This document shows, piece after piece, positions 1-64,000 of a stretch of 64,000 nucleotides of DNA. The DNA lies in the NCBI GenBank assembly GCA_036397555.1, contig DASWIS010000031.1, positions 1 to 64,000 on the forward strand. The letters are read 5' to 3'. Source of the DNA: Candidatus Zixiibacteriota bacterium. GTDB lineage: Bacteria > Zixibacteria > MSB-5A5 > WJJR01. Below the pieces are notes generated by a model. It was not told the origin of the DNA, ran no database searches, and was given only the letters and a program-made list of their open reading frames with translations. The translations under genes and the position numbers were made by a program. Positions within the stretch are counted from its first letter, which is position 1, and each line of letters starts with the position of its first letter.

Positions 1-141
1 CCCCGAGCGGAGCGAGGGGTCTCGATGCGCGAGTGGCCGCCGACAACGCGTTGGAGATTCCTCGCTTCGCTCGGAATGACCCGAATGATTATTTCCATGA
101 AACTCGATTATGTGGGTTCCGATGGGTTTTTCAACACGCCC
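1..141 (-). mobile_element. MITE-like dispersed repeat, copy 1 (truncated by window edge)
   Basis: This segment is nearly identical, in reverse complement, to the repeat at about 7260-7425. Shared parts include a CCCCGAGC...GCGAGGGG segment at 1-19, ATTCCTCGCTTCGCTCGGAAT near 57-77, and the end GGGTTTTTCAACACGCCCC at about 123-141. The distal end lies outside the window. It carries no ORF of its own. The stop codon of the minus-strand gene ending at 131 lies inside it, so it appears to have inserted into or next to the 3' end of that gene. Confidence 0.75.
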
Positions 142-1510
142 CAAGGTCCGGGCCACCCTGACGATGGGAGTCAGGCAGGGGAACTGGATGGGACGAGAGT
201 GATGGCGCGGTCGCGTCGCGGTCGGGTGCGGGCGATTCTGCGACGACGGGTTGTGGATCACGCGGGCGCGTTCCATAGCGCGTCAGCAACACAGCGCCGC
301 TGCCGACCGTCAGCACGACATAGGCGAGCAGAAGCGAAAACGTCGCTAACCCCAGCGCGCTGATGCTGACTACGCTGGCGTCGTTCCCCTGTTCGCTGAG
401 CCACAGCAGGACCGAGAGTATCGTGGTCGACCACAGGAGAAGCTGGCCGGCCATTGTGCGACCCATTTGCGATGACAATCGCAGTCCGGTATTGAAGTCG
501 ATCAATTCGCCGAGCCACAGCCCTATGGCCGCATAGGCCAGCACGAAGGCCGCGATGACCATCAGCGGCAGAACAAACAGCGCCACCGGAATCCCGATAA
601 TCGTGACAAGAAGCAGCAGTGCAACAGGGACAAAGAGTATCTGTGCCGTGATACCGATGAGCAGCGACTTGAAGAACGACGCCTGTACCTTCACACGTAC
701 TTTACCGATGTTCTTCGATGCGAAAACATGTGCCAGGAGAACGAGGAACAGCATGAACAACACTGTCAGGGCGGTCAGCGCCGACAATGTTTCCTTGGTC
801 CATAGCTGATCGAGCGAGTATCCGGCGAACTCGAACTGCACCGGACTGGGCTCGCCGATGCGTCCGCCCGGTTCACGATCGATCCGCGATGCGACCACTG
901 TTTGGTGCACGTACGCATTCGGTCCTACGGTGACCACACCCATCGGCGCGACCACATCCTGCGCCACCGTGCCGTTGACCGTCACATGGCCGAAAATCGC
1001 AACGACACTCTGCCCGACAGTCCCCTCGACCAGCACATCGCAGAAAATGCAGATCACGTCGCCGGCGACATGCTGATTGGGACCGATGAAGATGTCCGAA
1101 CCAAGACTGACCAACTCGTCCTTCCCGCGGTACGGATCTTTGGTGATCGACGGGTGAACATGCGGCATCGGCGGCCTTGCAGACTCAAGGGGGGGGATGT
1201 AGTATCGGCGTCCCTCGCGGTCGATGATGTTGATGCCGCCAGCGGGGTCGATTGTAATCTCTTTGGCATAGATCGAATCATCCGTTAGGGCCGGCAGGTC
1301 GACAAATCCGGGAAGTCCGAGATCGTCGGGACCGGGTACCTCCGGCGCATCGGGGATCTCCGGTACGCCTTCGACCGCGGCAGCCGGGGGCCTGGGATGG
1401 CGGGGTTCTTCATCGACGGCACACGACACCGATGGCCGGATGAGTGCCACAAACACGAATGCCGCCGCCGCAATCTTCTGAATGTGTGGTCTCGAGCTCA
1501 CCGCGAACAC
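131..1510 (-). CDS. Bactofilin-like polymer-forming membrane protein
   Basis: A 459-residue envelope protein. A hydrophobic signal-like segment (residues 10-30) is followed by a proline-rich linker. Residues about 130-215 are a short beta-repeat region (alternating V/G/T turns such as GDVICIFCDVLVEGTVGQSV) of the kind found in bactofilin/polymer-forming domains. Residues about 235-410 hold four or five membrane segments, and the tail is Pro/Ser-rich. It is the last gene of an operon with an ECF sigma factor and a DUF4097 protein, so a role in envelope organisation under sigma control is inferred. The final residues and stop come from the repeat element at the window start, so the native C-terminus may be altered. 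The start is GTG; a second in-frame GTG lies three codons downstream. The exact function is unknown. Confidence 0.7.
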   Translation of the reverse strand: MFAVSSRPHIQKIAAAAFVFVALIRPSVSCAVDEEPRHPRPPAAAVEGVPEIPDAPEVPGPDDLGLPGFVDLPALTDDSIYAKEITIDPAGGINIIDREGRRYYIPPLESARPPMPHVHPSITKDPYRGKDELVSLGSDIFIGPNQHVAGDVICIFCDVLVEGTVGQSVVAIFGHVTVNGTVAQDVVAPMGVVTVGPNAYVHQTVVASRIDREPGGRIGEPSPVQFEFAGYSLDQLWTKETLSALTALTVLFMLFLVLLAHVFASKNIGKVRVKVQASFFKSLLIGITAQILFVPVALLLLVTIIGIPVALFVLPLMVIAAFVLAYAAIGLWLGELIDFNTGLRLSSQMGRTMAGQLLLWSTTILSVLLWLSEQGNDASVVSISALGLATFSLLLAYVVLTVGSGAVLLTRYGTRPRDPQPVVAESPAPDRDATAPSLSSHPVPLPDSHRQGGPDLGAC

Positions 1511-1534
1511 GTCTCCCGGCTTTGATCCATCAAC

Positions 1535-2593
1535 TTATCGCACCGACAGCACAATGTCACCGGAGAATGTCTCAACTTCGATCTCGCCGGTGCCCTCTCC
1601 GATCGTTCCCCACAATGTACGACTCGACTTTTCGCGGACACGAATATCGCGGTCGGATTCGATGCTGCCGCTGAATGTCGACAGACGCACTGTCCCGCCC
1701 GCGTTGCGCGGGATGCCGATCTCGACAGTGCCCGACATCGAGTGCGCATCAATCCGTGCGGCAGGGTCCGACGTTGCCGCGACTATGTCACCGGATGTCG
1801 TTTCCAGCGCCATGTCGCCGTCGACATTCTCCGCCTCGATGGAGCCGGAGGTCGTCTTCGCCGTGACCGAACCGTCGACGCGAAGTAGTCGGACATCGCC
1901 GGACACCGAGCCGACTTCGACCGCGCCCTCGGCGCCGTCCACATAGACACCGCCCGACACCGAGCTTGCAAACAGAGAAGAGCCGCAGTTGTAAACATTG
2001 ACGTCACCGGAGACCGACTTCGCCTCCGTAAAGTCGGCTGTGCCGTCGACTGTGACCTGGCCCGATGTTGTTGCCACTCGCATCCGACCCCGGACATTGG
2101 CGACATCGACATCGCCGGAGACGGTGGAGACATGGATACCGCCGGTCGTGTTCCGCAACATGACGCCTCCCGAGACCGACGTCAGCTCTCCGGCGGCGCC
2201 GCGCGGCCCCTCGACCGTGAAACTGACAGAAATCCAGCGGCCGCTGCCGAATTCGTCGCGAATCCATTCGTAGTAGTCCTTATCATGCTTCAGGTACAGA
2301 TCGAGGAGCCCCGCCTCGCCCTCCATCCGGACTTCAAGTCCCTCGCGAATGCGTTGCGCTTCTTCCTCGCTGTCGGCGCGCACTTCGACCAGGGCCGTCA
2401 CGCGCGCGGACATGCCCTCCACACCCGTGTACTTGATATCCCCGGAGAGCGTTTCGATCGACACGTCCGGAGCGTCGCCGATCTCGATTGTCGCGGTCTC
2501 GGTAAACTTGTGATTCTCCAGCGCGAAGACATTCGTTGCAGACGCCAGGATTGCGAGTCCGGCAAGAGTCAGAACGAACATCACTCGTTTCAT
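1535..2593 (-). CDS. DUF4097 family secreted beta-repeat protein
   Basis: A 352-residue protein with an N-terminal signal peptide (residues 1-24). The rest is a repeated motif of the type SGDV/TTSGxI (for example SVSGDVNVYN, TTSGSIEAEN), the pattern of DUF4097/adhesin-like beta-helical proteins. These families are predicted to form a right-handed beta solenoid outside the cytoplasm. Their biochemical role is not established, but they often sit beside ECF sigma and anti-sigma genes. Here it lies 17 bp downstream of an ECF sigma gene and 24 bp upstream of the bactofilin-like gene. An ATG start follows a GGAGGGATCAC stretch that serves as ribosome binding site. Confidence 0.8.
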   Translation of the reverse strand: MKRVMFVLTLAGLAILASATNVFALENHKFTETATIEIGDAPDVSIETLSGDIKYTGVEGMSARVTALVEVRADSEEEAQRIREGLEVRMEGEAGLLDLYLKHDKDYYEWIRDEFGSGRWISVSFTVEGPRGAAGELTSVSGGVMLRNTTGGIHVSTVSGDVDVANVRGRMRVATTSGQVTVDGTADFTEAKSVSGDVNVYNCGSSLFASSVSGGVYVDGAEGAVEVGSVSGDVRLLRVDGSVTAKTTSGSIEAENVDGDMALETTSGDIVAATSDPAARIDAHSMSGTVEIGIPRNAGGTVRLSTFSGSIESDRDIRVREKSSRTLWGTIGEGTGEIEVETFSGDIVLSVR

Positions 2594-2610
2594 TGTGATC
2601 CCTCCCGCTT

Positions 2611-3177
2611 CTATATCACGGATTTCAGTTTCTTTTTCAGCAGCTCCCGTGCGCGAAAAATGCGGGCCTTGACTGTCCCGACCGGAACGTGCAGTTGCTC
2701 AGCGATCTCCTCGTAGGACTTGTCCTGCTGATGCCGCAGGACGATGACCTCTTTGTATTTCGGCGGGAGCGTGGAGATCGCCTCCTTGACCGTGACCGCG
2801 CGCCGCTTGCGGAAGAGGTCTTCTTCGGGATTGTTCGACCAGTCGGGGATTTCAATGCTGACCTCACCGTCGTGGGTCTGCAATGGTTTGTCCAGCGAGA
2901 GCGCTTCGATCCGACGTTTCCGCAAGTGGTCGATGGCATTGTTGGCCGCAATCTTGTAGAGCCAGGTCGAGAACCGATATTCGAAGCGATACGATGCCAG
3001 GGAGCTGAAGGCCTTCATAAAGGTCTCCTGCACCAGATCATTGGCCTCCTCGGGATGCCGGACGATCTTGAAGATCACGTGATAGATCGACTGGCGGTGC
3101 CGCGACAGCAACTCCTCATAGGCACGTTGGTTCCCGGCCAGGGCGTCTTTGATTAGGTGTTCGTCCGAATCGGCCAC
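2611..3177 (-). CDS. RNA polymerase ECF-type sigma factor
   Basis: A 188-residue sigma-70 family protein. Region 2 is near residues 20-90 (AYEELLSRH, DLVQETFMKAF, RFSTWLYKIAANNAIDHLRK) and region 4 near residues 125-180 (LPPKYKEVIVLRHQQDKSYEEI, VPVGTVKARIFRAREL). It directs core polymerase to a dedicated promoter set and heads the operon with DUF4097 and the bactofilin-like gene. No recognisable zinc-finger anti-sigma gene follows it, which is unusual; one of the two membrane or secreted partners might take that role (inference). The start is uncertain: GTG at 3177 is used here, and TTG at 3183 is in frame. Neither has a clear Shine-Dalgarno sequence. Confidence 0.9.
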   Translation of the reverse strand: MADSDEHLIKDALAGNQRAYEELLSRHRQSIYHVIFKIVRHPEEANDLVQETFMKAFSSLASYRFEYRFSTWLYKIAANNAIDHLRKRRIEALSLDKPLQTHDGEVSIEIPDWSNNPEEDLFRKRRAVTVKEAISTLPPKYKEVIVLRHQQDKSYEEIAEQLHVPVGTVKARIFRARELLKKKLKSVI

Positions 3178-3354
3178 GGGCAACCCGCGCTTTGGTTTAC
3201 GAGGACAATCTCAGAATGTTGCGGCCCGCCGCCGCAGGATTCGGCGCATGATACGGCGCAACGGCTGAAAGCGGCCACAGCAAACCGGCCCCCTCGCAAT
3301 TCCTTGACTCCGCTTACGGTGCTGCATTCGTTGCAGCGGGGCTTTCATCGCAAC

Positions 3355-3666
3355 ATGGACATCGTCACAGTCATTGGAACGGTCGTCGCCAGCCAGAAAG
3401 TCTCCACTTTGGAGGGCTATAAACTGCTCCTCGTCCTCGATGAGAGCGGCAGTGATAGTGCGCAACCGGTGGTCGCCTTGGACACGGTCGGAGCCGGCGC
3501 CGGTGAGACAGTGTTGCTTGTCCGGGGTTCGTCGGCGCGTGCCGTGGCCGGACTCACCGATTCTCCGGTGGATGCCGTCATTGTCGGGATCATCGATACG
3601 GTCGAACGCGATGGGAGGATTGTCTTCCAAAAGCACAAGACTCCGGCTGAAGAGGTCGCGAGATGA
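3355..3666 (+). CDS. EutN/CcmL family microcompartment vertex protein (1 of 3)
   Basis: A 103-residue protein of the bacterial microcompartment pentamer (BMC-P) family. The hallmark start is seen: a short beta strand with IGTVVASQK, then LEGYKLLLVLDE, VALDTVGAGAGETVLLVRGSSAR and a C-terminal AVIVGIIDTVE. Family members form pentamers that cap the vertices of protein shells. It is the first of three consecutive paralogues, and its stop overlaps the next start (ATGA). The ATG at 3355 matches the family N-terminus; longer in-frame extensions upstream have no homology. No shell hexamer gene is present in this window. Confidence 0.9.
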   Translation: MDIVTVIGTVVASQKVSTLEGYKLLLVLDESGSDSAQPVVALDTVGAGAGETVLLVRGSSARAVAGLTDSPVDAVIVGIIDTVERDGRIVFQKHKTPAEEVAR

Positions 3667-3914
3667 AACTCGGCAAAGTCTGCGGGACAGTCGTCGCCAC
3701 CGTCAAGGACCCGGCGCTGTCGTGCTGCCGTTTGCGCCTGATGTACCCGGCCATTGGCGGGGGAGGGTGGTCCGATAGAGCGATTGTTGCGATTGATACT
3801 GTCGGTTCGCGCGAGGGCGACACGGTGATTTGGATTTCGGCTCGCGAGGCCACCTTGGCCCTCACGGACCGCATCATCCCAACCGACGCCTCGATCGTGG
3901 GGATCGTCGATTGA
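3663..3914 (+). CDS. EutN/CcmL family microcompartment vertex protein (2 of 3)
   Basis: An 83-residue BMC-P protein, shorter than its neighbours. It shows VCGTVVATVKDP at the N-terminus, then LRLMYPA, IVAIDTVGSREGDTVIWISARE and a terminal ASIVGIVD. Family knowledge: EutN/CcmL pentamers, with charge and loop variation among paralogues. The ATG overlaps the upstream stop by four bases and is preceded by GAGGTCGCGAG, so the pair is translationally coupled. The sequence ends right after the last core beta strand, without the C-terminal extension seen in the flanking copies. Confidence 0.88.
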   Translation: MKLGKVCGTVVATVKDPALSCCRLRLMYPAIGGGGWSDRAIVAIDTVGSREGDTVIWISAREATLALTDRIIPTDASIVGIVD

Positions 3915-3927
3915 GTTGGAAGGTCGC

Positions 3928-4236
3928 ATGCTGGTCTGTCGGGTTTTGGAGCACATCGTCGCAACCGCCAAAGCGCCATCATACGTCGGGCACAAGATCC
4001 TGAAGGTTATCCCCGAAAATCTTGATGGAGAGATGTCCACAGTCCGGCCCCCGATCATCGCTTTAGACCTCATCGATGCCGGGGTCGGGGACAGAGTGTT
4101 AGTCTGCCAGGAAGGGCGCTGGGCGAGAGAAGCCATCGGCGACTTGATCGCACCAGTCCGGTCGATAATCGTTGCTGTCGTCGAAGGCGTTGAATTGGAC
4201 CCTGCGGCGAATGCTCGGCCTCCGATGGCTCTTTAG
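3928..4236 (+). CDS. EutN/CcmL family microcompartment vertex protein (3 of 3)
   Basis: A 102-residue BMC-P protein: MLVCRVLEHIVATAKAPSY at the start, then GHKILKVIPEN, IIALDLIDAGVGDRVLVCQEG and SIIVAVVEGVEL. The ATG at 3928 is chosen over an upstream TTG at 3916 because GGAAGG lies four bases before it and the family N-terminus begins there. It lies 13 bp after copy 2. The three genes look like one transcription unit divergent from the ECF sigma gene. Three different vertex proteins occur in some characterised shells, but there they accompany hexamer and trimer genes, which are not seen here. Confidence 0.88.
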   Translation: MLVCRVLEHIVATAKAPSYVGHKILKVIPENLDGEMSTVRPPIIALDLIDAGVGDRVLVCQEGRWAREAIGDLIAPVRSIIVAVVEGVELDPAANARPPMAL

Positions 4237-4521
4237 GTTCCAAACTGCCCTGCGACTGTCGTTTCAACCCCATACTTTCTGCAACAGCACACCACATCGG
4301 GCTTTTTCCTGACGAGTCCGTGCTCGCTGGATGTGAGCATAAGGCGCTAATTAACAACGCCTTATGACAACTGTGGCGTCCCTGGCCAACGTGCGGCAAG
4401 CTCGTTGCATCCCACATTCTGCGGAAAGGGGTCAACTGTCGGCGTTCTGGGGCCGATAGCGTAGTCCGGAGGATGAGGGCTCAGCCAAACTCCGGACACA
4501 TCAGCCGGATGAGGTGTGGGC
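4237..4521. other. Intergenic region without recognised gene
   Basis: Between the third EutN gene and the 47-residue ORF. It holds the inverted repeat at 4338-4366. No promoter with both boxes, no tRNA-like fold and no convincing ORF were seen. Base composition is less GC-rich than the surroundings. Confidence 0.5.
4338..4366. repeat. Inverted repeat, 9-bp arms with 11-bp loop
   Basis: Arms CATAAGGCG (4338-4346) and CGCCTTATG (4358-4366) are perfect reverse complements around CTAATTAACAA. There is no T-run after it, so it is not a typical Rho-independent terminator. It could be an operator or the end of an old mobile element; function unknown. Confidence 0.6.
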
Positions 4522-4665
4522 ATGAGCCGAAAGCGAAAGAACGAACTGAGGGACGCTCCGGAGAAGGTCTACTGGCACCTTTACAGCCTTCAGACCTTGA
4601 ACTCCGAAAAACTGGTCAAGGTGGTCAACAAGATTCTGCAACGGGAGTATCATCTGATTAAGTGA
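4522..4665 (+). CDS. Small basic hypothetical protein (47 aa)
   Basis: A short ORF starting at ATG 4522 with GAGGTG six to seven bases upstream. The product begins MSRKRKNEL and continues with an amphipathic, apparently helical stretch (EKVYWHLYSLQ, SEKLVKVVNKILQREYHL), ending in IK. The composition (Lys, Leu, Val, Tyr in heptad-like spacing) looks more like a real protein than a random frame. I do not recognise a family. It lies alone between the EutN trio and the M23 peptidase promoter. It could also be the remnant of a longer gene. Confidence 0.5.
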   Translation: MSRKRKNELRDAPEKVYWHLYSLQTLNSEKLVKVVNKILQREYHLIK

Positions 4666-4821
4666 CCGAGCGGTCAAACGTGAGCAGGACCATTCGTCAG
4701 GACGGCGAATGGACGCCAGCAGGAGGCATAGCGTCGTCAGACAAACTCGCGGGCGCGAGACGGGGTTCAGACAACGGCCGGCGTTGGATGGCAGTGATTC
4801 TTTTGCCGTCCTTACTTTCTC

Positions 4822-4850
4822 TTGACAACCTCTAACGTGCCCGATAAAAT
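4822..4850 (+). promoter_or_regulatory. Sigma-70-type promoter for the M23 peptidase gene
   Basis: A perfect -35 box TTGACA (4822-4827), a 17-bp spacer and -10 box TAAAAT (4845-4850). Transcription would begin near 4857, about 40 bases before the ATG at 4898. Confidence 0.75.
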
Positions 4851-4897
4851 CGGCCCAACCTGCCTGCTGTCCGGCGGGGTTGCCGACTGTTTCTTGC

Positions 4898-5836
4898 ATG
4901 TTGAAGAACCGCTACAACATAATGATCGTCCCCCCCTCGACAGGGGGAGTCCGCCAATACTCGCTGCCACGTTGGGCCGGCAAGGCGGTGGCTTTTGCCG
5001 GAACAATCGTCGTCAGTCTGGTTGCCGTGTCTGCGGTCCTGGGAGTCAGCGGCCTGCTCCGCACCGGCGATTATGCTGAGCAAGTGTTGGAGAACCGGGC
5101 GTTGCGCGCCTCACTGTCGAAAATGGATGAGGAAGTCGCCGTTCTCCGTAAGCGGTTGGCCTCGTTGGAAGAATCGGAGATGATGGTCCGCAAGGTCTTT
5201 GGTTTGTCTGATCTGGATCCCGATGAACGCGCCCTGGGAATTGGCGGTCCGGTCGTGGAATCCGCTGACGACGATGGACTATCGCCGCTGCTGACCAACA
5301 GCCGCGAGTTGGAAGCGGAGATTGACCGATTGCTTCGCCGCTGCGACTTTGAGCGCGACAACTTCGGCCAGATTGTCACCGAATTGTCGGGTCGCAAAGA
5401 CCAACTCGACCATACGCCGTCGGTGTATCCGACGTCGGGTTACTTCTCGCGCGGGTTTGGGATCAAACCCGATCCCTTTACCGGCAACGATCGGATGCAC
5501 TATGGTATCGACCTGGCCGGAGATATCGGCACGCTGGTCTACGCGCCCGCAGCCGGGCGCGTCAAGATTCGTGCGCATCACCAGCAGTTTGGAAACATGA
5601 TTACCCTCGATCACGGCTTCGGCGTTGAAACCCGCTACGGGCACCTCAAAGGATTCGCGATCAAGCCAAACGAACAGGTGCAGCGCGGACAACTGATCGG
5701 CTACATGGGCAACAGCGGATACTCGACTGGTCCGCACTTGCACTACGAAGTTCACGTCGATGGCCGTCCCGTTGATCCGATGCGCTACATCTACGACCGG
5801 GCGCCGCAATCGGCTCCCCTCGCCGCCGGCGACTGA
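4898..5836 (+). CDS. M23 family peptidoglycan endopeptidase (LytM-like)
   Basis: A 312-residue membrane-anchored protein. One transmembrane segment (about residues 25-50) is followed by a coiled-coil stretch (about 58-95) and a C-terminal M23 domain (about 175-300). Zinc-ligand motifs are visible: MHYGIDLAGD (HxxxD) and GPHLHYEVHVDG (HxH). The family cleaves peptide cross-links in peptidoglycan; members with coiled coils often act as amidase activators, but the metal ligands here appear intact. The ATG at 4898 gives a cytoplasmic N-terminus. It is probably monocistronic from the promoter just upstream. Confidence 0.9.
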   Translation: MLKNRYNIMIVPPSTGGVRQYSLPRWAGKAVAFAGTIVVSLVAVSAVLGVSGLLRTGDYAEQVLENRALRASLSKMDEEVAVLRKRLASLEESEMMVRKVFGLSDLDPDERALGIGGPVVESADDDGLSPLLTNSRELEAEIDRLLRRCDFERDNFGQIVTELSGRKDQLDHTPSVYPTSGYFSRGFGIKPDPFTGNDRMHYGIDLAGDIGTLVYAPAAGRVKIRAHHQQFGNMITLDHGFGVETRYGHLKGFAIKPNEQVQRGQLIGYMGNSGYSTGPHLHYEVHVDGRPVDPMRYIYDRAPQSAPLAAGD

Positions 5837-5962
5837 TCGTCGTCCCGCGGATCAGTGTTCCATCCACAAGCGGCCACAGACAATCTCTCCTCGGAGATGA
5901 AAGCGGAGTCGCCGGTGAGTTCCCGGCGGGATTGTGTCTACGGCGCCCGGTCCGCTTTGTTG

Positions 5963-5968
5963 TATACT
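5963..5968 (+). promoter_or_regulatory. Possible -10 element upstream of ECF sigma gene
   Basis: TATACT at 5963-5968, about 59 bases upstream of the ATG at 6027. No good -35 box lies at normal distance, so the gene may use an alternative sigma factor or an activator. Confidence 0.3.
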
Positions 5969-6026
5969 TATATCCCTCGACAGGTCGTATCGGAATCGCG
6001 CCTGTCGGGGTGTGCCAACGCCGACC

Positions 6027-6776
6027 ATGAGCAAACGTACAAAACATGTCCGAAGTGTCCGAGCCGATTCCCACGACTCGCCCGCTGCCGGGGGCACCAG
6101 ACGACCGGAGCAGCGGTCCACCCAATCGGATGGCCCTCCGGAGGCGCGCAGCGTCCCCAACGTGCCATCCGCCGCCGATGCGAAAGAAAAAGACGAAACC
6201 GCAATCAAAGAGGTGATTCGTCGCGTCCAGCAAGGTGAACACCAACTGTTTCAGGAGGTCGTCGACCGTTATCGCTCGCAGGTGGCGGGAATCGCCTACA
6301 AAATGGTCGGTGACTACGACGACGCCAAAGACATCTCACAGATGGTCTTTGTCAAGACGTTCACCAACATCAAACGCTTCGACCGTTCCAAACGTTTTTC
6401 TACGTGGCTCTATCGGATCGCCGTCAACGCGGCGATCGATTACATCCGCAAGTTCAAGAGACACCACTTTGAGGAACTCGACGATCTCACCGAGCAGCGG
6501 GGCGGCAAGCCGATCACCCCGGAGCGCGAGTTTCAACTCAAGCAGATGCGTGATTTTGTCCTGCGCTCGGCGCGCCGCCTCAATGAAAAACAACACATGG
6601 CCTTCGTCCTCAAGGACCTTGAAGGGCTGGAAATCGAGGAGATCGCGCAGATCATGGGCATGCCGCAGGCCACGGTTCGCTGGTATCTGCATCGGGCGCG
6701 CAAGAAACTGCGCAGCGATCTCCGGCGGCGATTCGGGCCGGAACTGAACAATCTGGGAATCGGCGATGGCGTGTGA
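6027..6776 (+). CDS. RNA polymerase ECF-type sigma factor
   Basis: A 249-residue sigma-70 family protein with a basic, probably disordered N-terminal extension of about 60 residues that most ECF sigmas lack. Region 2 follows (LFQEVVDRY, DDAKDISQMVFVKTF, RFSTWLYRIAVNAAIDYIRK), then region 4 (NEKQHMAFVLKDLEGLEIEEI, MPQATVRWYLHRARKKLR). The ATG at 6027 is preferred because earlier in-frame starts add only low-homology sequence. It overlaps by 11 bp the downstream gene, which has the layout of a membrane anti-sigma factor, so the two form a sigma/anti-sigma pair. Confidence 0.9.
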   Translation: MSKRTKHVRSVRADSHDSPAAGGTRRPEQRSTQSDGPPEARSVPNVPSAADAKEKDETAIKEVIRRVQQGEHQLFQEVVDRYRSQVAGIAYKMVGDYDDAKDISQMVFVKTFTNIKRFDRSKRFSTWLYRIAVNAAIDYIRKFKRHHFEELDDLTEQRGGKPITPEREFQLKQMRDFVLRSARRLNEKQHMAFVLKDLEGLEIEEIAQIMGMPQATVRWYLHRARKKLRSDLRRRFGPELNNLGIGDGV

Positions 6777-7245
6777 GGTTTACCAACAACTGATCGATCG
6801 ACTCGATCTGTCCGACGAGGTCGAGTGCGGCGATCTTGTTGCCCACGCGGAGCAATGCCCGCACTGCCATGAGAAACTGCAGGCGGCGCGACGGCTGTGC
6901 GAGAGCATGCGTCGCGCGTTTCACTTTACGCCATCGGGTGGTTTCTGGGAGGAATACCTCATGGGGCTGCGCCGCATGGCGCGCTCCGGACAACTTCCGC
7001 GCGAGCCGTCCTTGTGGCAACGCTGGCGCCGGCTGATGTGCTGGCCCGTTGTCGGCGAGGCGCCCGCCGTGATTGTCCCGCTGCTTATTATCGGACTGAT
7101 GATCGCCGGCGGCATGTGGTCGGCCGATCGTTCTCGCACGCCGACTCACGCATTCCCGAACACGCTCGTCGTCTATACAGGGGCGGTCGTCCCGGTTGTC
7201 GAAGACGGTCGTCCAACGTTCTATCGCCGTGTTCCTCAGCATTGA
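6766..7245 (+). CDS. Putative zinc-finger anti-sigma factor, membrane-bound
   Basis: A 159-residue protein. An N-terminal zinc-binding anti-sigma-like motif (LVAHAEQCPHCHEKL, H-x3-C-x2-C near residues 27-36) is followed by a linker and one transmembrane segment (about residues 102-122, PAVIVPLLIIGLMIAGG). A short periplasmic tail follows. In this family the cytoplasmic domain holds the cognate ECF sigma factor until a signal releases it. The 11-bp overlap with the sigma gene supports pairing. The repeat element begins 14 bases after its stop codon, so its transcript terminator, if any, may be displaced. Confidence 0.8.
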   Translation: MACEVYQQLIDRLDLSDEVECGDLVAHAEQCPHCHEKLQAARRLCESMRRAFHFTPSGGFWEEYLMGLRRMARSGQLPREPSLWQRWRRLMCWPVVGEAPAVIVPLLIIGLMIAGGMWSADRSRTPTHAFPNTLVVYTGAVVPVVEDGRPTFYRRVPQH

Positions 7246-7247
7246 TC

Positions 7248-7259
7248 ATATCGTGCGAG
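7248..7259 (+). repeat. Left putative target-site duplication
   Basis: ATATCGTGCGAG directly abuts the left end of the repeat element. It matches ATATCATGCGAG at 7426-7437 in 11 of 12 positions. Both copies lie exactly at the element borders. Confidence 0.6.
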
Positions 7260-7425
7260 TTGAAAAACCCATTGGAACCCACATAATCGAGTTTCATGGA
7301 AGCAATCATTCGGGTCATTCCGAGCGAAGCGAGGAATCTCCAGCGCGTTGTCGGCGGACACTGGCGCATCGAGACCCCTCGCTCCGCTCGGGGTGACATC
7401 AAATTGGGCTTTTTCAACACGCCCC
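7260..7425 (+). mobile_element. MITE-like dispersed repeat, copy 2 (complete)
   Basis: A non-autonomous element of about 166 bp. Its ends are inverted: TTGAAAAACCCA (7260-7271) and TGGGCTTTTTCAA (7405-7417), differing by one inserted base. Inside are two near-palindromic segments, ATTCCGAGCGAAGCGAGGAAT near 7317-7337 and CCCCTCGCTCCGCTCGGGG near 7375-7393. It encodes no transposase. A second copy in opposite orientation lies at the window start. An ATG at 7296 inside it runs in frame into the downstream gene. Confidence 0.75.
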
Positions 7426-7437
7426 ATATCATGCGAG
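7426..7437 (+). repeat. Right putative target-site duplication
   Basis: ATATCATGCGAG at the right border of the element. The ATG in it (7431) is the likely start codon of the downstream lipoprotein gene; the left copy has GTG in the same place. Confidence 0.6.
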
Positions 7438-8471
7438 CCCACCGAGCATCCGCGTTACTCCTCAGACTGTTGAGCGTTCCGATTATTGGCTTCGCATTCG
7501 CCGGATGCGGCGGCGATTCCGCGATGAGTCTGGAAACGACGATGGCGCATGTGCTGTCCACCGCCGGGCCATCTATCGTCCACATCCGAGCGGCCTACGT
7601 GAGGGCCAACGGTGAGCGTGAGACACGAGAGGGGATGGGTGTGATCCTCGAGGATGGCGATCTGCTCACGTTGGGAAGCCTCGTCGACTGCACGCACGGC
7701 GTCACGATTCTCTTCCAGGATGGTCGGCAATTGACCCAGGATGAGTTTGGCTTTGTGCGCACTGATCCGACCACGAATCTGTCGCTTGTGCGGTTGGGCA
7801 CGCCGACACCTGCCGGGGGTGTGGCGATCAGCGATGTGTCCGAGTCGCCGGTCGGACGGCTCGGCTTCGGGTTGTTTAACACGTACTACTCAAAGGGTCT
7901 GCTGGCGGACTTCGGGGTGCTTGGCCAGTCGCAGATCGGCGTCTACGACGCTCCCAACGAAGCACTCTGGACCGTCGAATCGACGCGCCGTCATTGGATA
8001 CCGGGCACGCCGCTGTTCGACCGCGACGGCTCTCTATTGGGTTTGGTCGAAGGCGTCATCGCGGATGCTGACGATGTTGCGTTGATCGTTCCCGCTGCGA
8101 CGTGTCGACGAGTGGCGGAGATGCTGATGTCGTCCGATGCCCCGCCGCGCGGGTGGCTTGGCATCGTGCCGACCGTGTCCGACGATACGGCGGCCACGCC
8201 CGATGAGTCGGGCGTGACTGTGGCCGAGTTGTTCGGTCAAGCGGCGGCGCGCACGGCCGGATTGCAGGCCGGCGACCACATCACGAGTTTTGACGACCAT
8301 CCGGTTCTCATATCCTGCGAACTCCGGCGTCTCGTGGCATCGTATGCCCCGGGGCGCACTGTGACCGTCGAGTGGCGGCGCGGCGATACGTTGCTATCCG
8401 CACCCGTCACGCTGGGCGCGATCCCGGTCGATCTCCCCGACGATCAGCGCTGTCGGCAACGCCCGCTGTAG
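7431..8471 (+). CDS. Catalytically inactive DegP/DegS-like PDZ lipoprotein
   Basis: A 346-residue protein. The signal peptide ends in a lipobox (AFAGC, Cys26), so it is probably an outer- or inner-membrane lipoprotein. Residues about 45-235 follow the trypsin-like S1C (HtrA) fold, and about 240-330 are a PDZ domain beginning RGWLGI. Aligned by eye to HtrA, all three catalytic positions are replaced: TNNHV becomes TLGSLV (His to Ser, near 83), TDLAL becomes TNLSL (Asp to Asn, 116), and the GNSGGP loop is PGTPLF (near 191-195). It is therefore likely a binding or sensor protein. It follows a sigma/anti-sigma pair, from which it is separated by the repeat. The start at 7431 has no clear ribosome site; ATG 7296 inside the repeat is an alternative. 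Confidence 0.75.
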   Translation: MRAHRASALLLRLLSVPIIGFAFAGCGGDSAMSLETTMAHVLSTAGPSIVHIRAAYVRANGERETREGMGVILEDGDLLTLGSLVDCTHGVTILFQDGRQLTQDEFGFVRTDPTTNLSLVRLGTPTPAGGVAISDVSESPVGRLGFGLFNTYYSKGLLADFGVLGQSQIGVYDAPNEALWTVESTRRHWIPGTPLFDRDGSLLGLVEGVIADADDVALIVPAATCRRVAEMLMSSDAPPRGWLGIVPTVSDDTAATPDESGVTVAELFGQAAARTAGLQAGDHITSFDDHPVLISCELRRLVASYAPGRTVTVEWRRGDTLLSAPVTLGAIPVDLPDDQRCRQRPL

Positions 8472-8570
8472 CGCGCGATCGTACTTCCCGCCTCAATCCG
8501 GATTGATTCACCAATTGCCGTCTCTATATTGGCTGTGGCGACGCGCCAGCGGCATGACCGGGAGGAGACG

Positions 8571-9260
8571 ATGCCGACACTGCAATTCTTGTCCCATTCC
8601 TGTTTCCGATTCGCGATCGGACAGACGACCCTGTTGATCGACCCGTTTTTTTCGGGCAATCCCAAGGCGCCGGCCGATGCCGCCAACATCAATCCGGACT
8701 ATATCCTCCTGACGCACGGCCACGGCGACCATCTCGGCGATGCCATCGCCATCGCCAAACGCGCGCGATCGACGATCATTGCTCCCAATGAGTTGGCGGT
8801 GTGGAGTCAGCGACAGGGTGTCAAGGCCCATCCGATGCACATCGGGGGCGGCTGGGACTTTCCATTCGGACGGGTGAAGTTGACCATTGCCCATCATGGT
8901 TCGGGAATTGGACCAGGGCCGAACGGTTGGGAGTATGCCGGTAATCCGTGCGGCTATCTGATCACAGCCGAGGGTAAAACGGTCTATCACGCGGGCGACA
9001 CGGCTCTGTTTTACGATATGAAACTCATCGGGGAGATGCATCCCATCGATGTCGCGCTGCTGCCGATCGGTGACAACTTTACGATGGGCGTTACCGATGC
9101 AATCAAGGCCGTGGAATTCTTGAAGCCGCGACGCGTTGTGCCCATGCACTATGACACTTTTGATCTCATCAAAGCCGACCCCGGTCGTTTCGCGGTTGGC
9201 GCCCGATCGCACGGATGCGAGCCGGTGATTCTGGCAATCGGCGAGTCGCTCGATTATTGA
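8571..9260 (+). CDS. UPF0173 metal-dependent hydrolase (metallo-beta-lactamase fold)
   Basis: A 229-residue protein of the UPF0173 family. Metal-binding motifs are visible: LLTHGHGDHLGD (HxHxDH), TIAHHGSG, VYHAGDTALF and PMHYDTF. Length and motif order match the family, whose physiological substrate is not known. GGAGGAGACG immediately precedes the ATG at 8571 and fixes the start. There is no signal peptide, so it is cytoplasmic. Confidence 0.93.
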   Translation: MPTLQFLSHSCFRFAIGQTTLLIDPFFSGNPKAPADAANINPDYILLTHGHGDHLGDAIAIAKRARSTIIAPNELAVWSQRQGVKAHPMHIGGGWDFPFGRVKLTIAHHGSGIGPGPNGWEYAGNPCGYLITAEGKTVYHAGDTALFYDMKLIGEMHPIDVALLPIGDNFTMGVTDAIKAVEFLKPRRVVPMHYDTFDLIKADPGRFAVGARSHGCEPVILAIGESLDY

Positions 9261-9340
9261 CCATGGCCGCAACCCGAAAGGATGGCTGACGCCTTCAGCG
9301 CACACAGGCACGAAAGCGTCAATGGCTGAGGATTCCACCG

Positions 9341-11779
9341 ATGAGCAGACTGAAAAAGGCCACATTGACCGCGCTGTTCGTACTGCTCGTGGTGCTGCCG
9401 TTGACCGCGTGGATTATCCTGAAGACCGCATTCACGGAGGAGCGCATTCTTGCGATGCTGACGCCGCGTTTGGAAGCAGCGCTCAACCGCCCGGTTCACA
9501 TCTCTCGCGCCGGAGTCGGCATATGGGGAGGCATCGGCATCTGGGTGGGTGACCTGACGGTCGCCAATGCGCCCGGATTCTCCGACGAGCCGCTGCTGGC
9601 TTTGCACCGATTCGACGTGAAGGCGCGGTTTTGGCCGCTGCTGGCGGGCCGGGTTGAGATCGACCGGCTGGAAGTTACGGCGCCCAGTCTCTTGTTGGAA
9701 CGATCCGCCGATGGCCACGTCAACTGGGCCAACCTCTTGTCCGATTCGGCGAAGTCCGACACACTGCCGTCGACCGGACAGCGAAGCATCGCCTCCGCGT
9801 TTTCATTTCGCCGCATTGTGCTCCAGGACGGTGTCGTGATGTATCACGACGATTCGACCGGTCTCGATTTCAGTCTGATTGGTCTTGGGATCGACGCGTC
9901 AATCGAACCGAATTCATCGCTGAGCGTTCTCGAATTCAAATCGGTCTCACTTCTGGACTCGGTTTATGTTCTCTATTCCGACACGGCTCAACCGGTGTCG
10001 GTGCGGTTTCCATCGGGGGCATTCCGATTGAACGCCGACGGCAACTGGAGTTGGGCCGATCAATCGGTCCGAGTCGATACCGCGTCATTGGCTTGGTTCG
10101 ACACAAAACTGGCGATGCGCGGGTCGATGCGTGTCCACCCGCAGGTCCGCGAGTTTCGCATCGCTGCCCATCTGACCCCGACATCGTTGGCACGATTGAC
10201 CGAGAGTTTCGCGACGCAGGTGCCTTCAGGGCCATGGCTGAACCTGGACGGTCAGGTGGAAGGATCGCTGACGGCCTCGGTCACGTGGCCCATCCCCGAA
10301 GGCACTGTGCCGGAGTGGGGGGCGGACGTATTGTTGACGGAATGTGTCTGGAAACCACCGCACAGCGGGGCCGCCATCACGATCCCGCGCATCGAAGTGC
10401 ACGGCGAGGAACGGACCCTCTCCTGGCGGGCGCCGAATGGACGAATCGACAACGGCAGCTTCTCCGTGATCGGTTCGATCGATCGGCTCTTCTCGGTTGA
10501 GCGCACGATCTCTGCGCGGCTGCGGATGGACGCACCGCTTGACGGGCTCGCCGATTTCGTCCCGGATACGATCCCCATCGCGCCGCGCGGACGGCTTCGT
10601 TGCGATGTCACGGCGTTTGGCGCGCTCATGCAGCCGGACCACTGGCGCCTGGCAGGCGACCTCTCACTTGATTCGGCGACAATCGTTGACACGGCGTGGA
10701 GCTTTGATTCTGTCGTTGTGTCGCTCGCCCTCGATTCGGACGGCGACAAGGCGACGCTGCGTCGATGCGACTGGTTGCTGGGCCGCTCGCGCGGGAACGC
10801 TTCGGGAGAGATCAGTGGACTGCTGGCGGCCGTCCGCACGCGTTTCGATTCTCCTGATGTGCTCCACGGCGCGATTGATTTCCAGAGTGGATTTTGCGAT
10901 GTCGATCAACTGCTCGGACCGTCGCCGCCGGAATCCGACTCGTTGGCGGCGATCGATTCGAGCGCATCTCCCGTCCCGGCGATTGCCCTTGGAGGGTCGA
11001 TCGACTGCGACACCATGGTCTACTCGGGGCTGACCGCGCGCAACGTCAGCGCCGACTACCAATACCAAAATCACATCCTGACGCTCGATCCGATTTATGC
11101 GCGAGTCCTCGGCGGGCGCATGCGTGGCACACTGAGTTGGAATGGACAAAACTGGGCGCAGCCGACATTCGTGACGACGATTCACGCCGATTCAGTTGCC
11201 GCCGACAGTTTGTTGTCGCGTTATTTTGACTGGGCCGGCGGGATCTTCGGCCAGGCGTCGTTGGAAGGGACATTCGCCGGCCGTGGGCGCTATGCCTCCC
11301 GGATTCTCCCGTCTCTGGCCGCCGATGGACGTGCCGAAATGCGCGAGGGACGATTGGAAGCATCGCCCATCCTGAACGCTGTTGGCGAGAAGCTCAATGT
11401 CGCGTTGCTGTCCGGCGCGAAACTGTTGCGCGATGTTCGCGTCCCGTTCCGCATTGTCGGCGGGCGAATCATCACCGACCCGTTGCGTTTCGCCGCCGGT
11501 GATGTCGCCTATGAGTGCATCGGATCGTTTGGATGGGACCGTACCCTGGACTATTCCGTCGCGGTCTCCGTACCCAAAGGGGGCGCCAGCAAAGGATTGG
11601 AGCTTCTCGACGGGATGCGCTTGGGTCTCGGTGGGACCGTCGCCCATCCGGTCGTACGGGTTGATGTGGCTCAGGCGGGCCAAAACATCGTCGAAAAGGC
11701 GCTGCAGCCGGCCAAAGACAGCGCATCGGCGACCCTCCGGCGCGCCCTCGATCAATTCATCAAACCCAAACGGCCATGA
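9341..11779 (+). CDS. AsmA family envelope protein
   Basis: An 812-residue protein with one N-terminal transmembrane helix (about residues 8-28). A long beta-rich periplasmic region follows, typical of AsmA/TamB-like bridge proteins. Near the N-terminus ERILAMLTPRLEAALNRPV and a following GxWGGIGIWVGDLTVAN match the AsmA start, and the C-terminal part (residues about 640-780) resembles the AsmA_2 region. Family members are linked to lipid transport and outer-membrane biogenesis. Its stop overlaps the start of the metallopeptidase gene by four bases, so it heads an operon with that gene and the LPS acyltransferase. Confidence 0.85.
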   Translation: MSRLKKATLTALFVLLVVLPLTAWIILKTAFTEERILAMLTPRLEAALNRPVHISRAGVGIWGGIGIWVGDLTVANAPGFSDEPLLALHRFDVKARFWPLLAGRVEIDRLEVTAPSLLLERSADGHVNWANLLSDSAKSDTLPSTGQRSIASAFSFRRIVLQDGVVMYHDDSTGLDFSLIGLGIDASIEPNSSLSVLEFKSVSLLDSVYVLYSDTAQPVSVRFPSGAFRLNADGNWSWADQSVRVDTASLAWFDTKLAMRGSMRVHPQVREFRIAAHLTPTSLARLTESFATQVPSGPWLNLDGQVEGSLTASVTWPIPEGTVPEWGADVLLTECVWKPPHSGAAITIPRIEVHGEERTLSWRAPNGRIDNGSFSVIGSIDRLFSVERTISARLRMDAPLDGLADFVPDTIPIAPRGRLRCDVTAFGALMQPDHWRLAGDLSLDSATIVDTAWSFDSVVVSLALDSDGDKATLRRCDWLLGRSRGNASGEISGLLAAVRTRFDSPDVLHGAIDFQSGFCDVDQLLGPSPPESDSLAAIDSSASPVPAIALGGSIDCDTMVYSGLTARNVSADYQYQNHILTLDPIYARVLGGRMRGTLSWNGQNWAQPTFVTTIHADSVAADSLLSRYFDWAGGIFGQASLEGTFAGRGRYASRILPSLAADGRAEMREGRLEASPILNAVGEKLNVALLSGAKLLRDVRVPFRIVGGRIITDPLRFAAGDVAYECIGSFGWDRTLDYSVAVSVPKGGASKGLELLDGMRLGLGGTVAHPVVRVDVAQAGQNIVEKALQPAKDSASATLRRALDQFIKPKRP

Positions 11780-12774
11780 GCGGACACCGACCGTCGCATG
11801 ATTCGAAAGTGCGTGTGCTGCGCACGGCATTCGCGATTGCCGTTGCCACGCTTTTGTGCGGTCGGATCGTCGACGCCGCGACCGTTCAATTCGTTGTCGT
11901 CGGTGCGGACCACGCATTGGCGCGCAATACCATCGACATCCTGGACGCGGCACATGAAGAAATGGCGCGACTCAGCGGTGTCGCGCTGCAAGACACGGTC
12001 GCCGTCGTCTATGTCTCTTCCGCGCAGTCGTTCGACTCGGTCGTCGGCGGACACTTCCCGGATTGGGGAGTCGCGGCCGCCGTGTCGCGGCAGAATCTGA
12101 TCGCCGTCCGCTCACCGGCCGAGCATCCGCTCGGGCGCGAACTGCGATCCATTCTGCGCCATGAGTTGGCGCACCTGCACCTGGACGCTATGACGCGCGG
12201 ATGGACAGTCCCGCGCTGGATGCACGAGGGCTATGCTCAGCAGTTTGGCCACGACTGGCGATTCGGCGATGACTGGACCGTCGCGCGGGCCGTACTGTCG
12301 GGGTCGATCCTGCCGTTGCGGGACATCGACGGCGTCAATTCCTTTCGAAGTGCGTCGGCGCAGTTGGCCTATGCCCAGTCGTATTTGGCGATGGGGTTCT
12401 ACCTGCATGCCTACGGGTGGCAAGGATTGCAACTGTTCACCGATGCCATTGCCGCCAATCAGAACTGGGACGAGGCGCTCCAGGCAGCGACGGGGATCGA
12501 CTACGCGGGATTCGAAGCCGAGTTCGACGACTACCTGCGTTCACGCTACAACTGGGCTGCGTTTTTGGGGGACACAGCCCTCCTGTGGATCGTACTGGTC
12601 GCCGCGTTCGTCATCCTCTATCTCTTCAAGCGGCGCAGCAGCCGGCGACGGCTCGCCGAGTGGGAGCGTCAGGAAGAATGGGCAGACTTGATACTCGGCT
12701 GGGACCGCGCTCTCCCGACGCGTGCGCCCGACAATCCCTCCCATCCTCCCCGTCGACAGTGCGCGCTAATCTGA
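11776..12774 (+). CDS. Peptidase MA-like gluzincin, membrane-anchored
   Basis: A 332-residue protein with an N-terminal signal peptide, a zinc-protease core with the HExxH motif RHELAHLHLD (about residue 130-139) and a downstream glutamate in WMHEGYAQQF. The C-terminal transmembrane helix lies near residues 265-285, followed by a basic cytoplasmic tail. It resembles the peptidase MA family. The substrate is unknown. It lies between AsmA and the LPS acyltransferase with overlaps on both sides (4 bp and 16 bp), suggesting an envelope maintenance role (inference). Confidence 0.8.
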   Translation: MSGHRPSHDSKVRVLRTAFAIAVATLLCGRIVDAATVQFVVVGADHALARNTIDILDAAHEEMARLSGVALQDTVAVVYVSSAQSFDSVVGGHFPDWGVAAAVSRQNLIAVRSPAEHPLGRELRSILRHELAHLHLDAMTRGWTVPRWMHEGYAQQFGHDWRFGDDWTVARAVLSGSILPLRDIDGVNSFRSASAQLAYAQSYLAMGFYLHAYGWQGLQLFTDAIAANQNWDEALQAATGIDYAGFEAEFDDYLRSRYNWAAFLGDTALLWIVLVAAFVILYLFKRRSSRRRLAEWERQEEWADLILGWDRALPTRAPDNPSHPPRRQCALI

Positions 12775-13643
12775 AACACAGATTGGAATTTGCGGCAGTC
12801 TGGCTGCTGTGGCGGCTGGCCAATGCTCTTCCGGTCGGATTGTCCGATTGCGCCGGACGAGGCGTCGGACGTTTGGTGGGCATCCTCTGGCGCGCGCGCC
12901 GTCACATTGCCCAACACAACCTGTCGCGGGCATTCCCCGATCTGTCACGTCAGGAAACCAGCCGGATCGCGCGCGCGGCATTCGCCAATGTCGGCCAGAC
13001 GGTGTTCGAGGTCCTACGTTTCGGTCGCAACAGCACCGAGCGAATCATCGATTCGGTGGAAGTCGAAGTTGATGGTCTCAAACATCTGGAACAGGCCGCC
13101 GACAACGGCCGGGGTGCACTCCTGATGTCGGCGCACCTCGGCAACTGGGAGCTGCTCGGGGCCTGGGCAAGCAGTCGCGGGTACGCGCTCGACATTGTCG
13201 TCAAGCCGATGCGCAATCCATTGACCGATGCATTGTACAATGCGCAGCGCAGCGCACACGACATCGGTTTGATCCGCACGCAGGTCGGCACACTGGGTAT
13301 CGCGCGCGCACTGGGCGCCAAGCGCTTTGTTGCGCTGCTGGCCGACCAGTACGCCGGACGCGAGGGGGTCGCCGTGGAATTCTTCGGCCGATCCGTTTCC
13401 ACTCCACGCGGACCGGCCGCACTGGCGCTGCGCTTTGGTTGTCCCATCCTCACCGGGGTTCTGGTGCGAAGACCGCACAGACCGTATCTCGCCGTGATCG
13501 ACCCAGCGATACCCGTGACGCGCACCGGAGACGAAACGCACGATGTCACGGCACTGACGCAGGCATTTACCGCGCGGATCGAGTCGTACGTTCGGCGTTG
13601 GCCCGAGCAGTGGTTATGGACGCACCGCCGGTGGCGCGATTAG
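12759..13643 (+). CDS. Lysophospholipid/lipid A acyltransferase (LpxL/HtrB family)
   Basis: A 294-residue LpxL-like protein. Features are an N-terminal hydrophobic segment (AVWLLWRLANALPVGL), the catalytic HxxxxE motif in SAHLGNWELLG, and the VALLADQYAGREGVAVEFFG and PRGPAALALRFGCP regions. The family adds secondary acyl chains to lipid A at the inner membrane. The GTG at 12759 overlaps the upstream gene by 16 bp and gives a family-typical length. The downstream heptosyltransferase gene starts 3 bp after its stop, consistent with an LPS assembly operon. Confidence 0.9.
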   Translation: MRANLKHRLEFAAVWLLWRLANALPVGLSDCAGRGVGRLVGILWRARRHIAQHNLSRAFPDLSRQETSRIARAAFANVGQTVFEVLRFGRNSTERIIDSVEVEVDGLKHLEQAADNGRGALLMSAHLGNWELLGAWASSRGYALDIVVKPMRNPLTDALYNAQRSAHDIGLIRTQVGTLGIARALGAKRFVALLADQYAGREGVAVEFFGRSVSTPRGPAALALRFGCPILTGVLVRRPHRPYLAVIDPAIPVTRTGDETHDVTALTQAFTARIESYVRRWPEQWLWTHRRWRD

Positions 13644-13645
13644 CG

Positions 13646-14704
13646 ATGTCACAGTCGATTCTCGTGCGTGCGCCCAATTGGCTAGGCGATACGGTGTTGG
13701 CTCTGCCGTTTCTGGCCTCGTTGAAAGCCACTGCGCCGGAGTCACGCGTAACCTGTCTGTGCCGTCCCGACTTGGCCCCGCTCTTGAGCCGTGCCGTGGG
13801 AATCGACGGCGTTTTGCCATTGGACGAAACACACGGCGCGCGGGGCTGGAGGTCGCTCCAGCGGAACGCTAAGCGACTCAGGGCACACCGCTTTCATTTG
13901 GGGTTCTGCCTGCCGCCGTCGTTCGGCGCAGCATTTATGCTCTGGCGCGCCGGCGTCAAACGGCGGATCGGATACGCCTCCGACCATCGTCGCCTCTTTC
14001 TGACCGAATCGCGCCCGTATCTGCCCAACGGCAGGCGCGCGCATCGCGTCGAGGGGTATCTGGCATTGTTGGAATGCGTTTGGCGCAATCCGACGCAAAT
14101 CAGTCAGGTGACGTTCGACCCCGGGGACGAGTCACGGCGTGATGCCGTTTCTCTCTTACGGCAGTGTGGCGTGCCCACGGGCCCCGCGATACTCGCGATC
14201 GGGCCGGGATCGGCGCAGCCGAGCCGCATCTGGTTTACCGAACGATATCGAGCCATTGCATTACGCTGGCTGGACAGCAGGGCCGGTGTTGTCATCGCAC
14301 TCGGCTCGCACTCTGAGCAAGACCTGTGCGCACGCGCACTGAGCGGATTGGATACTTCGCGCGCATTCACACTGGCAGGGCGCGCCTCGATTCTCCAGAC
14401 CACGGCGATACTGGAGAAGGCGCGCGTGTACCTGGGGAACGATTCCGGTCTGGCCCACCTGGCGGCGGCGGTTGGAGCGCCGACTGTGGTGATCTCCGGT
14501 CCAGGCGATCCCAACGAGGTCGAGCCACGGGGCCGGACCGTGCTCAGTGTCAAGGAAGAGGTCTTTTGCGCCCCGTGTTATCGTGGGCACTGTTGGCGAA
14601 CGGATCACCCGTTAGAGTGCCTCGACAAAGTCACGACTGAAGAAGTCTGGCACCAGATTGACGGAATGTCCCAACAGACTCCCGATCCCCGGTCGCGCCA
14701 CTGA
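13646..14704 (+). CDS. waaF: ADP-heptose:LPS heptosyltransferase (GT9)
   Basis: A 352-residue GT9 family protein. The N-terminal motif ILVRAPNWLGDTVLALPFL is close to WaaF (heptosyltransferase II). C-terminal donor-binding motifs are AIGPGSAQPSRIW and YLGNDSGLAHLAAAVGAP. It transfers L-glycero-D-manno-heptose to the LPS inner core. It starts 3 bp after the acyltransferase gene. The heptose kinase and adenylyltransferase genes lie 2.4 kb downstream. The assignment to II rather than I or III is by motif resemblance only. Confidence 0.88.
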   Translation: MSQSILVRAPNWLGDTVLALPFLASLKATAPESRVTCLCRPDLAPLLSRAVGIDGVLPLDETHGARGWRSLQRNAKRLRAHRFHLGFCLPPSFGAAFMLWRAGVKRRIGYASDHRRLFLTESRPYLPNGRRAHRVEGYLALLECVWRNPTQISQVTFDPGDESRRDAVSLLRQCGVPTGPAILAIGPGSAQPSRIWFTERYRAIALRWLDSRAGVVIALGSHSEQDLCARALSGLDTSRAFTLAGRASILQTTAILEKARVYLGNDSGLAHLAAAVGAPTVVISGPGDPNEVEPRGRTVLSVKEEVFCAPCYRGHCWRTDHPLECLDKVTTEEVWHQIDGMSQQTPDPRSRH

Positions 14705-14851
14705 TAGTACTGGCGCACAATGACTTAAGCGACCGTTGGGAGCATCGGTATGATTCACCCCCGTCAGGACAAGTGCAACTCCGACAGCACGTTTGCGTAC
14801 ACAACACCCGGTGGCGACGTTCCTGCGAAGCCCCCAGAGAGGCAATCGTCC

Positions 14852-16663
14852 ATGCGGATGTGTTATCACTTTTCCTTCGGTAGACCAGCAATTCGGACCG
14901 GAATCGCCATGCTGGGACTGGTCGTAATGTCGGCATGGTCCGGCATGAACGTCTCACAGGCCCAGACGGTCATTTCGATTCGTGGTTTGAATGAACACGA
15001 TTTTGGAGAGACGTCCTTTGTGATACTCAAGGACACGGATGTCCGGATCAGGGCCGTGGGCGCCGAGACATCCCAGCGCGGCCGGTTGTTCTCTTACCCG
15101 TGGCTCCTCAACGCCGACACGCGTGATGTGGTCTGGACGATGCAGGATGAAGTCACCGAGCCGGTGAAGGGCTCCGACTGGCTGCGTGAATGTTCCGACC
15201 GGTTGCATTTACGCAAGGGAAACTACGAGATGTACTATTATGCGGGCTCGCCATACTACTTCGATGGCGAATTCGATTCCGGGCATGATCTCTCCGAGTT
15301 CTTCGAGAAGTTCGGTGAGCGAATCCAGGAGTGGACCCAGTGGGCCATGGACGGGAATCACAAGGAGCTGCGCCGATTGGCGCGTGAATATGAAGTGACC
15401 CTCGAGTGTCCGGCCGACGCCATACGCGAAGGCGGTGGCCGCACAATACGGGTCCCCGCAATCGATTTGTCTGAACCGGACAATGACAGCTATGAACGGG
15501 TCCGCTTCGCCGTCAGCACCGACATAAGCGTCGAGATCTACGCGATCGGCGAGTATTGGGGTTCGTCGGGAGAACTGGTCGACAAGGGCTGGATCGCCGA
15601 CGCCGCCAGCGGACGAATCGTTTGGGAGATGACCGACGACAACACGGACCGCGCGGGCGGCGCCGAAAAAAACCGACGTTTTCGCGGGCAGGTGCGGTTG
15701 CCACAAGGCGAGTATGTCGCTTACTATATCACCGATGACTCGCATACCGCGGACGACTGGAACTCGCCTCCGCCGCACGATCCCCACGGCTGGGGCCTGC
15801 GCATCTTTCCGGTGAGCCAGTCGGATCGTGCGAGTATCACACGCGTGGCGGATCGACCCGATGCGACGGCGCTCGTCAGACTGACCGGGGTCGGTGACAA
15901 TGAATTGCTCAGCGAGGCCTTCCGTCTTGAGAAGGAGAGCCGTCTGCGCGTGTATGCGCTCGGCGAGTACGACCGATTCAGCGATTGTATGGCCGACTAC
16001 GCATGGCTGAAAAGCGGGGACGACGGACAGAAAATCTGGGTGATGAGCGGATCCAACACGCTGCCGGCGGGCGGCGCGGACAAGAACAGAATGTTCGACG
16101 GCGTTGTTGATCTTTCACCCGGCGAGTATGTGCTCTACTACGTCACCGACGGTTCCCACTCGTATGCCGACGGTTGGAACTCCTCACCGCCGTTCGATCA
16201 GCGCGCGTACGGTGTCTCTGTCTACGCGGGAGAGACCGACTTCGACCCCGTGGTTTTCCAGCGCGTTGACCAGCGCGACGTACGAGAACGCAATGCCATC
16301 GTGTCGATCGTATCGTCGCAAGACGACAGCGAACTGAGCCGGCGCTTCACGCTCACCACGCCCACGCGCGTGCGCATCCACGCCGTCGGCGAGGGCGACC
16401 GCAACGGAATGTACGATTATGGCTGGATCGAAGACCTCGACGCCGACGACGTGGTCTGGGAGATGACCTACCGCAAGACATCCCATGCCGGGGGCGCGGA
16501 CAAGAACCGCCTCGTTGATCAGGTGATCCTGCTGGACAAGGGGGAGTACGCTGTCTACTACGTGACCGACGGATCACATCATCTGGGCGATTGGAATTCC
16601 GATCCGCCGGAAGATCCAACCATGTGGGGAATCATCATCACGCGGGCGGGCGACGGTGAGTGA
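14852..16663 (+). CDS. Secreted protein with four tandem copies of an unrecognised domain
   Basis: A 603-residue protein with a signal peptide (residues about 15-38). Four repeats of roughly 105-120 residues follow, at about nucleotides 14960-15270 (degenerate), 15480-15815, 15865-16235 and 16295-16655. The repeat pattern, reading across, is RVRIxAxGEGD...YxWI, DxxVWEM, AGGADKNR, LxxGEYVxYYVTDGSH, DWNSxPPxDP and a final WGIxI. I do not recognise the family. The beta-rich, aromatic and acidic character suggests an extracellular binding domain (inference). The ATG at 14852 follows AGAGAGG and is preferred over ATG 14750. It is flanked by LPS genes but has its own 147-bp upstream gap. Confidence 0.75.
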   Translation: MRMCYHFSFGRPAIRTGIAMLGLVVMSAWSGMNVSQAQTVISIRGLNEHDFGETSFVILKDTDVRIRAVGAETSQRGRLFSYPWLLNADTRDVVWTMQDEVTEPVKGSDWLRECSDRLHLRKGNYEMYYYAGSPYYFDGEFDSGHDLSEFFEKFGERIQEWTQWAMDGNHKELRRLAREYEVTLECPADAIREGGGRTIRVPAIDLSEPDNDSYERVRFAVSTDISVEIYAIGEYWGSSGELVDKGWIADAASGRIVWEMTDDNTDRAGGAEKNRRFRGQVRLPQGEYVAYYITDDSHTADDWNSPPPHDPHGWGLRIFPVSQSDRASITRVADRPDATALVRLTGVGDNELLSEAFRLEKESRLRVYALGEYDRFSDCMADYAWLKSGDDGQKIWVMSGSNTLPAGGADKNRMFDGVVDLSPGEYVLYYVTDGSHSYADGWNSSPPFDQRAYGVSVYAGETDFDPVVFQRVDQRDVRERNAIVSIVSSQDDSELSRRFTLTTPTRVRIHAVGEGDRNGMYDYGWIEDLDADDVVWEMTYRKTSHAGGADKNRLVDQVILLDKGEYAVYYVTDGSHHLGDWNSDPPEDPTMWGIIITRAGDGE

Positions 16664-16665
16664 TG

Positions 16666-16986
16666 TCATGCATTCGGCGTACCCTCGCGCGCGGGCGACG
16701 ACTGAAACCCGATATTCTTCTCGTCGGCGCCCGCCAGTTTGATTTGTCCGTGCGACGACTCGAACTTCTTGATGTTATCTTCCAGTGCCTTGTGCAACAT
16801 TTTTGCGTGGGCCGGGGTCATAATAATGCGGGCGTACACTTTCGTCCGCCGCGCTCCGGGCGTGACACGGGCGAAGTCGATGACAAATTCCTGCGGTGAA
16901 TGGACGATCATCGCCATATTCGAGTAAATCCCCTCTGCCTCGGACTCGCCCACCTCAAGGTTGATCTGCTGTTGACGCACCTGCAC
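16666..16986 (-). CDS. DUF3467 domain protein
   Basis: A 106-residue protein of the DUF3467 family. Visible motifs are IYSNMAMIVHSPQEFVIDFA near the start, followed by KVYARIIMTPAHAKMLHKAL and LEDNIKKFES. Function is not established. The GTG start at 16986 is fixed by AGGAGG seven bases upstream. The gene converges on the four-repeat protein with two bases between their stops, and diverges from the heptose kinase gene. Confidence 0.88.
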   Translation of the reverse strand: MQVRQQQINLEVGESEAEGIYSNMAMIVHSPQEFVIDFARVTPGARRTKVYARIIMTPAHAKMLHKALEDNIKKFESSHGQIKLAGADEKNIGFQSSPAREGTPNA

Positions 16987-17077
16987 GGTAATTCCTCCTT
17001 GTCTAAATCACGGTCCACGGTATACCATCGCCTCAGGAAAGTCAATCGGCCCCGCCGGGCGTTCCGTGCAGACTGAC

Positions 17078-18112
17078 ATGCCCATCGCCTCCGACCGTTA
17101 TCAGCTCAACGACGTGCTTGATCGCTTTGACGGTTTGCCGATTGTCGTCGTCGGCGATATCATGCTCGACGAGTATTGGTGGGGGCGCGTCGAGCGCATC
17201 TCGCCGGAGGCGCCGGTGCCGGTGGTCTCTGTCGAACGGCGCGAATTCAAGCTCGGCGGCGGCGCTAATGTCGCCCGCAACATACGGGCGTTGGGTGGAC
17301 GGCCAGTGGCCGTCGGCGTCATCGGGCCCGATTCGGCCGCGCGCACGATCCGTGAGCAGATGCGTGAGCACGCGTTAAGCGATGAAACTCTCATCGTGGA
17401 CACGGGGCGCCCGACGACCCAGAAGACGCGCATCGTCGCGCACCACCAGCAGGTCGTACGGGCCGACGTCGAGGACACAAGCGACGTTTCCGATGACGTG
17501 ACCAAGCGTCTGATAGACGTCTGCCGGACCGCCATGCAGACCGCCCGGGGCGTCGTCATTTCCGACTACGGCAAGGGCGTGGTCACCCGAGCGCTCGTCG
17601 AATCGATCGTCGCCTGTGCGCGGGAACGGGACCTCTTTGTGGCGGTCGATCCCAAGGACGCGCACTGCTCGGTCTATCGGGGCGTGACCACATTGACGCC
17701 GAATCACCACGAGGCCGCCTTCATGGCGGGGCGGCGAATTCGTGATTTGGAGTCCCTTCGTCGGGCCGGATTTGAATTACTGAAAACCCTGTCGGCGGAG
17801 TCGTTGCTGGTGACACGCGGTGAACACGGCATGGCTCTGTTTGAACCGTCCGGGGAACTGACGCTGATCCCGACCGTGGCGCGGACCGTCTTTGATGTGA
17901 CCGGCGCCGGGGACACAGTGATCGCAGCGGTGGCGATGGGACTTGCGGCCGGCGGGAGTATGATGCAGGCGGCATGCATCGCCAACGTTGCTGCCGGTGA
18001 AGTCATCAAAGTGCTCGGCACCGCGTCGACGACGACCGACGCCATCCGCGAACATCTCCCGCACATCGATGCCGCCCGCATCGAGCGGCAGAATCACCAC
18101 GTATCGTCCTGA
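17078..18112 (+). CDS. rfaE1: D-glycero-beta-D-manno-heptose-7-phosphate kinase
   Basis: A 344-residue PfkB/ribokinase family kinase, the stand-alone form of the HldE kinase domain. Motifs are VVVGDIMLDEYWWGRVERISPEAP (start of the fold), KLGGGANVARNI, ISDYGKGV and the catalytic VTGAGDTVIA. It phosphorylates heptose-7-phosphate at C1 in ADP-heptose synthesis for the LPS core. The ATG at 17078 is used; GTG at 17066 is in frame. The adenylyltransferase gene follows after 14 bp. Confidence 0.93.
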   Translation: MPIASDRYQLNDVLDRFDGLPIVVVGDIMLDEYWWGRVERISPEAPVPVVSVERREFKLGGGANVARNIRALGGRPVAVGVIGPDSAARTIREQMREHALSDETLIVDTGRPTTQKTRIVAHHQQVVRADVEDTSDVSDDVTKRLIDVCRTAMQTARGVVISDYGKGVVTRALVESIVACARERDLFVAVDPKDAHCSVYRGVTTLTPNHHEAAFMAGRRIRDLESLRRAGFELLKTLSAESLLVTRGEHGMALFEPSGELTLIPTVARTVFDVTGAGDTVIAAVAMGLAAGGSMMQAACIANVAAGEVIKVLGTASTTTDAIREHLPHIDAARIERQNHHVSS

Positions 18113-18126
18113 CGGGCTGAACTGAC

Positions 18127-18657
18127 GTGCGCGATCATCCGCGTGACCGCATTGTCTCCCGGCTCCGGTTGCTGACCCTGCGCCGTGGCTGGCTGCGGGC
18201 CCGGCAGCGTGTTGTCTTCACCAATGGAGTCTTTGACATTCTCCATCGCGGGCACATTGAGTTGCTGGACAGGGCGAAGTCGGCAGGGGACATCCTGATT
18301 GTCGGGTTGAATTCAGATGCGTCGGTGCGCCGCCAGAAAGGGTCAAGTCGTCCCATTAACCGTCAGCGTGACCGGGCGATGGTTCTGGCATCCCTGCGCC
18401 CTGTCGATTACGTGTGCATATTTTCATCCAATACCCCACTCGACCTCATTAAGGCATTGCGGCCCAACGTGTTGGTGAAAGGGGCAGAATACAAATCCGG
18501 ACAAATCGTCGGATCAGGCGAAGTGCGATCCTGGGGGGGAGTGGTTCTTAGATTCCCGATGAAGCGAGGGTACTCAAGCTCCCGGTCGATCCGCGCCGGA
18601 CAGATTCGCAAGCGGCGACGATACAAACCGGGGATTGCACCCCAGCATGCCGATTGA
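18127..18657 (+). CDS. rfaE2: D-glycero-beta-D-manno-heptose 1-phosphate adenylyltransferase
   Basis: A 176-residue nucleotidyltransferase. FTNGVFDILHRGHIELL contains the HxGH motif, and GLNSDASVRRQKGSSRPIN and LVKGAEY match the HldE adenylyltransferase domain. It converts heptose-1-phosphate to ADP-heptose. The C-terminus is more basic than usual (RKRRRYKPG). The start is GTG, 14 bp after the kinase stop. Separate kinase and transferase genes, rather than the fused hldE, occur in several phyla. Confidence 0.92.
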   Translation: MRDHPRDRIVSRLRLLTLRRGWLRARQRVVFTNGVFDILHRGHIELLDRAKSAGDILIVGLNSDASVRRQKGSSRPINRQRDRAMVLASLRPVDYVCIFSSNTPLDLIKALRPNVLVKGAEYKSGQIVGSGEVRSWGGVVLRFPMKRGYSSSRSIRAGQIRKRRRYKPGIAPQHAD

Positions 18658-18733
18658 ATAGCGCTTGACAGCCCGAGTGTCGCAGCGGCACAGTCTCAAG
18701 GGACAGCATGAGGAAAGGACGTGGCAGTAGGAC

Positions 18734-19828
18734 ATGGCATTCACTCTGACCGACTACAGACGGCGTCAAACAAACCTCAAAAGGCGATTGGCCAGGCAGG
18801 ACCTGGATTATGCCGTCACGACGGACGCGGCCCATCTGCGCTACCTGGTAGGGTACACGGGTTCCAATGGACTGCTGCTCCTGGGCAACGGTACTCCGGA
18901 GTTTTACACAGATGGTCGCTACCGGGAGCAGGCCCGTCGGCAAGTCCGTGGCGCGCGCGTCAATGTCGTGCGCGGGGGCGATTTGCTCGTCGAGTTGTCG
19001 CGTTATCGCGGGTTTTCCGGTGGCCGGCCGAAGATCGGGTACGAGCCGCATCTGCTGAATGAACGCAGCGCACAGCGGATGCGCGAGTCGGCAAAGAAAG
19101 CCCTGTTTGTGCCCATGGACAACATTCTTGAGCCGCTGATGCAGGTTAAGGATGCGTCGGAAATTTCATGTATCAAAAAAGCGGCCGCTATTGCCGATAC
19201 GGCCTTCGAGCATGCCCTCACGGTGATTCGTCCGGGGGTGCGTGAACGCGACGTGGCGGCGGAACTCGAGTATCGGATGACGCGCTCCGGGTCGGAGCGT
19301 GTGGCGTTTGAGACCATCGTCGCCTCCGGTCCCCGCTCCGCCCTGCCGCATGGGCTGGCGTCCGACCGCAAGATCACCTCGGGTGATTTTGTCACGTTGG
19401 ACTTCGGTGCGACGGTCGACGGGTATGTGTCGGACATCACCCGCACCGTGGTCGTCGGCCGTGCGACACCGCGCCAGAAGCGCGTGCATGCCTTGGTGCG
19501 CCGCGCGCATCAACGCGCGATAACGCGCGCCCGCGCCGGGATTCGCTGCTCGGCGCTGGATCGTGCCGCGCGCAACCTCATTGCTCGGGCCGGGTTCGGA
19601 AATCGCTTTGATCATGGTCTGGGCCACGGTATCGGACTGATCATCCATGAGGGACCGGGTATCAATCCTCGCAATGAGGCGGTGCTGAAAACCGGGATGG
19701 TTGTTACCATCGAGCCGGGTGTATATTTTCCTGGCTGGGGCGGGGTCCGCATCGAGGACGATGTCCTCATCCGTCCACGGGGATGCACGGTGATCACACA
19801 GTCTCCTCGCGAATTGATTGAATTGTAA
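18734..19828 (+). CDS. Xaa-Pro aminopeptidase/dipeptidase (M24B)
   Basis: A 364-residue M24 metallopeptidase. An N-terminal creatinase-like domain (residues 1-130, LRYLVGYTGSNGLLLL) precedes the pita-bread catalytic domain. Dinuclear metal ligands are in TLDFGATVDGYVSDITRT (two Asp), GLGHGIGLIIHEGPG (His), MVVTIEPGVYFPG (Glu) and VRIEDDVLI (Glu). It removes an N-terminal residue next to proline. It lies 40 bp upstream of accB; in many bacteria pepP-like genes precede accB, often with efp between, which is absent here. Confidence 0.92.
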   Translation: MAFTLTDYRRRQTNLKRRLARQDLDYAVTTDAAHLRYLVGYTGSNGLLLLGNGTPEFYTDGRYREQARRQVRGARVNVVRGGDLLVELSRYRGFSGGRPKIGYEPHLLNERSAQRMRESAKKALFVPMDNILEPLMQVKDASEISCIKKAAAIADTAFEHALTVIRPGVRERDVAAELEYRMTRSGSERVAFETIVASGPRSALPHGLASDRKITSGDFVTLDFGATVDGYVSDITRTVVVGRATPRQKRVHALVRRAHQRAITRARAGIRCSALDRAARNLIARAGFGNRFDHGLGHGIGLIIHEGPGINPRNEAVLKTGMVVTIEPGVYFPGWGGVRIEDDVLIRPRGCTVITQSPRELIEL

Positions 19829-19867
19829 GGCGGGTTCCCGTCGGGTTTCCCGGCGAAGGGGGAGGCC

Positions 19868-20347
19868 ATGAACGTTGAGAAGATTCGCAGTCTGATCCGA
19901 CTGGTCGAGGAATCGAACATTGACTCCTTGGAGATCCGTCCCTTTCTGCGAACTGCAGTCCGGATCACGAAGAATCGCTCCGCCGCGCACAACGGATCCT
20001 CTCCAGGCGCCCCTTCGCAAATCGATCCCATGCCAACGAACCCACAGCCAACTGCGCCGACCAGGCTCCATACTCTCGCCGATGCACCGCAAAGCCACCT
20101 GATCCCGATTACGTCGCCGATGGTCGGCACGTTCTACCGTGCGCCCTCCCCGGGCACGCCGGCGTTTGTCGAGGCGGGGCAATCGATCAAGCCGGGCGAT
20201 ACGCTTTGTATCATCGAAGCGATGAAGCTGATGAACGAGATCGAGTCGGAGCACTCAGGACGAATCGTCAAGGTCTTGGTGGACAACGCCCAGCCGGTCG
20301 AGTTCGGACAGCCGCTGTTCCTGTTGGATCCGACCCCCGTGCCGTAA
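19868..20347 (+). CDS. accB: Biotin carboxyl carrier protein of acetyl-CoA carboxylase
   Basis: A 159-residue BCCP. The N-terminal helix region (NVEKIRSLIRLVEESNIDSL) is followed by a Pro/Ala/Thr-rich linker and the biotinyl domain, with SPMVGTFYRAPSPG and the biotin site EAMKLMNE (Lys120). The biotin arm carries carboxyl groups from AccC to AccA/D in the first committed step of fatty acid synthesis. GGGGGAGGCC lies directly before the ATG. The usual partner accC is not adjacent but 6.4 kb downstream. Confidence 0.95.
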   Translation: MNVEKIRSLIRLVEESNIDSLEIRPFLRTAVRITKNRSAAHNGSSPGAPSQIDPMPTNPQPTAPTRLHTLADAPQSHLIPITSPMVGTFYRAPSPGTPAFVEAGQSIKPGDTLCIIEAMKLMNEIESEHSGRIVKVLVDNAQPVEFGQPLFLLDPTPVP

Positions 20348-20490
20348 CGGGCCCTCGACGAGTCCCTCGGGGGTGAGATTGACCCCTTTATCAACCTGCA
20401 CGACACGCCGATAACTACCCTGTGGCATCGGAATATCTGCCCGTTTCCGGGCGGAGCAATTTTAAGCTGCGACCATCGGAGGATACGGCC

Positions 20491-21603
20491 GTGGAGTTCA
20501 AAGACCTTCTCAAGGAAATGTCGGCCCGCAAGGCCTCAGACATGCATGTTCGTGTGGGAGTGCGCCCCTGCCTTCGCATCGACGGGCATCTGACACCGAT
20601 CGAAACGGACGTGCTGAACGAGGAAGCGGTCGAGCGGATGGTGGCCGAGGTGCTGACCGAGGACCAACTGCGCCGTTTCAACGCACGACATGAGATGGAC
20701 CTCGCGCTAAGCGTGGCTAAGATGGGACGCTTCCGTCTCAACATCTTCCGTCAGCGAGGCACCTCCGGTATGGCTGTCCGCCTGGTGCACACCGATGTTC
20801 CGACGTTCGACGAGTTGAACCTGCCGGAAGTGGTCCGCAAGCTCTGCCAGCAGCGCCGCGGGCTGATCATCGTGACCGGCACGACCGGATCGGGCAAGTC
20901 GACGTCGCTCGCCGCGATGGTCGAGGAGATCAATTCCACCCGCGCCGAAAATATCCTGACCGTCGAAGACCCGATCGAGTACATGTTCCGCGACAAGCAG
21001 AGCATCGTCTCGCAACGTGAGGTCGGCAGCGACACCGAGACATTTGCCGCCTCGCTCCGGCATGCGTTTCGTCAGGACCCCGATGTCATCTTCATCGGTG
21101 AGATTCGCGATCTGGAGACGATGTCGATCGCGTTGACCGCCGCCGACACGGGGCACCTGGTGATGACCACGCTGCACACCATGAACGCCATCGAGACCAT
21201 ATCTCGTATCATCTCGTTTTTCCCGCCCCACCAGCACCAGCAGGTACGTTTGCTGCTGTCGGGCACGTTGTCGGCGATCGTCTCTCAGCGGCTGCTGCCG
21301 CGTTGCGATGGGCCGGGACGCATTCCGGCGGTCGAGGTCATGATCGGCACCGCGGCGATCCGCGATGCCATCCTCGATCCGGATAAGACGTCGCTCATCC
21401 ACGACCTGATCGAGAGCGGCAGTTCGCAGTACGGAATGCAATCATTCGATCAGTCGATCATGCGCTGGTATCGTCAGAATGTCATTTCCTACGAGTACGC
21501 GATCGCCAACGCCTCGAATCCCGACGATTTCGAGTTGCGTCTGCGCGGCATCACCGGCGCGGCCGACCGCGGCTGGCAGGAGTACGAGCAAGTCTCCGGC
21601 TGA
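20491..21603 (+). CDS. pilT: Twitching motility/type IV pilus retraction ATPase
   Basis: A 370-residue secretion ATPase of the PilT type. It starts VEFKDLLKEMSARKASDMHV, has Walker A GTTGSGKST (about 130-138), the Asp and His boxes (EDPIEYMF, LRHAFRQDPDVIFIGEIRD) and HTMNAIETISRIISFFP. It powers pilus depolymerisation. The GTG at 20491 is chosen because GGAGG lies eight bases upstream; GTG 20422 would add a non-conserved extension. No other pilus genes are present in the window. Confidence 0.92.
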   Translation: MEFKDLLKEMSARKASDMHVRVGVRPCLRIDGHLTPIETDVLNEEAVERMVAEVLTEDQLRRFNARHEMDLALSVAKMGRFRLNIFRQRGTSGMAVRLVHTDVPTFDELNLPEVVRKLCQQRRGLIIVTGTTGSGKSTSLAAMVEEINSTRAENILTVEDPIEYMFRDKQSIVSQREVGSDTETFAASLRHAFRQDPDVIFIGEIRDLETMSIALTAADTGHLVMTTLHTMNAIETISRIISFFPPHQHQQVRLLLSGTLSAIVSQRLLPRCDGPGRIPAVEVMIGTAAIRDAILDPDKTSLIHDLIESGSSQYGMQSFDQSIMRWYRQNVISYEYAIANASNPDDFELRLRGITGAADRGWQEYEQVSG

Positions 21604-21624
21604 GCCCACGAGCACACGCACGCG

Positions 21625-23166
21625 CTACTCCACGCACGGATCGCAAAACGCGACCGCCGGATTGGCCGAACGAAATGCCACGTCGACGAACTTGACGACG
21701 TCAAACACGTTAGTCACGCCGTCGCAATTCACATCAGTCTGTGCTCGGTTGCACTGAGGTCCGGGGTCGTTCTGCTCCGGTGACGACCGGAACGCTACAT
21801 CGACCGACTTGACCACATCGAACACGTCCGCCCGGACCCCATCGCAGGATGGATCGCCATGGCAAACACAGACACACGGAACGGGAGGGGGCACGCAGTT
21901 GCCCGACGGATCACAGTTGACACAGCCGTTGCCGGGAAAGGCTCTGAATTGTTTTTGTCCGGTCTTGACATTGGAGAATTCCAGCACCCCATTCTGATCG
22001 AGGTCCAAATAATCCCACTGCCGATAGAGATTTCCGTAAGTGTCGAAGTCCCAGACACACGACTGCACGAAGCTGTCTGCGACCGGATCCCATTCCCAGA
22101 CTTGAAACTCGGGGAAAAACTCCAGAACCATCTCGTCTAAGCCATCGCAGTCGATGTCCGCGGCGTAATTCTGGCTGGGCCCCCCCCACCCGGTCGATTG
22201 CTGAAAGAGTTTTACCTCCGCAAACTGATTATTACCTGTTGCTTGAAGCAGCGAGTGCGTGAACCCGAGATCCCCCCGAAAGCTTCCCAAGATTGCGCAC
22301 GGCACACCACCGGGGAATGGGCGGCATACGGCCGCCCAGTGTCCGGCAACCTGCCCGGGAATCTGGCCGACGACAGCCAGAGTTGAATCCTGCCACTCCA
22401 ATAGACCGTATCCCTCCCCATTCCCGTTGATGAACTCGACCCGTCCGTCGTTGTCGAAGTCGGCCGCCGCTACCGATCCGACGCTTCCCTGAGGGGCCGT
22501 TATGTCCGAGATGATCTCAAAGGTGTCGGCAATGGCGGAGAAGTCGATCACAACTGCTCGGGCGTTAAAGCCCCAATCGCTGGCCAGGGTGTACAGCTCA
22601 AGTGCAGAGTCCGAGTCCAGATCAATTGCCACCGGGTACATTTCGATGTTCATTCCGGGGAACACAAAGTGTCCCCTTGGCTGCCAATCCGGCGCCGAGA
22701 GGATGTCAAGGAAGCCGTTAAAGCCGTCACCTCTTTGAAGGATCAGTTCTATTTGACCGTCACCGTCCAGGTCCTCGGCCAGCAACACTTGCCCCCACGG
22801 TACGGCCAACGGCCGACTTGACAACGTGAGTGCAGAGTCGATTTGGTGAATTATGACTTGTTCATTAATCCAGGCTCCAATATAGATACTCGTCGTCTGC
22901 GAATCGTAATCGATGTGAACGGCGTAGCGCTCATCGGTCACAGCGAATTCTATTAGTGGCAGGCATGCGTCGCCCGCGGGCGGGTCAGTTGACAGAATCC
23001 CGGGAATCGGATATACCTCAACCTCTAGGACTGTGATAGGGTACTTACCGGCTGTGTCACTTGACGTACGAAGGGGGAACAAGACCGCAATACTGCACGT
23101 CAGACAGAGCGCCGTAATGATCCTCAGCTTGTTCGTGCTCTGCAATGCTACCGAGAATCTATACAT
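21625..23166 (-). CDS. Secreted VCBS/FG-GAP-like protein with paired dockerin-like repeats
   Basis: A 513-residue exported protein. After a signal peptide come calcium-loop-like repeats (DLDGDGQIELIL, DLDSDSALELYT, DFDNDGRVEFIN, DIDCDGLDEMVL, DLDQNGVLEFSN), the pattern of FG-GAP/VCBS propeller blades. At the C-terminus two copies of a dockerin-like unit occur (CDGVRADVFDVVKSVDVAFR and CDGVTNVFDVVKFVDVAFR), separated by a Cys-containing linker. Dockerin-like ends bind cohesins or simply calcium; no cohesin is seen here. The ATG at 23166 is preferred to GTG 23172. Ligand and substrate are unknown. Confidence 0.78.
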   Translation of the reverse strand: MYRFSVALQSTNKLRIITALCLTCSIAVLFPLRTSSDTAGKYPITVLEVEVYPIPGILSTDPPAGDACLPLIEFAVTDERYAVHIDYDSQTTSIYIGAWINEQVIIHQIDSALTLSSRPLAVPWGQVLLAEDLDGDGQIELILQRGDGFNGFLDILSAPDWQPRGHFVFPGMNIEMYPVAIDLDSDSALELYTLASDWGFNARAVVIDFSAIADTFEIISDITAPQGSVGSVAAADFDNDGRVEFINGNGEGYGLLEWQDSTLAVVGQIPGQVAGHWAAVCRPFPGGVPCAILGSFRGDLGFTHSLLQATGNNQFAEVKLFQQSTGWGGPSQNYAADIDCDGLDEMVLEFFPEFQVWEWDPVADSFVQSCVWDFDTYGNLYRQWDYLDLDQNGVLEFSNVKTGQKQFRAFPGNGCVNCDPSGNCVPPPVPCVCVCHGDPSCDGVRADVFDVVKSVDVAFRSSPEQNDPGPQCNRAQTDVNCDGVTNVFDVVKFVDVAFRSANPAVAFCDPCVE

Positions 23167-23316
23167 CGCCACCGACCTTCAGATGAATGCAGCACGAATG
23201 AACTTGAGCAGCCGGCGGGCGGTCGCGCTCGCCGGCCGCATCGTGACCTCTACTCCTCGCACCAGAGTCGACTGCTCGATTGAGACCAACGGAACCGAGC
23301 AGCCCTCCCGCACTAC

Positions 23317-26214
23317 TTACCGCATCAGCACCATTTTTTTTGATTGTGTGAGGCCTCCCGAGACTACACGGTATAGATATACGCCGGAAGTGACCTCACG
23401 TTCGCGGTCGTCAGTCCCATCCCAGACTACCTGATGCTGCCCGGCTGCTATCTCTCCGTCGACGAGCTCTCGCACACGCTGGCCGAGAATGTTGAACACC
23501 TCGACCCGCACGTGACCCGCTACCGGAAGTGAAAACCGGATCGTGGTGGCTGGGTTGAAGGGATTGGGATAGTTGGAACCGACACTGAATTCCTCGGGCA
23601 GAGCCGCGAGCGACTCCTCGACAAACTGAATCGCCCGCTTGCCCAGCGGGTCCTCCTCCAGCCACGGGGTATAATCGGTCTGGTAAAACAGCGATGAACT
23701 CGGCGGGTCGGCGCCCCACCAGTTCCCCTCCGCCTTCAAATCGCCGCCTCCAGGGCCAAACTGCATGCTGCTGTGATAGACGTAGTACACTTCCGATTCC
23801 GAGGTGATGGAATTGCCGCCGGGATCGGTCGGCGAGACTCCGAGATCGGACGTGCTGTTGCTCGAATAGAATCCCGTCTGGCCGTAATCCTGCAACCGCG
23901 AGTCACGCAGTACGACCTTGCCGCCGAGGGCGTAGACTCCATACGGCGTCCAGTTCTCGTTGTACTCCTCGCTGATGAACTCACAGCCGGTGAGATGCGT
24001 CTCGCCGCCGACCGTGTACAGGTGGGCGGTCGTGAAGAACCCCTGCACATCCGTGCTCGTGATCTCCAAGTCGTCGGGATTGGAGAGGTACAGCCCGTAA
24101 CCGCCCGGTCCGAGGACTGTGCAACTGTCGATTGTGCCGGCCGAACCGGATGTTGCGATTCCGGTCTCGCAGTTCTCGATGTGGCAGCGACGAATGTCGG
24201 CGTCGCAGTTGACGAGCTGGATGCCGGTTCCCGCCGAGGCACCGGTCACCGTGTCATGAATCAGCACTGCTTCGGAGTAGAGCCGGAAACCGTTCAGTGA
24301 ATTCTCAACGTGGACACTTTGAATCGTATCCGCTGCCGCTCCTTCTTCGTATGTCACGCCGACGACGGCATCGAGGATTCGAGCGCCCTCCCCCCAGTCG
24401 ACTGACCCTCCCTCGGCCACGACGATACCGTACCAGCCGCCGGGCGTCTCCGATTCGGATAAGAAAGTCGGCCTCTTGTCATCTTCCCCTTCGAGGATAA
24501 GGTGTCCTTCTACGACCAATCTGATTGAATCGGCGTCGTCCGACGCCAGCACCTTGGCGCCCGGTCTGATGGTCACTGTATCACCGGCATCGATGGTCAC
24601 ATCGCCGGTCAGGAGTGTCGTCAGAGCCCACTCGGCATTGCCTGTCGTTGTGCCGCTGATGCCGGTCAGGGGATAATCGCCCAAGAACGCTTGATACACC
24701 CCGTAGTCGTACCCCTGCGGTCGTATTCGATTGTCCCACCAGACCGTGTACACCCGTTCGGCAGTAGCAGCAATTCCAAGGTAATCCCCAAGGTAGCGAC
24801 TTGACTCACGGATCACACACGGCTCGAAAGAGACTTCACTCAGTCGATGGTTCGTGAAGCTTTCTCCGCCGTCCTCCGAACGTGCCAGCCAGACCTCAGT
24901 CATGTAATTGTCCGCATCGCTGCGGCAGTCATAAAACGCAACATTGACTCCGCCTGCGGGATCCACGGCGATCCACGGGAACCACTGGTCGCGCCCGTTT
25001 CCCTCAGAATCTGAATTGACTCTGGTCGGATTAGTCGTATCGCTCCAGGTCAAGCCGCCGTCTGTCGAAGAAATCATAAGGATGTCGGCATCTTTGTAAC
25101 CGTTCGGTCCGGCTCCGTAACGGTCGTCGGCCCACACAAGGTAGATTGTTCCCTTTCCGCCGCCTGCCGTATCAACCGCCATCACTGGAAAGCTGTGGGC
25201 CCTGAATTCCTTCGGCGGCAGCGCGTCGTCGTCGGGGTATTCCCGTATGCCGTCAACGCCGATGATGCGGGTCGCCTCACCCCACGTAGCCCCGCCATCC
25301 AGTGAGCGATTGAATCCAATCGCCGTTTCGCTCGGAACGCCAGTGTACCAATTGTCGTAGATAGCCCAGGCGGCATACAGAGTGCCATCTGGTGCGACGA
25401 CCAAATTCACACCCTGGCAAATTGTGCTAATCCCTCCGGAGTCGACCACTCCCTCGCTGATGCTTATCACGGTATCGGCTGGCTCCGGCCAGAGATCTAT
25501 CGTCGTGCGGCTGAACGCGATGTTGCGGTGCGTGAAATTCGGATGCGCATTCAGGCTCGTCCACGCCACGTAGATGTTGCCTTCATACGAACCAGACGAT
25601 TGATCAATCGCGAGGTGCGGCTTATCGGGATTGTAGTAGTTTGTCTCCAGGGTGTCCGTATCAGTAACCCATGTGGCACCGCCGGTCGTCGACTTCCTCA
25701 TGAATAAATTCCAGTAGAAGCCGGTGTAGCTCATGTAGACGAAATACGCGTTCCCCTCCGCGTCAAAAGCTACCGCGGGGTCCGTCCCTCCCGTGAGCAT
25801 TCCGGCAAGCGTATCAGACCCATCCCACTGAGTTCCTGCGGTCGTCGAGTAGTAGTAGCCCTGCTTCAACTGGTATGGCGAAATCGTCAAGACGTTAGAC
25901 CCTATCAACATCCTGTCCGCGTCCGCGGGGCTGAATGCGAGGGAGAGCTCCGACTGCATGGAGTTGTTGTTTGGGTGAACTCGCAGGTTTGAATAATTCG
26001 AGCGGACCACCTGGGCGGGTCCGCAGGCCGGGAACGCCTCCGTGGTGGTATCCAGCCCCCAGGTGCTCGCGGCAGTTTCAACTTCCTGACCATCCGCGCG
26101 GGATTGCTCCGGGTTGAACAGCGCAATCAAAAGTACGAGTGCAATGGCTACTGCGGGGGGGGGGGGGCGCAATCCGAGCGTCCCAACGCTCCACTTCCGT
26201 GTCCCGTGACTCAT
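23317..26214 (-). CDS. Secreted sialidase-like/beta-helix protein with C-terminal sorting domain
   Basis: A 965-residue exported protein. After the signal peptide, residues about 60-490 contain BNR-type Asp-box repeats (STTGGATWVTD, SLDGGATWGEA, STDGGLTWSD, SEDGGESFTN), a sialidase-like beta propeller. Residues about 530-850 look like a right-handed parallel beta-helix with an NosD-like pattern. The last 85 residues match the FlgD-like/type IX sorting domain (YPNPFNPATTIRFSLP, NILGQRVREL, SGVYLYRV). SD GGAGGA precedes ATG 26214. A 13-base homopolymer lies in the leader-coding region. Whether it is an enzyme is not shown by the sequence. Confidence 0.82.
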   Translation of the reverse strand: MSHGTRKWSVGTLGLRPPPPAVAIALVLLIALFNPEQSRADGQEVETAASTWGLDTTTEAFPACGPAQVVRSNYSNLRVHPNNNSMQSELSLAFSPADADRMLIGSNVLTISPYQLKQGYYYSTTAGTQWDGSDTLAGMLTGGTDPAVAFDAEGNAYFVYMSYTGFYWNLFMRKSTTGGATWVTDTDTLETNYYNPDKPHLAIDQSSGSYEGNIYVAWTSLNAHPNFTHRNIAFSRTTIDLWPEPADTVISISEGVVDSGGISTICQGVNLVVAPDGTLYAAWAIYDNWYTGVPSETAIGFNRSLDGGATWGEATRIIGVDGIREYPDDDALPPKEFRAHSFPVMAVDTAGGGKGTIYLVWADDRYGAGPNGYKDADILMISSTDGGLTWSDTTNPTRVNSDSEGNGRDQWFPWIAVDPAGGVNVAFYDCRSDADNYMTEVWLARSEDGGESFTNHRLSEVSFEPCVIRESSRYLGDYLGIAATAERVYTVWWDNRIRPQGYDYGVYQAFLGDYPLTGISGTTTGNAEWALTTLLTGDVTIDAGDTVTIRPGAKVLASDDADSIRLVVEGHLILEGEDDKRPTFLSESETPGGWYGIVVAEGGSVDWGEGARILDAVVGVTYEEGAAADTIQSVHVENSLNGFRLYSEAVLIHDTVTGASAGTGIQLVNCDADIRRCHIENCETGIATSGSAGTIDSCTVLGPGGYGLYLSNPDDLEITSTDVQGFFTTAHLYTVGGETHLTGCEFISEEYNENWTPYGVYALGGKVVLRDSRLQDYGQTGFYSSNSTSDLGVSPTDPGGNSITSESEVYYVYHSSMQFGPGGGDLKAEGNWWGADPPSSSLFYQTDYTPWLEEDPLGKRAIQFVEESLAALPEEFSVGSNYPNPFNPATTIRFSLPVAGHVRVEVFNILGQRVRELVDGEIAAGQHQVVWDGTDDREREVTSGVYLYRVVSGGLTQSKKMVLMR
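26155..26167. repeat. Homopolymer of 13 G (C on the coding strand)
   Basis: An uninterrupted 13-base G run on the plus strand, encoding a short Pro stretch in the signal region of the minus-strand sialidase-like gene, about 16 codons from its start. Such tracts are typical sites for slipped-strand length change. Confidence 0.85.
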
Positions 26215-26531
26215 GCTTCCTCCTCTCCCTGCCCTTTTGGCGTCTGCCTCTAAGATCGGGCCAGAATAATCCTTGTCAAGCCCCCGCCGTCAGAATCTCT
26301 AAGTTTTGACAATCGCCAGCGCGCAGCATAACCCGACCCAGCTCCGATCTCGACATCGTGATGTCGGCCAAGCGCCCTGTCCTTAAGGTGCGTCCTGATC
26401 ATGACTTTGAGGGTTCGCTTGGCCCGTTCGCCCGGCCATTTTAGTTTGATCCGGGCACTGGCGGTGATTATAAATCCCGCCAACTACGGTCGGGCCGGCA
26501 CGGCGCGCCGGTCCGGGAGGAGGTCAACGCG
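26215..26531. other. Divergent intergenic region
   Basis: About 317 bp between the sialidase-like gene and the zinc-ribbon gene. On the minus strand TTGACA (at plus 26274-26279) followed 16 bases later by GATCTT is a weak promoter candidate for the sialidase-like gene. On the plus strand TTGACA (26306-26311) has only a poor -10 candidate. No convincing additional gene was seen. Confidence 0.4.
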
Positions 26532-26699
26532 ATGGAAATCTGCGAGTATTGCGGCGAAGAAGTCGTCGTCGCGCCGTATCATCACCGCGGCCACACGTAC
26601 TGCTCAAAGAGCTGTGCGGAAGAGCATGCGATGGAGTTATCGGCGTCAGGCGATGACGACGACGATGAGCCGTTTGATGACGATGATGATATGACCTAA
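26532..26699 (+). CDS. Small zinc-ribbon protein with acidic tail (55 aa)
   Basis: A 55-residue protein: [20 protein letters not shown], then [13 protein letters not shown], then an Asp-rich tail ([15 protein letters not shown]). Four Cys in two CxxC/CxxxC pairs and nearby His suggest a treble-clef or TRASH/MYM-like zinc site. GGAGGAGG lies about nine bases before the ATG, which strongly supports translation. It ends 50 bp upstream of accC. I do not recognise a named family; a small nucleic-acid or protein-binding regulator is possible (inference). Confidence 0.75.
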
Positions 26700-26749
26700 G
26701 CCGAGTCCAACTCGATCGGTGCTCGCGTTCCGGACGCGGCAACACATAC

Positions 26750-28135
<1,386 letters not shown>

Positions 28136-28238
28136 TCATCCGCCCGGAAGATTTCCGTCACATTCTCACTGCAAGCACTTGCACGCGGCCGGGGCATTTC
28201 GGTTATTTTGCGGCCTGTTCTTACACCCGGGAGGCACC

Positions 28239-28619
28239 GTGACGCTGATCAAAGACAACTTGCGATACACCAAAGAACACGAATGGATTCTCATCGAGGG
28301 TGAAGTCGGGACTGTCGGGATCACCGACTTTGCGCAGGGGGAGCTGGGTGATGTCGTCTACCTTGAATTGCCCGAGGTCGGCGCCCCGGTCACGTTCGGC
28401 GAGTCATTCGGCACGATCGAGGCGGTCAAAGCCGTCGCCGAACTCTACGCCCCGGTTACGGGTACGATTACTGAGGTGAATACAGCCCTCTCAAACCAGG
28501 CGGCGCTCGTCAACTCCGACTGCTATGGAGCGGGTTGGATGGTCAAAATCAAGCTGTCGCATCCATCCGAAGTCGACGGGCTGTTGTCTCCGAAGGACTA
28601 TGAGCAACTGACGGCGTAG
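28239..28619 (+). CDS. gcvH: Glycine cleavage system H protein
   Basis: A 126-residue lipoyl carrier. It starts MTLIKDNLRYTKEHEWI and carries the lipoylation motif GTIEAVKAVAEL (Lys64), followed by NSDCYGAGWMVKIKL. It shuttles the aminomethyl group between the P, T and L proteins. The GTG at 28239 follows GGGAGGCACC, which sets the start. It is the first gene of a gcvH-gcvPA-(thioredoxin-like)-gcvPB cluster. gcvT and the lipoamide dehydrogenase gene are not in this window. Confidence 0.95.
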   Translation: MTLIKDNLRYTKEHEWILIEGEVGTVGITDFAQGELGDVVYLELPEVGAPVTFGESFGTIEAVKAVAELYAPVTGTITEVNTALSNQAALVNSDCYGAGWMVKIKLSHPSEVDGLLSPKDYEQLTA

Positions 28620-28642
28620 CGGAGTATCGACCGACGAATCGC

Positions 28643-30031
28643 ATGTCGTACACCCCACACACGGACGAGTCGCGCCGACGGATGCTCCATACTGTTGGTG
28701 TGGCGTCATTCGAGGAATTGCTCGCCGCCGTTCCCGAACCAGTGCGTCTGCGCGCGCCACTCGACATTGCCGATCCCCTGGCCGAGTCGGAGGTGGAGAG
28801 GATGGCGGAGACGCTGGCGGCCCGCAATGCGGTCACCCCCGCGGTGCTGTCGTTCCTCGGCGGGGGGATATACGATCATCATGTTCCGGCGGCCGTCGAT
28901 CATGTCGCGTCTCGTTCCGAGTATTACACCGCCTACACGCCGTATCAAGCCGAGGTCGCGCAGGGGACGCTGCAGGTCACGTACGAATACCAGTCGATGA
29001 TCCGTCGTCTCACCGCAATGGACACCGCCCAGGCATCCCTTTACGACGGCGGTTCCGCGGTCGCCGAAGCGGCCTTGATGGCGATGGCGCACACGGGACA
29101 GCGCGGTGTGGTGTTCGCCGGGGCGCTTAATCCGCGCTACCGCAGCGTGGTCGAGACCTATCTGACCGCACAGTCCGTCGAGATGAAATCGGCAATCGCC
29201 GACGACGGTCGCTGTGATTTCGGATTGCTCAACGACGCAGTCGGCCCCGACACGTCTTGCGTCATCATGCAGTCGCCGAATTACTTTGGGATGATCGACG
29301 ACTGGGCGCGGGCATCCGAAGTCGCGCACGGCCACGGGGCGCTGATGATCGCGGTATTCCATCCGATTTCGTTGGGCCAATTGAAGCCGCCGGGAGAATG
29401 CGGCGCAGATATTGCGGTCGGCGAAGGGCAGATGCTCGGCAATCCCCCGTCGTTCGGCGGGCCGCTGTTGGGCCTGTTTGCGACGCGACGCGAGTTCATT
29501 CGGCGCATTCCGGGACGGCTCGTCGGGCGGACGGTCGATGCGCGCGGGGCGACGGCCTATGTCATGACGTTGCGCACGCGGGAGCAGGACATCCGTCGGG
29601 AGAAGGCCACATCGAATATCTGCACGGCACAGGCGCTGTTGGCCACGCGAGCGGCCATCACGATGGCGCTGTTGGGGAAAGTCGGTATCACGAAGCTGGC
29701 CACAACCTGCAGCGAACGCGCCCACTATCTGGCGTCGCACATCGACGCCATCGAAAGTTTCCGGGTTCCGTTCGGGGCCGACTTCTTCAATGAGTTTGTC
29801 GTCGAATCCGATCGTCCCGCGCGCGATGTGCTGATGTCATTGCGAAAACGGGGAATTCAGGCCGGCATTGAACTCGGCGGGCGCTTCCCGGGATTCGAAC
29901 GGCGTTTTCTGGTCTGTGTCTCCGAGAAACATACCAGGGCGGATCTGGATCGCTTCGTCTCGGAACTGTCGCAGATGTCGGCGCATCCCGGCGCACGCGT
30001 CGGACGCGCCCAATCGAGTCATAATGTCTGA
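28643..30031 (+). CDS. gcvPA: Glycine dehydrogenase (decarboxylating) subunit 1
   Basis: A 462-residue N-terminal half of the split P protein. It has the typical start (YTPHTDESRRRMLHTVGV), FLGGGIYDHHVPAAVDH and SEYYTAYTPYQAEVAQGTLQ. Together with GcvPB it forms the PLP-dependent decarboxylase that passes the methylamine to GcvH. It follows gcvH by 23 bp, and its stop overlaps the next gene's start by 8 bp. Confidence 0.95.
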   Translation: MSYTPHTDESRRRMLHTVGVASFEELLAAVPEPVRLRAPLDIADPLAESEVERMAETLAARNAVTPAVLSFLGGGIYDHHVPAAVDHVASRSEYYTAYTPYQAEVAQGTLQVTYEYQSMIRRLTAMDTAQASLYDGGSAVAEAALMAMAHTGQRGVVFAGALNPRYRSVVETYLTAQSVEMKSAIADDGRCDFGLLNDAVGPDTSCVIMQSPNYFGMIDDWARASEVAHGHGALMIAVFHPISLGQLKPPGECGADIAVGEGQMLGNPPSFGGPLLGLFATRREFIRRIPGRLVGRTVDARGATAYVMTLRTREQDIRREKATSNICTAQALLATRAAITMALLGKVGITKLATTCSERAHYLASHIDAIESFRVPFGADFFNEFVVESDRPARDVLMSLRKRGIQAGIELGGRFPGFERRFLVCVSEKHTRADLDRFVSELSQMSAHPGARVGRAQSSHNV

Positions 30032-30944
30032 CCATTGCCGATTAACGTTTGCGCGACTTTGCACTCTGGTGTCCTGCGTCTGCGTGGCGGCTGCGTTTAC
30101 CGCATCGCCGGCGCCGGCACAAGATGACACTGCGCGGACGGTACCCACAGCGATCGCGTGGTACCATTCACTGGACCAGGCGCAGGCGGAAGCACGCAAG
30201 TCCAGGCGCGATATCGCCGTCGTCTTCTACACGAACTGGTGCCGTTGGTGCGATTCTCTCTCAGCGACGACGCTGATCGACCCCGGCCTTCTCGGGTTGC
30301 AGTCCCGAATCGTGTTCGCGCGCGTCAATGCCGAATCCGATACGGCGGCGGCCGCGAAGTTTGCCGTTCGCCGCTACCCGACGATCGTGATCCTCACCAA
30401 AGATGGTCTGGAAACGGATCGTGTGATCGGGTACGAATCGCCCGAGGAGTTTGTCCAATCGATCGATGACGCGCTGGCCGGCCGCGGCACGCTGGCGGCA
30501 TTGGAAGATCTCCAGAAGAAGAACTCGCGGGAGCAGAAGTATGCCGTGATGGTCGCCCAAAAGAAAATGGACCGTGGGCTCTTTGAGGAAACGCGTGACC
30601 TGTTGCAGCGAGTGCTCCAGCATGAAGCGCGCGATCCCACTGCCGCCTCAGAAGACGCGCTCCGCCTGTCGGCGTTGCTGGCACGTGAAACCGGCAACTG
30701 GTACAGAGCGGCCGAGGCGTTTCGCCGCCTGCTCAAGGAGTTCCCGAAGACCGCATACAAGCAGGAAGCCGAGCTCTACATCCCCTGGCTGTATGTCCAG
30801 GCGGGCGACACGACATCGGCCCTGCGCCATTACGCCGCCTATCTGGACTCTTACGGCGAATCCGGGGACGGCGAGTGGGTCAAAGAGCAGCTATCCCGGC
30901 TAAAGCCACCCGACGGAGCGCCATCGTCGTCGTCGACCGACTGA
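30024..30944 (+). CDS. Exported thioredoxin-fold protein with TPR-like tail
   Basis: A 306-residue protein with a signal peptide (residues 1-32, ending near PAPAQ). A thioredoxin-like domain (about 40-155) carries FYTNWCRWCDSLSATT, the WCxxC redox site, and cis-Pro context RRYPTIVIL. A helical, TPR-like region follows (about 165-290). Such proteins are periplasmic thiol oxidoreductases. It is placed between the two halves of the glycine P protein with an 8-bp overlap to gcvPA, so they are translationally coupled. The meaning of that coupling is unknown; a cytoplasmic glycine cleavage partner is unlikely if the signal peptide is used. Confidence 0.85.
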   Translation: MSDHCRLTFARLCTLVSCVCVAAAFTASPAPAQDDTARTVPTAIAWYHSLDQAQAEARKSRRDIAVVFYTNWCRWCDSLSATTLIDPGLLGLQSRIVFARVNAESDTAAAAKFAVRRYPTIVILTKDGLETDRVIGYESPEEFVQSIDDALAGRGTLAALEDLQKKNSREQKYAVMVAQKKMDRGLFEETRDLLQRVLQHEARDPTAASEDALRLSALLARETGNWYRAAEAFRRLLKEFPKTAYKQEAELYIPWLYVQAGDTTSALRHYAAYLDSYGESGDGEWVKEQLSRLKPPDGAPSSSSTD

Positions 30945-30968
30945 CAGTTCCGTGAGAAAGACATCCAT

Positions 30969-32426
30969 ATGGAACGACTGAAGGGCACAACGATCTTTGA
31001 CTTATCGCAGACAGGGGCGCGCGGTGTTGCCGTCGCCGAAGGCGCCGTGCCGTCCGACCCGCGTTGGCACATTCGAACCTCACTACAGCGCCGTGAGCCG
31101 CCGGACTGGCCCGAAGTCGCCGAGCCCGATGTCGTGCGACACTATACGCGCTTGTCGACTTACAATCACCACCTCGACAAGAACACCTACCCGTTGGGTT
31201 CCTGTACGATGAAGTACAACCCCAAGATCAACGACCGCGCGGCGGCGTTGCCGGGATTTTCGCGTCTGCATCCCGAAGTGACCGATGCCGACTGCCAGGG
31301 CGCGTTGCAGTTGATCTGGGAGTTGGCGCGCGATCTGGCGGTCATCACCGGAATGCACGAAATGCGACTACAGCCGTCCGCCGGGGCGCAGGGCGAAATG
31401 GTGGGGTTGCTGATGGCGCGGGCCTATCATCGCAAGCGCAGTGGGGACCGGACGAAGGTCCTGATTCCCGATTCCGCGCACGGCACCAATCCTGCCTCGG
31501 TGACGCTGGCGGGGTTCGAGACTGTCGCAATCAAATCGAACAAACAGGGTCTGGTCGACCCCGAGGCATTGGATCACGCGCTCGATGAGAGCGTCGCCTG
31601 CCTGATGCTGACCAATCCGAATACGCTGGGACTGTTCGAGAAGGAAATTGTCCGCATCGCCGCAATGTGCCACGACAAGGGCGCGCTTCTGTACAACGAT
31701 GGCGCCAACACCAATGCGCTGCTGGGCATTGCGCGTGCCGGCGACATGGGGTTCGACGTGCTCCACCTGAACCTGCACAAGACATTCTCCACCCCCCATG
31801 GCGGCGGCGGTCCCGGCGCCGCGGCTGTCGGCGCAAACGCTGCACTCGCGCCCTTTCTGCCCGGCTCACCGATTCGCAGAGTCTCCGGTGACGACGGCGC
31901 AGAGCACTACGTGCGATCGGCGCCCGGCCCCGATGCGATCGGCTCGGTTCATCCGTTCTTCGGCAACTTCGGGTTGCTCGTGCGCGCATATGTATACATC
32001 CGCACGCTGGGCGCTGCCGGACTGGCGCAGGCCTCGCGCGATGCCATCCTGGCGGCGAACTATCTGCGCGCGCGGATCAAGGACGCGTACGATGTCCCCC
32101 ACGCGGGCCCGTGCATGCATGAGTTTGTCGCATCGGCCGTTCGACAGAAGGCCCAGGGGGTGCGCGCCGGACAGATCGCCAAGCGGCTGCTGGACTTCGG
32201 TGTCCATGCCCCCACGGTCTATTTCCCGCTGATCGTGCCGGAGGCATTGATGATCGAACCGACTGAGACCGAAAGTCTCGCACGTCTCGATGCCTATGCC
32301 GATGCCCTTCTGCAGATCGCCCACGAGGTCGAGCACGATCCGGAATTGGTCAACAGCGCTCCCCACGAGACACCGTTCCTGCGCATCGACGAAGCCCGGG
32401 CCGCGCGCGATCTCGACGTCGGATAG
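30969..32426 (+). CDS. gcvPB: Glycine dehydrogenase (decarboxylating) subunit 2
   Basis: A 485-residue C-terminal half of the P protein. The PLP lysine is in NLHKTFSTPHGGGGPG (Lys271). LGSCTMKYNPKIN, PSAGAQGEMVGLL and SAHGTNPASV are also family motifs. It starts 24 bp after the thioredoxin-like gene. GcvPA and GcvPB act as a heterotetramer to decarboxylate glycine. Confidence 0.96.
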   Translation: MERLKGTTIFDLSQTGARGVAVAEGAVPSDPRWHIRTSLQRREPPDWPEVAEPDVVRHYTRLSTYNHHLDKNTYPLGSCTMKYNPKINDRAAALPGFSRLHPEVTDADCQGALQLIWELARDLAVITGMHEMRLQPSAGAQGEMVGLLMARAYHRKRSGDRTKVLIPDSAHGTNPASVTLAGFETVAIKSNKQGLVDPEALDHALDESVACLMLTNPNTLGLFEKEIVRIAAMCHDKGALLYNDGANTNALLGIARAGDMGFDVLHLNLHKTFSTPHGGGGPGAAAVGANAALAPFLPGSPIRRVSGDDGAEHYVRSAPGPDAIGSVHPFFGNFGLLVRAYVYIRTLGAAGLAQASRDAILAANYLRARIKDAYDVPHAGPCMHEFVASAVRQKAQGVRAGQIAKRLLDFGVHAPTVYFPLIVPEALMIEPTETESLARLDAYADALLQIAHEVEHDPELVNSAPHETPFLRIDEARAARDLDVG

Positions 32427-32511
32427 CGACGCGATGCAGCGGAGCCCCGTATCCCTTCTCGTTGACTCTTCAATTCGCCGGGCCCTATGTCGCGGGCGGA
32501 TCAGTCACCGC

Positions 32512-33930
32512 ATGAGTTGGTCACTGGACAAGGTGTCGGTTTGGTACGAGACGCCCGACGGTGTTGTTCGCGCACTTGACGAGGTGTCCCTGAGTGTCAG
32601 GGCCGGAGAACGCGTTGCCATTACCGGCGGCAACGGTTCGGGAAAGTCCACGCTCGGTCTCTGCCTTGCGGGGTTGATTTCACCGTCATGTGGACACGTC
32701 CGCTCATCGTCACCGGCGGCGGTTGTCTTCCAATCCCCCGATGACAACCTGATTGCGGCCACACCGGGAGACGAAATCGCGCTCACGCTCGAGCACCGAT
32801 TTGGAAGTGACGTCACCGAGAGCGCGGTGAAGCAATGCCTTGCTCGATTCGGATTGTCACACTTGGGCACGCGCCCGATGGAACGGCTTTCCGGAGGCGA
32901 GCGTCAGGTGATCGCCCTCGCCTGCGCGCTCACAGCGGGACGAGACCTGCTGGTTCTGGATGAGCCGACGGCGCACTTGGACCCGCCTGCCCGGCGGTCG
33001 ATTCTTGAGGCGCTGATCCACATGCCGTCCGACTCGAGCCGTGGCGTCGCGCGCGTTCTGATCACGCAATACGAAAATGAGGTTCGACAGTGCGAACGTG
33101 TAATTCATCTGGGCGCGGGGCGCGTCCTCTATGACGGCCATCCGGACGGTTGGTCGGGATTGGAGTCTGAGTACGGCCACGGCGATGTGCCCGATGATAT
33201 GCCCCTCAGGACAGGAAGGGAAATCCTGCAGACGGTCGGCCTGTCTCAGTTGGACAGTCCCGGATGGCCGCTGCCGGCATCGGCGCTGGCTGACATCCAC
33301 GTATCGATCCGACAAGGCGAAGCCATCGCGATCTGCGGTCCCATCGGATCGGGGAAGACCACGTTCGCATACCACTTGGCAGGGTTGATAGCGAAGTTTG
33401 CCGGCCGCATCGAGCGGTTTTCGTTTTCCGGACGGCGCGACTTCCTCCCGGTTGTCATGATTCAGTTCCCGGAACGCCAGTTATTCTGCCCGACGGTCGA
33501 CGAGGACATCGCGTTCGGTCTCAGACGGCGCGGTTACTCGGGCGCGGACATTCAATCCACGACACTGCGCGTCATGTCGCACTTCGGATTGCCGATGGCG
33601 ACTTTTGCGCAACGTTCTCCGTTTTCGCTGTCCGGAGGGCAGAAGCGCCGCGCCGCGTTGGCGTGCCTGTCGGCTCTGCCGGCCGATCTGTATATCCTCG
33701 ATGAACCGAACGCATCCTTGGATGGCGAGGGCTACGCCTCGCTGTCGGGACAATGCCGTCGCTGGCTCAACGACGAAAAGAGCTTCATTCTGATCTCTCA
33801 CGATTTGGCTTTTCTTCGCGCCCTGACACGACGGGTTTGGGTGCTCGACCGCGGCCGCATCCTTTTCGATGGGAGTTGGGCAGAATTGGATCGATCACCG
33901 CAGGTCCTTGAATCCATTGGGTTTCGCTGA
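32512..33930 (+). CDS. ECF-transporter duplicated ATPase (EcfA1-EcfA2 fusion)
   Basis: A 472-residue protein with two ABC ATPase domains. Domain 1: Walker A GGNGSGKST, Q-loop FQSPDDNLIAAT, signature LSGGERQ, Walker B LLVLDEPTAHLDP. Domain 2: Walker A GPIGSGKTT, QFPERQLFCPTVDEDIAFGL, signature LSGGQKRRAALA, Walker B LYILDEPNASLDG. The fused pair powers vitamin or metal uptake with an EcfT membrane protein and an S component. An EcfT-like gene lies 24.5 kb away (58476-59267); no S component was found. The ATG at 32512 starts at the first strand; ATG 32434 would add 26 residues. Confidence 0.9.
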   Translation: MSWSLDKVSVWYETPDGVVRALDEVSLSVRAGERVAITGGNGSGKSTLGLCLAGLISPSCGHVRSSSPAAVVFQSPDDNLIAATPGDEIALTLEHRFGSDVTESAVKQCLARFGLSHLGTRPMERLSGGERQVIALACALTAGRDLLVLDEPTAHLDPPARRSILEALIHMPSDSSRGVARVLITQYENEVRQCERVIHLGAGRVLYDGHPDGWSGLESEYGHGDVPDDMPLRTGREILQTVGLSQLDSPGWPLPASALADIHVSIRQGEAIAICGPIGSGKTTFAYHLAGLIAKFAGRIERFSFSGRRDFLPVVMIQFPERQLFCPTVDEDIAFGLRRRGYSGADIQSTTLRVMSHFGLPMATFAQRSPFSLSGGQKRRAALACLSALPADLYILDEPNASLDGEGYASLSGQCRRWLNDEKSFILISHDLAFLRALTRRVWVLDRGRILFDGSWAELDRSPQVLESIGFR

Positions 33931-33967
33931 CTCGGCTCCGATGCGCGCTGCGTTGAATCAGGTGGAA

Positions 33968-34735
<768 letters not shown>

Positions 34736-34776
34736 TTGCGGACTTCCAATACACGCAGTCCTGGGAATACAATCAG

Positions 34777-35832
34777 ATGGTCGTGACAAACAGACCGAAG
34801 CGCCGCGCCAGGGCCGACGTGGCCCAGCCGGTCGAAACGATCGACAGCCCGCCGCCTGTCGATTCCTCGCGCCGCGCCGGCACGCTCCAAATCAAACACC
34901 TGCTCGGATTGGAGGGAGTGTGCCGCGAGGATTTGGAGCTGATCCTGACCACGTCCGAGTCCTTCAAGGGCGTGCTGGATCGTCCGGTCAAGAAAGTGCC
35001 CCCGTTGCGCGGACAGACAGTCGTCAACCTGTTCTACGAGCCGTCGACGCGAACGCGCATCTCATTTGAGCTCGCCGAGAAACGGTTGTCGGCCGACGTG
35101 GTCAACTTCGCCGCCTCGACATCGTCGGTTGCCAAGGGCGAATCGCTCCGCGATACGGTCAACAACATCCTCGCGATGAAGACCGACGTCGTCGTGATTC
35201 GGCATCCGTCTCCCGGCACACCGCACTTCCTGGCGCGCACAACCAACGCCATCGTGCTCAATGCCGGCGACGGCGCCCATGAGCATCCCACACAGGGACT
35301 GCTCGATATCTACACGCTCTGGGAGCGTTGGGGGAGTCTGGCCGGAAAGCGCGTGCTGATTGTCGGCGACATCCTGCATTCGCGAGTGGCGCGATCGAAT
35401 ATCTGGGGATTGATGACAATGGGCGCCGAAGTCGCGGTCTGTGGCCCGGCGACCCTGACTCCGAAGGAATTCGCCGAGCTGGGCGTATCGGTTTACACGA
35501 ATCTCGACCGCGCGCTCGAATACGGCTTTGACGCGATTAATGTTCTCCGCATCCAAAGTGAACGCCAAAAGAGCGACTTTCTTCCGACACTGCGAGAGTA
35601 CTCGCGTCTGTTCGGCGTCAATGCCGCACGCGCGTCACGATTGCGTGACGGCGGCCTCATCATGCACCCGGGGCCGATGAACCGTGGCGTCGAGATTACA
35701 TCGGAAGTCGCCGACAGTCCGATTTCGGTAATCCTCGACCAGGTGACCAACGGTCTGGCCGTGCGCATGGCGGTGTTGTACCTGCTGTGTGGCGGCCAGG
35801 CGCCGGAGAATAATCCCGGAGCGAGCGCATGA
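34777..35832 (+). CDS. pyrB: Aspartate carbamoyltransferase, catalytic subunit
   Basis: A 351-residue transcarbamoylase. Carbamoyl-phosphate site [19 protein letters not shown], aspartate-side motifs [10 protein letters not shown] and [12 protein letters not shown] are intact. It makes N-carbamoyl-aspartate from carbamoyl phosphate and aspartate. An N-terminal extension of about 35 basic/Pro-rich residues precedes the core. It overlaps pyrC by four bases. No pyrI is present. Confidence 0.95.
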
Positions 35833-37163
35833 GGAGATCGCAATCACCGCGCACGCGGCTCATCTTCGGTGGGCGCGTCATCGATCCCGCGTCAGGGCAT
35901 GACGGTGCCGCCGATGTGTTGATCGCAGCGGACGGGACAGTCGCCGGGATCCATCCAAAATCGTCCGACAACTACAGCTCGATCCCCGACGCCGAGCGCA
36001 TCGATGCGAGCGGGATGATCGTCGCGCCCGGCTTCGTCGATTTGCACGTGCATCTGCGCGAACCGGGGCGCGAAGATGAAGAGACCGTCGCCAGCGGCTC
36101 CGCCGCCGGTGTACGGGGCGGGTTCACTACCGTCTGCTGTATGCCGAATACCGAACCGGCGATCGCCGATCAGGAAACTGTCCGATTCGTCCTGCATCGC
36201 GCGGAGGAAGCGCCCGGACGGGTCCATCCGATCGGCGCCATCACCCGTGAACGACAGGGTCACTCGCTGGCCGAGATCGCCGAGATGGTCGATGCCGGCG
36301 CCATTGCCTTCTCCGACGACGGTTCCCCGGTGGCGTCGGCCGGGCTGTTGCGGCGTGCGATGGAGTACTCACGGATGTTTGACGTGCCCATCGCGTCACA
36401 TTGCGAAACACCCGATTTGTCCGGCGACGGTGTGATGCACGAGGGCGTCGTGTCGATGAAGCTGGGTCTGCGCGGCATACCGGCGATTTCCGAGGAAATC
36501 TGCGTGGCCCGTGACATCGCGCTGGCACGCGTCACCGGAGCGCACTTGCACGTCTGTCATGTGTCCACCGAAGGGTCGGTTGAAATCATCCGCAAAGCCA
36601 AACAGTCGGGAGTCCGCGTAACGGCCGAGGTCACCCCGCATCATCTGACATTGACCGATGATCTCATTGCCCGGCAATTCGATCCGCTGCTGAAAGTCAA
36701 CCCGCCGCTGCGGACCGCGCGCGACGTCGAAGCATGCCGCGCGGGATTGGCCGATGGCACTTTGGATTGCATCGCCACCGATCATGCCCCGCACGCCGAG
36801 CAGGAAAAGGACGGCGAATTCGATCTGGCGCCGTTCGGCATGATCGGCCTGGAGACTGCGCTCGGAGTTTCTGTTCGGGCCATGGTGGAATCGAAGCTGC
36901 TGGATTGGAGCGGTCTGATCGATCGACTCACGCGCCGTCCCGCCGAGGTCTTCGGCATCGAAGCCGGCACGCTGCAAAAGGGGCGTGCCGCCGATGTGGT
37001 CATACTCGATCCGCGGGCCAAGTGGACAGTGACGCCCGATACACTGATTTCGCGCTCGAAAAACTCGCCGTTCTTTGGCTGGGAGATAACCGGCACAACC
37101 GTCGCGACTGTCGTGGGCGGGCATCTGGTCTATTCGGCGAATGGACACAATGGATACCCTTAA
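35829..37163 (+). CDS. pyrC: Dihydroorotase
   Basis: A 444-residue class I dihydroorotase. Metal motifs are [13 protein letters not shown] (HxH), [24 protein letters not shown] and [10 protein letters not shown]. It cyclises carbamoyl-aspartate. The start overlaps pyrB (ATGA). Its last 23 bases overlap the next gene, so the pyrimidine genes are physically coupled to the glycan genes downstream. Confidence 0.95.
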
Positions 37164-38319
37164 AACTCGAGCAAATGCATCGGCTGCGCCCGCGACGAGC
37201 CCCCGCGTGCCGTTCCTCGATCTGAAGGCGCAGTATGCCTCGATCAAGCACGAGGTCGACGCGGCCATTTCATCTGTCATCAACGATTCCGCGTTCATCC
37301 TCGGGCGGGCGGTGGCCGAGTTCGAAACGGACTTCGCGCAATATTGCGGCGTTCAACACTGTGTCGCGGTCAATTCCGGCACATCGGCCATTCATCTGGC
37401 ACTGCTGGCGGCGGGTGTCGGACCCGGCGATGAGGTCATCGCGCCGGCCAACACCTTTATTGCGACTTGCGCTCCCATCGTGTATTGCGGGGCAACTCCG
37501 GTCTTAGTCGATGTCGACCCGGCAACATACAACATCGATCCCGAACTCGTGAAGACGGCATTGACTCGGCGAACCAAGGTCATTATGCCCGTGCATCTCT
37601 ACGGTCGTCCCGCGCCGATCGAGGAATTGCGCGCGATAGCCCAGGAGGCCGGTGCTGTCATGATTGAAGACGCCTGTCAGGCGCACGGCGCAATGTACAA
37701 GAATCGCCGTGTCGGGCAATTCGGCGACGCGGCGTGCTTTTCGTTCTATCCCGGTAAGAATCTCGGCGCATACGGCGAAGGCGGCGCGATCGTGACCAAC
37801 AATGCCGGCTGGGCGGACAAGCTGCGACTCTGGCGCGATCATGGCTCCAGCCGCAAGTACCATCATGATCTGTTGGGGTACAATTATCGCCTCGAGGGAA
37901 TCCAGGGCGCGGTGCTGGGCGTCAAGCTACGGCATCTGGACGATTGGAATTCTACACGCCGGGAGCGCGCCTCGCGGTATCGTCGGTTGCTGCAAGGGGC
38001 CAATCTCGACTTGCCGCCCGAAGACAACGACGCACAATCGGTCTATCATCTCTTCGTCGTGCAGGTCGACGAGCGGGATCGTTTTCAGCACGACCTGAAA
38101 GCGGCCGGCATCGACACCCTGATTCACTACCCGATACCCGTTCACAAGCAGCCGGCGTTTGCCGCGATGAACCAACTGAACTTCCCGGTGACCGAGCGAT
38201 TGGCCGCCCGCATTGTCTCGCTCCCGATCTATCCGGAACTGACCAACGCACAGCAGGACCATGTCGCGGCTGTAGCGCGCGCCTCCGCTGCCCAAACGAT
38301 GAACGAAATCAATCGATGA
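37141..38319 (+). CDS. DegT/DnrJ/EryC1/StrS-type sugar aminotransferase
   Basis: A 392-residue PLP enzyme of the sugar aminotransferase family. The internal-aldimine lysine is in FSFYPGKNLGAYGEGG, and FLDLKAQYASIK, GVGPGDEVIAPANTFIA and EDACQAHGA are diagnostic. It aminates a nucleotide-linked keto sugar. The substrate cannot be told from sequence alone. It overlaps pyrC by 23 bp and the glycosyltransferase by 4 bp, which places it in the glycan operon that runs to about 45.8 kb. Confidence 0.93.
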   Translation: MDTMDTLKTRANASAAPATSPRVPFLDLKAQYASIKHEVDAAISSVINDSAFILGRAVAEFETDFAQYCGVQHCVAVNSGTSAIHLALLAAGVGPGDEVIAPANTFIATCAPIVYCGATPVLVDVDPATYNIDPELVKTALTRRTKVIMPVHLYGRPAPIEELRAIAQEAGAVMIEDACQAHGAMYKNRRVGQFGDAACFSFYPGKNLGAYGEGGAIVTNNAGWADKLRLWRDHGSSRKYHHDLLGYNYRLEGIQGAVLGVKLRHLDDWNSTRRERASRYRRLLQGANLDLPPEDNDAQSVYHLFVVQVDERDRFQHDLKAAGIDTLIHYPIPVHKQPAFAAMNQLNFPVTERLAARIVSLPIYPELTNAQQDHVAAVARASAAQTMNEINR

Positions 38320-40523
38320 ACACAGAATCAGCTCAGGACGAGAGTACCGCCGTTGCAGGGACCGACAATCGCGGGTCCGCCTCCGGCTGGATTCGCATGG
38401 CGGAGCGGCGCTCTGTTCGCATCGCACTGATGCTGATGGTGGCACTGTTGGCGATTGGGATCCGCTTTGTTCATATCGGCGCCGATCCTCCACCGAACCT
38501 GTCGTGGAGCCAGGATGTTCTGACCGACCCGCCGCAGTACTCCTGTTACGCACGTGATGCCGTCGTATTCGGGGATTGGAACCCGCTCAAAGACGACAAG
38601 CAAGTGTTCTTTCTGAAAAACGTTACCGGACTGCTCTGCTATGCGGCTTTCCTTGTCGCGGGACCGAGCATCGCTTCCGCGAACGCCACGGCCGCGATCC
38701 TCAGTCTGCTGACGATTCTGTTTCTGGCCTGGGGAACGGCGCGTGCTTTCGGATGGTGGGCGGGATTTGCGGCGGCGACTTTGCTCGCCAGCGACTTCGT
38801 CTTCGTCGGGTATGGGCGACAGCCGTTTCTGGAGGTCGCGTCCAACGCGACGCTGGCGTTTGCGTTTTGGGCCATTATCTCATCGCGGTCGCGGTCGCGG
38901 TGGTGGCTGCTGGCGGTTGCGGGATTCGTCGCGGGCGCCGGGACGTTTTTTGGGAAGGTCACTGCGCTTCATGCGTTTCCACCGTTCCTGCTGGCCGCGT
39001 CGATTGTCGCTGCGCAATCGCACGGCGAAAGCGCCCCCAGACGCTGGGCGGGCCCGATCAGCTTCGCCGGTGCATTCGCACTGGTTGGATTACTCTGGTA
39101 TCTCTTTGCCTATCGCGTTGCCTCTGCCGAAGTGTTTGCGTATCTCCGGGAGCAATCGAGCTCGCTGTATGGCTTGCCGCTGGGATTCATGTCGGTGGCA
39201 GGGTTCGTCGGAACGTGGTACAGCTTTGGATACGACACGGGCATCTTCACGCACAATCTCGTCATCGGCGTAGCCGGATTCGTCGCGATGGCCGGCATGA
39301 TGATTTCGGAGGCGCATGTCGCCTCGTGGAGGGCGCTCTGCCAGCGCGTCTCGCCCGCCGTCGTGCTCGTTGTCGGGTGGTTTCTGTGCGCCTATGCCGC
39401 ATTCTCGCCGTTCAACTACCGCCCCGTTCGGTACCAGGTCGTTCTGCTGCTGCCGCTCGCCGCCGCCGCCGGGTGGTTGATCGAAAGGATGACTCGCACG
39501 CGCACCCGTGAAGCGATCACCGATCGGGTCTCGTGGTGGGTGCTGGTTCCGCTCACCATCGTGCTTTCGACTGCGTTCCAGCAGTTTGTGGCCCCCTGGA
39601 CTTTCGCGTCGCGCGAATCGCTCTATTCGGACTCCACGTTCACGGTGTCGTATTTTGCCGGCTTGGCGATTGGAGCACTGGTCATCCTCGTGGCCAATCG
39701 AACGGCGTCATTACCCCGGGACTGGCCGCGTGTAAAACCGTGGTTTGCGGCGGCCGCGGCTGCAATCCTGTTGTATTCGGCTGTGGACCAGTCGCGATAT
39801 TTTGCGCAATGGTGGAAACGACCATCATACGCCATTCAAGCGATCGGGGAGGACCTTGCCAAAGTTGTCGGGCCGGGGGCGGCCATTACGGGCGGCTGGG
39901 CGCCGACACTGCGACAAGGAGACGCGCCCATACGTTGCCTGGTTCATATGTTTGCGCTGCAGGAGCCCGAGGGGTTTTTTGAGCGGATGCCGATCACCCA
40001 TGTTGTCATTGAGGATAAGCTCGACAGCGCCTTTCCCGATGAGTACCCGGATCTGGCCTTCAACTCCGAGGTCGTGGCCGTCTACTCCGTTCGTGATCTG
40101 CGCATTATCGTGCTGCGCGTCGCGGGACTCACGGGCAATCCTGAGGCAGATGCGTACCAATTGACGCCCTTCGAGCGAATGAAACACAACTTGCCTTCAG
40201 TGCCGCAGGATTCATTGTTCCTCCACGTGAGCCGGTTTGTCGCCGACTCCGCGTCACACTATACCGGCTGGGCGTACCTGGCGGATCTGTACGCACGGGT
40301 CGACAGCATCGATGCGGCATTGAACGCGTACGAGCACGCTCTCGAATTCGCTCCCGACGATTATGTGTTGCTGGCAGAATACGGACACACATCGTGGCTG
40401 AAATACCGCACCGATGGCGGCCCGCCCGACCGCGAGAGGGCGGTCCGTCTTTTCCATCGGGCGCTGGACCACAGTCCGAACAATACACTGATTCACCAAT
40501 GGTTGCAGCAGGCCCAACAGTGA
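38316..40523 (+). CDS. Membrane glycosyltransferase-like protein with C-terminal TPR region
   Basis: A 735-residue protein. Residues about 30-490 hold around ten membrane segments with an acidic first loop (WSQDVLTDPPQYS), the layout of GT39/ArnT/PMT-type polyprenol-dependent transferases. A soluble domain follows (about 500-620), and the last about 110 residues are TPR-like (WAYLADLYARVDSIDAALNAY). These enzymes move sugars from lipid donors on the outer face of the inner membrane. The start overlaps the aminotransferase stop. The donor and acceptor are unknown. Confidence 0.75.
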   Translation: MNTESAQDESTAVAGTDNRGSASGWIRMAERRSVRIALMLMVALLAIGIRFVHIGADPPPNLSWSQDVLTDPPQYSCYARDAVVFGDWNPLKDDKQVFFLKNVTGLLCYAAFLVAGPSIASANATAAILSLLTILFLAWGTARAFGWWAGFAAATLLASDFVFVGYGRQPFLEVASNATLAFAFWAIISSRSRSRWWLLAVAGFVAGAGTFFGKVTALHAFPPFLLAASIVAAQSHGESAPRRWAGPISFAGAFALVGLLWYLFAYRVASAEVFAYLREQSSSLYGLPLGFMSVAGFVGTWYSFGYDTGIFTHNLVIGVAGFVAMAGMMISEAHVASWRALCQRVSPAVVLVVGWFLCAYAAFSPFNYRPVRYQVVLLLPLAAAAGWLIERMTRTRTREAITDRVSWWVLVPLTIVLSTAFQQFVAPWTFASRESLYSDSTFTVSYFAGLAIGALVILVANRTASLPRDWPRVKPWFAAAAAAILLYSAVDQSRYFAQWWKRPSYAIQAIGEDLAKVVGPGAAITGGWAPTLRQGDAPIRCLVHMFALQEPEGFFERMPITHVVIEDKLDSAFPDEYPDLAFNSEVVAVYSVRDLRIIVLRVAGLTGNPEADAYQLTPFERMKHNLPSVPQDSLFLHVSRFVADSASHYTGWAYLADLYARVDSIDAALNAYEHALEFAPDDYVLLAEYGHTSWLKYRTDGGPPDRERAVRLFHRALDHSPNNTLIHQWLQQAQQ

Positions 40524-41860
40524 TGAATGAGTCCCAACAGCGCGACTGGCGCCCGGATGTGTCCATTGTTGTGCCGGCGCACAACGAAGAGAGTAATGTC
40601 GGCATCCTGCTGGATCAATTCGGTGAGCTATCGCAAAAGGCGAGATTCAGCCTGGAAGTCGTGATGGTCGATGATGGCTCGACCGACCAGACCATGCCGC
40701 GCCTGGTCGATGCACAGCGCAAGTATCGCTTCGTGCGCATCATCTCGCTCCCCTATCGACGCGGCCTGACGGAAGCGTTGCGCGCCGGGTTCTCGGTGGC
40801 GCGCGGCACGATTGTCGTATTCTATCCCGCCGATCGGCAGTTTCACCCCGCCGATATTCCGCGCTTGGTGGAAAAAGTGCGATCCGGGTATGATCTCGTC
40901 ACCGGCCGCAAGATCGGTCAGTACAGCAAGCGATTCGTTTCCAGCTTTTACAATCGGCTCTCGCGCTGGCTGTTTCCGTCGATTCAGGTGTCCGATCTGA
41001 ACTCCGTCAAGGCATTCCGGAGGGAGCTGATCGACGTATTCGATTATCGCCACGACTGGCATCGGTTCTGGGTGGCGATCGCCTCCGAACTGGGGTTCCG
41101 GATCGGGGAGGTCGATGTCACGTTGTATGACCGTCCGTCGGGTCGCTCCAAGTTCGGTTTCTGGCGGATTCCCGCCGGCGTACTCGATTTGCTCGCCGTC
41201 AAATTCCAGTATCACACGATGCGACGTCCGCTGTGGTATTTCGGGCTGACCGGCAGCATGATGCTGACATTGTCGTTTCTGGTGGGATTGGTGGCGCTTT
41301 ACAACCGCTTCGTGCTGCAGTCGGGCAACCGTGCGCTGGCGTTGTTGGTTATGGCCCTGGGATTGGCCGGCATCATGCTGTTTGCGCTGGGCTTTCTGGC
41401 GGAGGCAATCTCCGGAATTCGGCAACAAGTCGAGGCGCTGCGCAGCACGCCGAAGTATCAGGTCTTCAAGCCCCCGACGGCCGACGGGCGCCCCGGACGC
41501 AGCGATCGACCACCGCGAGATTCGCGGGGCGCCCCCGATCGCCGACGTCCGCACGACACGCGACAAACCGGCCGAGCACCACAACGCTCTCGACCCCCGT
41601 CGGAGCAGCGCGCCGCCAACGACCGTGCCGCACCGGCAGTCGTTAAGCCGGATGAGCCCCAGGCAGCGTCAAGCGCGGTTTCGCCGTCTCCCTCGTTGGA
41701 TCGTCCTGAACGCGCGCGCGCGGGAGAAGATGCGCGAGAACGCGAGGGCCCGGCTTCACGCACGGTCGATTCGGCGCGGCCGCGCAACGACGAATCAGCG
41801 CTCGCACCCGACGATTCGATCCAAACCGGCGGCAATCTGTATGGCCGTCGACGCCGTTGA
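40523..41860 (+). CDS. GT2 family glycosyltransferase with membrane helices and disordered tail
   Basis: A 445-residue protein. Residues 10-230 are a GT-A domain with SIVVPAHNEESNV, VMVDDGSTDQT and FYPADRQF (degenerate DxD), close to polyprenyl-phosphate glycosyltransferases (DPM/ArnC type). Two membrane helices follow (about 245-270 and 280-305). Residues about 310-445 are low complexity, rich in Arg, Pro, Asp, Ser and Ala, and end in GRRRR. It overlaps the preceding gene by one base. It probably loads a sugar onto a polyprenol carrier. Confidence 0.87.
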   Translation: MNESQQRDWRPDVSIVVPAHNEESNVGILLDQFGELSQKARFSLEVVMVDDGSTDQTMPRLVDAQRKYRFVRIISLPYRRGLTEALRAGFSVARGTIVVFYPADRQFHPADIPRLVEKVRSGYDLVTGRKIGQYSKRFVSSFYNRLSRWLFPSIQVSDLNSVKAFRRELIDVFDYRHDWHRFWVAIASELGFRIGEVDVTLYDRPSGRSKFGFWRIPAGVLDLLAVKFQYHTMRRPLWYFGLTGSMMLTLSFLVGLVALYNRFVLQSGNRALALLVMALGLAGIMLFALGFLAEAISGIRQQVEALRSTPKYQVFKPPTADGRPGRSDRPPRDSRGAPDRRRPHDTRQTGRAPQRSRPPSEQRAANDRAAPAVVKPDEPQAASSAVSPSPSLDRPERARAGEDAREREGPASRTVDSARPRNDESALAPDDSIQTGGNLYGRRRR

Positions 41861-41868
41861 GCGGTGAT

Positions 41869-43065
41869 GTGGCCAGCAGCGGCGATCGCCTGGACGTCCT
41901 CTATCTGACACACAACTATCCACGCCATTCCGGCGACTTCGCCGGACGATTTGTTGCGCGGCTGGCGCAGCTTGTCGCTGCACGCGGTTTGCGCGTCGGC
42001 GTTCTGGCCCCGCATCATGCCGGGGCTTCCGAAGAGGAGATTAGTGAAGGAATCCCGGTCTGGCGTTTCCGTTACGGTTCCGATGAATCCGAACAGATCG
42101 CATACCGCGGCGATTTCCGGGGCATGTCGCTGACCGGCCCACGCGGGGTGTGGGCGCACGCGCGGTTCATTCGTGCCTTCCGGCGCGCCGCGTCGACTCT
42201 CATCGCGCGGACCGATCCCCGTCTGCTGCACGCGCATTGGTGGATTCCCGGTGGGTGGGTCGCTCGCACGTGTGCCGGTCGCATTCCGTATCTGGTGACA
42301 ACCCACGGTACCGATGTGCGGCTCCTTGCATCCCGTCGATGGCTTCGGCCCCTGGCAGGGAAGGTCTTTGCAAGTGCATCGCGCGTGACCACTGTGTCGA
42401 CGTGGCTCGGCGGTGTCTTGCGCTCGCACGTCGGCATCCCTCAGTCAAAGCTCGGCGTGGCGCCGATGCCCCCCGATGATGAGACCTTCGCTCCGAGCGA
42501 TGCTCCCGCACACGATCAAGACAGTCCGGTGATTCTTGCGGTCACACGGTTCACGCCCCAAAAGCGCAATGAAGTGTTGCTCGAAGCGCTGTGCCTGCTC
42601 AGAGGCCGGGGGCAGCGTCTTCACTGTCGTGTGGCCGGTGAGGGGGGAGGGCTCGAAGAACAGTTCAAAGCGCAGGTTGTGGATAGGGGCTTGAGTGATT
42701 CGATTGAGATGTTGGGCGCATTGCCGGCGAGTCGGCTCGCCGACGAATACCGCGGCGCCGACGTGACGGTCCTGTGCTCCGTCGATGAGGGGTTTGGGAT
42801 GGCTTTGGTCGAAGCGCAGCTTTGCGGCTGTGCGACAGTGGGTGTCCGTTCCGGCGGGATCACCGACATAATCGATGATGGAAAGACCGGGTATCTGGCC
42901 CGGCCGGATGATGCGTCCGATTTGGCGCGCGTCCTGGGCTTGGCGCTCGCAAACGGAGACCGTCGCCGTCTCCTTGCTGCGGCCGGGCGCGAATCAGCGC
43001 TTGCACGGTATTCGTCCGGTGCCATCGCCGAGCGGTTCGTCGGATGGTACCGCGAACTGATATAA
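41869..43065 (+). CDS. GT4 family glycosyltransferase
   Basis: A 398-residue GT-B fold enzyme. N-terminal LDVLYLTHNYPRHSGDFAGR, central VILAVTRFTPQKRNEVLLEAL and the EGFGMALVEAQLCGC motif (Ex7E) place it in GT4. It transfers a sugar from a nucleotide donor in the cytoplasm. GTG 41869 is used; a TTG at 41857 overlapping the previous stop is possible. It is part of the overlapping glycan operon. Confidence 0.88.
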   Translation: MASSGDRLDVLYLTHNYPRHSGDFAGRFVARLAQLVAARGLRVGVLAPHHAGASEEEISEGIPVWRFRYGSDESEQIAYRGDFRGMSLTGPRGVWAHARFIRAFRRAASTLIARTDPRLLHAHWWIPGGWVARTCAGRIPYLVTTHGTDVRLLASRRWLRPLAGKVFASASRVTTVSTWLGGVLRSHVGIPQSKLGVAPMPPDDETFAPSDAPAHDQDSPVILAVTRFTPQKRNEVLLEALCLLRGRGQRLHCRVAGEGGGLEEQFKAQVVDRGLSDSIEMLGALPASRLADEYRGADVTVLCSVDEGFGMALVEAQLCGCATVGVRSGGITDIIDDGKTGYLARPDDASDLARVLGLALANGDRRRLLAAAGRESALARYSSGAIAERFVGWYRELI

Positions 43066-43138
43066 TCGCCGCACCCCGGACGACGCATGGACGGCCGTTC
43101 TGGGATTGGCGATATTGGGAGGCCACACTGCACTCGAT

Positions 43139-43855
43139 ATGAAGCCGCTGGTGATCATACCGACCTATAACGAACGCGACAACATCGCGGCGATCGTGCG
43201 CGATGTCCTGGCACAGGATGGCGCCATCTCCATACTCATCGTCGACGACGATTCCCCCGACGGGACCGGACGGATCGCGGATGATCTCGCCGCGCAGGAC
43301 GGGCGTGTGCATGTCCTGCACCGCGCGGGGAAGGAAGGGCTGGGACGCGCGTATCTGGCCGGATTTCGTTGGGCATTGGACCGGGACTACGACCGTGTGC
43401 TGGAGATGGATGCCGACTTTTCGCACCAGCCGAAGTATCTGCGCGAATTGCTGGCGGCATCGTATCAGGCCGACCTGGTCCTCGGCTCACGCTACGTGTC
43501 CGGTGTTAACGTCATCAACTGGCCGATGAAACGGCTGCTGCTGTCGTACTGCGCCAATGTCTACGCGCGGGTTATTACAGGACTGAGTGTTCGTGATCTC
43601 ACGGGCGGCTTCAAATGTTTCCGGCGGGAAGTGCTCCAGGCCATCGACCTCGATCGTGTCCACTCCAACGGCTACGCATTCCAGATCGAGATGACTGTCC
43701 GCGCTCGTGCCAAGGGCTTCACCGTCCATGAGGTCCCCATCGTGTTTCTCGATCGCGAGCATGGCCAGTCGAAGATGTCCAAGCGTATTGTCCGCGAGGC
43801 GATCTGGATGGTGCCCAAGCTGCGCTGGTTGTCCGCGACCGGCCAACTGAAGTAA
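43139..43855 (+). CDS. Polyprenol monophosphomannose synthase (GT2, DPM1-like)
   Basis: A 238-residue soluble GT2 protein. Its motifs MKPLVIIPTYNERDNIAAIV, IVDDDSPDGTG, VLEMDADFSHQP (DxD) and DLTGGFKCFRREVL follow the bacterial Ppm1/DPM1 pattern. It makes polyprenyl-phosphate mannose from GDP-mannose, a donor for membrane transferases such as the GT39-like proteins in this window. The ATG at 43139 matches the family start. Confidence 0.9.
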   Translation: MKPLVIIPTYNERDNIAAIVRDVLAQDGAISILIVDDDSPDGTGRIADDLAAQDGRVHVLHRAGKEGLGRAYLAGFRWALDRDYDRVLEMDADFSHQPKYLRELLAASYQADLVLGSRYVSGVNVINWPMKRLLLSYCANVYARVITGLSVRDLTGGFKCFRREVLQAIDLDRVHSNGYAFQIEMTVRARAKGFTVHEVPIVFLDREHGQSKMSKRIVREAIWMVPKLRWLSATGQLK

Positions 43856-43868
43856 GTGAGCCGACCGC

Positions 43869-44756
43869 GTGCCTGATCCGTCCCCGAATCGACAAACCGG
43901 CGTCGTCTCGATTGTTTTGGTAACCTGCAACTCCGCACCGTACCTTTCCGGGGTCATCAACGCGCTTCGTCGACATCCTCCCACTGCTCCATGGGAATTG
44001 ATCGTGATCGACAACTCCTCCGATGACGGCTCACCCGCCATCGTGGAAGCGGAATTTCCGAATGCGCGGGTTATACACAACGCGGAAAATCTCGGATTTG
44101 CCCGTGCGGTCAATCAGGGCGCTGCTTGTGCCAACGGCGCCTTCTTGTTGCTGGTCAACCCCGATGTGTCCTGGAGCGGGACGGCCGTCGAGTCGCTCGC
44201 GGATTTCCTGGGTGACCACCCACGGGCCGCCGCGGTTGTTCCCCGACTGATGTATCCCGACGGGACGCCGCAGCCCAGCACGCGGTATTTCCCCAATCAT
44301 CGCAACATTTGGTTTTCACGGGGGTTGCCGCTTTCCCGCATCCCGTTATTGTCGCGCCGCTACACGATCGCAGATCCGAGCTCGCCTACACGTGTCGAGT
44401 CGGCCGCGGCGACTTTCATGATGACTCGCGCCGATGCGTTTCGCGCTGTCGGAGGGATGGATGGTGAGTTTCTGCTCTACGTGGAAGACACTGACCTGTG
44501 TCGTCGCTGGTACGCCGCCGGTTGGGAAGTGTGGATCGATCCACGTACCGTCGCGACCCATGCCTGGATTCATCCGTCCGAACGCGCCACGGCACGGAAA
44601 CGGCTGCATCGCGCCGGATTGCGCCACTACTTTCGGAAGCACTATCCGGAACGGCGCCTCTCAAACCGCATTGTCTTTCTCGGGCTGTGGCTCGGGGACG
44701 TTTGGGATCGAGTGACCGACGCTCTGTATTTTCGACGCCAGAAACACGATGCCTGA
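43869..44756 (+). CDS. GT2 family glycosyltransferase (rhamnosyltransferase-like)
   Basis: A 295-residue GT2 enzyme. SIVLVTCNSAPYLSGVI, DNSSDDGS, NLGFARAVNQGA, LLLVNPDV and the GGMDGEFLLYVEDTDLCRR segment are typical of rhamnosyltransferases in O-antigen or capsule synthesis. The start is GTG, 13 bp after the mannosyltransferase. It overlaps the next gene by eight bases. The sugar transferred is not known. Confidence 0.88.
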   Translation: MPDPSPNRQTGVVSIVLVTCNSAPYLSGVINALRRHPPTAPWELIVIDNSSDDGSPAIVEAEFPNARVIHNAENLGFARAVNQGAACANGAFLLLVNPDVSWSGTAVESLADFLGDHPRAAAVVPRLMYPDGTPQPSTRYFPNHRNIWFSRGLPLSRIPLLSRRYTIADPSSPTRVESAAATFMMTRADAFRAVGGMDGEFLLYVEDTDLCRRWYAAGWEVWIDPRTVATHAWIHPSERATARKRLHRAGLRHYFRKHYPERRLSNRIVFLGLWLGDVWDRVTDALYFRRQKHDA

Positions 44757-45804
44757 TCACACGATTAAGATTCTCTCGGCCATCGGAGGCGGGCTGCTCA
44801 CCGCAATCGCCGTGCCGCTCATCGCGCGCGTGTGCCATCGCAGGGGATGGCTGGACCGTCCGGACGCACGCAAACTCCATGAACAGCCGACACCGAGACT
44901 GACCGGAGTTCCTCTCTTTGTAGCGATCTGGCTGCCTATCATTCTCGTTGCAGTTCTCGATCCGGACCGTTTGGTGGATGCGCACGGGCATCTCCTGGCG
45001 ATACTGCTTGGTGCGTTTGCCGTCCTGGCTCTGGGGCTCATTGACGATCTTCGTCCCGTCCCCGGTGCGACAAAACTGCTTTTTCAGCTCCTGATCGGAT
45101 GTGGTCTGTACGCCGCCGGTGTGGGTTTCTCCCAGCTCTGGATACCGTTTGTCGGAGGAATCGCGCTGGGCTGGCTATCGTTGCCGGTTTCGTTGATCTG
45201 GTTTCTCATTCTGATCAATGCGGTCAACGTCATCGATGGGCTGGATGGTTTGGCGACGGCGACGACCGGCATCGCGTCGTTGGCCATCATCTGGATCAGT
45301 TCGATTTACGATCTCACGTTGATCGGACTCGGGGCCGCCGGACTGTTCGGGGGATTGACGGCGTTCTGGTTTTTTAATCGTCCGCCCGCAAAGGTTTTCA
45401 TGGGTGACACTGGTTCCCTCTCGTTGGGCTACTTTCTGGCTGTTGCCGCGATGCTGGCCCCGATCAAACGGTTTACCGTCGTGGCGTTCTTCGTGCCGCT
45501 CATCGCGATGGCGCTGCCGCTCTCCGAGTCCCTGTTGACTCTGGTGCGTCGGTTGGCGACAGGTCGTCCTCTCCTGAATGCCGACCGTGGGCATCTGCAT
45601 CACCGCCTTCTGCAGGCCGGTTGGCAGACGCCCCGCATCGTCGCCGCCTATGCGCTCATCACGTTGGCATTCAGCATCTTCAGCGTCTTGTTGCACTATG
45701 TCAATCATCGCGCCGTCGCCGCCTGTCTCGGGATTTTTGTATTGTCGATCATGGGGGGCTTGGGTATTATCTTTCGCCGGTCAACGTCAGGTCGCCAGTC
45801 CTGA
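44749..45804 (+). CDS. Undecaprenyl-phosphate sugar-1-phosphate transferase (WecA/MraY family)
   Basis: A 351-residue protein with about ten membrane segments. Family motifs are GLIDDLRPVPGATKLLFQ, LINAVNVIDGLDGLA, KVFMGDTGSLSLGY and RGHLHHRL. Enzymes of this family attach GlcNAc- or similar sugar-1-phosphate to undecaprenyl phosphate and start glycan chains. MraY itself normally lies in a mur cluster, so a WecA-type role fits this glycan operon better. The N-terminal motif has TPRLTGVP where TPRxGG is usual. Confidence 0.9.
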   Translation: MPDHTIKILSAIGGGLLTAIAVPLIARVCHRRGWLDRPDARKLHEQPTPRLTGVPLFVAIWLPIILVAVLDPDRLVDAHGHLLAILLGAFAVLALGLIDDLRPVPGATKLLFQLLIGCGLYAAGVGFSQLWIPFVGGIALGWLSLPVSLIWFLILINAVNVIDGLDGLATATTGIASLAIIWISSIYDLTLIGLGAAGLFGGLTAFWFFNRPPAKVFMGDTGSLSLGYFLAVAAMLAPIKRFTVVAFFVPLIAMALPLSESLLTLVRRLATGRPLLNADRGHLHHRLLQAGWQTPRIVAAYALITLAFSIFSVLLHYVNHRAVAACLGIFVLSIMGGLGIIFRRSTSGRQS

Positions 45805-45851
45805 TCGCCGGGCGCATCCGCAGCAACGGTCCGTCTTCTGGCAGGGGTGTG

Positions 45852-46829
45852 ATGGCCGCAGGGTCTTTCCTCGATTTCGAGAAGCCGGTCGTCGAACTGG
45901 AAAAGCGCATCCGCGACATGCGGGAGTTCGCCTCGGGCGAGAATGTCGAGCTTTCGCGTGAGATCGGCCTGCTGGAGCGCAAGCTCGACAAGCTTAAACG
46001 CGAGACATTCTCCTCGTTGTCGCGATGGCAGAGGGTCCAACTCGCGAGGCATCCGCTCCGACCCGTCGCTCCCGACTACATCGAGAAAATGACCAAAGAA
46101 TTTGTTTCCCTCCACGGTGATCGTGGCTTCGGAGACGATCGGGCCATGGTGGCGGGCCCAGCGATGCTCGGTGATCGGCCGGTGATGATGATCGCCCAGA
46201 ACAAGGGCCGGACGACCAAGGAGAAGGTGACCAACAACTTCGGCATGTGTCACCCGGAAGGATACCGTAAAGCATTACGACTGATGAAGTTGGCGTCAAA
46301 CTCTGGTCGCCCGGTCGTCGTCCTTGTCGACACACCCGGCGCCTATCCCGGTGTTGAAGCCGAGGAACGCGGCCAGGCCGAAGCGATCGCCCGCAATCTC
46401 CGTGAGATGGCGATCCTGACTGTTCCTGTCGTCGTCTGCGTGGTCGGAGAAGGCGCGTCCGGCGGTGCCCTCGGTATCGGGATCGGTGATGCGATCCTGA
46501 TGATGGAGAACGCCTGGTACTCGGTCATCTCCCCGGAGGGATGTGCCTCGATACTCTGGCCGGGGGAGGCAGCGGAGAATGCGCCCCGTGCGGCGGAGGC
46601 GCTCAAACTCACGGCCGACGATCTCTCCGAGATGGGGTTGATCGACCGCATCATCCCCGAACCCCTGGGCGGCGCCCACCGCGATCCCGACAATGCGGCC
46701 TCGATGTTGAGGTCCGCCATCCTTGATGCGATCATCGAGTTGACGGCGCTGTCGGAGGCCGATCTGCTGTCGAGACGACGCGGCAAGTATCGCGTCATCG
46801 GGGTCTATTCTGAGGACAAGACGTTTTGA
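45852..46829 (+). CDS. accA: Acetyl-CoA carboxylase carboxyltransferase subunit alpha
   Basis: A 325-residue AccA of usual length. FEKPVVELEKRI, LHGDRGFGDDRA, VLVDTPGAYPGVEAEERGQ and GEGASGGALGIGIGD are family motifs. With AccD it transfers CO2 from biotin to acetyl-CoA. ATG 45852 is used. accB and accC are elsewhere in the window, and accD is not present. Confidence 0.95.
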   Translation: MAAGSFLDFEKPVVELEKRIRDMREFASGENVELSREIGLLERKLDKLKRETFSSLSRWQRVQLARHPLRPVAPDYIEKMTKEFVSLHGDRGFGDDRAMVAGPAMLGDRPVMMIAQNKGRTTKEKVTNNFGMCHPEGYRKALRLMKLASNSGRPVVVLVDTPGAYPGVEAEERGQAEAIARNLREMAILTVPVVVCVVGEGASGGALGIGIGDAILMMENAWYSVISPEGCASILWPGEAAENAPRAAEALKLTADDLSEMGLIDRIIPEPLGGAHRDPDNAASMLRSAILDAIIELTALSEADLLSRRRGKYRVIGVYSEDKTF

Positions 46830-46946
46830 GTTCAGCGACCGACGATATCTCACGACACATTCCCGACTGTCCCATCGATCGACGGCCAGCGGCCCAGCGC
46901 GCTCCCGCAACAAGACCCGATGCACCGATCTCGGCTCGAGGGCGGG

Positions 46947-46965
46947 CGGAATCCGATGGATTCCG
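46947..46965. other. Perfect 8-bp hairpin between accA and ptsN-like gene
   Basis: Arms CGGAATCC (46947-46954) and GGATTCCG (46958-46965) around GAT. No T-run follows, so it is not a standard terminator. The 213-bp gap between the genes has no other recognised feature. Confidence 0.45.
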
Positions 46966-47042
46966 TCGGGCTCGCCGATTTCATTCGATTGGGGACAGCG
47001 GTTTTGCGCCACGCAGTCATCTGACCTGATGGAGATTCTCCG

Positions 47043-47495
47043 ATGAAGCTTTCGAAGTTCTGCGAAGAAGATTTGATGACATTTGACCTGCAGGGTCAGG
47101 CCAAGGATGACGTCATTGCCGAACTCGTGGAGTTGGCTTCCAGGTCGGGAATGGTGCGGGATCGCGATGAACTGCTGCGCGCCGTCATCGAACGCGAAAA
47201 GCTGGTCACCACAGGTGTGGGTTACGGCGTGGCGTTTCCTCACGCGAAGACGCGCGCGGTCAAAGGGATCGTGATCGCGTTCGGACGCTCCGAGGTCGGC
47301 ATCGATTTCGGTTCCATGGACAAAAAACCGGTCCATTTGTTCTATCTGATCGCTGCGCCGGAGGACGCCATCGGGGCGCACCTCAATGTGATGGCGCGCC
47401 TGTCCTACATTATGAAGAGTGAAAAGAACCGGGAACGACTGATGCGCGCCAAGACAGCCGGTGAGGTCATGCTGATCCTTGATTCGGCGCCATAG
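47043..47495 (+). CDS. ptsN: PTS EIIA-like protein (PtsN family)
   Basis: A 150-residue EIIA(Ntr)/fructose-type domain. The phospho-accepting histidine is in YGVAFPHAKT (His67), with LLRAVIEREKLVTTGVG and VHLFYLIAAPEDAIGAHL conserved. In many bacteria it takes phosphate from NPr and regulates metabolism rather than sugar uptake. No other PTS genes are nearby. GGAGATTCTCCG precedes the ATG. It is 17 bp upstream of mreC. Confidence 0.88.
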   Translation: MKLSKFCEEDLMTFDLQGQAKDDVIAELVELASRSGMVRDRDELLRAVIEREKLVTTGVGYGVAFPHAKTRAVKGIVIAFGRSEVGIDFGSMDKKPVHLFYLIAAPEDAIGAHLNVMARLSYIMKSEKNRERLMRAKTAGEVMLILDSAP

Positions 47496-47512
47496 GCGCC
47501 GGGGGAGTAGAC

Positions 47513-48325
47513 GTGCTGCGACGGCTCTGGGGGTGGTCGTCTCATCGGCCCGCGGGATTACCGTGGGCGATTTTGTTTTCTCTTCTGCTGTTGCTCTCCG
47601 GAAGCAGGATCCGTCTGTTTGTCGCCGGTGCGGTCGTCGAGTTCGTGTACGCCCCGTTGTTCGCACTGCGCCATCGGATCAGCGCCGGCGCCGATGTCTT
47701 AAGGACCAACGAGCGTCTGACAGAACGTCTCGCGCAATTGGAAATCGAGAATCAGCGTTTGCGTGAAGCCGGCATCGAGAATCAACGGTTGCGCGAACTG
47801 CTGGGTTTCGCGCCTGGGTGGGAGGGGCGCGTCATTCCGGCCGAGGTGATCGGACCATTCTCGCCGCAGAGCGGTACGCTCTGGATTCAGACCGCCCGTG
47901 ACAAATCCCCGCAGCGCAACTGGCCGGTCGTCACCTCGGAAGGGTTGCTCGGGCGAATCATCGACCCCGATGTCGGCCGTTCGCGTGTGCGGACACTCTG
48001 GGACCGCCTGCTGCGCGTCGCCGCCTATGACCAGCGCAGCCGTGTCGGCGGGATCATTGCCTGGGAACAAGGGACACAACTGCGGCTCCATCATGTCAGC
48101 CGCAGCGCGGACATCGCGATCGGCGATACTGTTCTCTCATCCGGATGGGGAGGAATTTTTCCCAAGGGGCTGATGATCGGGACCGTTGCCCGTATCGACT
48201 CGGCGACCCATGGTGATTTCTTGGGGATCGATGTCGAGCCCACCGTCAGGCCCGATCGTATCGAAACCGTGTTTGTCATCGAACCGATCGGCAGCGACGA
48301 GCCGGATGCGGAGATCGAGCCATGA
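47513..48325 (+). CDS. mreC: Rod shape-determining protein MreC
   Basis: A 270-residue protein. A single N-terminal transmembrane segment (about 15-35) is followed by a coiled coil (LTERLAQLEIENQRLREAGI) and the beta-rich MreC domain (EVIGPFSPQSGTLWI, LIGRI-like LLGRIIDPD, SGWGGIFPKGLMIGTV). It scaffolds the elongasome in the periplasm. Start is GTG after GGGGGAGTAGAC. It overlaps mreD by four bases. mreB is not in the window. Confidence 0.92.
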   Translation: MLRRLWGWSSHRPAGLPWAILFSLLLLLSGSRIRLFVAGAVVEFVYAPLFALRHRISAGADVLRTNERLTERLAQLEIENQRLREAGIENQRLRELLGFAPGWEGRVIPAEVIGPFSPQSGTLWIQTARDKSPQRNWPVVTSEGLLGRIIDPDVGRSRVRTLWDRLLRVAAYDQRSRVGGIIAWEQGTQLRLHHVSRSADIAIGDTVLSSGWGGIFPKGLMIGTVARIDSATHGDFLGIDVEPTVRPDRIETVFVIEPIGSDEPDAEIEP

Positions 48326-48852
48326 CCGCGATTCTCGGTTGGGCTGCCGTGCTCTTGAGCATTGCGGTGTATCGAGTCTGGTTTCCAGGGTCGCCGATGC
48401 CGGCAGCGTTGACGCTCAACTACGATCTGTTGGTGATCGCGTTGATCGGCCTGCACCGTGGGATGCGGGCTGGCGCGATCGGCGGCTGGGTCATCGGGTT
48501 CGTCGCCTCTGCCACCGATCCGGCGACACTCGGATTCGGAACACTGTTCGGTGCGCTGCTCGGATGGGTCATCGGCTACTGGGGCGAGCGGATGTTCATC
48601 GAAAATGCGATCTCCCGGTGGCTGCTCTTGTGGCTGGCGCTGCTCGTCGAACGGCTCCTGTTTTTGGCACTGGCCGCATCGGGCGACTGGTCTCTGTGGT
48701 TCTCGTCGATCTGGACAGGGGCGCTGGCATCGGCCGGGCTGACCGCCACGGTTGGCGCCGCCATCTCGCTTCTCTGGGAACGTTCACATCTCCGGAGCGG
48801 ATCACGCGCGCGCCGGAGTTCTTCCGGCGATGTCGGCGGTACGGTCGATTGA
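48322..48852 (+). CDS. mreD: Rod shape-determining protein MreD
   Basis: A 176-residue hydrophobic protein with five or six membrane segments, weakly conserved as is usual for MreD. The identification rests on size, hydrophobicity, LNYDLLVIALIGLHRGMRAG and position between mreC (4-bp overlap) and the PBP2 gene. It acts with MreC in cell elongation. Confidence 0.85.
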   Translation: MTAILGWAAVLLSIAVYRVWFPGSPMPAALTLNYDLLVIALIGLHRGMRAGAIGGWVIGFVASATDPATLGFGTLFGALLGWVIGYWGERMFIENAISRWLLLWLALLVERLLFLALAASGDWSLWFSSIWTGALASAGLTATVGAAISLLWERSHLRSGSRARRSSSGDVGGTVD

Positions 48853-48886
48853 CGTGCGATTGCTGCAGTTGTTTTGAATCAACACG

Positions 48887-50686
48887 ATGATTGGGCTATC
48901 ACGACGTATTGTTGCGCTGGGAGTGCTGGCGTTGGTGTTTTTGGCTCTCGCCGGACGGCTCGCGTACATGCAGTTGGTGCAGGTCGGCTATTACCGCACG
49001 ATTGCCAACGAAAACCGCATCCGAATGATTTCGTTGGCGGCGCCGCGCGGGCGAATCCTCGACTGTAACGGTGTGCCGCTGGTTGTCAATCGTCCCGCGT
49101 TCAGCGTCTCGGTCGTGCCCGCGGATTTTCGCGGTGATCGTCCGCGCGCGCGATTGGCGGAGGCGCTGCAAATCTCGACTGAGGCGCTCGGCGAGCGCCT
49201 GCGCAAACAGACCTCATTGCCGCTGGAACCGGTGGTCGTCAATCGCGATGCCGATCTGCGTCTCGTCAGCCGCATCGAGGAACGCATTGAAGATGTCTCG
49301 GGAGTCATGATCTCCACCGATCCGGTTCGCGAGTATCCGACTGCGGCCTGGGCCGGGCACTTGCTGGGCTACACGCGGGCCGTCGGTGAACGCGACCTGA
49401 ACAAGAGAGACAAGACCGGCGCTCCATTGCGCGGCGACATCGGCGCGGCCGGGTTGGAGCGATGGTACGATGATCTGTTGCGCGGTGTCGACGGTGTCGG
49501 CTACCGGCAGATCAACGCCTACGGCCAGGCGCTGGGCCCCATGGCGGAGTATCCCGATATCCCGCCGATTCCCGGAGACGAGTTGCGCCTGACGATCGAC
49601 GTCCGACTGCAGGCGCTCGCCGATTCGCTGCTGCGGGATTACGTCGCGGGGACCGTGGTCGCGATTGACGTCAGGACGGGAGCGGTTGTCTGCCTGGAGA
49701 CGCGCCCCGGCTTCGACGCCAACCATTTCGTCGGTGGCATGACCGCCAACGAGTGGGACTCACTGCGAAGCGACTCGCTGCATCCGTTGATGACGCGCGC
49801 AACCATGGGCTTGTACCCGCCGGGTTCGACGTCGAAACTGGTCACGATGGCGGCTGCGCTGGAGAGCGGCGCCATGACGACGTCGCAGCGGCTCTCCCCG
49901 TGCACAGGGGGCTACCGGTTCGGCAACCGTGTCTTCGGGTGCTGGAAGAAGGGCGGTCACGGCTCGCTGGACATGTTCGGGGCGATCGAACAGTCGTGCG
50001 ATGTCTACTGGTATCAGGCAATCCAGCGGTTTGGACTGCCGGTCTGGGCCCATCACGCACGGACATCCGGCTTGGGCCGACCGACCGGCATCCAACTGCC
50101 GGGAGAACTCAACGGCAATGTGCCCGATGAGCCCTATCTCGACCGAAAGTACGGGAAGGGGAAATGGTCACGTGGATTACTCTTAAACTTTTCCATCGGA
50201 CAAGGTGAGTTGCTGGTCACGCCGCTTCAGCTTGTTCAATACTTTGCCGCCATTGCAAATGACGGGGTCGGTATGCGTCCGCAATTGCTCGCTGCACACC
50301 GTGCCGAGGGCGGATCGTGGGTGACGACAAAACCGGAGGCGGCGTTTCAACTGCCGTACAAGAAAGTAACGATCGAGGCGATGCAACGGGCCTGCCGCCT
50401 GGTGGTGGACGGTGACCACGGCACGGCGATTGGTATCAGGGATCACCAGGTACGCATGGCGGGGAAGACCGGGACCGCGCAGAATCCGCACGGCACTGAG
50501 CACGCGTGGTTTGTCGGCTATGCCCCCTCCGAAGCGCCGCGCGTGGCGGTGGTCGCGTTGGTGGAGAACGTCGGCCACGGCTCGGAGTTTGCCGCACCGA
50601 TTTGTCTGGAGATTGCGAAGGCCTATCTGGCGATCGACGCGAATGGAATCGCGCTCAACACTCGGCTCTCGTCGGAATCAAACTGA
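48887..50686 (+). CDS. mrdA: Penicillin-binding protein 2 (elongasome transpeptidase)
   Basis: A 599-residue class B PBP. An N-terminal membrane helix (residues 8-28), dimerisation domain with RGRILDCNGVPLV, then the transpeptidase domain with STSK-type PPGSTSKLV (Ser314, Lys317), SCD (370-372) and GKTGTAQNP (527-529). It cross-links new peptidoglycan together with RodA. It lies 34 bp after mreD. rodA is 1.5 kb downstream beyond an inserted minus-strand gene. Confidence 0.94.
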   Translation: MIGLSRRIVALGVLALVFLALAGRLAYMQLVQVGYYRTIANENRIRMISLAAPRGRILDCNGVPLVVNRPAFSVSVVPADFRGDRPRARLAEALQISTEALGERLRKQTSLPLEPVVVNRDADLRLVSRIEERIEDVSGVMISTDPVREYPTAAWAGHLLGYTRAVGERDLNKRDKTGAPLRGDIGAAGLERWYDDLLRGVDGVGYRQINAYGQALGPMAEYPDIPPIPGDELRLTIDVRLQALADSLLRDYVAGTVVAIDVRTGAVVCLETRPGFDANHFVGGMTANEWDSLRSDSLHPLMTRATMGLYPPGSTSKLVTMAAALESGAMTTSQRLSPCTGGYRFGNRVFGCWKKGGHGSLDMFGAIEQSCDVYWYQAIQRFGLPVWAHHARTSGLGRPTGIQLPGELNGNVPDEPYLDRKYGKGKWSRGLLLNFSIGQGELLVTPLQLVQYFAAIANDGVGMRPQLLAAHRAEGGSWVTTKPEAAFQLPYKKVTIEAMQRACRLVVDGDHGTAIGIRDHQVRMAGKTGTAQNPHGTEHAWFVGYAPSEAPRVAVVALVENVGHGSEFAAPICLEIAKAYLAIDANGIALNTRLSSESN

Positions 50687-50733
50687 AAGCGCCTCTCGAA
50701 GAATTCGACGGTCCGGCCCCGCCGGTATCAGAA

Positions 50734-51915
50734 TCACTTCGGTCGGGCCCCTGTGCCGCGCGCCGATGTTCCTTTGCCGGCGGCGCTTGATCCGCGCGAG
50801 CCGCCTGTTGAACGCGGCGTGTAGGTCTTTCCGCCCGAGGAGCCGCCCGAGGGCTTTCCGACTGTAGTCTTGCCGGACTTCGCGGGGGGAGCCGACTTGA
50901 CCGCCGACCGACCGGCCTTTGTGGTTGTCTTGGACTGGATTGTCCGACGAGACACATCCGTCGTGCGCTTGGTCGTCGTCAATCCGTGACGTGCGGTTGT
51001 CCGATCCCGTCCTGTCGTGCGATTGACAGTCGTCCGGCTCTGGGTCGTCTGTGAGCGTGTCGTCAACCCGCTTTTCGATTTCGTCGTCGAGCGCGTCGTC
51101 GAGCGGGTGATTCCCTTCACATCGGCGGTCCCGGTGGATCGCGACGTGTAGCTTGTTGGTCTGGACTTTCCGGCCGTCGCCTTCAGGCGCGAGGACACGA
51201 CGGCGTCACGAGGCGTCGCACGGTACGCCTTCGTCGCAGTCGCCACTATCGCGGTCTCCGTGCGGCGTGACGTTTTGGTTTTTGCGTAGACAGTGGTGTG
51301 CGCACCGCCGCGTCGCGAGACTTTGGGTGTGTAGGTGTGGTGCGCGTAATAGCCGTTGTGGTAGTACCCACCCGTGTAATGGCCGCCGTGATAAAAGTAC
51401 GGGTCGCAATAAGCATACTGGTACCCATGCTGATACCAGCGATACGGTCTGGGTCCGCACCACCAGGGATCCCAATACCACCACGACGTACTCCACCAGG
51501 GATTATAACCGCCGTAGTGCAGTCCCCAGGACGGTCCGTACCAGCCGTACCCGACACTCCAGTACGGGTCGCCCCACCAATAGGAGCCGTAGAGGTTGAT
51601 GCTGACCCCGTCGTCGTAGGAGCTGCCGCTCGATTCTACCGCCGTTTCGGTGCCTGCTTCCGCTTCCCCGACCGGAACGAGCACCTCCAGCAGCGCGTCG
51701 ACGATCTCCTCGTTACACCCCGCCTCTTTCAATCGCACCCAGTCGGATGCCTCCAACGGCTGGTCGAGCCCGGCGGCGTCGACGATCCGTGCGATCCGCT
51801 GCGGCTCGAATCCCGCCGCACACAGGTCCATGATATCCTCGACCGTCATCGCTTGACTCGGGGCCGTCCACAGAAGCAGGGCGGCCGCAGTTATCAGGAA
51901 TCGTTTCATGATCAT
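50734..51915 (-). CDS. Secreted low-complexity protein (Gly/Tyr/Trp- then Thr/Arg/Ser/Lys-rich)
   Basis: A 393-residue exported protein of unknown family. Residues 1-22 are a signal peptide. Residues about 23-85 are a helical segment with two similar halves (VEDIMDLCAAGFEPQRIARI and DWVRLKEAGCNEEIVDALLE). Residues about 105-200 are rich in Tyr, Trp, Gly and His (GGYNPWWSTSWWYWDPWWCG, GGHYTGGYYHNGYYAHH). Residues 200-393 are basic and rich in Thr, Ser, Arg and Lys with RTT/STT repeats. It is antisense to and inserted between mrdA and rodA. A surface-coat or wall-binding role is possible but unproven. Confidence 0.75.
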   Translation of the reverse strand: MIMKRFLITAAALLLWTAPSQAMTVEDIMDLCAAGFEPQRIARIVDAAGLDQPLEASDWVRLKEAGCNEEIVDALLEVLVPVGEAEAGTETAVESSGSSYDDGVSINLYGSYWWGDPYWSVGYGWYGPSWGLHYGGYNPWWSTSWWYWDPWWCGPRPYRWYQHGYQYAYCDPYFYHGGHYTGGYYHNGYYAHHTYTPKVSRRGGAHTTVYAKTKTSRRTETAIVATATKAYRATPRDAVVSSRLKATAGKSRPTSYTSRSTGTADVKGITRSTTRSTTKSKSGLTTRSQTTQSRTTVNRTTGRDRTTARHGLTTTKRTTDVSRRTIQSKTTTKAGRSAVKSAPPAKSGKTTVGKPSGGSSGGKTYTPRSTGGSRGSSAAGKGTSARGTGARPK

Positions 51916-52155
51916 CGCTCCGGTTTCTCTGTCTCATTCTACCGTATTTGATACGCCCTTACGGCGCATCCGCCACACACAAATTAGCAAAAAACAGACC
52001 AAGGCCTCTTGTAATTGGTTCTCCCAACTCCCATCGGCCAAACGGCTTCCATGACGGCAATAGTGAGCATCCGGCCACGTGCACGATTATAGGGCACACA
52101 CGAACTGACATTGACAGGATCATAGCGCCCTGTCACCTTGCAACAGGGGTCTGAC

Positions 52156-53379
52156 GTGGAAGTTCTCCGACAACGCATTCCATCGCTCGACTGGCTTCTG
52201 GTGGGAAGCACCCTGCTGCTTTCGATCATCGGCATCCTGCTGATCTACACCACCGATGCCAGCAGTGAACAGATGAGCCCTAACACATTGTGGGATAAAC
52301 AGGTAATCTGGCTGACCCTGGGACTGGCGGCATTCTTTTTGGCTGTTTTCGTCCCGCTGCGGGTGCACGAAGTCTTCGCCTATGTCTATCTGGCAATCGT
52401 TGCCCTCGTTCTCGCAATCCTTCTCTTCGGTGGTGGCGGTATTCAGGGACGATGGATTTCGATGGGCGCTTTTCACGTGCAGCCATCGGAGCCGGCCAAG
52501 CTGGCCATGCTGTTCGCTCTGTCACGCTATCTGGCCTACCAGAAGCGCCCTCCGATCAGTCGGCGCTCGTTGCTGACGCTCTCGGCGCTGGTGGGGCCCG
52601 TTTGGCTGCTGGTGCTCCGACAGCCCGATCTTGGCACATCACTGGTATTCTGGGCACTGCTCTTAACCATGCTCTATTGGGCCGGTGCGCCCCCGCTGCA
52701 CATGTTCCTCTTGGTCTCACCCCTGATCAGTCTGATTCTCGCTTTCAATTGGATCAGTTGGGTTGTCTTTCTTGTGGTCCTTCTCTTCGCGCTTCACTTT
52801 GCCCGTACGGGATTGTTCACTTCGGCGGGGCTGGTCGTGCTCAACATTCTGTTTGGTATCATTACGCCGCTGGCATGGAACAAACTGCTGCCGTATCAGA
52901 AACTGCGGCTGATCTCGTTCCTCGATCCGGGCGGTGATCCTCGCGGCGCGGGGTATCAGATTATTCAGTCGAAAGTCGCCATCGGCTCCGGGGGTCTGTG
53001 GGGCACCGGTTTCCTCGAGGGGAGCCAGACCGGATTGCACTTTCTGCCGGAAAAGCACACCGATTTCATCTTCGCGGTCGCCGGTGAGCAATTCGGACTG
53101 TGGGGGACGCTTCTGATACTCTTCCTCTTCGGCGTATTCCTTTGGCGAACCATCGAAGTGGCGCATGTGGCGCGGAGTCGCTTCGCGCGGTTCCTTGCGA
53201 TCGGCGCGGCGACGATCGTCGCGTTCCAGATGATCGTCAACATCGGCATGACCGTCGGGCTGATGCCGGTGACAGGACTGCCGTTGCCGTTTGTCTCCTA
53301 TGGCGGCAGCTCGCTGATCTCCCTGTGGTTCCTGACGGGGCTGATCGCCAACGTGCGTCGTCACTGGCAGGAGTACTGA
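52156..53379 (+). CDS. rodA: Peptidoglycan glycosyltransferase RodA
   Basis: A 407-residue SEDS protein with about ten membrane segments. LDWLLVGSTLLLSIIGILLIY at the start, WISMGAFHVQPSEPAKLA, GSGGLWGTGFLEGSQT, LPEKHTDFIFAVAGEQFG and the C-terminal GLPLPFVSYGGSSLI are diagnostic. It polymerises glycan strands in the elongasome with PBP2. GTG 52156 follows CAGGGG. Its stop overlaps the comF start (TGATG). Confidence 0.94.
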   Translation: MEVLRQRIPSLDWLLVGSTLLLSIIGILLIYTTDASSEQMSPNTLWDKQVIWLTLGLAAFFLAVFVPLRVHEVFAYVYLAIVALVLAILLFGGGGIQGRWISMGAFHVQPSEPAKLAMLFALSRYLAYQKRPPISRRSLLTLSALVGPVWLLVLRQPDLGTSLVFWALLLTMLYWAGAPPLHMFLLVSPLISLILAFNWISWVVFLVVLLFALHFARTGLFTSAGLVVLNILFGIITPLAWNKLLPYQKLRLISFLDPGGDPRGAGYQIIQSKVAIGSGGLWGTGFLEGSQTGLHFLPEKHTDFIFAVAGEQFGLWGTLLILFLFGVFLWRTIEVAHVARSRFARFLAIGAATIVAFQMIVNIGMTVGLMPVTGLPLPFVSYGGSSLISLWFLTGLIANVRRHWQEY

Positions 53380-54137
53380 TGTCCGCCTTCATCTCACAAA
53401 CCGCCCATGATGAGAGCCGGCTGTTCGCGACCGCCACCGAGGCGGTTTGCGGAACCGTTTTCTTTCCCAAACGCTGTCCGGTATGTGGCTCGACGGTGCT
53501 GGCCCCCGGTCGGGCCTGGTGCCACGCCTGCGACACTCATGTGAGACTTTGGGACCAGGCCTTGTGCTTCACCTGCCGGCGGTGGCGCGGTGTGCCGGAA
53601 GACCGCTGCCACGCCACGCACGAAGAATCTCGGATTCGCGGCTTCACTTGCCTTGGCGCATACGATGCCGCACTCGGAGCCGTCGTCAGAGAACTGAAGT
53701 ACTCCGGTGCGCTGTATCTCGCCGGTCCCCTCGGGAGTCTGCTGGCGTCACGGCTTGACCAGGACGCGTCCACGGATCTGATCGTCCCGATACCGACTGC
53801 GCGCGGCAAAGTCGAGAAACGCGGTGTCGCACATGCCGAGGAAATCGCGCGCTCCATCGGACAGGCGACCGGTGCGGAGGTTGCGACCGACGCGCTGGCG
53901 TGGCGACGGCGAGTGGCGGATCAAACGGCGCTCACGCCGGCGCAGCGAGAGGCGAATCTGTCTGAGGCACTGGGAGTGCGCGATGCGTCGCTCGTCGCAG
54001 GTCGTGACGTATTGATCGTTGACGACGTGACAACGACGGGAGCGACCATCAACGAAGCGGCCCGCGCACTTTCCGCCGGTGGCGCGGCCCGGACCGGCGC
54101 GTCGGTCGTGGCGATTAACCTGGGCCAAACAGGATAG
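53379..54137 (+). CDS. comF: ComF family phosphoribosyltransferase
   Basis: A 252-residue protein. N-terminal zinc-ribbon-like cysteines (KRCPVCGS, CHAC, CFTC) are followed by a PRTase domain with VVRELKYSGA, DLIVPIPTARGKVEKRG and the PRPP loop VLIVDDVTTTGATI. ComF proteins are linked to natural transformation and DNA metabolism, but their reaction is unclear. It is translationally coupled to rodA. Confidence 0.9.
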   Translation: MSAFISQTAHDESRLFATATEAVCGTVFFPKRCPVCGSTVLAPGRAWCHACDTHVRLWDQALCFTCRRWRGVPEDRCHATHEESRIRGFTCLGAYDAALGAVVRELKYSGALYLAGPLGSLLASRLDQDASTDLIVPIPTARGKVEKRGVAHAEEIARSIGQATGAEVATDALAWRRRVADQTALTPAQREANLSEALGVRDASLVAGRDVLIVDDVTTTGATINEAARALSAGGAARTGASVVAINLGQTG

Positions 54138-54202
54138 GGCCGGGGTTGGGTACTGCCGCTCCCACGAAGATATCAGTCCGTCCCGCACGGCGTGGCAGTC
54201 CC

Positions 54203-55108
54203 GTGAATGCGTGGATCGGGCGATTTCTCGACTATCTGGTTTTATCGGCGGGCCGTTCCGCGAACACGCTCGCGGCCTATCGACTCGACCTCGAACAGTA
54301 CTCCGAATTCAGTCACACGCGCGGCCTTGGTCATCCCAACGAGATCGATGCGCGACTGGTCGGCGATTTTGTCGCCTCGCTGTCTGATCGGGGCTTGTCG
54401 GCTGCGAGCGTCGCGCGCAAGCTCTCGGCGGTTCGTCAGTTTCATCGGTACTTGGTGCGTGAAGATGTCTGCCGTCACAACCCGGCGCGCGCTTTGCGCA
54501 CGCCGCGTCGGGCCCGTCATTTGCCCGACATTCTCTCTGTTCGACAGGTCCGCGACCTCCTCAGGCACTGCGCCGACAACACTGTGAGGGGACGGCGCGA
54601 CCGCGCCCTCGTGTCGGTGTTATACGGCGCCGGATTGCGCGTTTCGGAGGCGGCCGGACTCAAGCTCGACGACATCGATTTCACCGACCGATTCATCCGC
54701 GTGCGTGGCAAGGGCGGACGCGAGCGATTGACGCCCTTCGGCGACATGACCGCCGCCGCGCTGCGCGGTTACATCGAGGGCTCGCGATCGAGTACGCCCG
54801 ACACGCGCGGCTGCGCGCATGTGTTTCTTGGCCGACAGGGACACGGCATCTCGCGCATGAGCATTTGGCGCACGGTTCGTCGGCTGGCGCTGCTGTCCGG
54901 AATCGATCGGGCCTTTACCCCTCACACATTCCGTCACTCATTTGCCACGCACATGCTCGAAGCCGGGGCCGACTTGCGCGCGGTGCAGTCGATCCTGGGG
55001 CACAGTTCGGTCACCACCACGCAGATCTACACGCATTTGGACAGACGGCACCTGCGGGATGTTCACAGCCGTTTCCATCCGCTCGGAGACGCGACAAAAT
55101 CGCCCTAA
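54203..55108 (+). CDS. Tyrosine recombinase XerC/XerD
   Basis: A 301-residue tyrosine recombinase of normal Xer length. The N-terminal SAM-like domain has GRSANTLAAYRLDL. Catalytic residues are all present: Arg146 (GAGLRVSEA), Lys170 (VRGKGGRERLTP), His241 and Arg244 (HTFRHSFATHM), His267 (LGHSS) and Tyr276 (TQIYTHL). It resolves chromosome dimers at dif. XerC and XerD cannot be told apart here. The GTG at 54203 is preferred to TTG 54146. No integron or phage genes are adjacent, so it is probably housekeeping. Confidence 0.92.
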   Translation: MNAWIGRFLDYLVLSAGRSANTLAAYRLDLEQYSEFSHTRGLGHPNEIDARLVGDFVASLSDRGLSAASVARKLSAVRQFHRYLVREDVCRHNPARALRTPRRARHLPDILSVRQVRDLLRHCADNTVRGRRDRALVSVLYGAGLRVSEAAGLKLDDIDFTDRFIRVRGKGGRERLTPFGDMTAAALRGYIEGSRSSTPDTRGCAHVFLGRQGHGISRMSIWRTVRRLALLSGIDRAFTPHTFRHSFATHMLEAGADLRAVQSILGHSSVTTTQIYTHLDRRHLRDVHSRFHPLGDATKSP

Positions 55109-55218
55109 GAAGCGTATCCCCAACCTCCGACAATACCGAATAGGGCGGGCCGGGCTGTCAGGTGCGGTCGGACGGTCCAGACATACTCCATGTGTCCTCA
55201 CTGTCAAGGGACAAGCCG

Positions 55219-56145
55219 ATGATCTGCGCGCATCTGCACACCGAGGCGGATGTATGGCCACAAGCCATCCGCGACGCGCTGAAAGATTTCCACCCCGAAT
55301 TGACGCCTTTCCGCACACGCGCCGAGTTGTCCGATTTGGCGCTGCGCACACTTCTTGATCTGGTGCTAATCCCGGTCCTTGGCTCCGAGGAGCGGGCCCT
55401 GAAGATCGTCCATGGAGCCCGCACGCTGCCGGCGCTGGCCGCTGTGCCCGTCGTCGTCTGGCATCCCAATCCCGATGGCGAGGCGATCCGGAGATTTCTG
55501 GAGTCTCCGGTCGACGACTTGTTGATTGGTGCACCCACCGATCCGGCAGCGGCCGCTCGTTTGCGTATGGCGGTCCGTCGCAGTTGGCGCGATCTCGATG
55601 TCAATCCGTCCAGCCGGCTCCCTGGGCCGACGACGATCGAACGGGTCATTTCGGAGATGATCGCCGGCGGCGAGGAGTTCGCGGTCTGCTATGCCGACCT
55701 CGACGATTTCAAGGCCTACAACGACTACTACGGATATTTCTACGGCGACCGCGTGATCAAGATGTGTTCGCGGATCATCCGGGAGACGGTCCACGAGTTC
55801 CAGCCCGACGGGTTCGTCGGTCACATCGGCGGCGACGATTTCGTGTACCTGATCCGACCTCCCAGGATCAAGCGCATCTGCGAAGCGGTGCTCAAGCGCT
55901 TCGACGCGGAGATTCCGTTGTGCTATGAGCCGCGTGACCGTCGCAACGGCTATATCATCTCGAAGGACCGTCGGGGGACGGCGCAGACGTATTCACTGAT
56001 GAACTTGTCGATCGCGGTGGTGATCAACCGCAACGAGATGTTCAAGCACGTCGGCGAGATATCGCACATGGTCGCCGACCTGAAGCGGTATGTCAAATCC
56101 CTGCCGGGATCCAACTACATGGTCGAACGCCGCTCGAAGTATTAA
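55219..56145 (+). CDS. GGDEF protein with degenerate receiver-like N-terminus
   Basis: A 308-residue protein. Residues 1-125 look like a response-regulator fold without an evident phosphorylatable Asp at the beta-3 end (LDLVLIPVLG). Residues about 140-300 are a GGDEF domain with the active loop GHIGGDDFVYLI (GGDDF, residues 204-208), CYADLDDFKAYND and a FYGDRVIKMCSRII helix. It probably makes cyclic di-GMP, though the loop variant and lack of a clear RxxD inhibitory site leave activity open. The ATG at 55219 is used. It converges on the next gene. Confidence 0.85.
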   Translation: MICAHLHTEADVWPQAIRDALKDFHPELTPFRTRAELSDLALRTLLDLVLIPVLGSEERALKIVHGARTLPALAAVPVVVWHPNPDGEAIRRFLESPVDDLLIGAPTDPAAAARLRMAVRRSWRDLDVNPSSRLPGPTTIERVISEMIAGGEEFAVCYADLDDFKAYNDYYGYFYGDRVIKMCSRIIRETVHEFQPDGFVGHIGGDDFVYLIRPPRIKRICEAVLKRFDAEIPLCYEPRDRRNGYIISKDRRGTAQTYSLMNLSIAVVINRNEMFKHVGEISHMVADLKRYVKSLPGSNYMVERRSKY

Positions 56146-56157
56146 CCGTTGCGGTAT

Positions 56158-58371
56158 TCACTCCGACGACGGCGTTTCTCCGGCGGCGGCCTGTTGCGCG
56201 GAATCGAGCTTGTACAACAGATCGGCCGCTCTGGCATCGCCGGGCGAACGGCGAATCAAGTCCTCCAACGTCGTGCGCCCGTCCTCGGCGTTTCCCGTTC
56301 GCAGATAAGCCACGGCAAGATTGTAGCGAATCTCGGTGCGTTCGGGCAGGCGCCGAATCGCTTCGTTCAAGGGCTCGATTGCCTCGGCGGCGTGCCCCCC
56401 CTCGATCAGCACCGCCCCCAGATTCGCCCATGTAGTGGAGTACGCCGGCGCATGACGAATCGAGGCCCGCAGCACGTCGGCCGCTGCGTCCGCGTTGCCG
56501 CCGCGCCCGTAGATCAGGGCCAGCGCGTTGCTTGCCGCCGCAAAGCCGGAGTCGGCGGCAACGGCCTCACGGAATCGGTCAATCGCTTCGCCGACGTCGC
56601 CGTTGTCCAATGCCATCGTGCCGAGATGGAAACTCGCCTCGGCAGAGCCGCTTGATTCTCTGGCGGCGACTCGCCAGGCCGCGCGTGCCTTGACCGTGTC
56701 TCCCATTGCCAGGTAGGCCGAGCCGATAACGGATTTGATGTCGGCATCATCGGGCCGGAACGCCAGATAAGCAAGACCCGTCGCAATCGCGGAATCGGCC
56801 TCGCCGACTCGCACCAGATCGCGCGCCAGCCGCTTGCGGGACTCGATCTGTCCCGGCGATTCGGCAATGGCTCTCTCGTACAGTTCGATCGCCTCGTACC
56901 ACTCGCCGCGCCGATCGTGAATCAATGCCTGTTGATAGTAGTTGAACGCCGGATTCCACATGATACGCTCGACTGTTGGCCTGTTGAGAATGACGATCAG
57001 AGCGATCAACGCCCCCCCAGCCAGCGCCGCTTTTGACCAGTCACGGCGGTACACCAACCGGACACACATCCACAGACCGACGGCGGCGAGGATGACGGCG
57101 ATCATCACGACGGGAAGGCGGTACCGCGCCAGCGCCAGAAACGGGATGACTGTCAGCAGGTAGAGCGCCGCAAAGGCAATCAGCGGCCGCCCGCGTGAGC
57201 GATTACGCCAAGCGACCGGTATGGCCACGACCGCCAACGGCAGGATCAGGCCAAACGGGAGATAGATGACCCCTTTGCGAATCAGCAGCGATAACACGGA
57301 CGAGTACTTCGAGAACTCGTAAATATCGGTTTGGTCCCCCGCCTCAAATCCGTTGAACAAATAGTAGCACCTGGTCAGCAGTCGTCCGAGCGCAGCGGCG
57401 GGGTTGTCGGCGATAGCCGTGATCGCCTTCCCAGTCCAGAACGAAGAAATCTCCGATGGGGACAACCTCCGGTTGGCAATCGACGATGCCAGCGAATCGG
57501 TCACGCGGACGAATTCATTCCAACCGACCGATTCATCCAGGTGCAATTCCGGCATTTGCAGCGTGAGACCGTCGGCGTTTGCGGTGTTCGCCGCATATAA
57601 ATTGACCCCGCTTTGGTAGGATATGAGGACAAAGTCGCCGCCGATCACGGCATTGCGGACGGTGACCGGGATGATCGGCAGCAGCAGTCCGATGGTGACC
57701 GCGATCGCCCGGCTCCAACGTGAGTCCGTTGCTGCGAAATGAGACAACGGCCGGGCCGCCAACCACCAAAAGAGCGGAACCGCCAGCAGGATATTTGGTC
57801 GGGCTATCGCGGAGAGACCGAGCAGCAGCCCTGCGGCGAGCCATACCCAGCGTCGGTGATCCTGCCCCGATGCCCGGATTGCCAGTAGCAATGCACCAAG
57901 CGTCAACGGCATCGCGACGACCGAAATCAACAACTCGGATTCGAAATAAATGGCCGGCCCGTAACAAGCCCAGATCAAGCCCGCTGTAATCCCGACTCGG
58001 CGACCGAAAACATGGCTTCCCAAGGCGCCGATCAGCCCCGTCGTGATTGCGCCGAGGGCCGCCTGCGCGATTCGTATACCCCAGAGCCCGTCGCCAAACA
58101 GCTTGATCCAGATTCCCAGCAGATAGGGGTACAGCGGCGCGCGGAAGAAAACTCCTTCGCCCAGCCAATTCCCGTCGGCCAGGTCCTTGGCCCACTGGTA
58201 ATGCCATTCGGAGTCGACGGCAGGGTAGTGGAAGCCCGGATTGTTCTGTCCGAGTTGCCACACGACAATCAGGCGGACGGTCAGGGCAATCCCGGCCAGG
58301 ATTGCGAACCACCGCCATCCCAGGGGCTCAACAGTCGAGGGAACTGGTTGGCGATCCGGCGGCTTGGTCAT
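56158..58371 (-). CDS. Membrane glycosyltransferase-like protein with C-terminal TPR repeats
   Basis: A 737-residue protein with the same plan as the gene at 38316-40523. About ten membrane segments (residues 20-470) of GT39/PMT type carry the acidic loop YPAVDSEWHYQWAKDLADG. Then follow at least four TPR units (ALIHDRRGEWYEAIELYERA, TWANLGAVLIEGGHAAEAI, IRYNLAVAYLRTGNAEDG). It likely adds a sugar from a polyprenol donor or processes a protein-linked glycan. The ATG at 58371 is about 50 bases downstream of a TATAAT box on the same strand; an in-frame extension upstream to 58497 is less likely. Confidence 0.8.
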   Translation of the reverse strand: MTKPPDRQPVPSTVEPLGWRWFAILAGIALTVRLIVVWQLGQNNPGFHYPAVDSEWHYQWAKDLADGNWLGEGVFFRAPLYPYLLGIWIKLFGDGLWGIRIAQAALGAITTGLIGALGSHVFGRRVGITAGLIWACYGPAIYFESELLISVVAMPLTLGALLLAIRASGQDHRRWVWLAAGLLLGLSAIARPNILLAVPLFWWLAARPLSHFAATDSRWSRAIAVTIGLLLPIIPVTVRNAVIGGDFVLISYQSGVNLYAANTANADGLTLQMPELHLDESVGWNEFVRVTDSLASSIANRRLSPSEISSFWTGKAITAIADNPAAALGRLLTRCYYLFNGFEAGDQTDIYEFSKYSSVLSLLIRKGVIYLPFGLILPLAVVAIPVAWRNRSRGRPLIAFAALYLLTVIPFLALARYRLPVVMIAVILAAVGLWMCVRLVYRRDWSKAALAGGALIALIVILNRPTVERIMWNPAFNYYQQALIHDRRGEWYEAIELYERAIAESPGQIESRKRLARDLVRVGEADSAIATGLAYLAFRPDDADIKSVIGSAYLAMGDTVKARAAWRVAARESSGSAEASFHLGTMALDNGDVGEAIDRFREAVAADSGFAAASNALALIYGRGGNADAAADVLRASIRHAPAYSTTWANLGAVLIEGGHAAEAIEPLNEAIRRLPERTEIRYNLAVAYLRTGNAEDGRTTLEDLIRRSPGDARAADLLYKLDSAQQAAAGETPSSE

Positions 58372-58418
58372 GCGGCTGCGATACTCATGGAACGGTACGT
58401 GTTTGGCTCCCGTGCGGC

Positions 58419-58431
58419 GCGTATTATACGC
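58419..58431. promoter_or_regulatory. Palindromic site holding a -10 box, divergent promoter region
   Basis: GCGTATTATACGC is a perfect 6+1+6 palindrome. On the minus strand it contains TATAAT (plus coordinates 58423-58428), about 50 bases before the start at 58371. The symmetry suggests that a dimeric regulator could also cover the promoter. It lies between the divergent GT-TPR and EcfT genes. Confidence 0.5.
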
Positions 58432-58475
58432 ACACGATGCCGCAGGCGAAACATCATCACGATGAAACCCGTGGA

Positions 58476-59267
58476 ATGACCGTTTACGCGGGCTCACGCG
58501 CTGACGCGAACTTCGACCCGCGCGTGTTCATACTGGCCGGCATCTCAATTTCAGTCTGGATCGGAACCGCGCAAAGTCTGAGGGGCGCCTGCCTCTGGTT
58601 TACGGCGGCGCTCATCGGCGCTGTCGCTGCGCGCAACAGGATCAGTCAGAGCATTCTGTCTTTTCGCCGTGTCCTGTTCGGAGGTGCAGTGATTGCGCTG
58701 ATCTCGATGGCATTCTACCAACTCGCATCCGGAGACGATGGGACGGTCCTGTTCCGCTTGGGCCCGGTTGTCATCTCAACGTCCAGTCTGACGCTCGCTG
58801 GACGTATGGCCCTGCGCCTGCTTGCGTTCATCCTGGCAGCCGCGACCCTGATCGCCTTGCAATCCCCCGAACAACTCGCCGCCGGGATGGCGCGGCTGTT
58901 GAAACCGCTGCGACCATTCAGGATCCCGGTCGAAAGCGTTTACTACCTTGTCTACTTTGCATTTCGGATGGCCCCCATGCTGGCGTCGGAGACCCAAACA
59001 ATTCGTCTCGCCCAACGATCGCGCTGCGGAGGCGAGCCGTCATCGCTTTTGGGACGTATCCGTGAATCCGGATCGATCGTCCTGCCGGTCTTCGCTGCCG
59101 GCCTGCGCCGCGCCGACCGGTTGTCATGGGCGTTGGCTGCGAGGGGATTTGACGTCCGCCATCTTCCCGCGGCTGTCAGCCGTCTTCGATTCCGCACAAC
59201 CGACTATCTGACGACATTGCTGGTTCTTGCGGGTTGGGCGGTCTGGCTGATCCCTCGTTTTCGCTGA
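58476..59267 (+). CDS. Energy-coupling factor transporter transmembrane protein EcfT
   Basis: A 263-residue protein with about five or six membrane segments and the EcfT cytoplasmic coupling motif, with AARGFDVR (Ala-Arg-Gly) near residue 220. YYLVYFAFRMAPMLASETQT is also typical. It couples the ATPases to a substrate-binding S protein. The ATPase fusion is at 32512-33930. ATG 58476 is used; ATG 58437 is in frame. It lies 14 bp upstream of truA. Confidence 0.86.
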   Translation: MTVYAGSRADANFDPRVFILAGISISVWIGTAQSLRGACLWFTAALIGAVAARNRISQSILSFRRVLFGGAVIALISMAFYQLASGDDGTVLFRLGPVVISTSSLTLAGRMALRLLAFILAAATLIALQSPEQLAAGMARLLKPLRPFRIPVESVYYLVYFAFRMAPMLASETQTIRLAQRSRCGGEPSSLLGRIRESGSIVLPVFAAGLRRADRLSWALAARGFDVRHLPAAVSRLRFRTTDYLTTLLVLAGWAVWLIPRFR

Positions 59268-59281
59268 CCCACCAACAATCA

Positions 59282-60049
59282 ATGCCCCGCTACCGAATCG
59301 ATTGCGCCTACCACGGCGCCGCATTTTCCGGGTGGCAGCGTCAACCCGGACAGCGCACCGTGCAGAGTGTGCTGGAACTGTGGCTGGGTCGAATTCTTGG
59401 TCAGCCGGGAGGGATCGATGTCACGGGGGCGGGGCGTACCGATGCCGGTGTCCACGCTGAGCTGATGGTCGCGCACTTCGATGTCGACCAGCCGATCGAT
59501 GCCGTGGCCGTTTGCCATCGATTGCGCGCCGCTCTTCCCGACGACATTGTTGTCAAAGCGATCCGGCCGGTCGATAGCGACTTTCACGCCCGATACCGAG
59601 CCATCGGTCGGACGTATGAGTATCGAGTGCAGTTCACGGCCAGCCCATTCGGGCGCGACCGCTGGTGGTTTGTGCCGGAGACCATCGACGTCACCGTCCT
59701 TGAAGCGTGTGCCGAGTCGGTAATGGGACGACATGACTTCCGGGGATTCTGCCTTGCCGAATCGCAAAGGTCCGACAATCACTGCACGGTCTGTGAGTCG
59801 CATTGGAGTCAGGATGGGACCCGCCTGATCTACCGCATCAGCGCCGATCGCTTCCTCCATGAGATGGTCAGACTTATTGTCGGGACGATGGTCGATGCCG
59901 CCCGGGGACGCTTTGACGCCGAACGAGTCGCCGAGATCATCTCATCGGCCGATGTCCGGTTGTGCGGCACGGCCGCCCCGCCACACGGGTTGACACTCGT
60001 ATCGGTATCCTATCCCGGAGACGCCGACAGTGCCGGTGAAACCGGTTGA
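59282..60049 (+). CDS. truA: tRNA pseudouridine(38-40) synthase
   Basis: A 255-residue TruA. It starts MPRYRIDCAYHGAAFSGWQRQ and carries the catalytic Asp54 in GAGRTDAGVHA. YRAIGRTYEYRV and DRFLHEMVRLIVGTMVDAARG are also conserved. It converts uridines in the anticodon stem to pseudouridine. In many bacteria truA follows ecfT, as it does here. Confidence 0.94.
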   Translation: MPRYRIDCAYHGAAFSGWQRQPGQRTVQSVLELWLGRILGQPGGIDVTGAGRTDAGVHAELMVAHFDVDQPIDAVAVCHRLRAALPDDIVVKAIRPVDSDFHARYRAIGRTYEYRVQFTASPFGRDRWWFVPETIDVTVLEACAESVMGRHDFRGFCLAESQRSDNHCTVCESHWSQDGTRLIYRISADRFLHEMVRLIVGTMVDAARGRFDAERVAEIISSADVRLCGTAAPPHGLTLVSVSYPGDADSAGETG

Positions 60050-60115
60050 AACTCAAGGCGCTCCAGCGTTACTTGAGTCGACCGACCCGTTGAATCGGGC
60101 AGAGAGGACCACACC

Positions 60116-60790
60116 GTGAAGATCTTTTTGGATACCGCGAACATAGACGAGATACGCGAGGCGGCCGACTGGGGCATTCTCGACGGCGTCACCACGAATC
60201 CCACTCTGGTGTCGCGCGAAGGGCGCGATTTCGAGCAGGTGCTGAGCGAAATCGTCGCAATCGTTCAGGGGCCGGTCTCCGCCGAAGTGGTGGCCGAAGA
60301 CGCCGACGAGATGGTCCGGCAGGGCGAGCACCTGGCGTCGCTGAATCCGCACATCGTGGTGAAGATTCCAATGCTCCCCGAAGGACTGAAAGCGCTGCGA
60401 CGACTCAGTGAGAAGGAAATCGCCACCAATTGCACGCTAATCTTCAACGCTACGCAAGGGCTGCTGGCGGCCAAGGCGGGTGCGACGTATGTCTCGCCGT
60501 TTTTGGGCCGGCTGGATGACATCGGTCAGGACGGCATGGAGTTGATCGGCCAGTTGGTGACGATCTTCGACAACTACGCGCTCAACACCGAGGTGCTGGC
60601 AGCTTCAATCCGACATCCGTTGCATGTCGTGCAGGCGGCGCTGCGCGGCGCCGATGTCTGCACCATGCCGCACAAGGTCCTCCGTCAGATTGTCAAACAC
60701 CCGCTGACCGATATCGGCATCGAGCAGTTCACCAGCGACTGGCAGAAACTGGCCGCGGCGGGGCAAAAGCTGGCCATCGGCGCGACCTAA
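60116..60790 (+). CDS. fsa: FSA-type transaldolase/fructose-6-phosphate aldolase
   Basis: A 224-residue small transaldolase (MipB/TalC family). [20 protein letters not shown] is the typical start. The Schiff-base lysine is in [10 protein letters not shown] (Lys83), and TTNPTL and [11 protein letters not shown] are conserved. Members act as transaldolase or as fructose-6-phosphate aldolase; sequence alone does not settle which. Confidence 0.92.
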
Positions 60791-60828
60791 ACGAACAAAC
60801 GTGCCGGCGTTATGAGCTGTTTGCCCAG

Positions 60829-62124
60829 ATGATCCCACGATACACTCGCCCCGCCATGGCTGCCCTGTGGTCGGAGGCGAACAAATTCTCCGTCTGGCTT
60901 GACATCGAATTGCTGGCGGCCGAGAAAATGGCCCAGATGGGAATCATCCCCAAGGGGGCACCGGCGAGGATGCGCCAGCGCGCCCGCTTCAATGTCCGCC
61001 ATATCGAAAAGCTGGAAGAGACCACGCGCCACGATGTGATTGCTTTCCTCAAGGACGTCGGCCGGCATCTGGGCGCAGACGAGCGATTTTTGCATTACGG
61101 TCTGACGTCGTCCGACGTCGTCGACACCGCACAATCGGTCCGAATGGTCCGCGCAGGGGAGATCCTGTTGGATTCTCTCCAGGCGCCCATTCGTCGGACC
61201 GCATCGCTGGCACGCAAGAATATCGATGCGCCGGTGGCGGGACGCACGCACGGGGTCTTTGCCGAGCCGACGTCGCTCGGACTGAAGTTCGCCCTGTGGC
61301 ATGCGGATTTGAAGCGTGGCCGCCGACGGCTCAAGTCCGCCATCCACTCGATGGCCGTCGGCAAACTTTCGGGCTCGGTTGGTAACTTTGCGCACTTGGA
61401 CCCGCGCGTCGAGGCCCATGTCTGCCGCAAGCTGAAGCTCCGGCCGGCGCCCATCTCAACGCAGGTTCTGCAAAGGGATCGTCACGCCGAATACGTCTTT
61501 GCCGTCGCGGTGCTCGGTGCGACCTGTGAGAAAATCGCCCAGGAGATTCGTCTCCTGCATCGGACCGAAGTCGGCGAAGTCAGCGAGGGATTCGCGACGG
61601 GACAGCGTGGATCATCGTCGATGCCGCATAAGAAAAACCCCATTCACTGCGAACGCATCTGCGGCCTGGCGCGTGTCCTGCGCGGACATGTGCAGACCGC
61701 CCTGGAGAATGTTGCCTTGTGGCACGAACGCGACATCACCCACTCCTCAGCCGAACGCGTCATCATCGCCGATGCGACCATCCTGCTGGATTACATGCTT
61801 TCGCTGCTGGACACGATATTGGCCGGATTGAGGATCGATCGATCGCGCGCACGGGACAACATCCGCCGATTGGGCGGAGAGATGTTTTCCCAGCGGCTGC
61901 TGCTGAAGCTCTCCGAACAGATGGGCTCGCGCGATCGCGCCTATGCGCTGGTCCAGAGACTGGCGCTGGCGAGGGACTCAGAGCAGGGATTCGAAGATCG
62001 AGTCCGGAAGAATGCGCCGATCCGCCGATACCTGAACCGTGATGATTTGGATACCGTGTTCGACTTTCGCCCCTACCTGCGACGTGCCCGCGCAATCCTC
62101 AAGCGCGCGCTGGCGGCGCCGTGA
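60829..62124 (+). CDS. purB: Adenylosuccinate lyase
   Basis: A 431-residue member of the fumarase/aspartase superfamily. The signature GSSSMPHKKNP, THGVFAEPTSLG and the N-terminal RYTRPAMAALWSEANKF match PurB. It acts twice in purine synthesis (SAICAR and adenylosuccinate). It lies 38 bp after the aldolase. Other purine genes (purS, purQ) follow within 2 kb. Confidence 0.95.
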   Translation: MIPRYTRPAMAALWSEANKFSVWLDIELLAAEKMAQMGIIPKGAPARMRQRARFNVRHIEKLEETTRHDVIAFLKDVGRHLGADERFLHYGLTSSDVVDTAQSVRMVRAGEILLDSLQAPIRRTASLARKNIDAPVAGRTHGVFAEPTSLGLKFALWHADLKRGRRRLKSAIHSMAVGKLSGSVGNFAHLDPRVEAHVCRKLKLRPAPISTQVLQRDRHAEYVFAVAVLGATCEKIAQEIRLLHRTEVGEVSEGFATGQRGSSSMPHKKNPIHCERICGLARVLRGHVQTALENVALWHERDITHSSAERVIIADATILLDYMLSLLDTILAGLRIDRSRARDNIRRLGGEMFSQRLLLKLSEQMGSRDRAYALVQRLALARDSEQGFEDRVRKNAPIRRYLNRDDLDTVFDFRPYLRRARAILKRALAAP

Positions 62125-62160
62125 TACTCAGGTCGGCACGCGCATTCCGGATGGAAATCC

Positions 62161-62811
62161 ATGGCACGTGACGGTTGGTGGTTTGTCGGGCCGTCTGCGG
62201 CCGTCGTCCTCGCCGGGATGTCAATCGGCTTTGCCGGGGGCTCGTGGGGATGGGCGGTTTTCGCCCTGGGCACTTTGGCCGCCGTCTCATTCGGTTTTTT
62301 CTTTCGCGACCCGGAGAGAACTATCCCCGCCGATCGCGATGTGATCCTCGCGACCGCCGACGGGCGAATCGTCACGGTCGAACAAACGGACAATGGCGGG
62401 TATCGTATTGATACGTTCCTGTCGGTGATGGATGTCCATGTCAATCGCGCACCGGTCGGCGGCATCGTGACCCAAAGCATTCATCGTCAGGGCCGTTTTC
62501 GTGCCGCGTTCCATCAAGATGCCGGCGCCGACAACGAGCGGCATGACTTGACCATCGAAAGCGAGTATGGCACAGTGCGTTCGGCGCAAATCGCAGGGGT
62601 GCTGGCCCGAAGGATCGTTTGTCGCCTGCGGAGGAACGAACGAGTCGTGGCCGGACAACGCATCGGGATCATCAAGTTCGGATCCCGCGCACAGGTGTTG
62701 ACACCGCCGGGTTTTGAGACGACCGTGAGTCTGGGCGACAAGGTGCGCGCCGGGGAAACGATCCTCGCGCGATGCATGGGCCATCCGCGTGCCGCGGAGG
62801 TGAACTCGTGA
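62161..62811 (+). CDS. psd: Phosphatidylserine decarboxylase (PSD-A type)
   Basis: A 216-residue short-form Psd. A hydrophobic N-terminus (about residues 5-45) is followed by the core with VDGRIVTVE-like ATADGRIVTV, FLSVMDVHVNRAPVGG and the C-terminal cleavage segment IIKFGSRAQVL. Autocleavage before the Ser gives the pyruvoyl group. It makes phosphatidylethanolamine from the product of the next gene, whose start overlaps its stop. Confidence 0.93.
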   Translation: MARDGWWFVGPSAAVVLAGMSIGFAGGSWGWAVFALGTLAAVSFGFFFRDPERTIPADRDVILATADGRIVTVEQTDNGGYRIDTFLSVMDVHVNRAPVGGIVTQSIHRQGRFRAAFHQDAGADNERHDLTIESEYGTVRSAQIAGVLARRIVCRLRRNERVVAGQRIGIIKFGSRAQVLTPPGFETTVSLGDKVRAGETILARCMGHPRAAEVNS

Positions 62812-63578
62812 GAAACATACGCGGTATTTTCCCCGGCATGTTCACCGTCGGCAATCTGTTTTGCGGGTTCTTGTCGATTTTGGCTTCAATGGACGGTGAG
62901 GCGCTGCCCGCCTGCCGGTTTATCCTCCTGGGTTTCTTTCTTGACGGCCTCGATGGCATTGTGGCGCGGGTCTCGCGCGGCGCGACTCGTTTCGGAGTTG
63001 AACTCGATTCGCTTGCCGATATCGTCACATTCGGACTGGCGCCCGCGATTCTCGTTTACTCGTTCCAATTGAAGGCGTTGGGACGCTGGGGCTGGGTGCT
63101 CGGGTTTGTTTTCGTGATGTGCGGGGCGTTTCGCCTGGCGCGTTACAACCTGGGGGCCAGCTCGCAGGCCCGTCGCAATGGATTTGAAGGCCTGCCGATC
63201 CCTGCCGCGGCCAGTCTGTTGGTTTCCTATGTCATGTTCAGCTACGACATCTGGGGCGACCTGCACTTCGTGAAATTTCAGATTATCATGATCATCGTGA
63301 CATCGGGCCTGATGGTCTCCAGCATCATGTACGAAGATCGTCCGACGAGTCTGCGGACAGCGAAAGACCGTCTGAAGTTCCTGTTTCTGTTCGTGGCGGC
63401 CATCGCGGCGATGATCGATCTGCACCGCACATTTTTCCCGGCGGTCCTGCTCTATGTCGTGGCGGGCGTCGCCCGTGAGATTTATGAACTCATCCTCGCC
63501 GGGACGGGTCGGTCCGACCGCGAACTCTCCAACGTATTCATTGGACGTGGCAAAAAGGAGAAGACCCCATTCGAGTGA
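62808..63578 (+). CDS. pssA: CDP-diacylglycerol-serine O-phosphatidyltransferase
   Basis: A 256-residue CDP-alcohol phosphatidyltransferase with about six to eight membrane segments. The signature is DGLDGIVARVSRGATRFGVELDSLAD (D-G-x2-A-R type). MFTVGNLFCGFLSILA and AFRLARYNLG are typical of type II PssA. It makes phosphatidylserine. GTG 62808, with GGAGGTGA upstream, overlaps the psd stop by four bases, which ties the two steps together. Confidence 0.93.
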   Translation: MRNIRGIFPGMFTVGNLFCGFLSILASMDGEALPACRFILLGFFLDGLDGIVARVSRGATRFGVELDSLADIVTFGLAPAILVYSFQLKALGRWGWVLGFVFVMCGAFRLARYNLGASSQARRNGFEGLPIPAAASLLVSYVMFSYDIWGDLHFVKFQIIMIIVTSGLMVSSIMYEDRPTSLRTAKDRLKFLFLFVAAIAAMIDLHRTFFPAVLLYVVAGVAREIYELILAGTGRSDRELSNVFIGRGKKEKTPFE

Positions 63579-63640
63579 CGACGTCAGCCGCCGAAAAGCA
63601 GTTGGGAATTCATGTACCGGACGATATGATGAGGAGTCAG

Positions 63641-63889
63641 ATGGTCATCGACGCGACCGTCACGGTTAGACTTAAAGACGGAGTCCTGGATCCTCAGGGG
63701 CGGACCATCCTGCGTTCCCTGGGGCAGGTGGGATTCCCCGAGGTGTCGCATGTGCGAACCGGACGAACGTTCGACATCCGGTTGAACGCGAAAGACCGCC
63801 GGGATGCCGAGGCGCGACTGCGCGCCATGTCGGAGAAGCTCCTGGCCAATCCGGTGATTGAAGCGTTCGAGGTGACGGTGCACGCATGA
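63641..63889 (+). CDS. purS: Phosphoribosylformylglycinamidine synthase subunit PurS
   Basis: An 82-residue PurS. VTVRLKDGVLDPQGRTILRS and VSHVRTGRTFDIRL match the family. The ATG at 63641 is chosen because GAGGAG lies four bases upstream and the length fits; a GTG at 63575 would add 22 residues. It bridges PurQ and PurL in FGAM synthase. The stop overlaps purQ. Confidence 0.92.
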   Translation: MVIDATVTVRLKDGVLDPQGRTILRSLGQVGFPEVSHVRTGRTFDIRLNAKDRRDAEARLRAMSEKLLANPVIEAFEVTVHA

Positions 63890-64000
63890 GATTCGGTGTC
63901 GTCACATTCCCCGGCTCCAATTGCGACTACGATGCGTACGCCGCTCTCCGGCACGTCATCGGCGCGCCTGTCGAATTCCTGTGGCACGCCGACACCGATT
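63886..64000 (+). CDS. purQ: Phosphoribosylformylglycinamidine synthase subunit PurQ (5' part)
   Basis: The first 38 codons are present: MRFGVVTFPGSNCDYDAYAA then LRHVIGAPVEFLWHADTD, the glutaminase N-terminus of PurQ. It starts inside the purS stop (ATGA) and continues past the window edge. It supplies ammonia from glutamine for FGAM synthesis. Confidence 0.92.
   Translation, partial: MRFGVVTFPGSNCDYDAYAALRHVIGAPVEFLWHADTD

Follow-up and report, generated by a model that had tools for sequence, protein, structure and literature searches.

The gene under study (14852..16663, + strand) lies in the window, a stretch of 64,000 nucleotides of Candidatus Zixiibacteriota DNA analysed as a whole, and its open reading frame and translation define an exported four-domain protein of 603 amino acids with an ortholog in 32 of 38 related genomes. 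A Shine-Dalgarno-like AGAGAGG (14836..14842, +), recognised by inspection of the sequence, precedes the ATG at 14852 by 9 nt. The first 37 residues (14852..14962, +) resemble a signal peptide ending in NVSQA and followed by Q, with a helix at residues 11-30 in the AF2 model. This signal-peptide-like, hydrophobic N terminus is shared by 74 of 78 homologs, in keeping with the secreted protein proposed in the initial annotation. The gene is present once in the 2.63-Mb genome from which the window derives.

The protein carries four copies of a domain of ∼ 120 residues, all encoded on the + strand. The first, D1 (aa 38-193; 14963..15430), is degenerate, and from the repeat alignment and the AF2 model it has the fold of the other copies without their site residues. 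The intact copies were delineated by alignment and AF2 modelling, D4 also being modelled singly: D2 (aa 200-322; 15449..15817; site E234, D244, K273, N274, D295, H298, N304 and P308), D3 (aa 338-461; 15863..16234; site E372, D382, K411, N412, D433, H436, N443 and P447) and D4 (aa 478-601; 16283..16654; site E514, D522, K551, N552, D573, H576, N582 and P586). In pairwise BLOSUM62 local alignment, D2-D4 score 232-252 with one another (shuffle maximum 63), and D1 scores 105-117 with D2-D4 (shuffle maximum 59). The kinship of all four copies is therefore far above chance, and the arrangement of three clear copies and one degenerate copy, as first read from the sequence, is upheld.

Directly upstream on the same strand is a heptosyltransferase gene (Glyco_transf_9 in Pfam; 13439..14704, + as the listed ORF, the real start probably lying further in), a neighbour that recurs at two other loci (L013 and L014). 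A convergent gene for a DUF3467 protein (Pfam; 16666..16986, -) lies on the other side, and a lipid A acyltransferase gene is also near. Just ahead of the genes for the acyltransferase and the heptosyltransferase, 11776-12774 encodes a Peptidase_MA_2 protein.

Neighbouring genes vary from phylum to phylum. Within Zixibacteria, tldE, mostly together with tldD, is found just upstream at 16 of 30 loci, sometimes with a small β-barrel gene in between; examples in which the tldD-tldE protease genes directly precede the ortholog are L018, L019, L022, L028 and L029. Because tldD and tldE are not adjacent to the window gene, and were not seen at the loci of other phyla, TldD/TldE were left out of the functional assignment. 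In Calditrichota, the gene directly follows that of an Omp85-type barrel at 15 loci, with gaps of 2-22 nt, and at 15 loci it is directly followed by a DUF4097 toastrack gene; it has been proposed that toastrack domains build stress-sensing complexes close to the membrane (PMC11237479). On the Bacteroidota side, a barrel gene lies downstream at five loci. The theme common to these neighbourhoods is the cell envelope.

Neither the window protein nor 25 domains and 77 full proteins reached the cut-off of any Pfam-A family, the sub-threshold matches being partial (24-78 residues). NCBIfam contained no match, and the PDB sequence search produced no credible one. Matches to HVO_0513_N, AMPK1_CBM, DUF5013 and DUF6786 were discarded, since they are partial and score under the cut-off; those to AMPK1_CBM (PF16561) and DUF5013 (PF16405) spanned 28-50 residues at 22.6 and 24.6 bits, against curated cut-offs of 26.8 and 28.5 bits. 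The initial annotation knew of no family with this signature, and indeed no acceptable match of the repeat to a described family was found in Pfam-A, NCBIfam or the PDB sequences. As far as sequence can tell, the domain is undescribed and absent from the family libraries searched.

Among 77 full-length proteins, a Glu, an Asp, the Lys-Asn pair, a second Asp and a His are identical in 77 of 77 in D2, D3 and D4 alike, and a second Asn and a Pro are retained in 76-77. Further conserved elements of the site are the Gly-Gly of GG-x-x-KN, Asp-x-Ser-His and Trp-Asn-x-x-Pro, and a conserved Trp adjoins it. D1 keeps the structural Trp, Gly and Tyr positions and has lost the site residues. The initial annotation had regarded Lys-Asn-Arg and Asp-Gly-Ser-His as invariant; this is true of Lys-Asn and of Asp-x-x-His, but the Arg occurs in only ∼ 89%, the Ser in 97%, and the Gly is not conserved. 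Moreover, the conserved Glu, Asp, Gly-Gly, Asn and Pro, which were not on its list, belong to the core too. No Cys occupies a conserved column, D4 contains no Cys at all, and there is a single conserved His per domain.

AF2 gave a model of the whole protein with pLDDT 88.8 and pTM 0.81, and of D4 by itself with pLDDT 91.0 and pTM 0.85. The latter has eight strands in a jelly-roll-like sandwich, and the fold is confidently predicted to be a jelly-roll β-sandwich, probably of the CUB/PPC/GOLD type. In the D1 model a long helix (aa 147-177) takes the place of the loop preceding the last strand. In the D4 model, the loops at one end of the sandwich hold Glu37, Asp45, Gly70-Gly71, Lys74, Asn75, Asp96, Ser98, His99, Asn105 and Pro109, and the opposite end has no invariant polar residue. 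The invariant polar residues are thus predicted to cluster at one end, as deduced from strand order and not from distances. The single-domain prediction that had been suggested as a check accordingly returned a confident sandwich, with the conserved Asp, His and Asn together at one end by strand order.

VIA matched D4 to the Kremen CUB domain (Z 8.0, 2.5 Å, 91 residues), to C1s CUB1 end to end (Z 7.3, 2.9 Å, 95 residues), to the PPC structure 5sv5 (Z 7.7, range 7.7-8.0 over searches) and to GOLD (Z 7.1). Values of 7-8 may reflect just a common arrangement, CUB, PPC and GOLD being tied near the level of a common fold. Foldseek matched the single domain to the HA heads of influenza and to phage and viral proteins, which was set aside as generic jelly-roll likeness (TM 0.35-0.5, rmsd mostly > 5 Å). 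With the window protein model, Foldseek also gave a high rank to chains 7sqc_1B-1D of the ciliary C1 central apparatus, with a probability of 1.00 and a TMq of only 0.23; these were rejected, and the PDB sequence search did not support them. Separately, Pfam FAP42_B3 weakly matched nine of 77 homologs (best E 0.0021). This likeness to 7sqc and FAP42_B3 possibly reflects a distant eukaryotic relative or chance.

The PPC/collagen-binding domains of bacterial collagenases (5sv5, 1nqj) may share the fold of the new domain (Z 7.1-8.0) and, like it, are exported bacterial tandem modules. Unlike it, they are C-terminal parts of proteases, whereas the window protein has no protease, and no sequence match to them was found among Pfam and NCBIfam models. 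The comparison with CUB domains (PF00431; C1s/C1r/MASP/Kremen) extends from the sandwich, matched end to end, to acidic positions at the strand ends. C1s CUB1 binds Ca2+ and a ligand Lys through Glu45, Asp53, Asp98 and Ser100, and Tyr52 is required as well (PMC4222235). Its pattern is E-x7-D with Tyr preceding the Asp, D-x-S past the penultimate strand, and a Gly at the last strand. D4 has E25-x7-D33 with Tyr32, D84-x-S86 and G104, with the local spacing of C1s and at the corresponding strand ends (this numbering is counted from window base 16319; that of the D4 model is higher by 12). D2 and D3 have E-x9-D, with the Glu and the Asp two residues further apart than in D4 and C1s. A Glu and two Asp residues are invariant where the C1s Ca2+ ligands Glu45, Asp53 and Asp98 fall, a correspondence by strand ends and not by geometry.

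In contrast to CUB, the domain adds the invariant GG-x-x-KN loop and the His, Asn and Pro, has no conserved disulfide-forming Cys, and gave no Pfam CUB match for the window protein at E<=1. A PF00431 search of 129 genomes of the window's phylum was empty, as were its controls. Kinship with CUB was not shown at the sequence level, the profile-profile comparison (hhalign) being at noise: its score of 13.6, obtained with a CUB profile of only four sequences, was reached by six of 60 column shuffles. Since hhalign is at shuffle level and the CUB Cys residues are missing, the domain is not classed as CUB; by analogy, it may nevertheless work like a Ca2+-binding CUB domain. The Asp-x-Ser-His together with the Glu and Asp might instead form a transition-metal site, with Zn or Mn held by His87 and the acidic residues in an envelope metal sensor or metallochaperone. 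The lack of conserved Cys, the single conserved His and the parallel between the acidic positions and a Ca2+ site make this unlikely, even though the His is also retained in 16 of 17 copies found in sensors (see below).

A scan of 84,980 species genomes identified 161 relatives; the profile was built from D4 only, the first alignment having been too diverse. The best 80 of the 161 are nearly all from the FCB group and include Zixibacteria, Calditrichota, Ignavibacteria, KSB1, Gemmatimonadota, Marinimicrobia, Bacteroidota and Latescibacterota. Whole-genome searches found the domain in 80 of 132 genomes of Zixibacteria, the window's phylum, in 39 of 40 of Calditrichota and, on the Bacteroidota side (the phylum of a Bacteroidetes MAG), in 43 of 247. 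Among the orthologs of the 32 related genomes the layout is nearly always one degenerate and three intact domains, and orthologs with this layout occur across the FCB group. In a tree of 80 domains, a short alignment with many weak forks, it is for the most part their position (D2, D3, D4) that groups the copies, rather than the organism, with six label changes against 44 in shuffles. This indicates that the triplication predates the phyla.

Variants of the layout also occur. Some Calditrichota have six domains, one degenerate and five intact (L116, 5739-8333; ORFs of 856-888 aa in G417 and G418). In a divergent Bacteroidota-side branch (L167, L168, L169 and L171-L175), the N terminus is TM-like and the number of domains is either three (451-506 aa) or four. 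The domains of L122, on a Caldisericaceae MAG contig, cluster with Calditrichota copies and are flanked by the same genes; it is probably a misbinned Calditrichota contig.

When the genomes behind the other loci were searched, single copies of the domain were found in transmembrane proteins of ∼ 1200-1350 aa. All ten that were scanned with Pfam contain Reg_prop and Y_Y_Y, and their outputs are HisKA_3 kinase (L137, L138, L164), HisKA kinase (L139, L166) or SpoIIE phosphatase (L161, L162, L163, L165, L170). The domain is placed among the propeller repeats, at residues 150-700, and ahead of Y_Y_Y, and is thus in the extracytoplasmic part of the sensor. These proteins resemble HTCS-type Reg_prop/Y_Y_Y sensor kinases into which the domain has been inserted, although half of those scanned have SpoIIE outputs; the window protein itself differs in having no propeller, Y_Y_Y, membrane anchor or output domain, and its genome contains no domain-bearing sensor of the Reg_prop type. 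At L161 (G363:C38:168000-187500), four consecutive genes for proteins of ∼ 1250-1280 aa, with one domain each in a Reg_prop context, form a tandem expansion of sensors (one of the four was Pfam-scanned).

The 17 sensor copies, which form one side of a branch in the domain tree (99/94), keep the site: Glu in 16, Asp in 16, Lys in 15, Asn in 17, the second Asp in 16, His in 16, the second Asn in 15 and Pro in 17. They agree with the stand-alone consensus at 92% in columns conserved at >=97%, compared with 38% over all columns. The absolute conservation of Lys, Asn, Asp, His and Glu would suit a catalytic set, but sensor receptors carry the same site, three identical active sites in tandem in one chain would be unusual, and binding domains dominate the fold class, so that an enzyme is very improbable. 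The absolute conservation in three copies and across several phyla, the retention in sensors of unrelated architecture and the placing of the residues at a single end of the sandwich, as predicted, support well, if indirectly, the ligand- or metal-binding site suggested by the initial annotation.

Reg_prop/Y_Y_Y-class sensors bind oligosaccharides directly (PMC3243724). This, together with the jelly-roll fold, the conserved Trp beside the site and the position of the window gene directly after a heptosyltransferase gene and near that of a lipid A acyltransferase, is consistent with a carbohydrate-binding module. Its end-loop site would then recognise LPS, capsule or an environmental polysaccharide as the glycan, whether or not a structural Ca2+ is present. 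We regard such a role as possible, although rather doubtful: glycan sites usually vary, but this one is constant in three copies and across phyla, no fusion to a carbohydrate-active enzyme was seen among the loci read, and the AMPK1_CBM matches are partial and below cut-off.

A pocket-like cluster that is unchanged across phyla, in a domain built into sensors, makes it probable that this module senses by binding a ligand or calcium. On balance, we favour an undescribed extracytoplasmic ligand-binding jelly-roll module, probably Ca2+-dependent, that would act as a receptor or scaffold in the window protein and as an input domain in sensors. In this model, the invariant Glu, Asp, Gly-Gly-x-x-Lys-Asn, Asp-x-Ser-His and Trp-Asn-x-x-Pro would be gathered in the loops of one end. 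Ca2+ would probably be held by Glu25, Asp33 and Asp84 (D4), as in Ca2+-binding CUB domains, with the ligand bound by the Lys-Asn and His-Asn loops around it. The window protein would present three such sites in series behind the site-less D1, in the periplasm or at the cell surface, and could serve the envelope as a multivalent receptor or scaffold. In the sensors, the one propeller-inserted copy would pass ligand or Ca2+ occupancy to the kinase or phosphatase output.

What is new here is the breadth of the family, the absolute conservation of its site in triplicate, the predicted fold and the use as a sensory insert. We incline, without great assurance, to view the family as a widespread FCB-group sensory domain for one common ligand, given the constancy of the site, used both as a soluble triple-site receptor and as input to three output types; possibly it is a CUB-like recognition unit of prokaryotes that depends on Ca2+. 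None of the family libraries searched contains this domain, although it occurs in 39 of 40 Calditrichota and most sampled Zixibacteria genomes. A name for it would give an annotation to an exported protein conserved in phyla that have been little studied, and to the domain that provides the input of a set of sensor kinases and phosphatases; the signal of these sensors would become directly testable through binding assays on a soluble domain of 120 residues.
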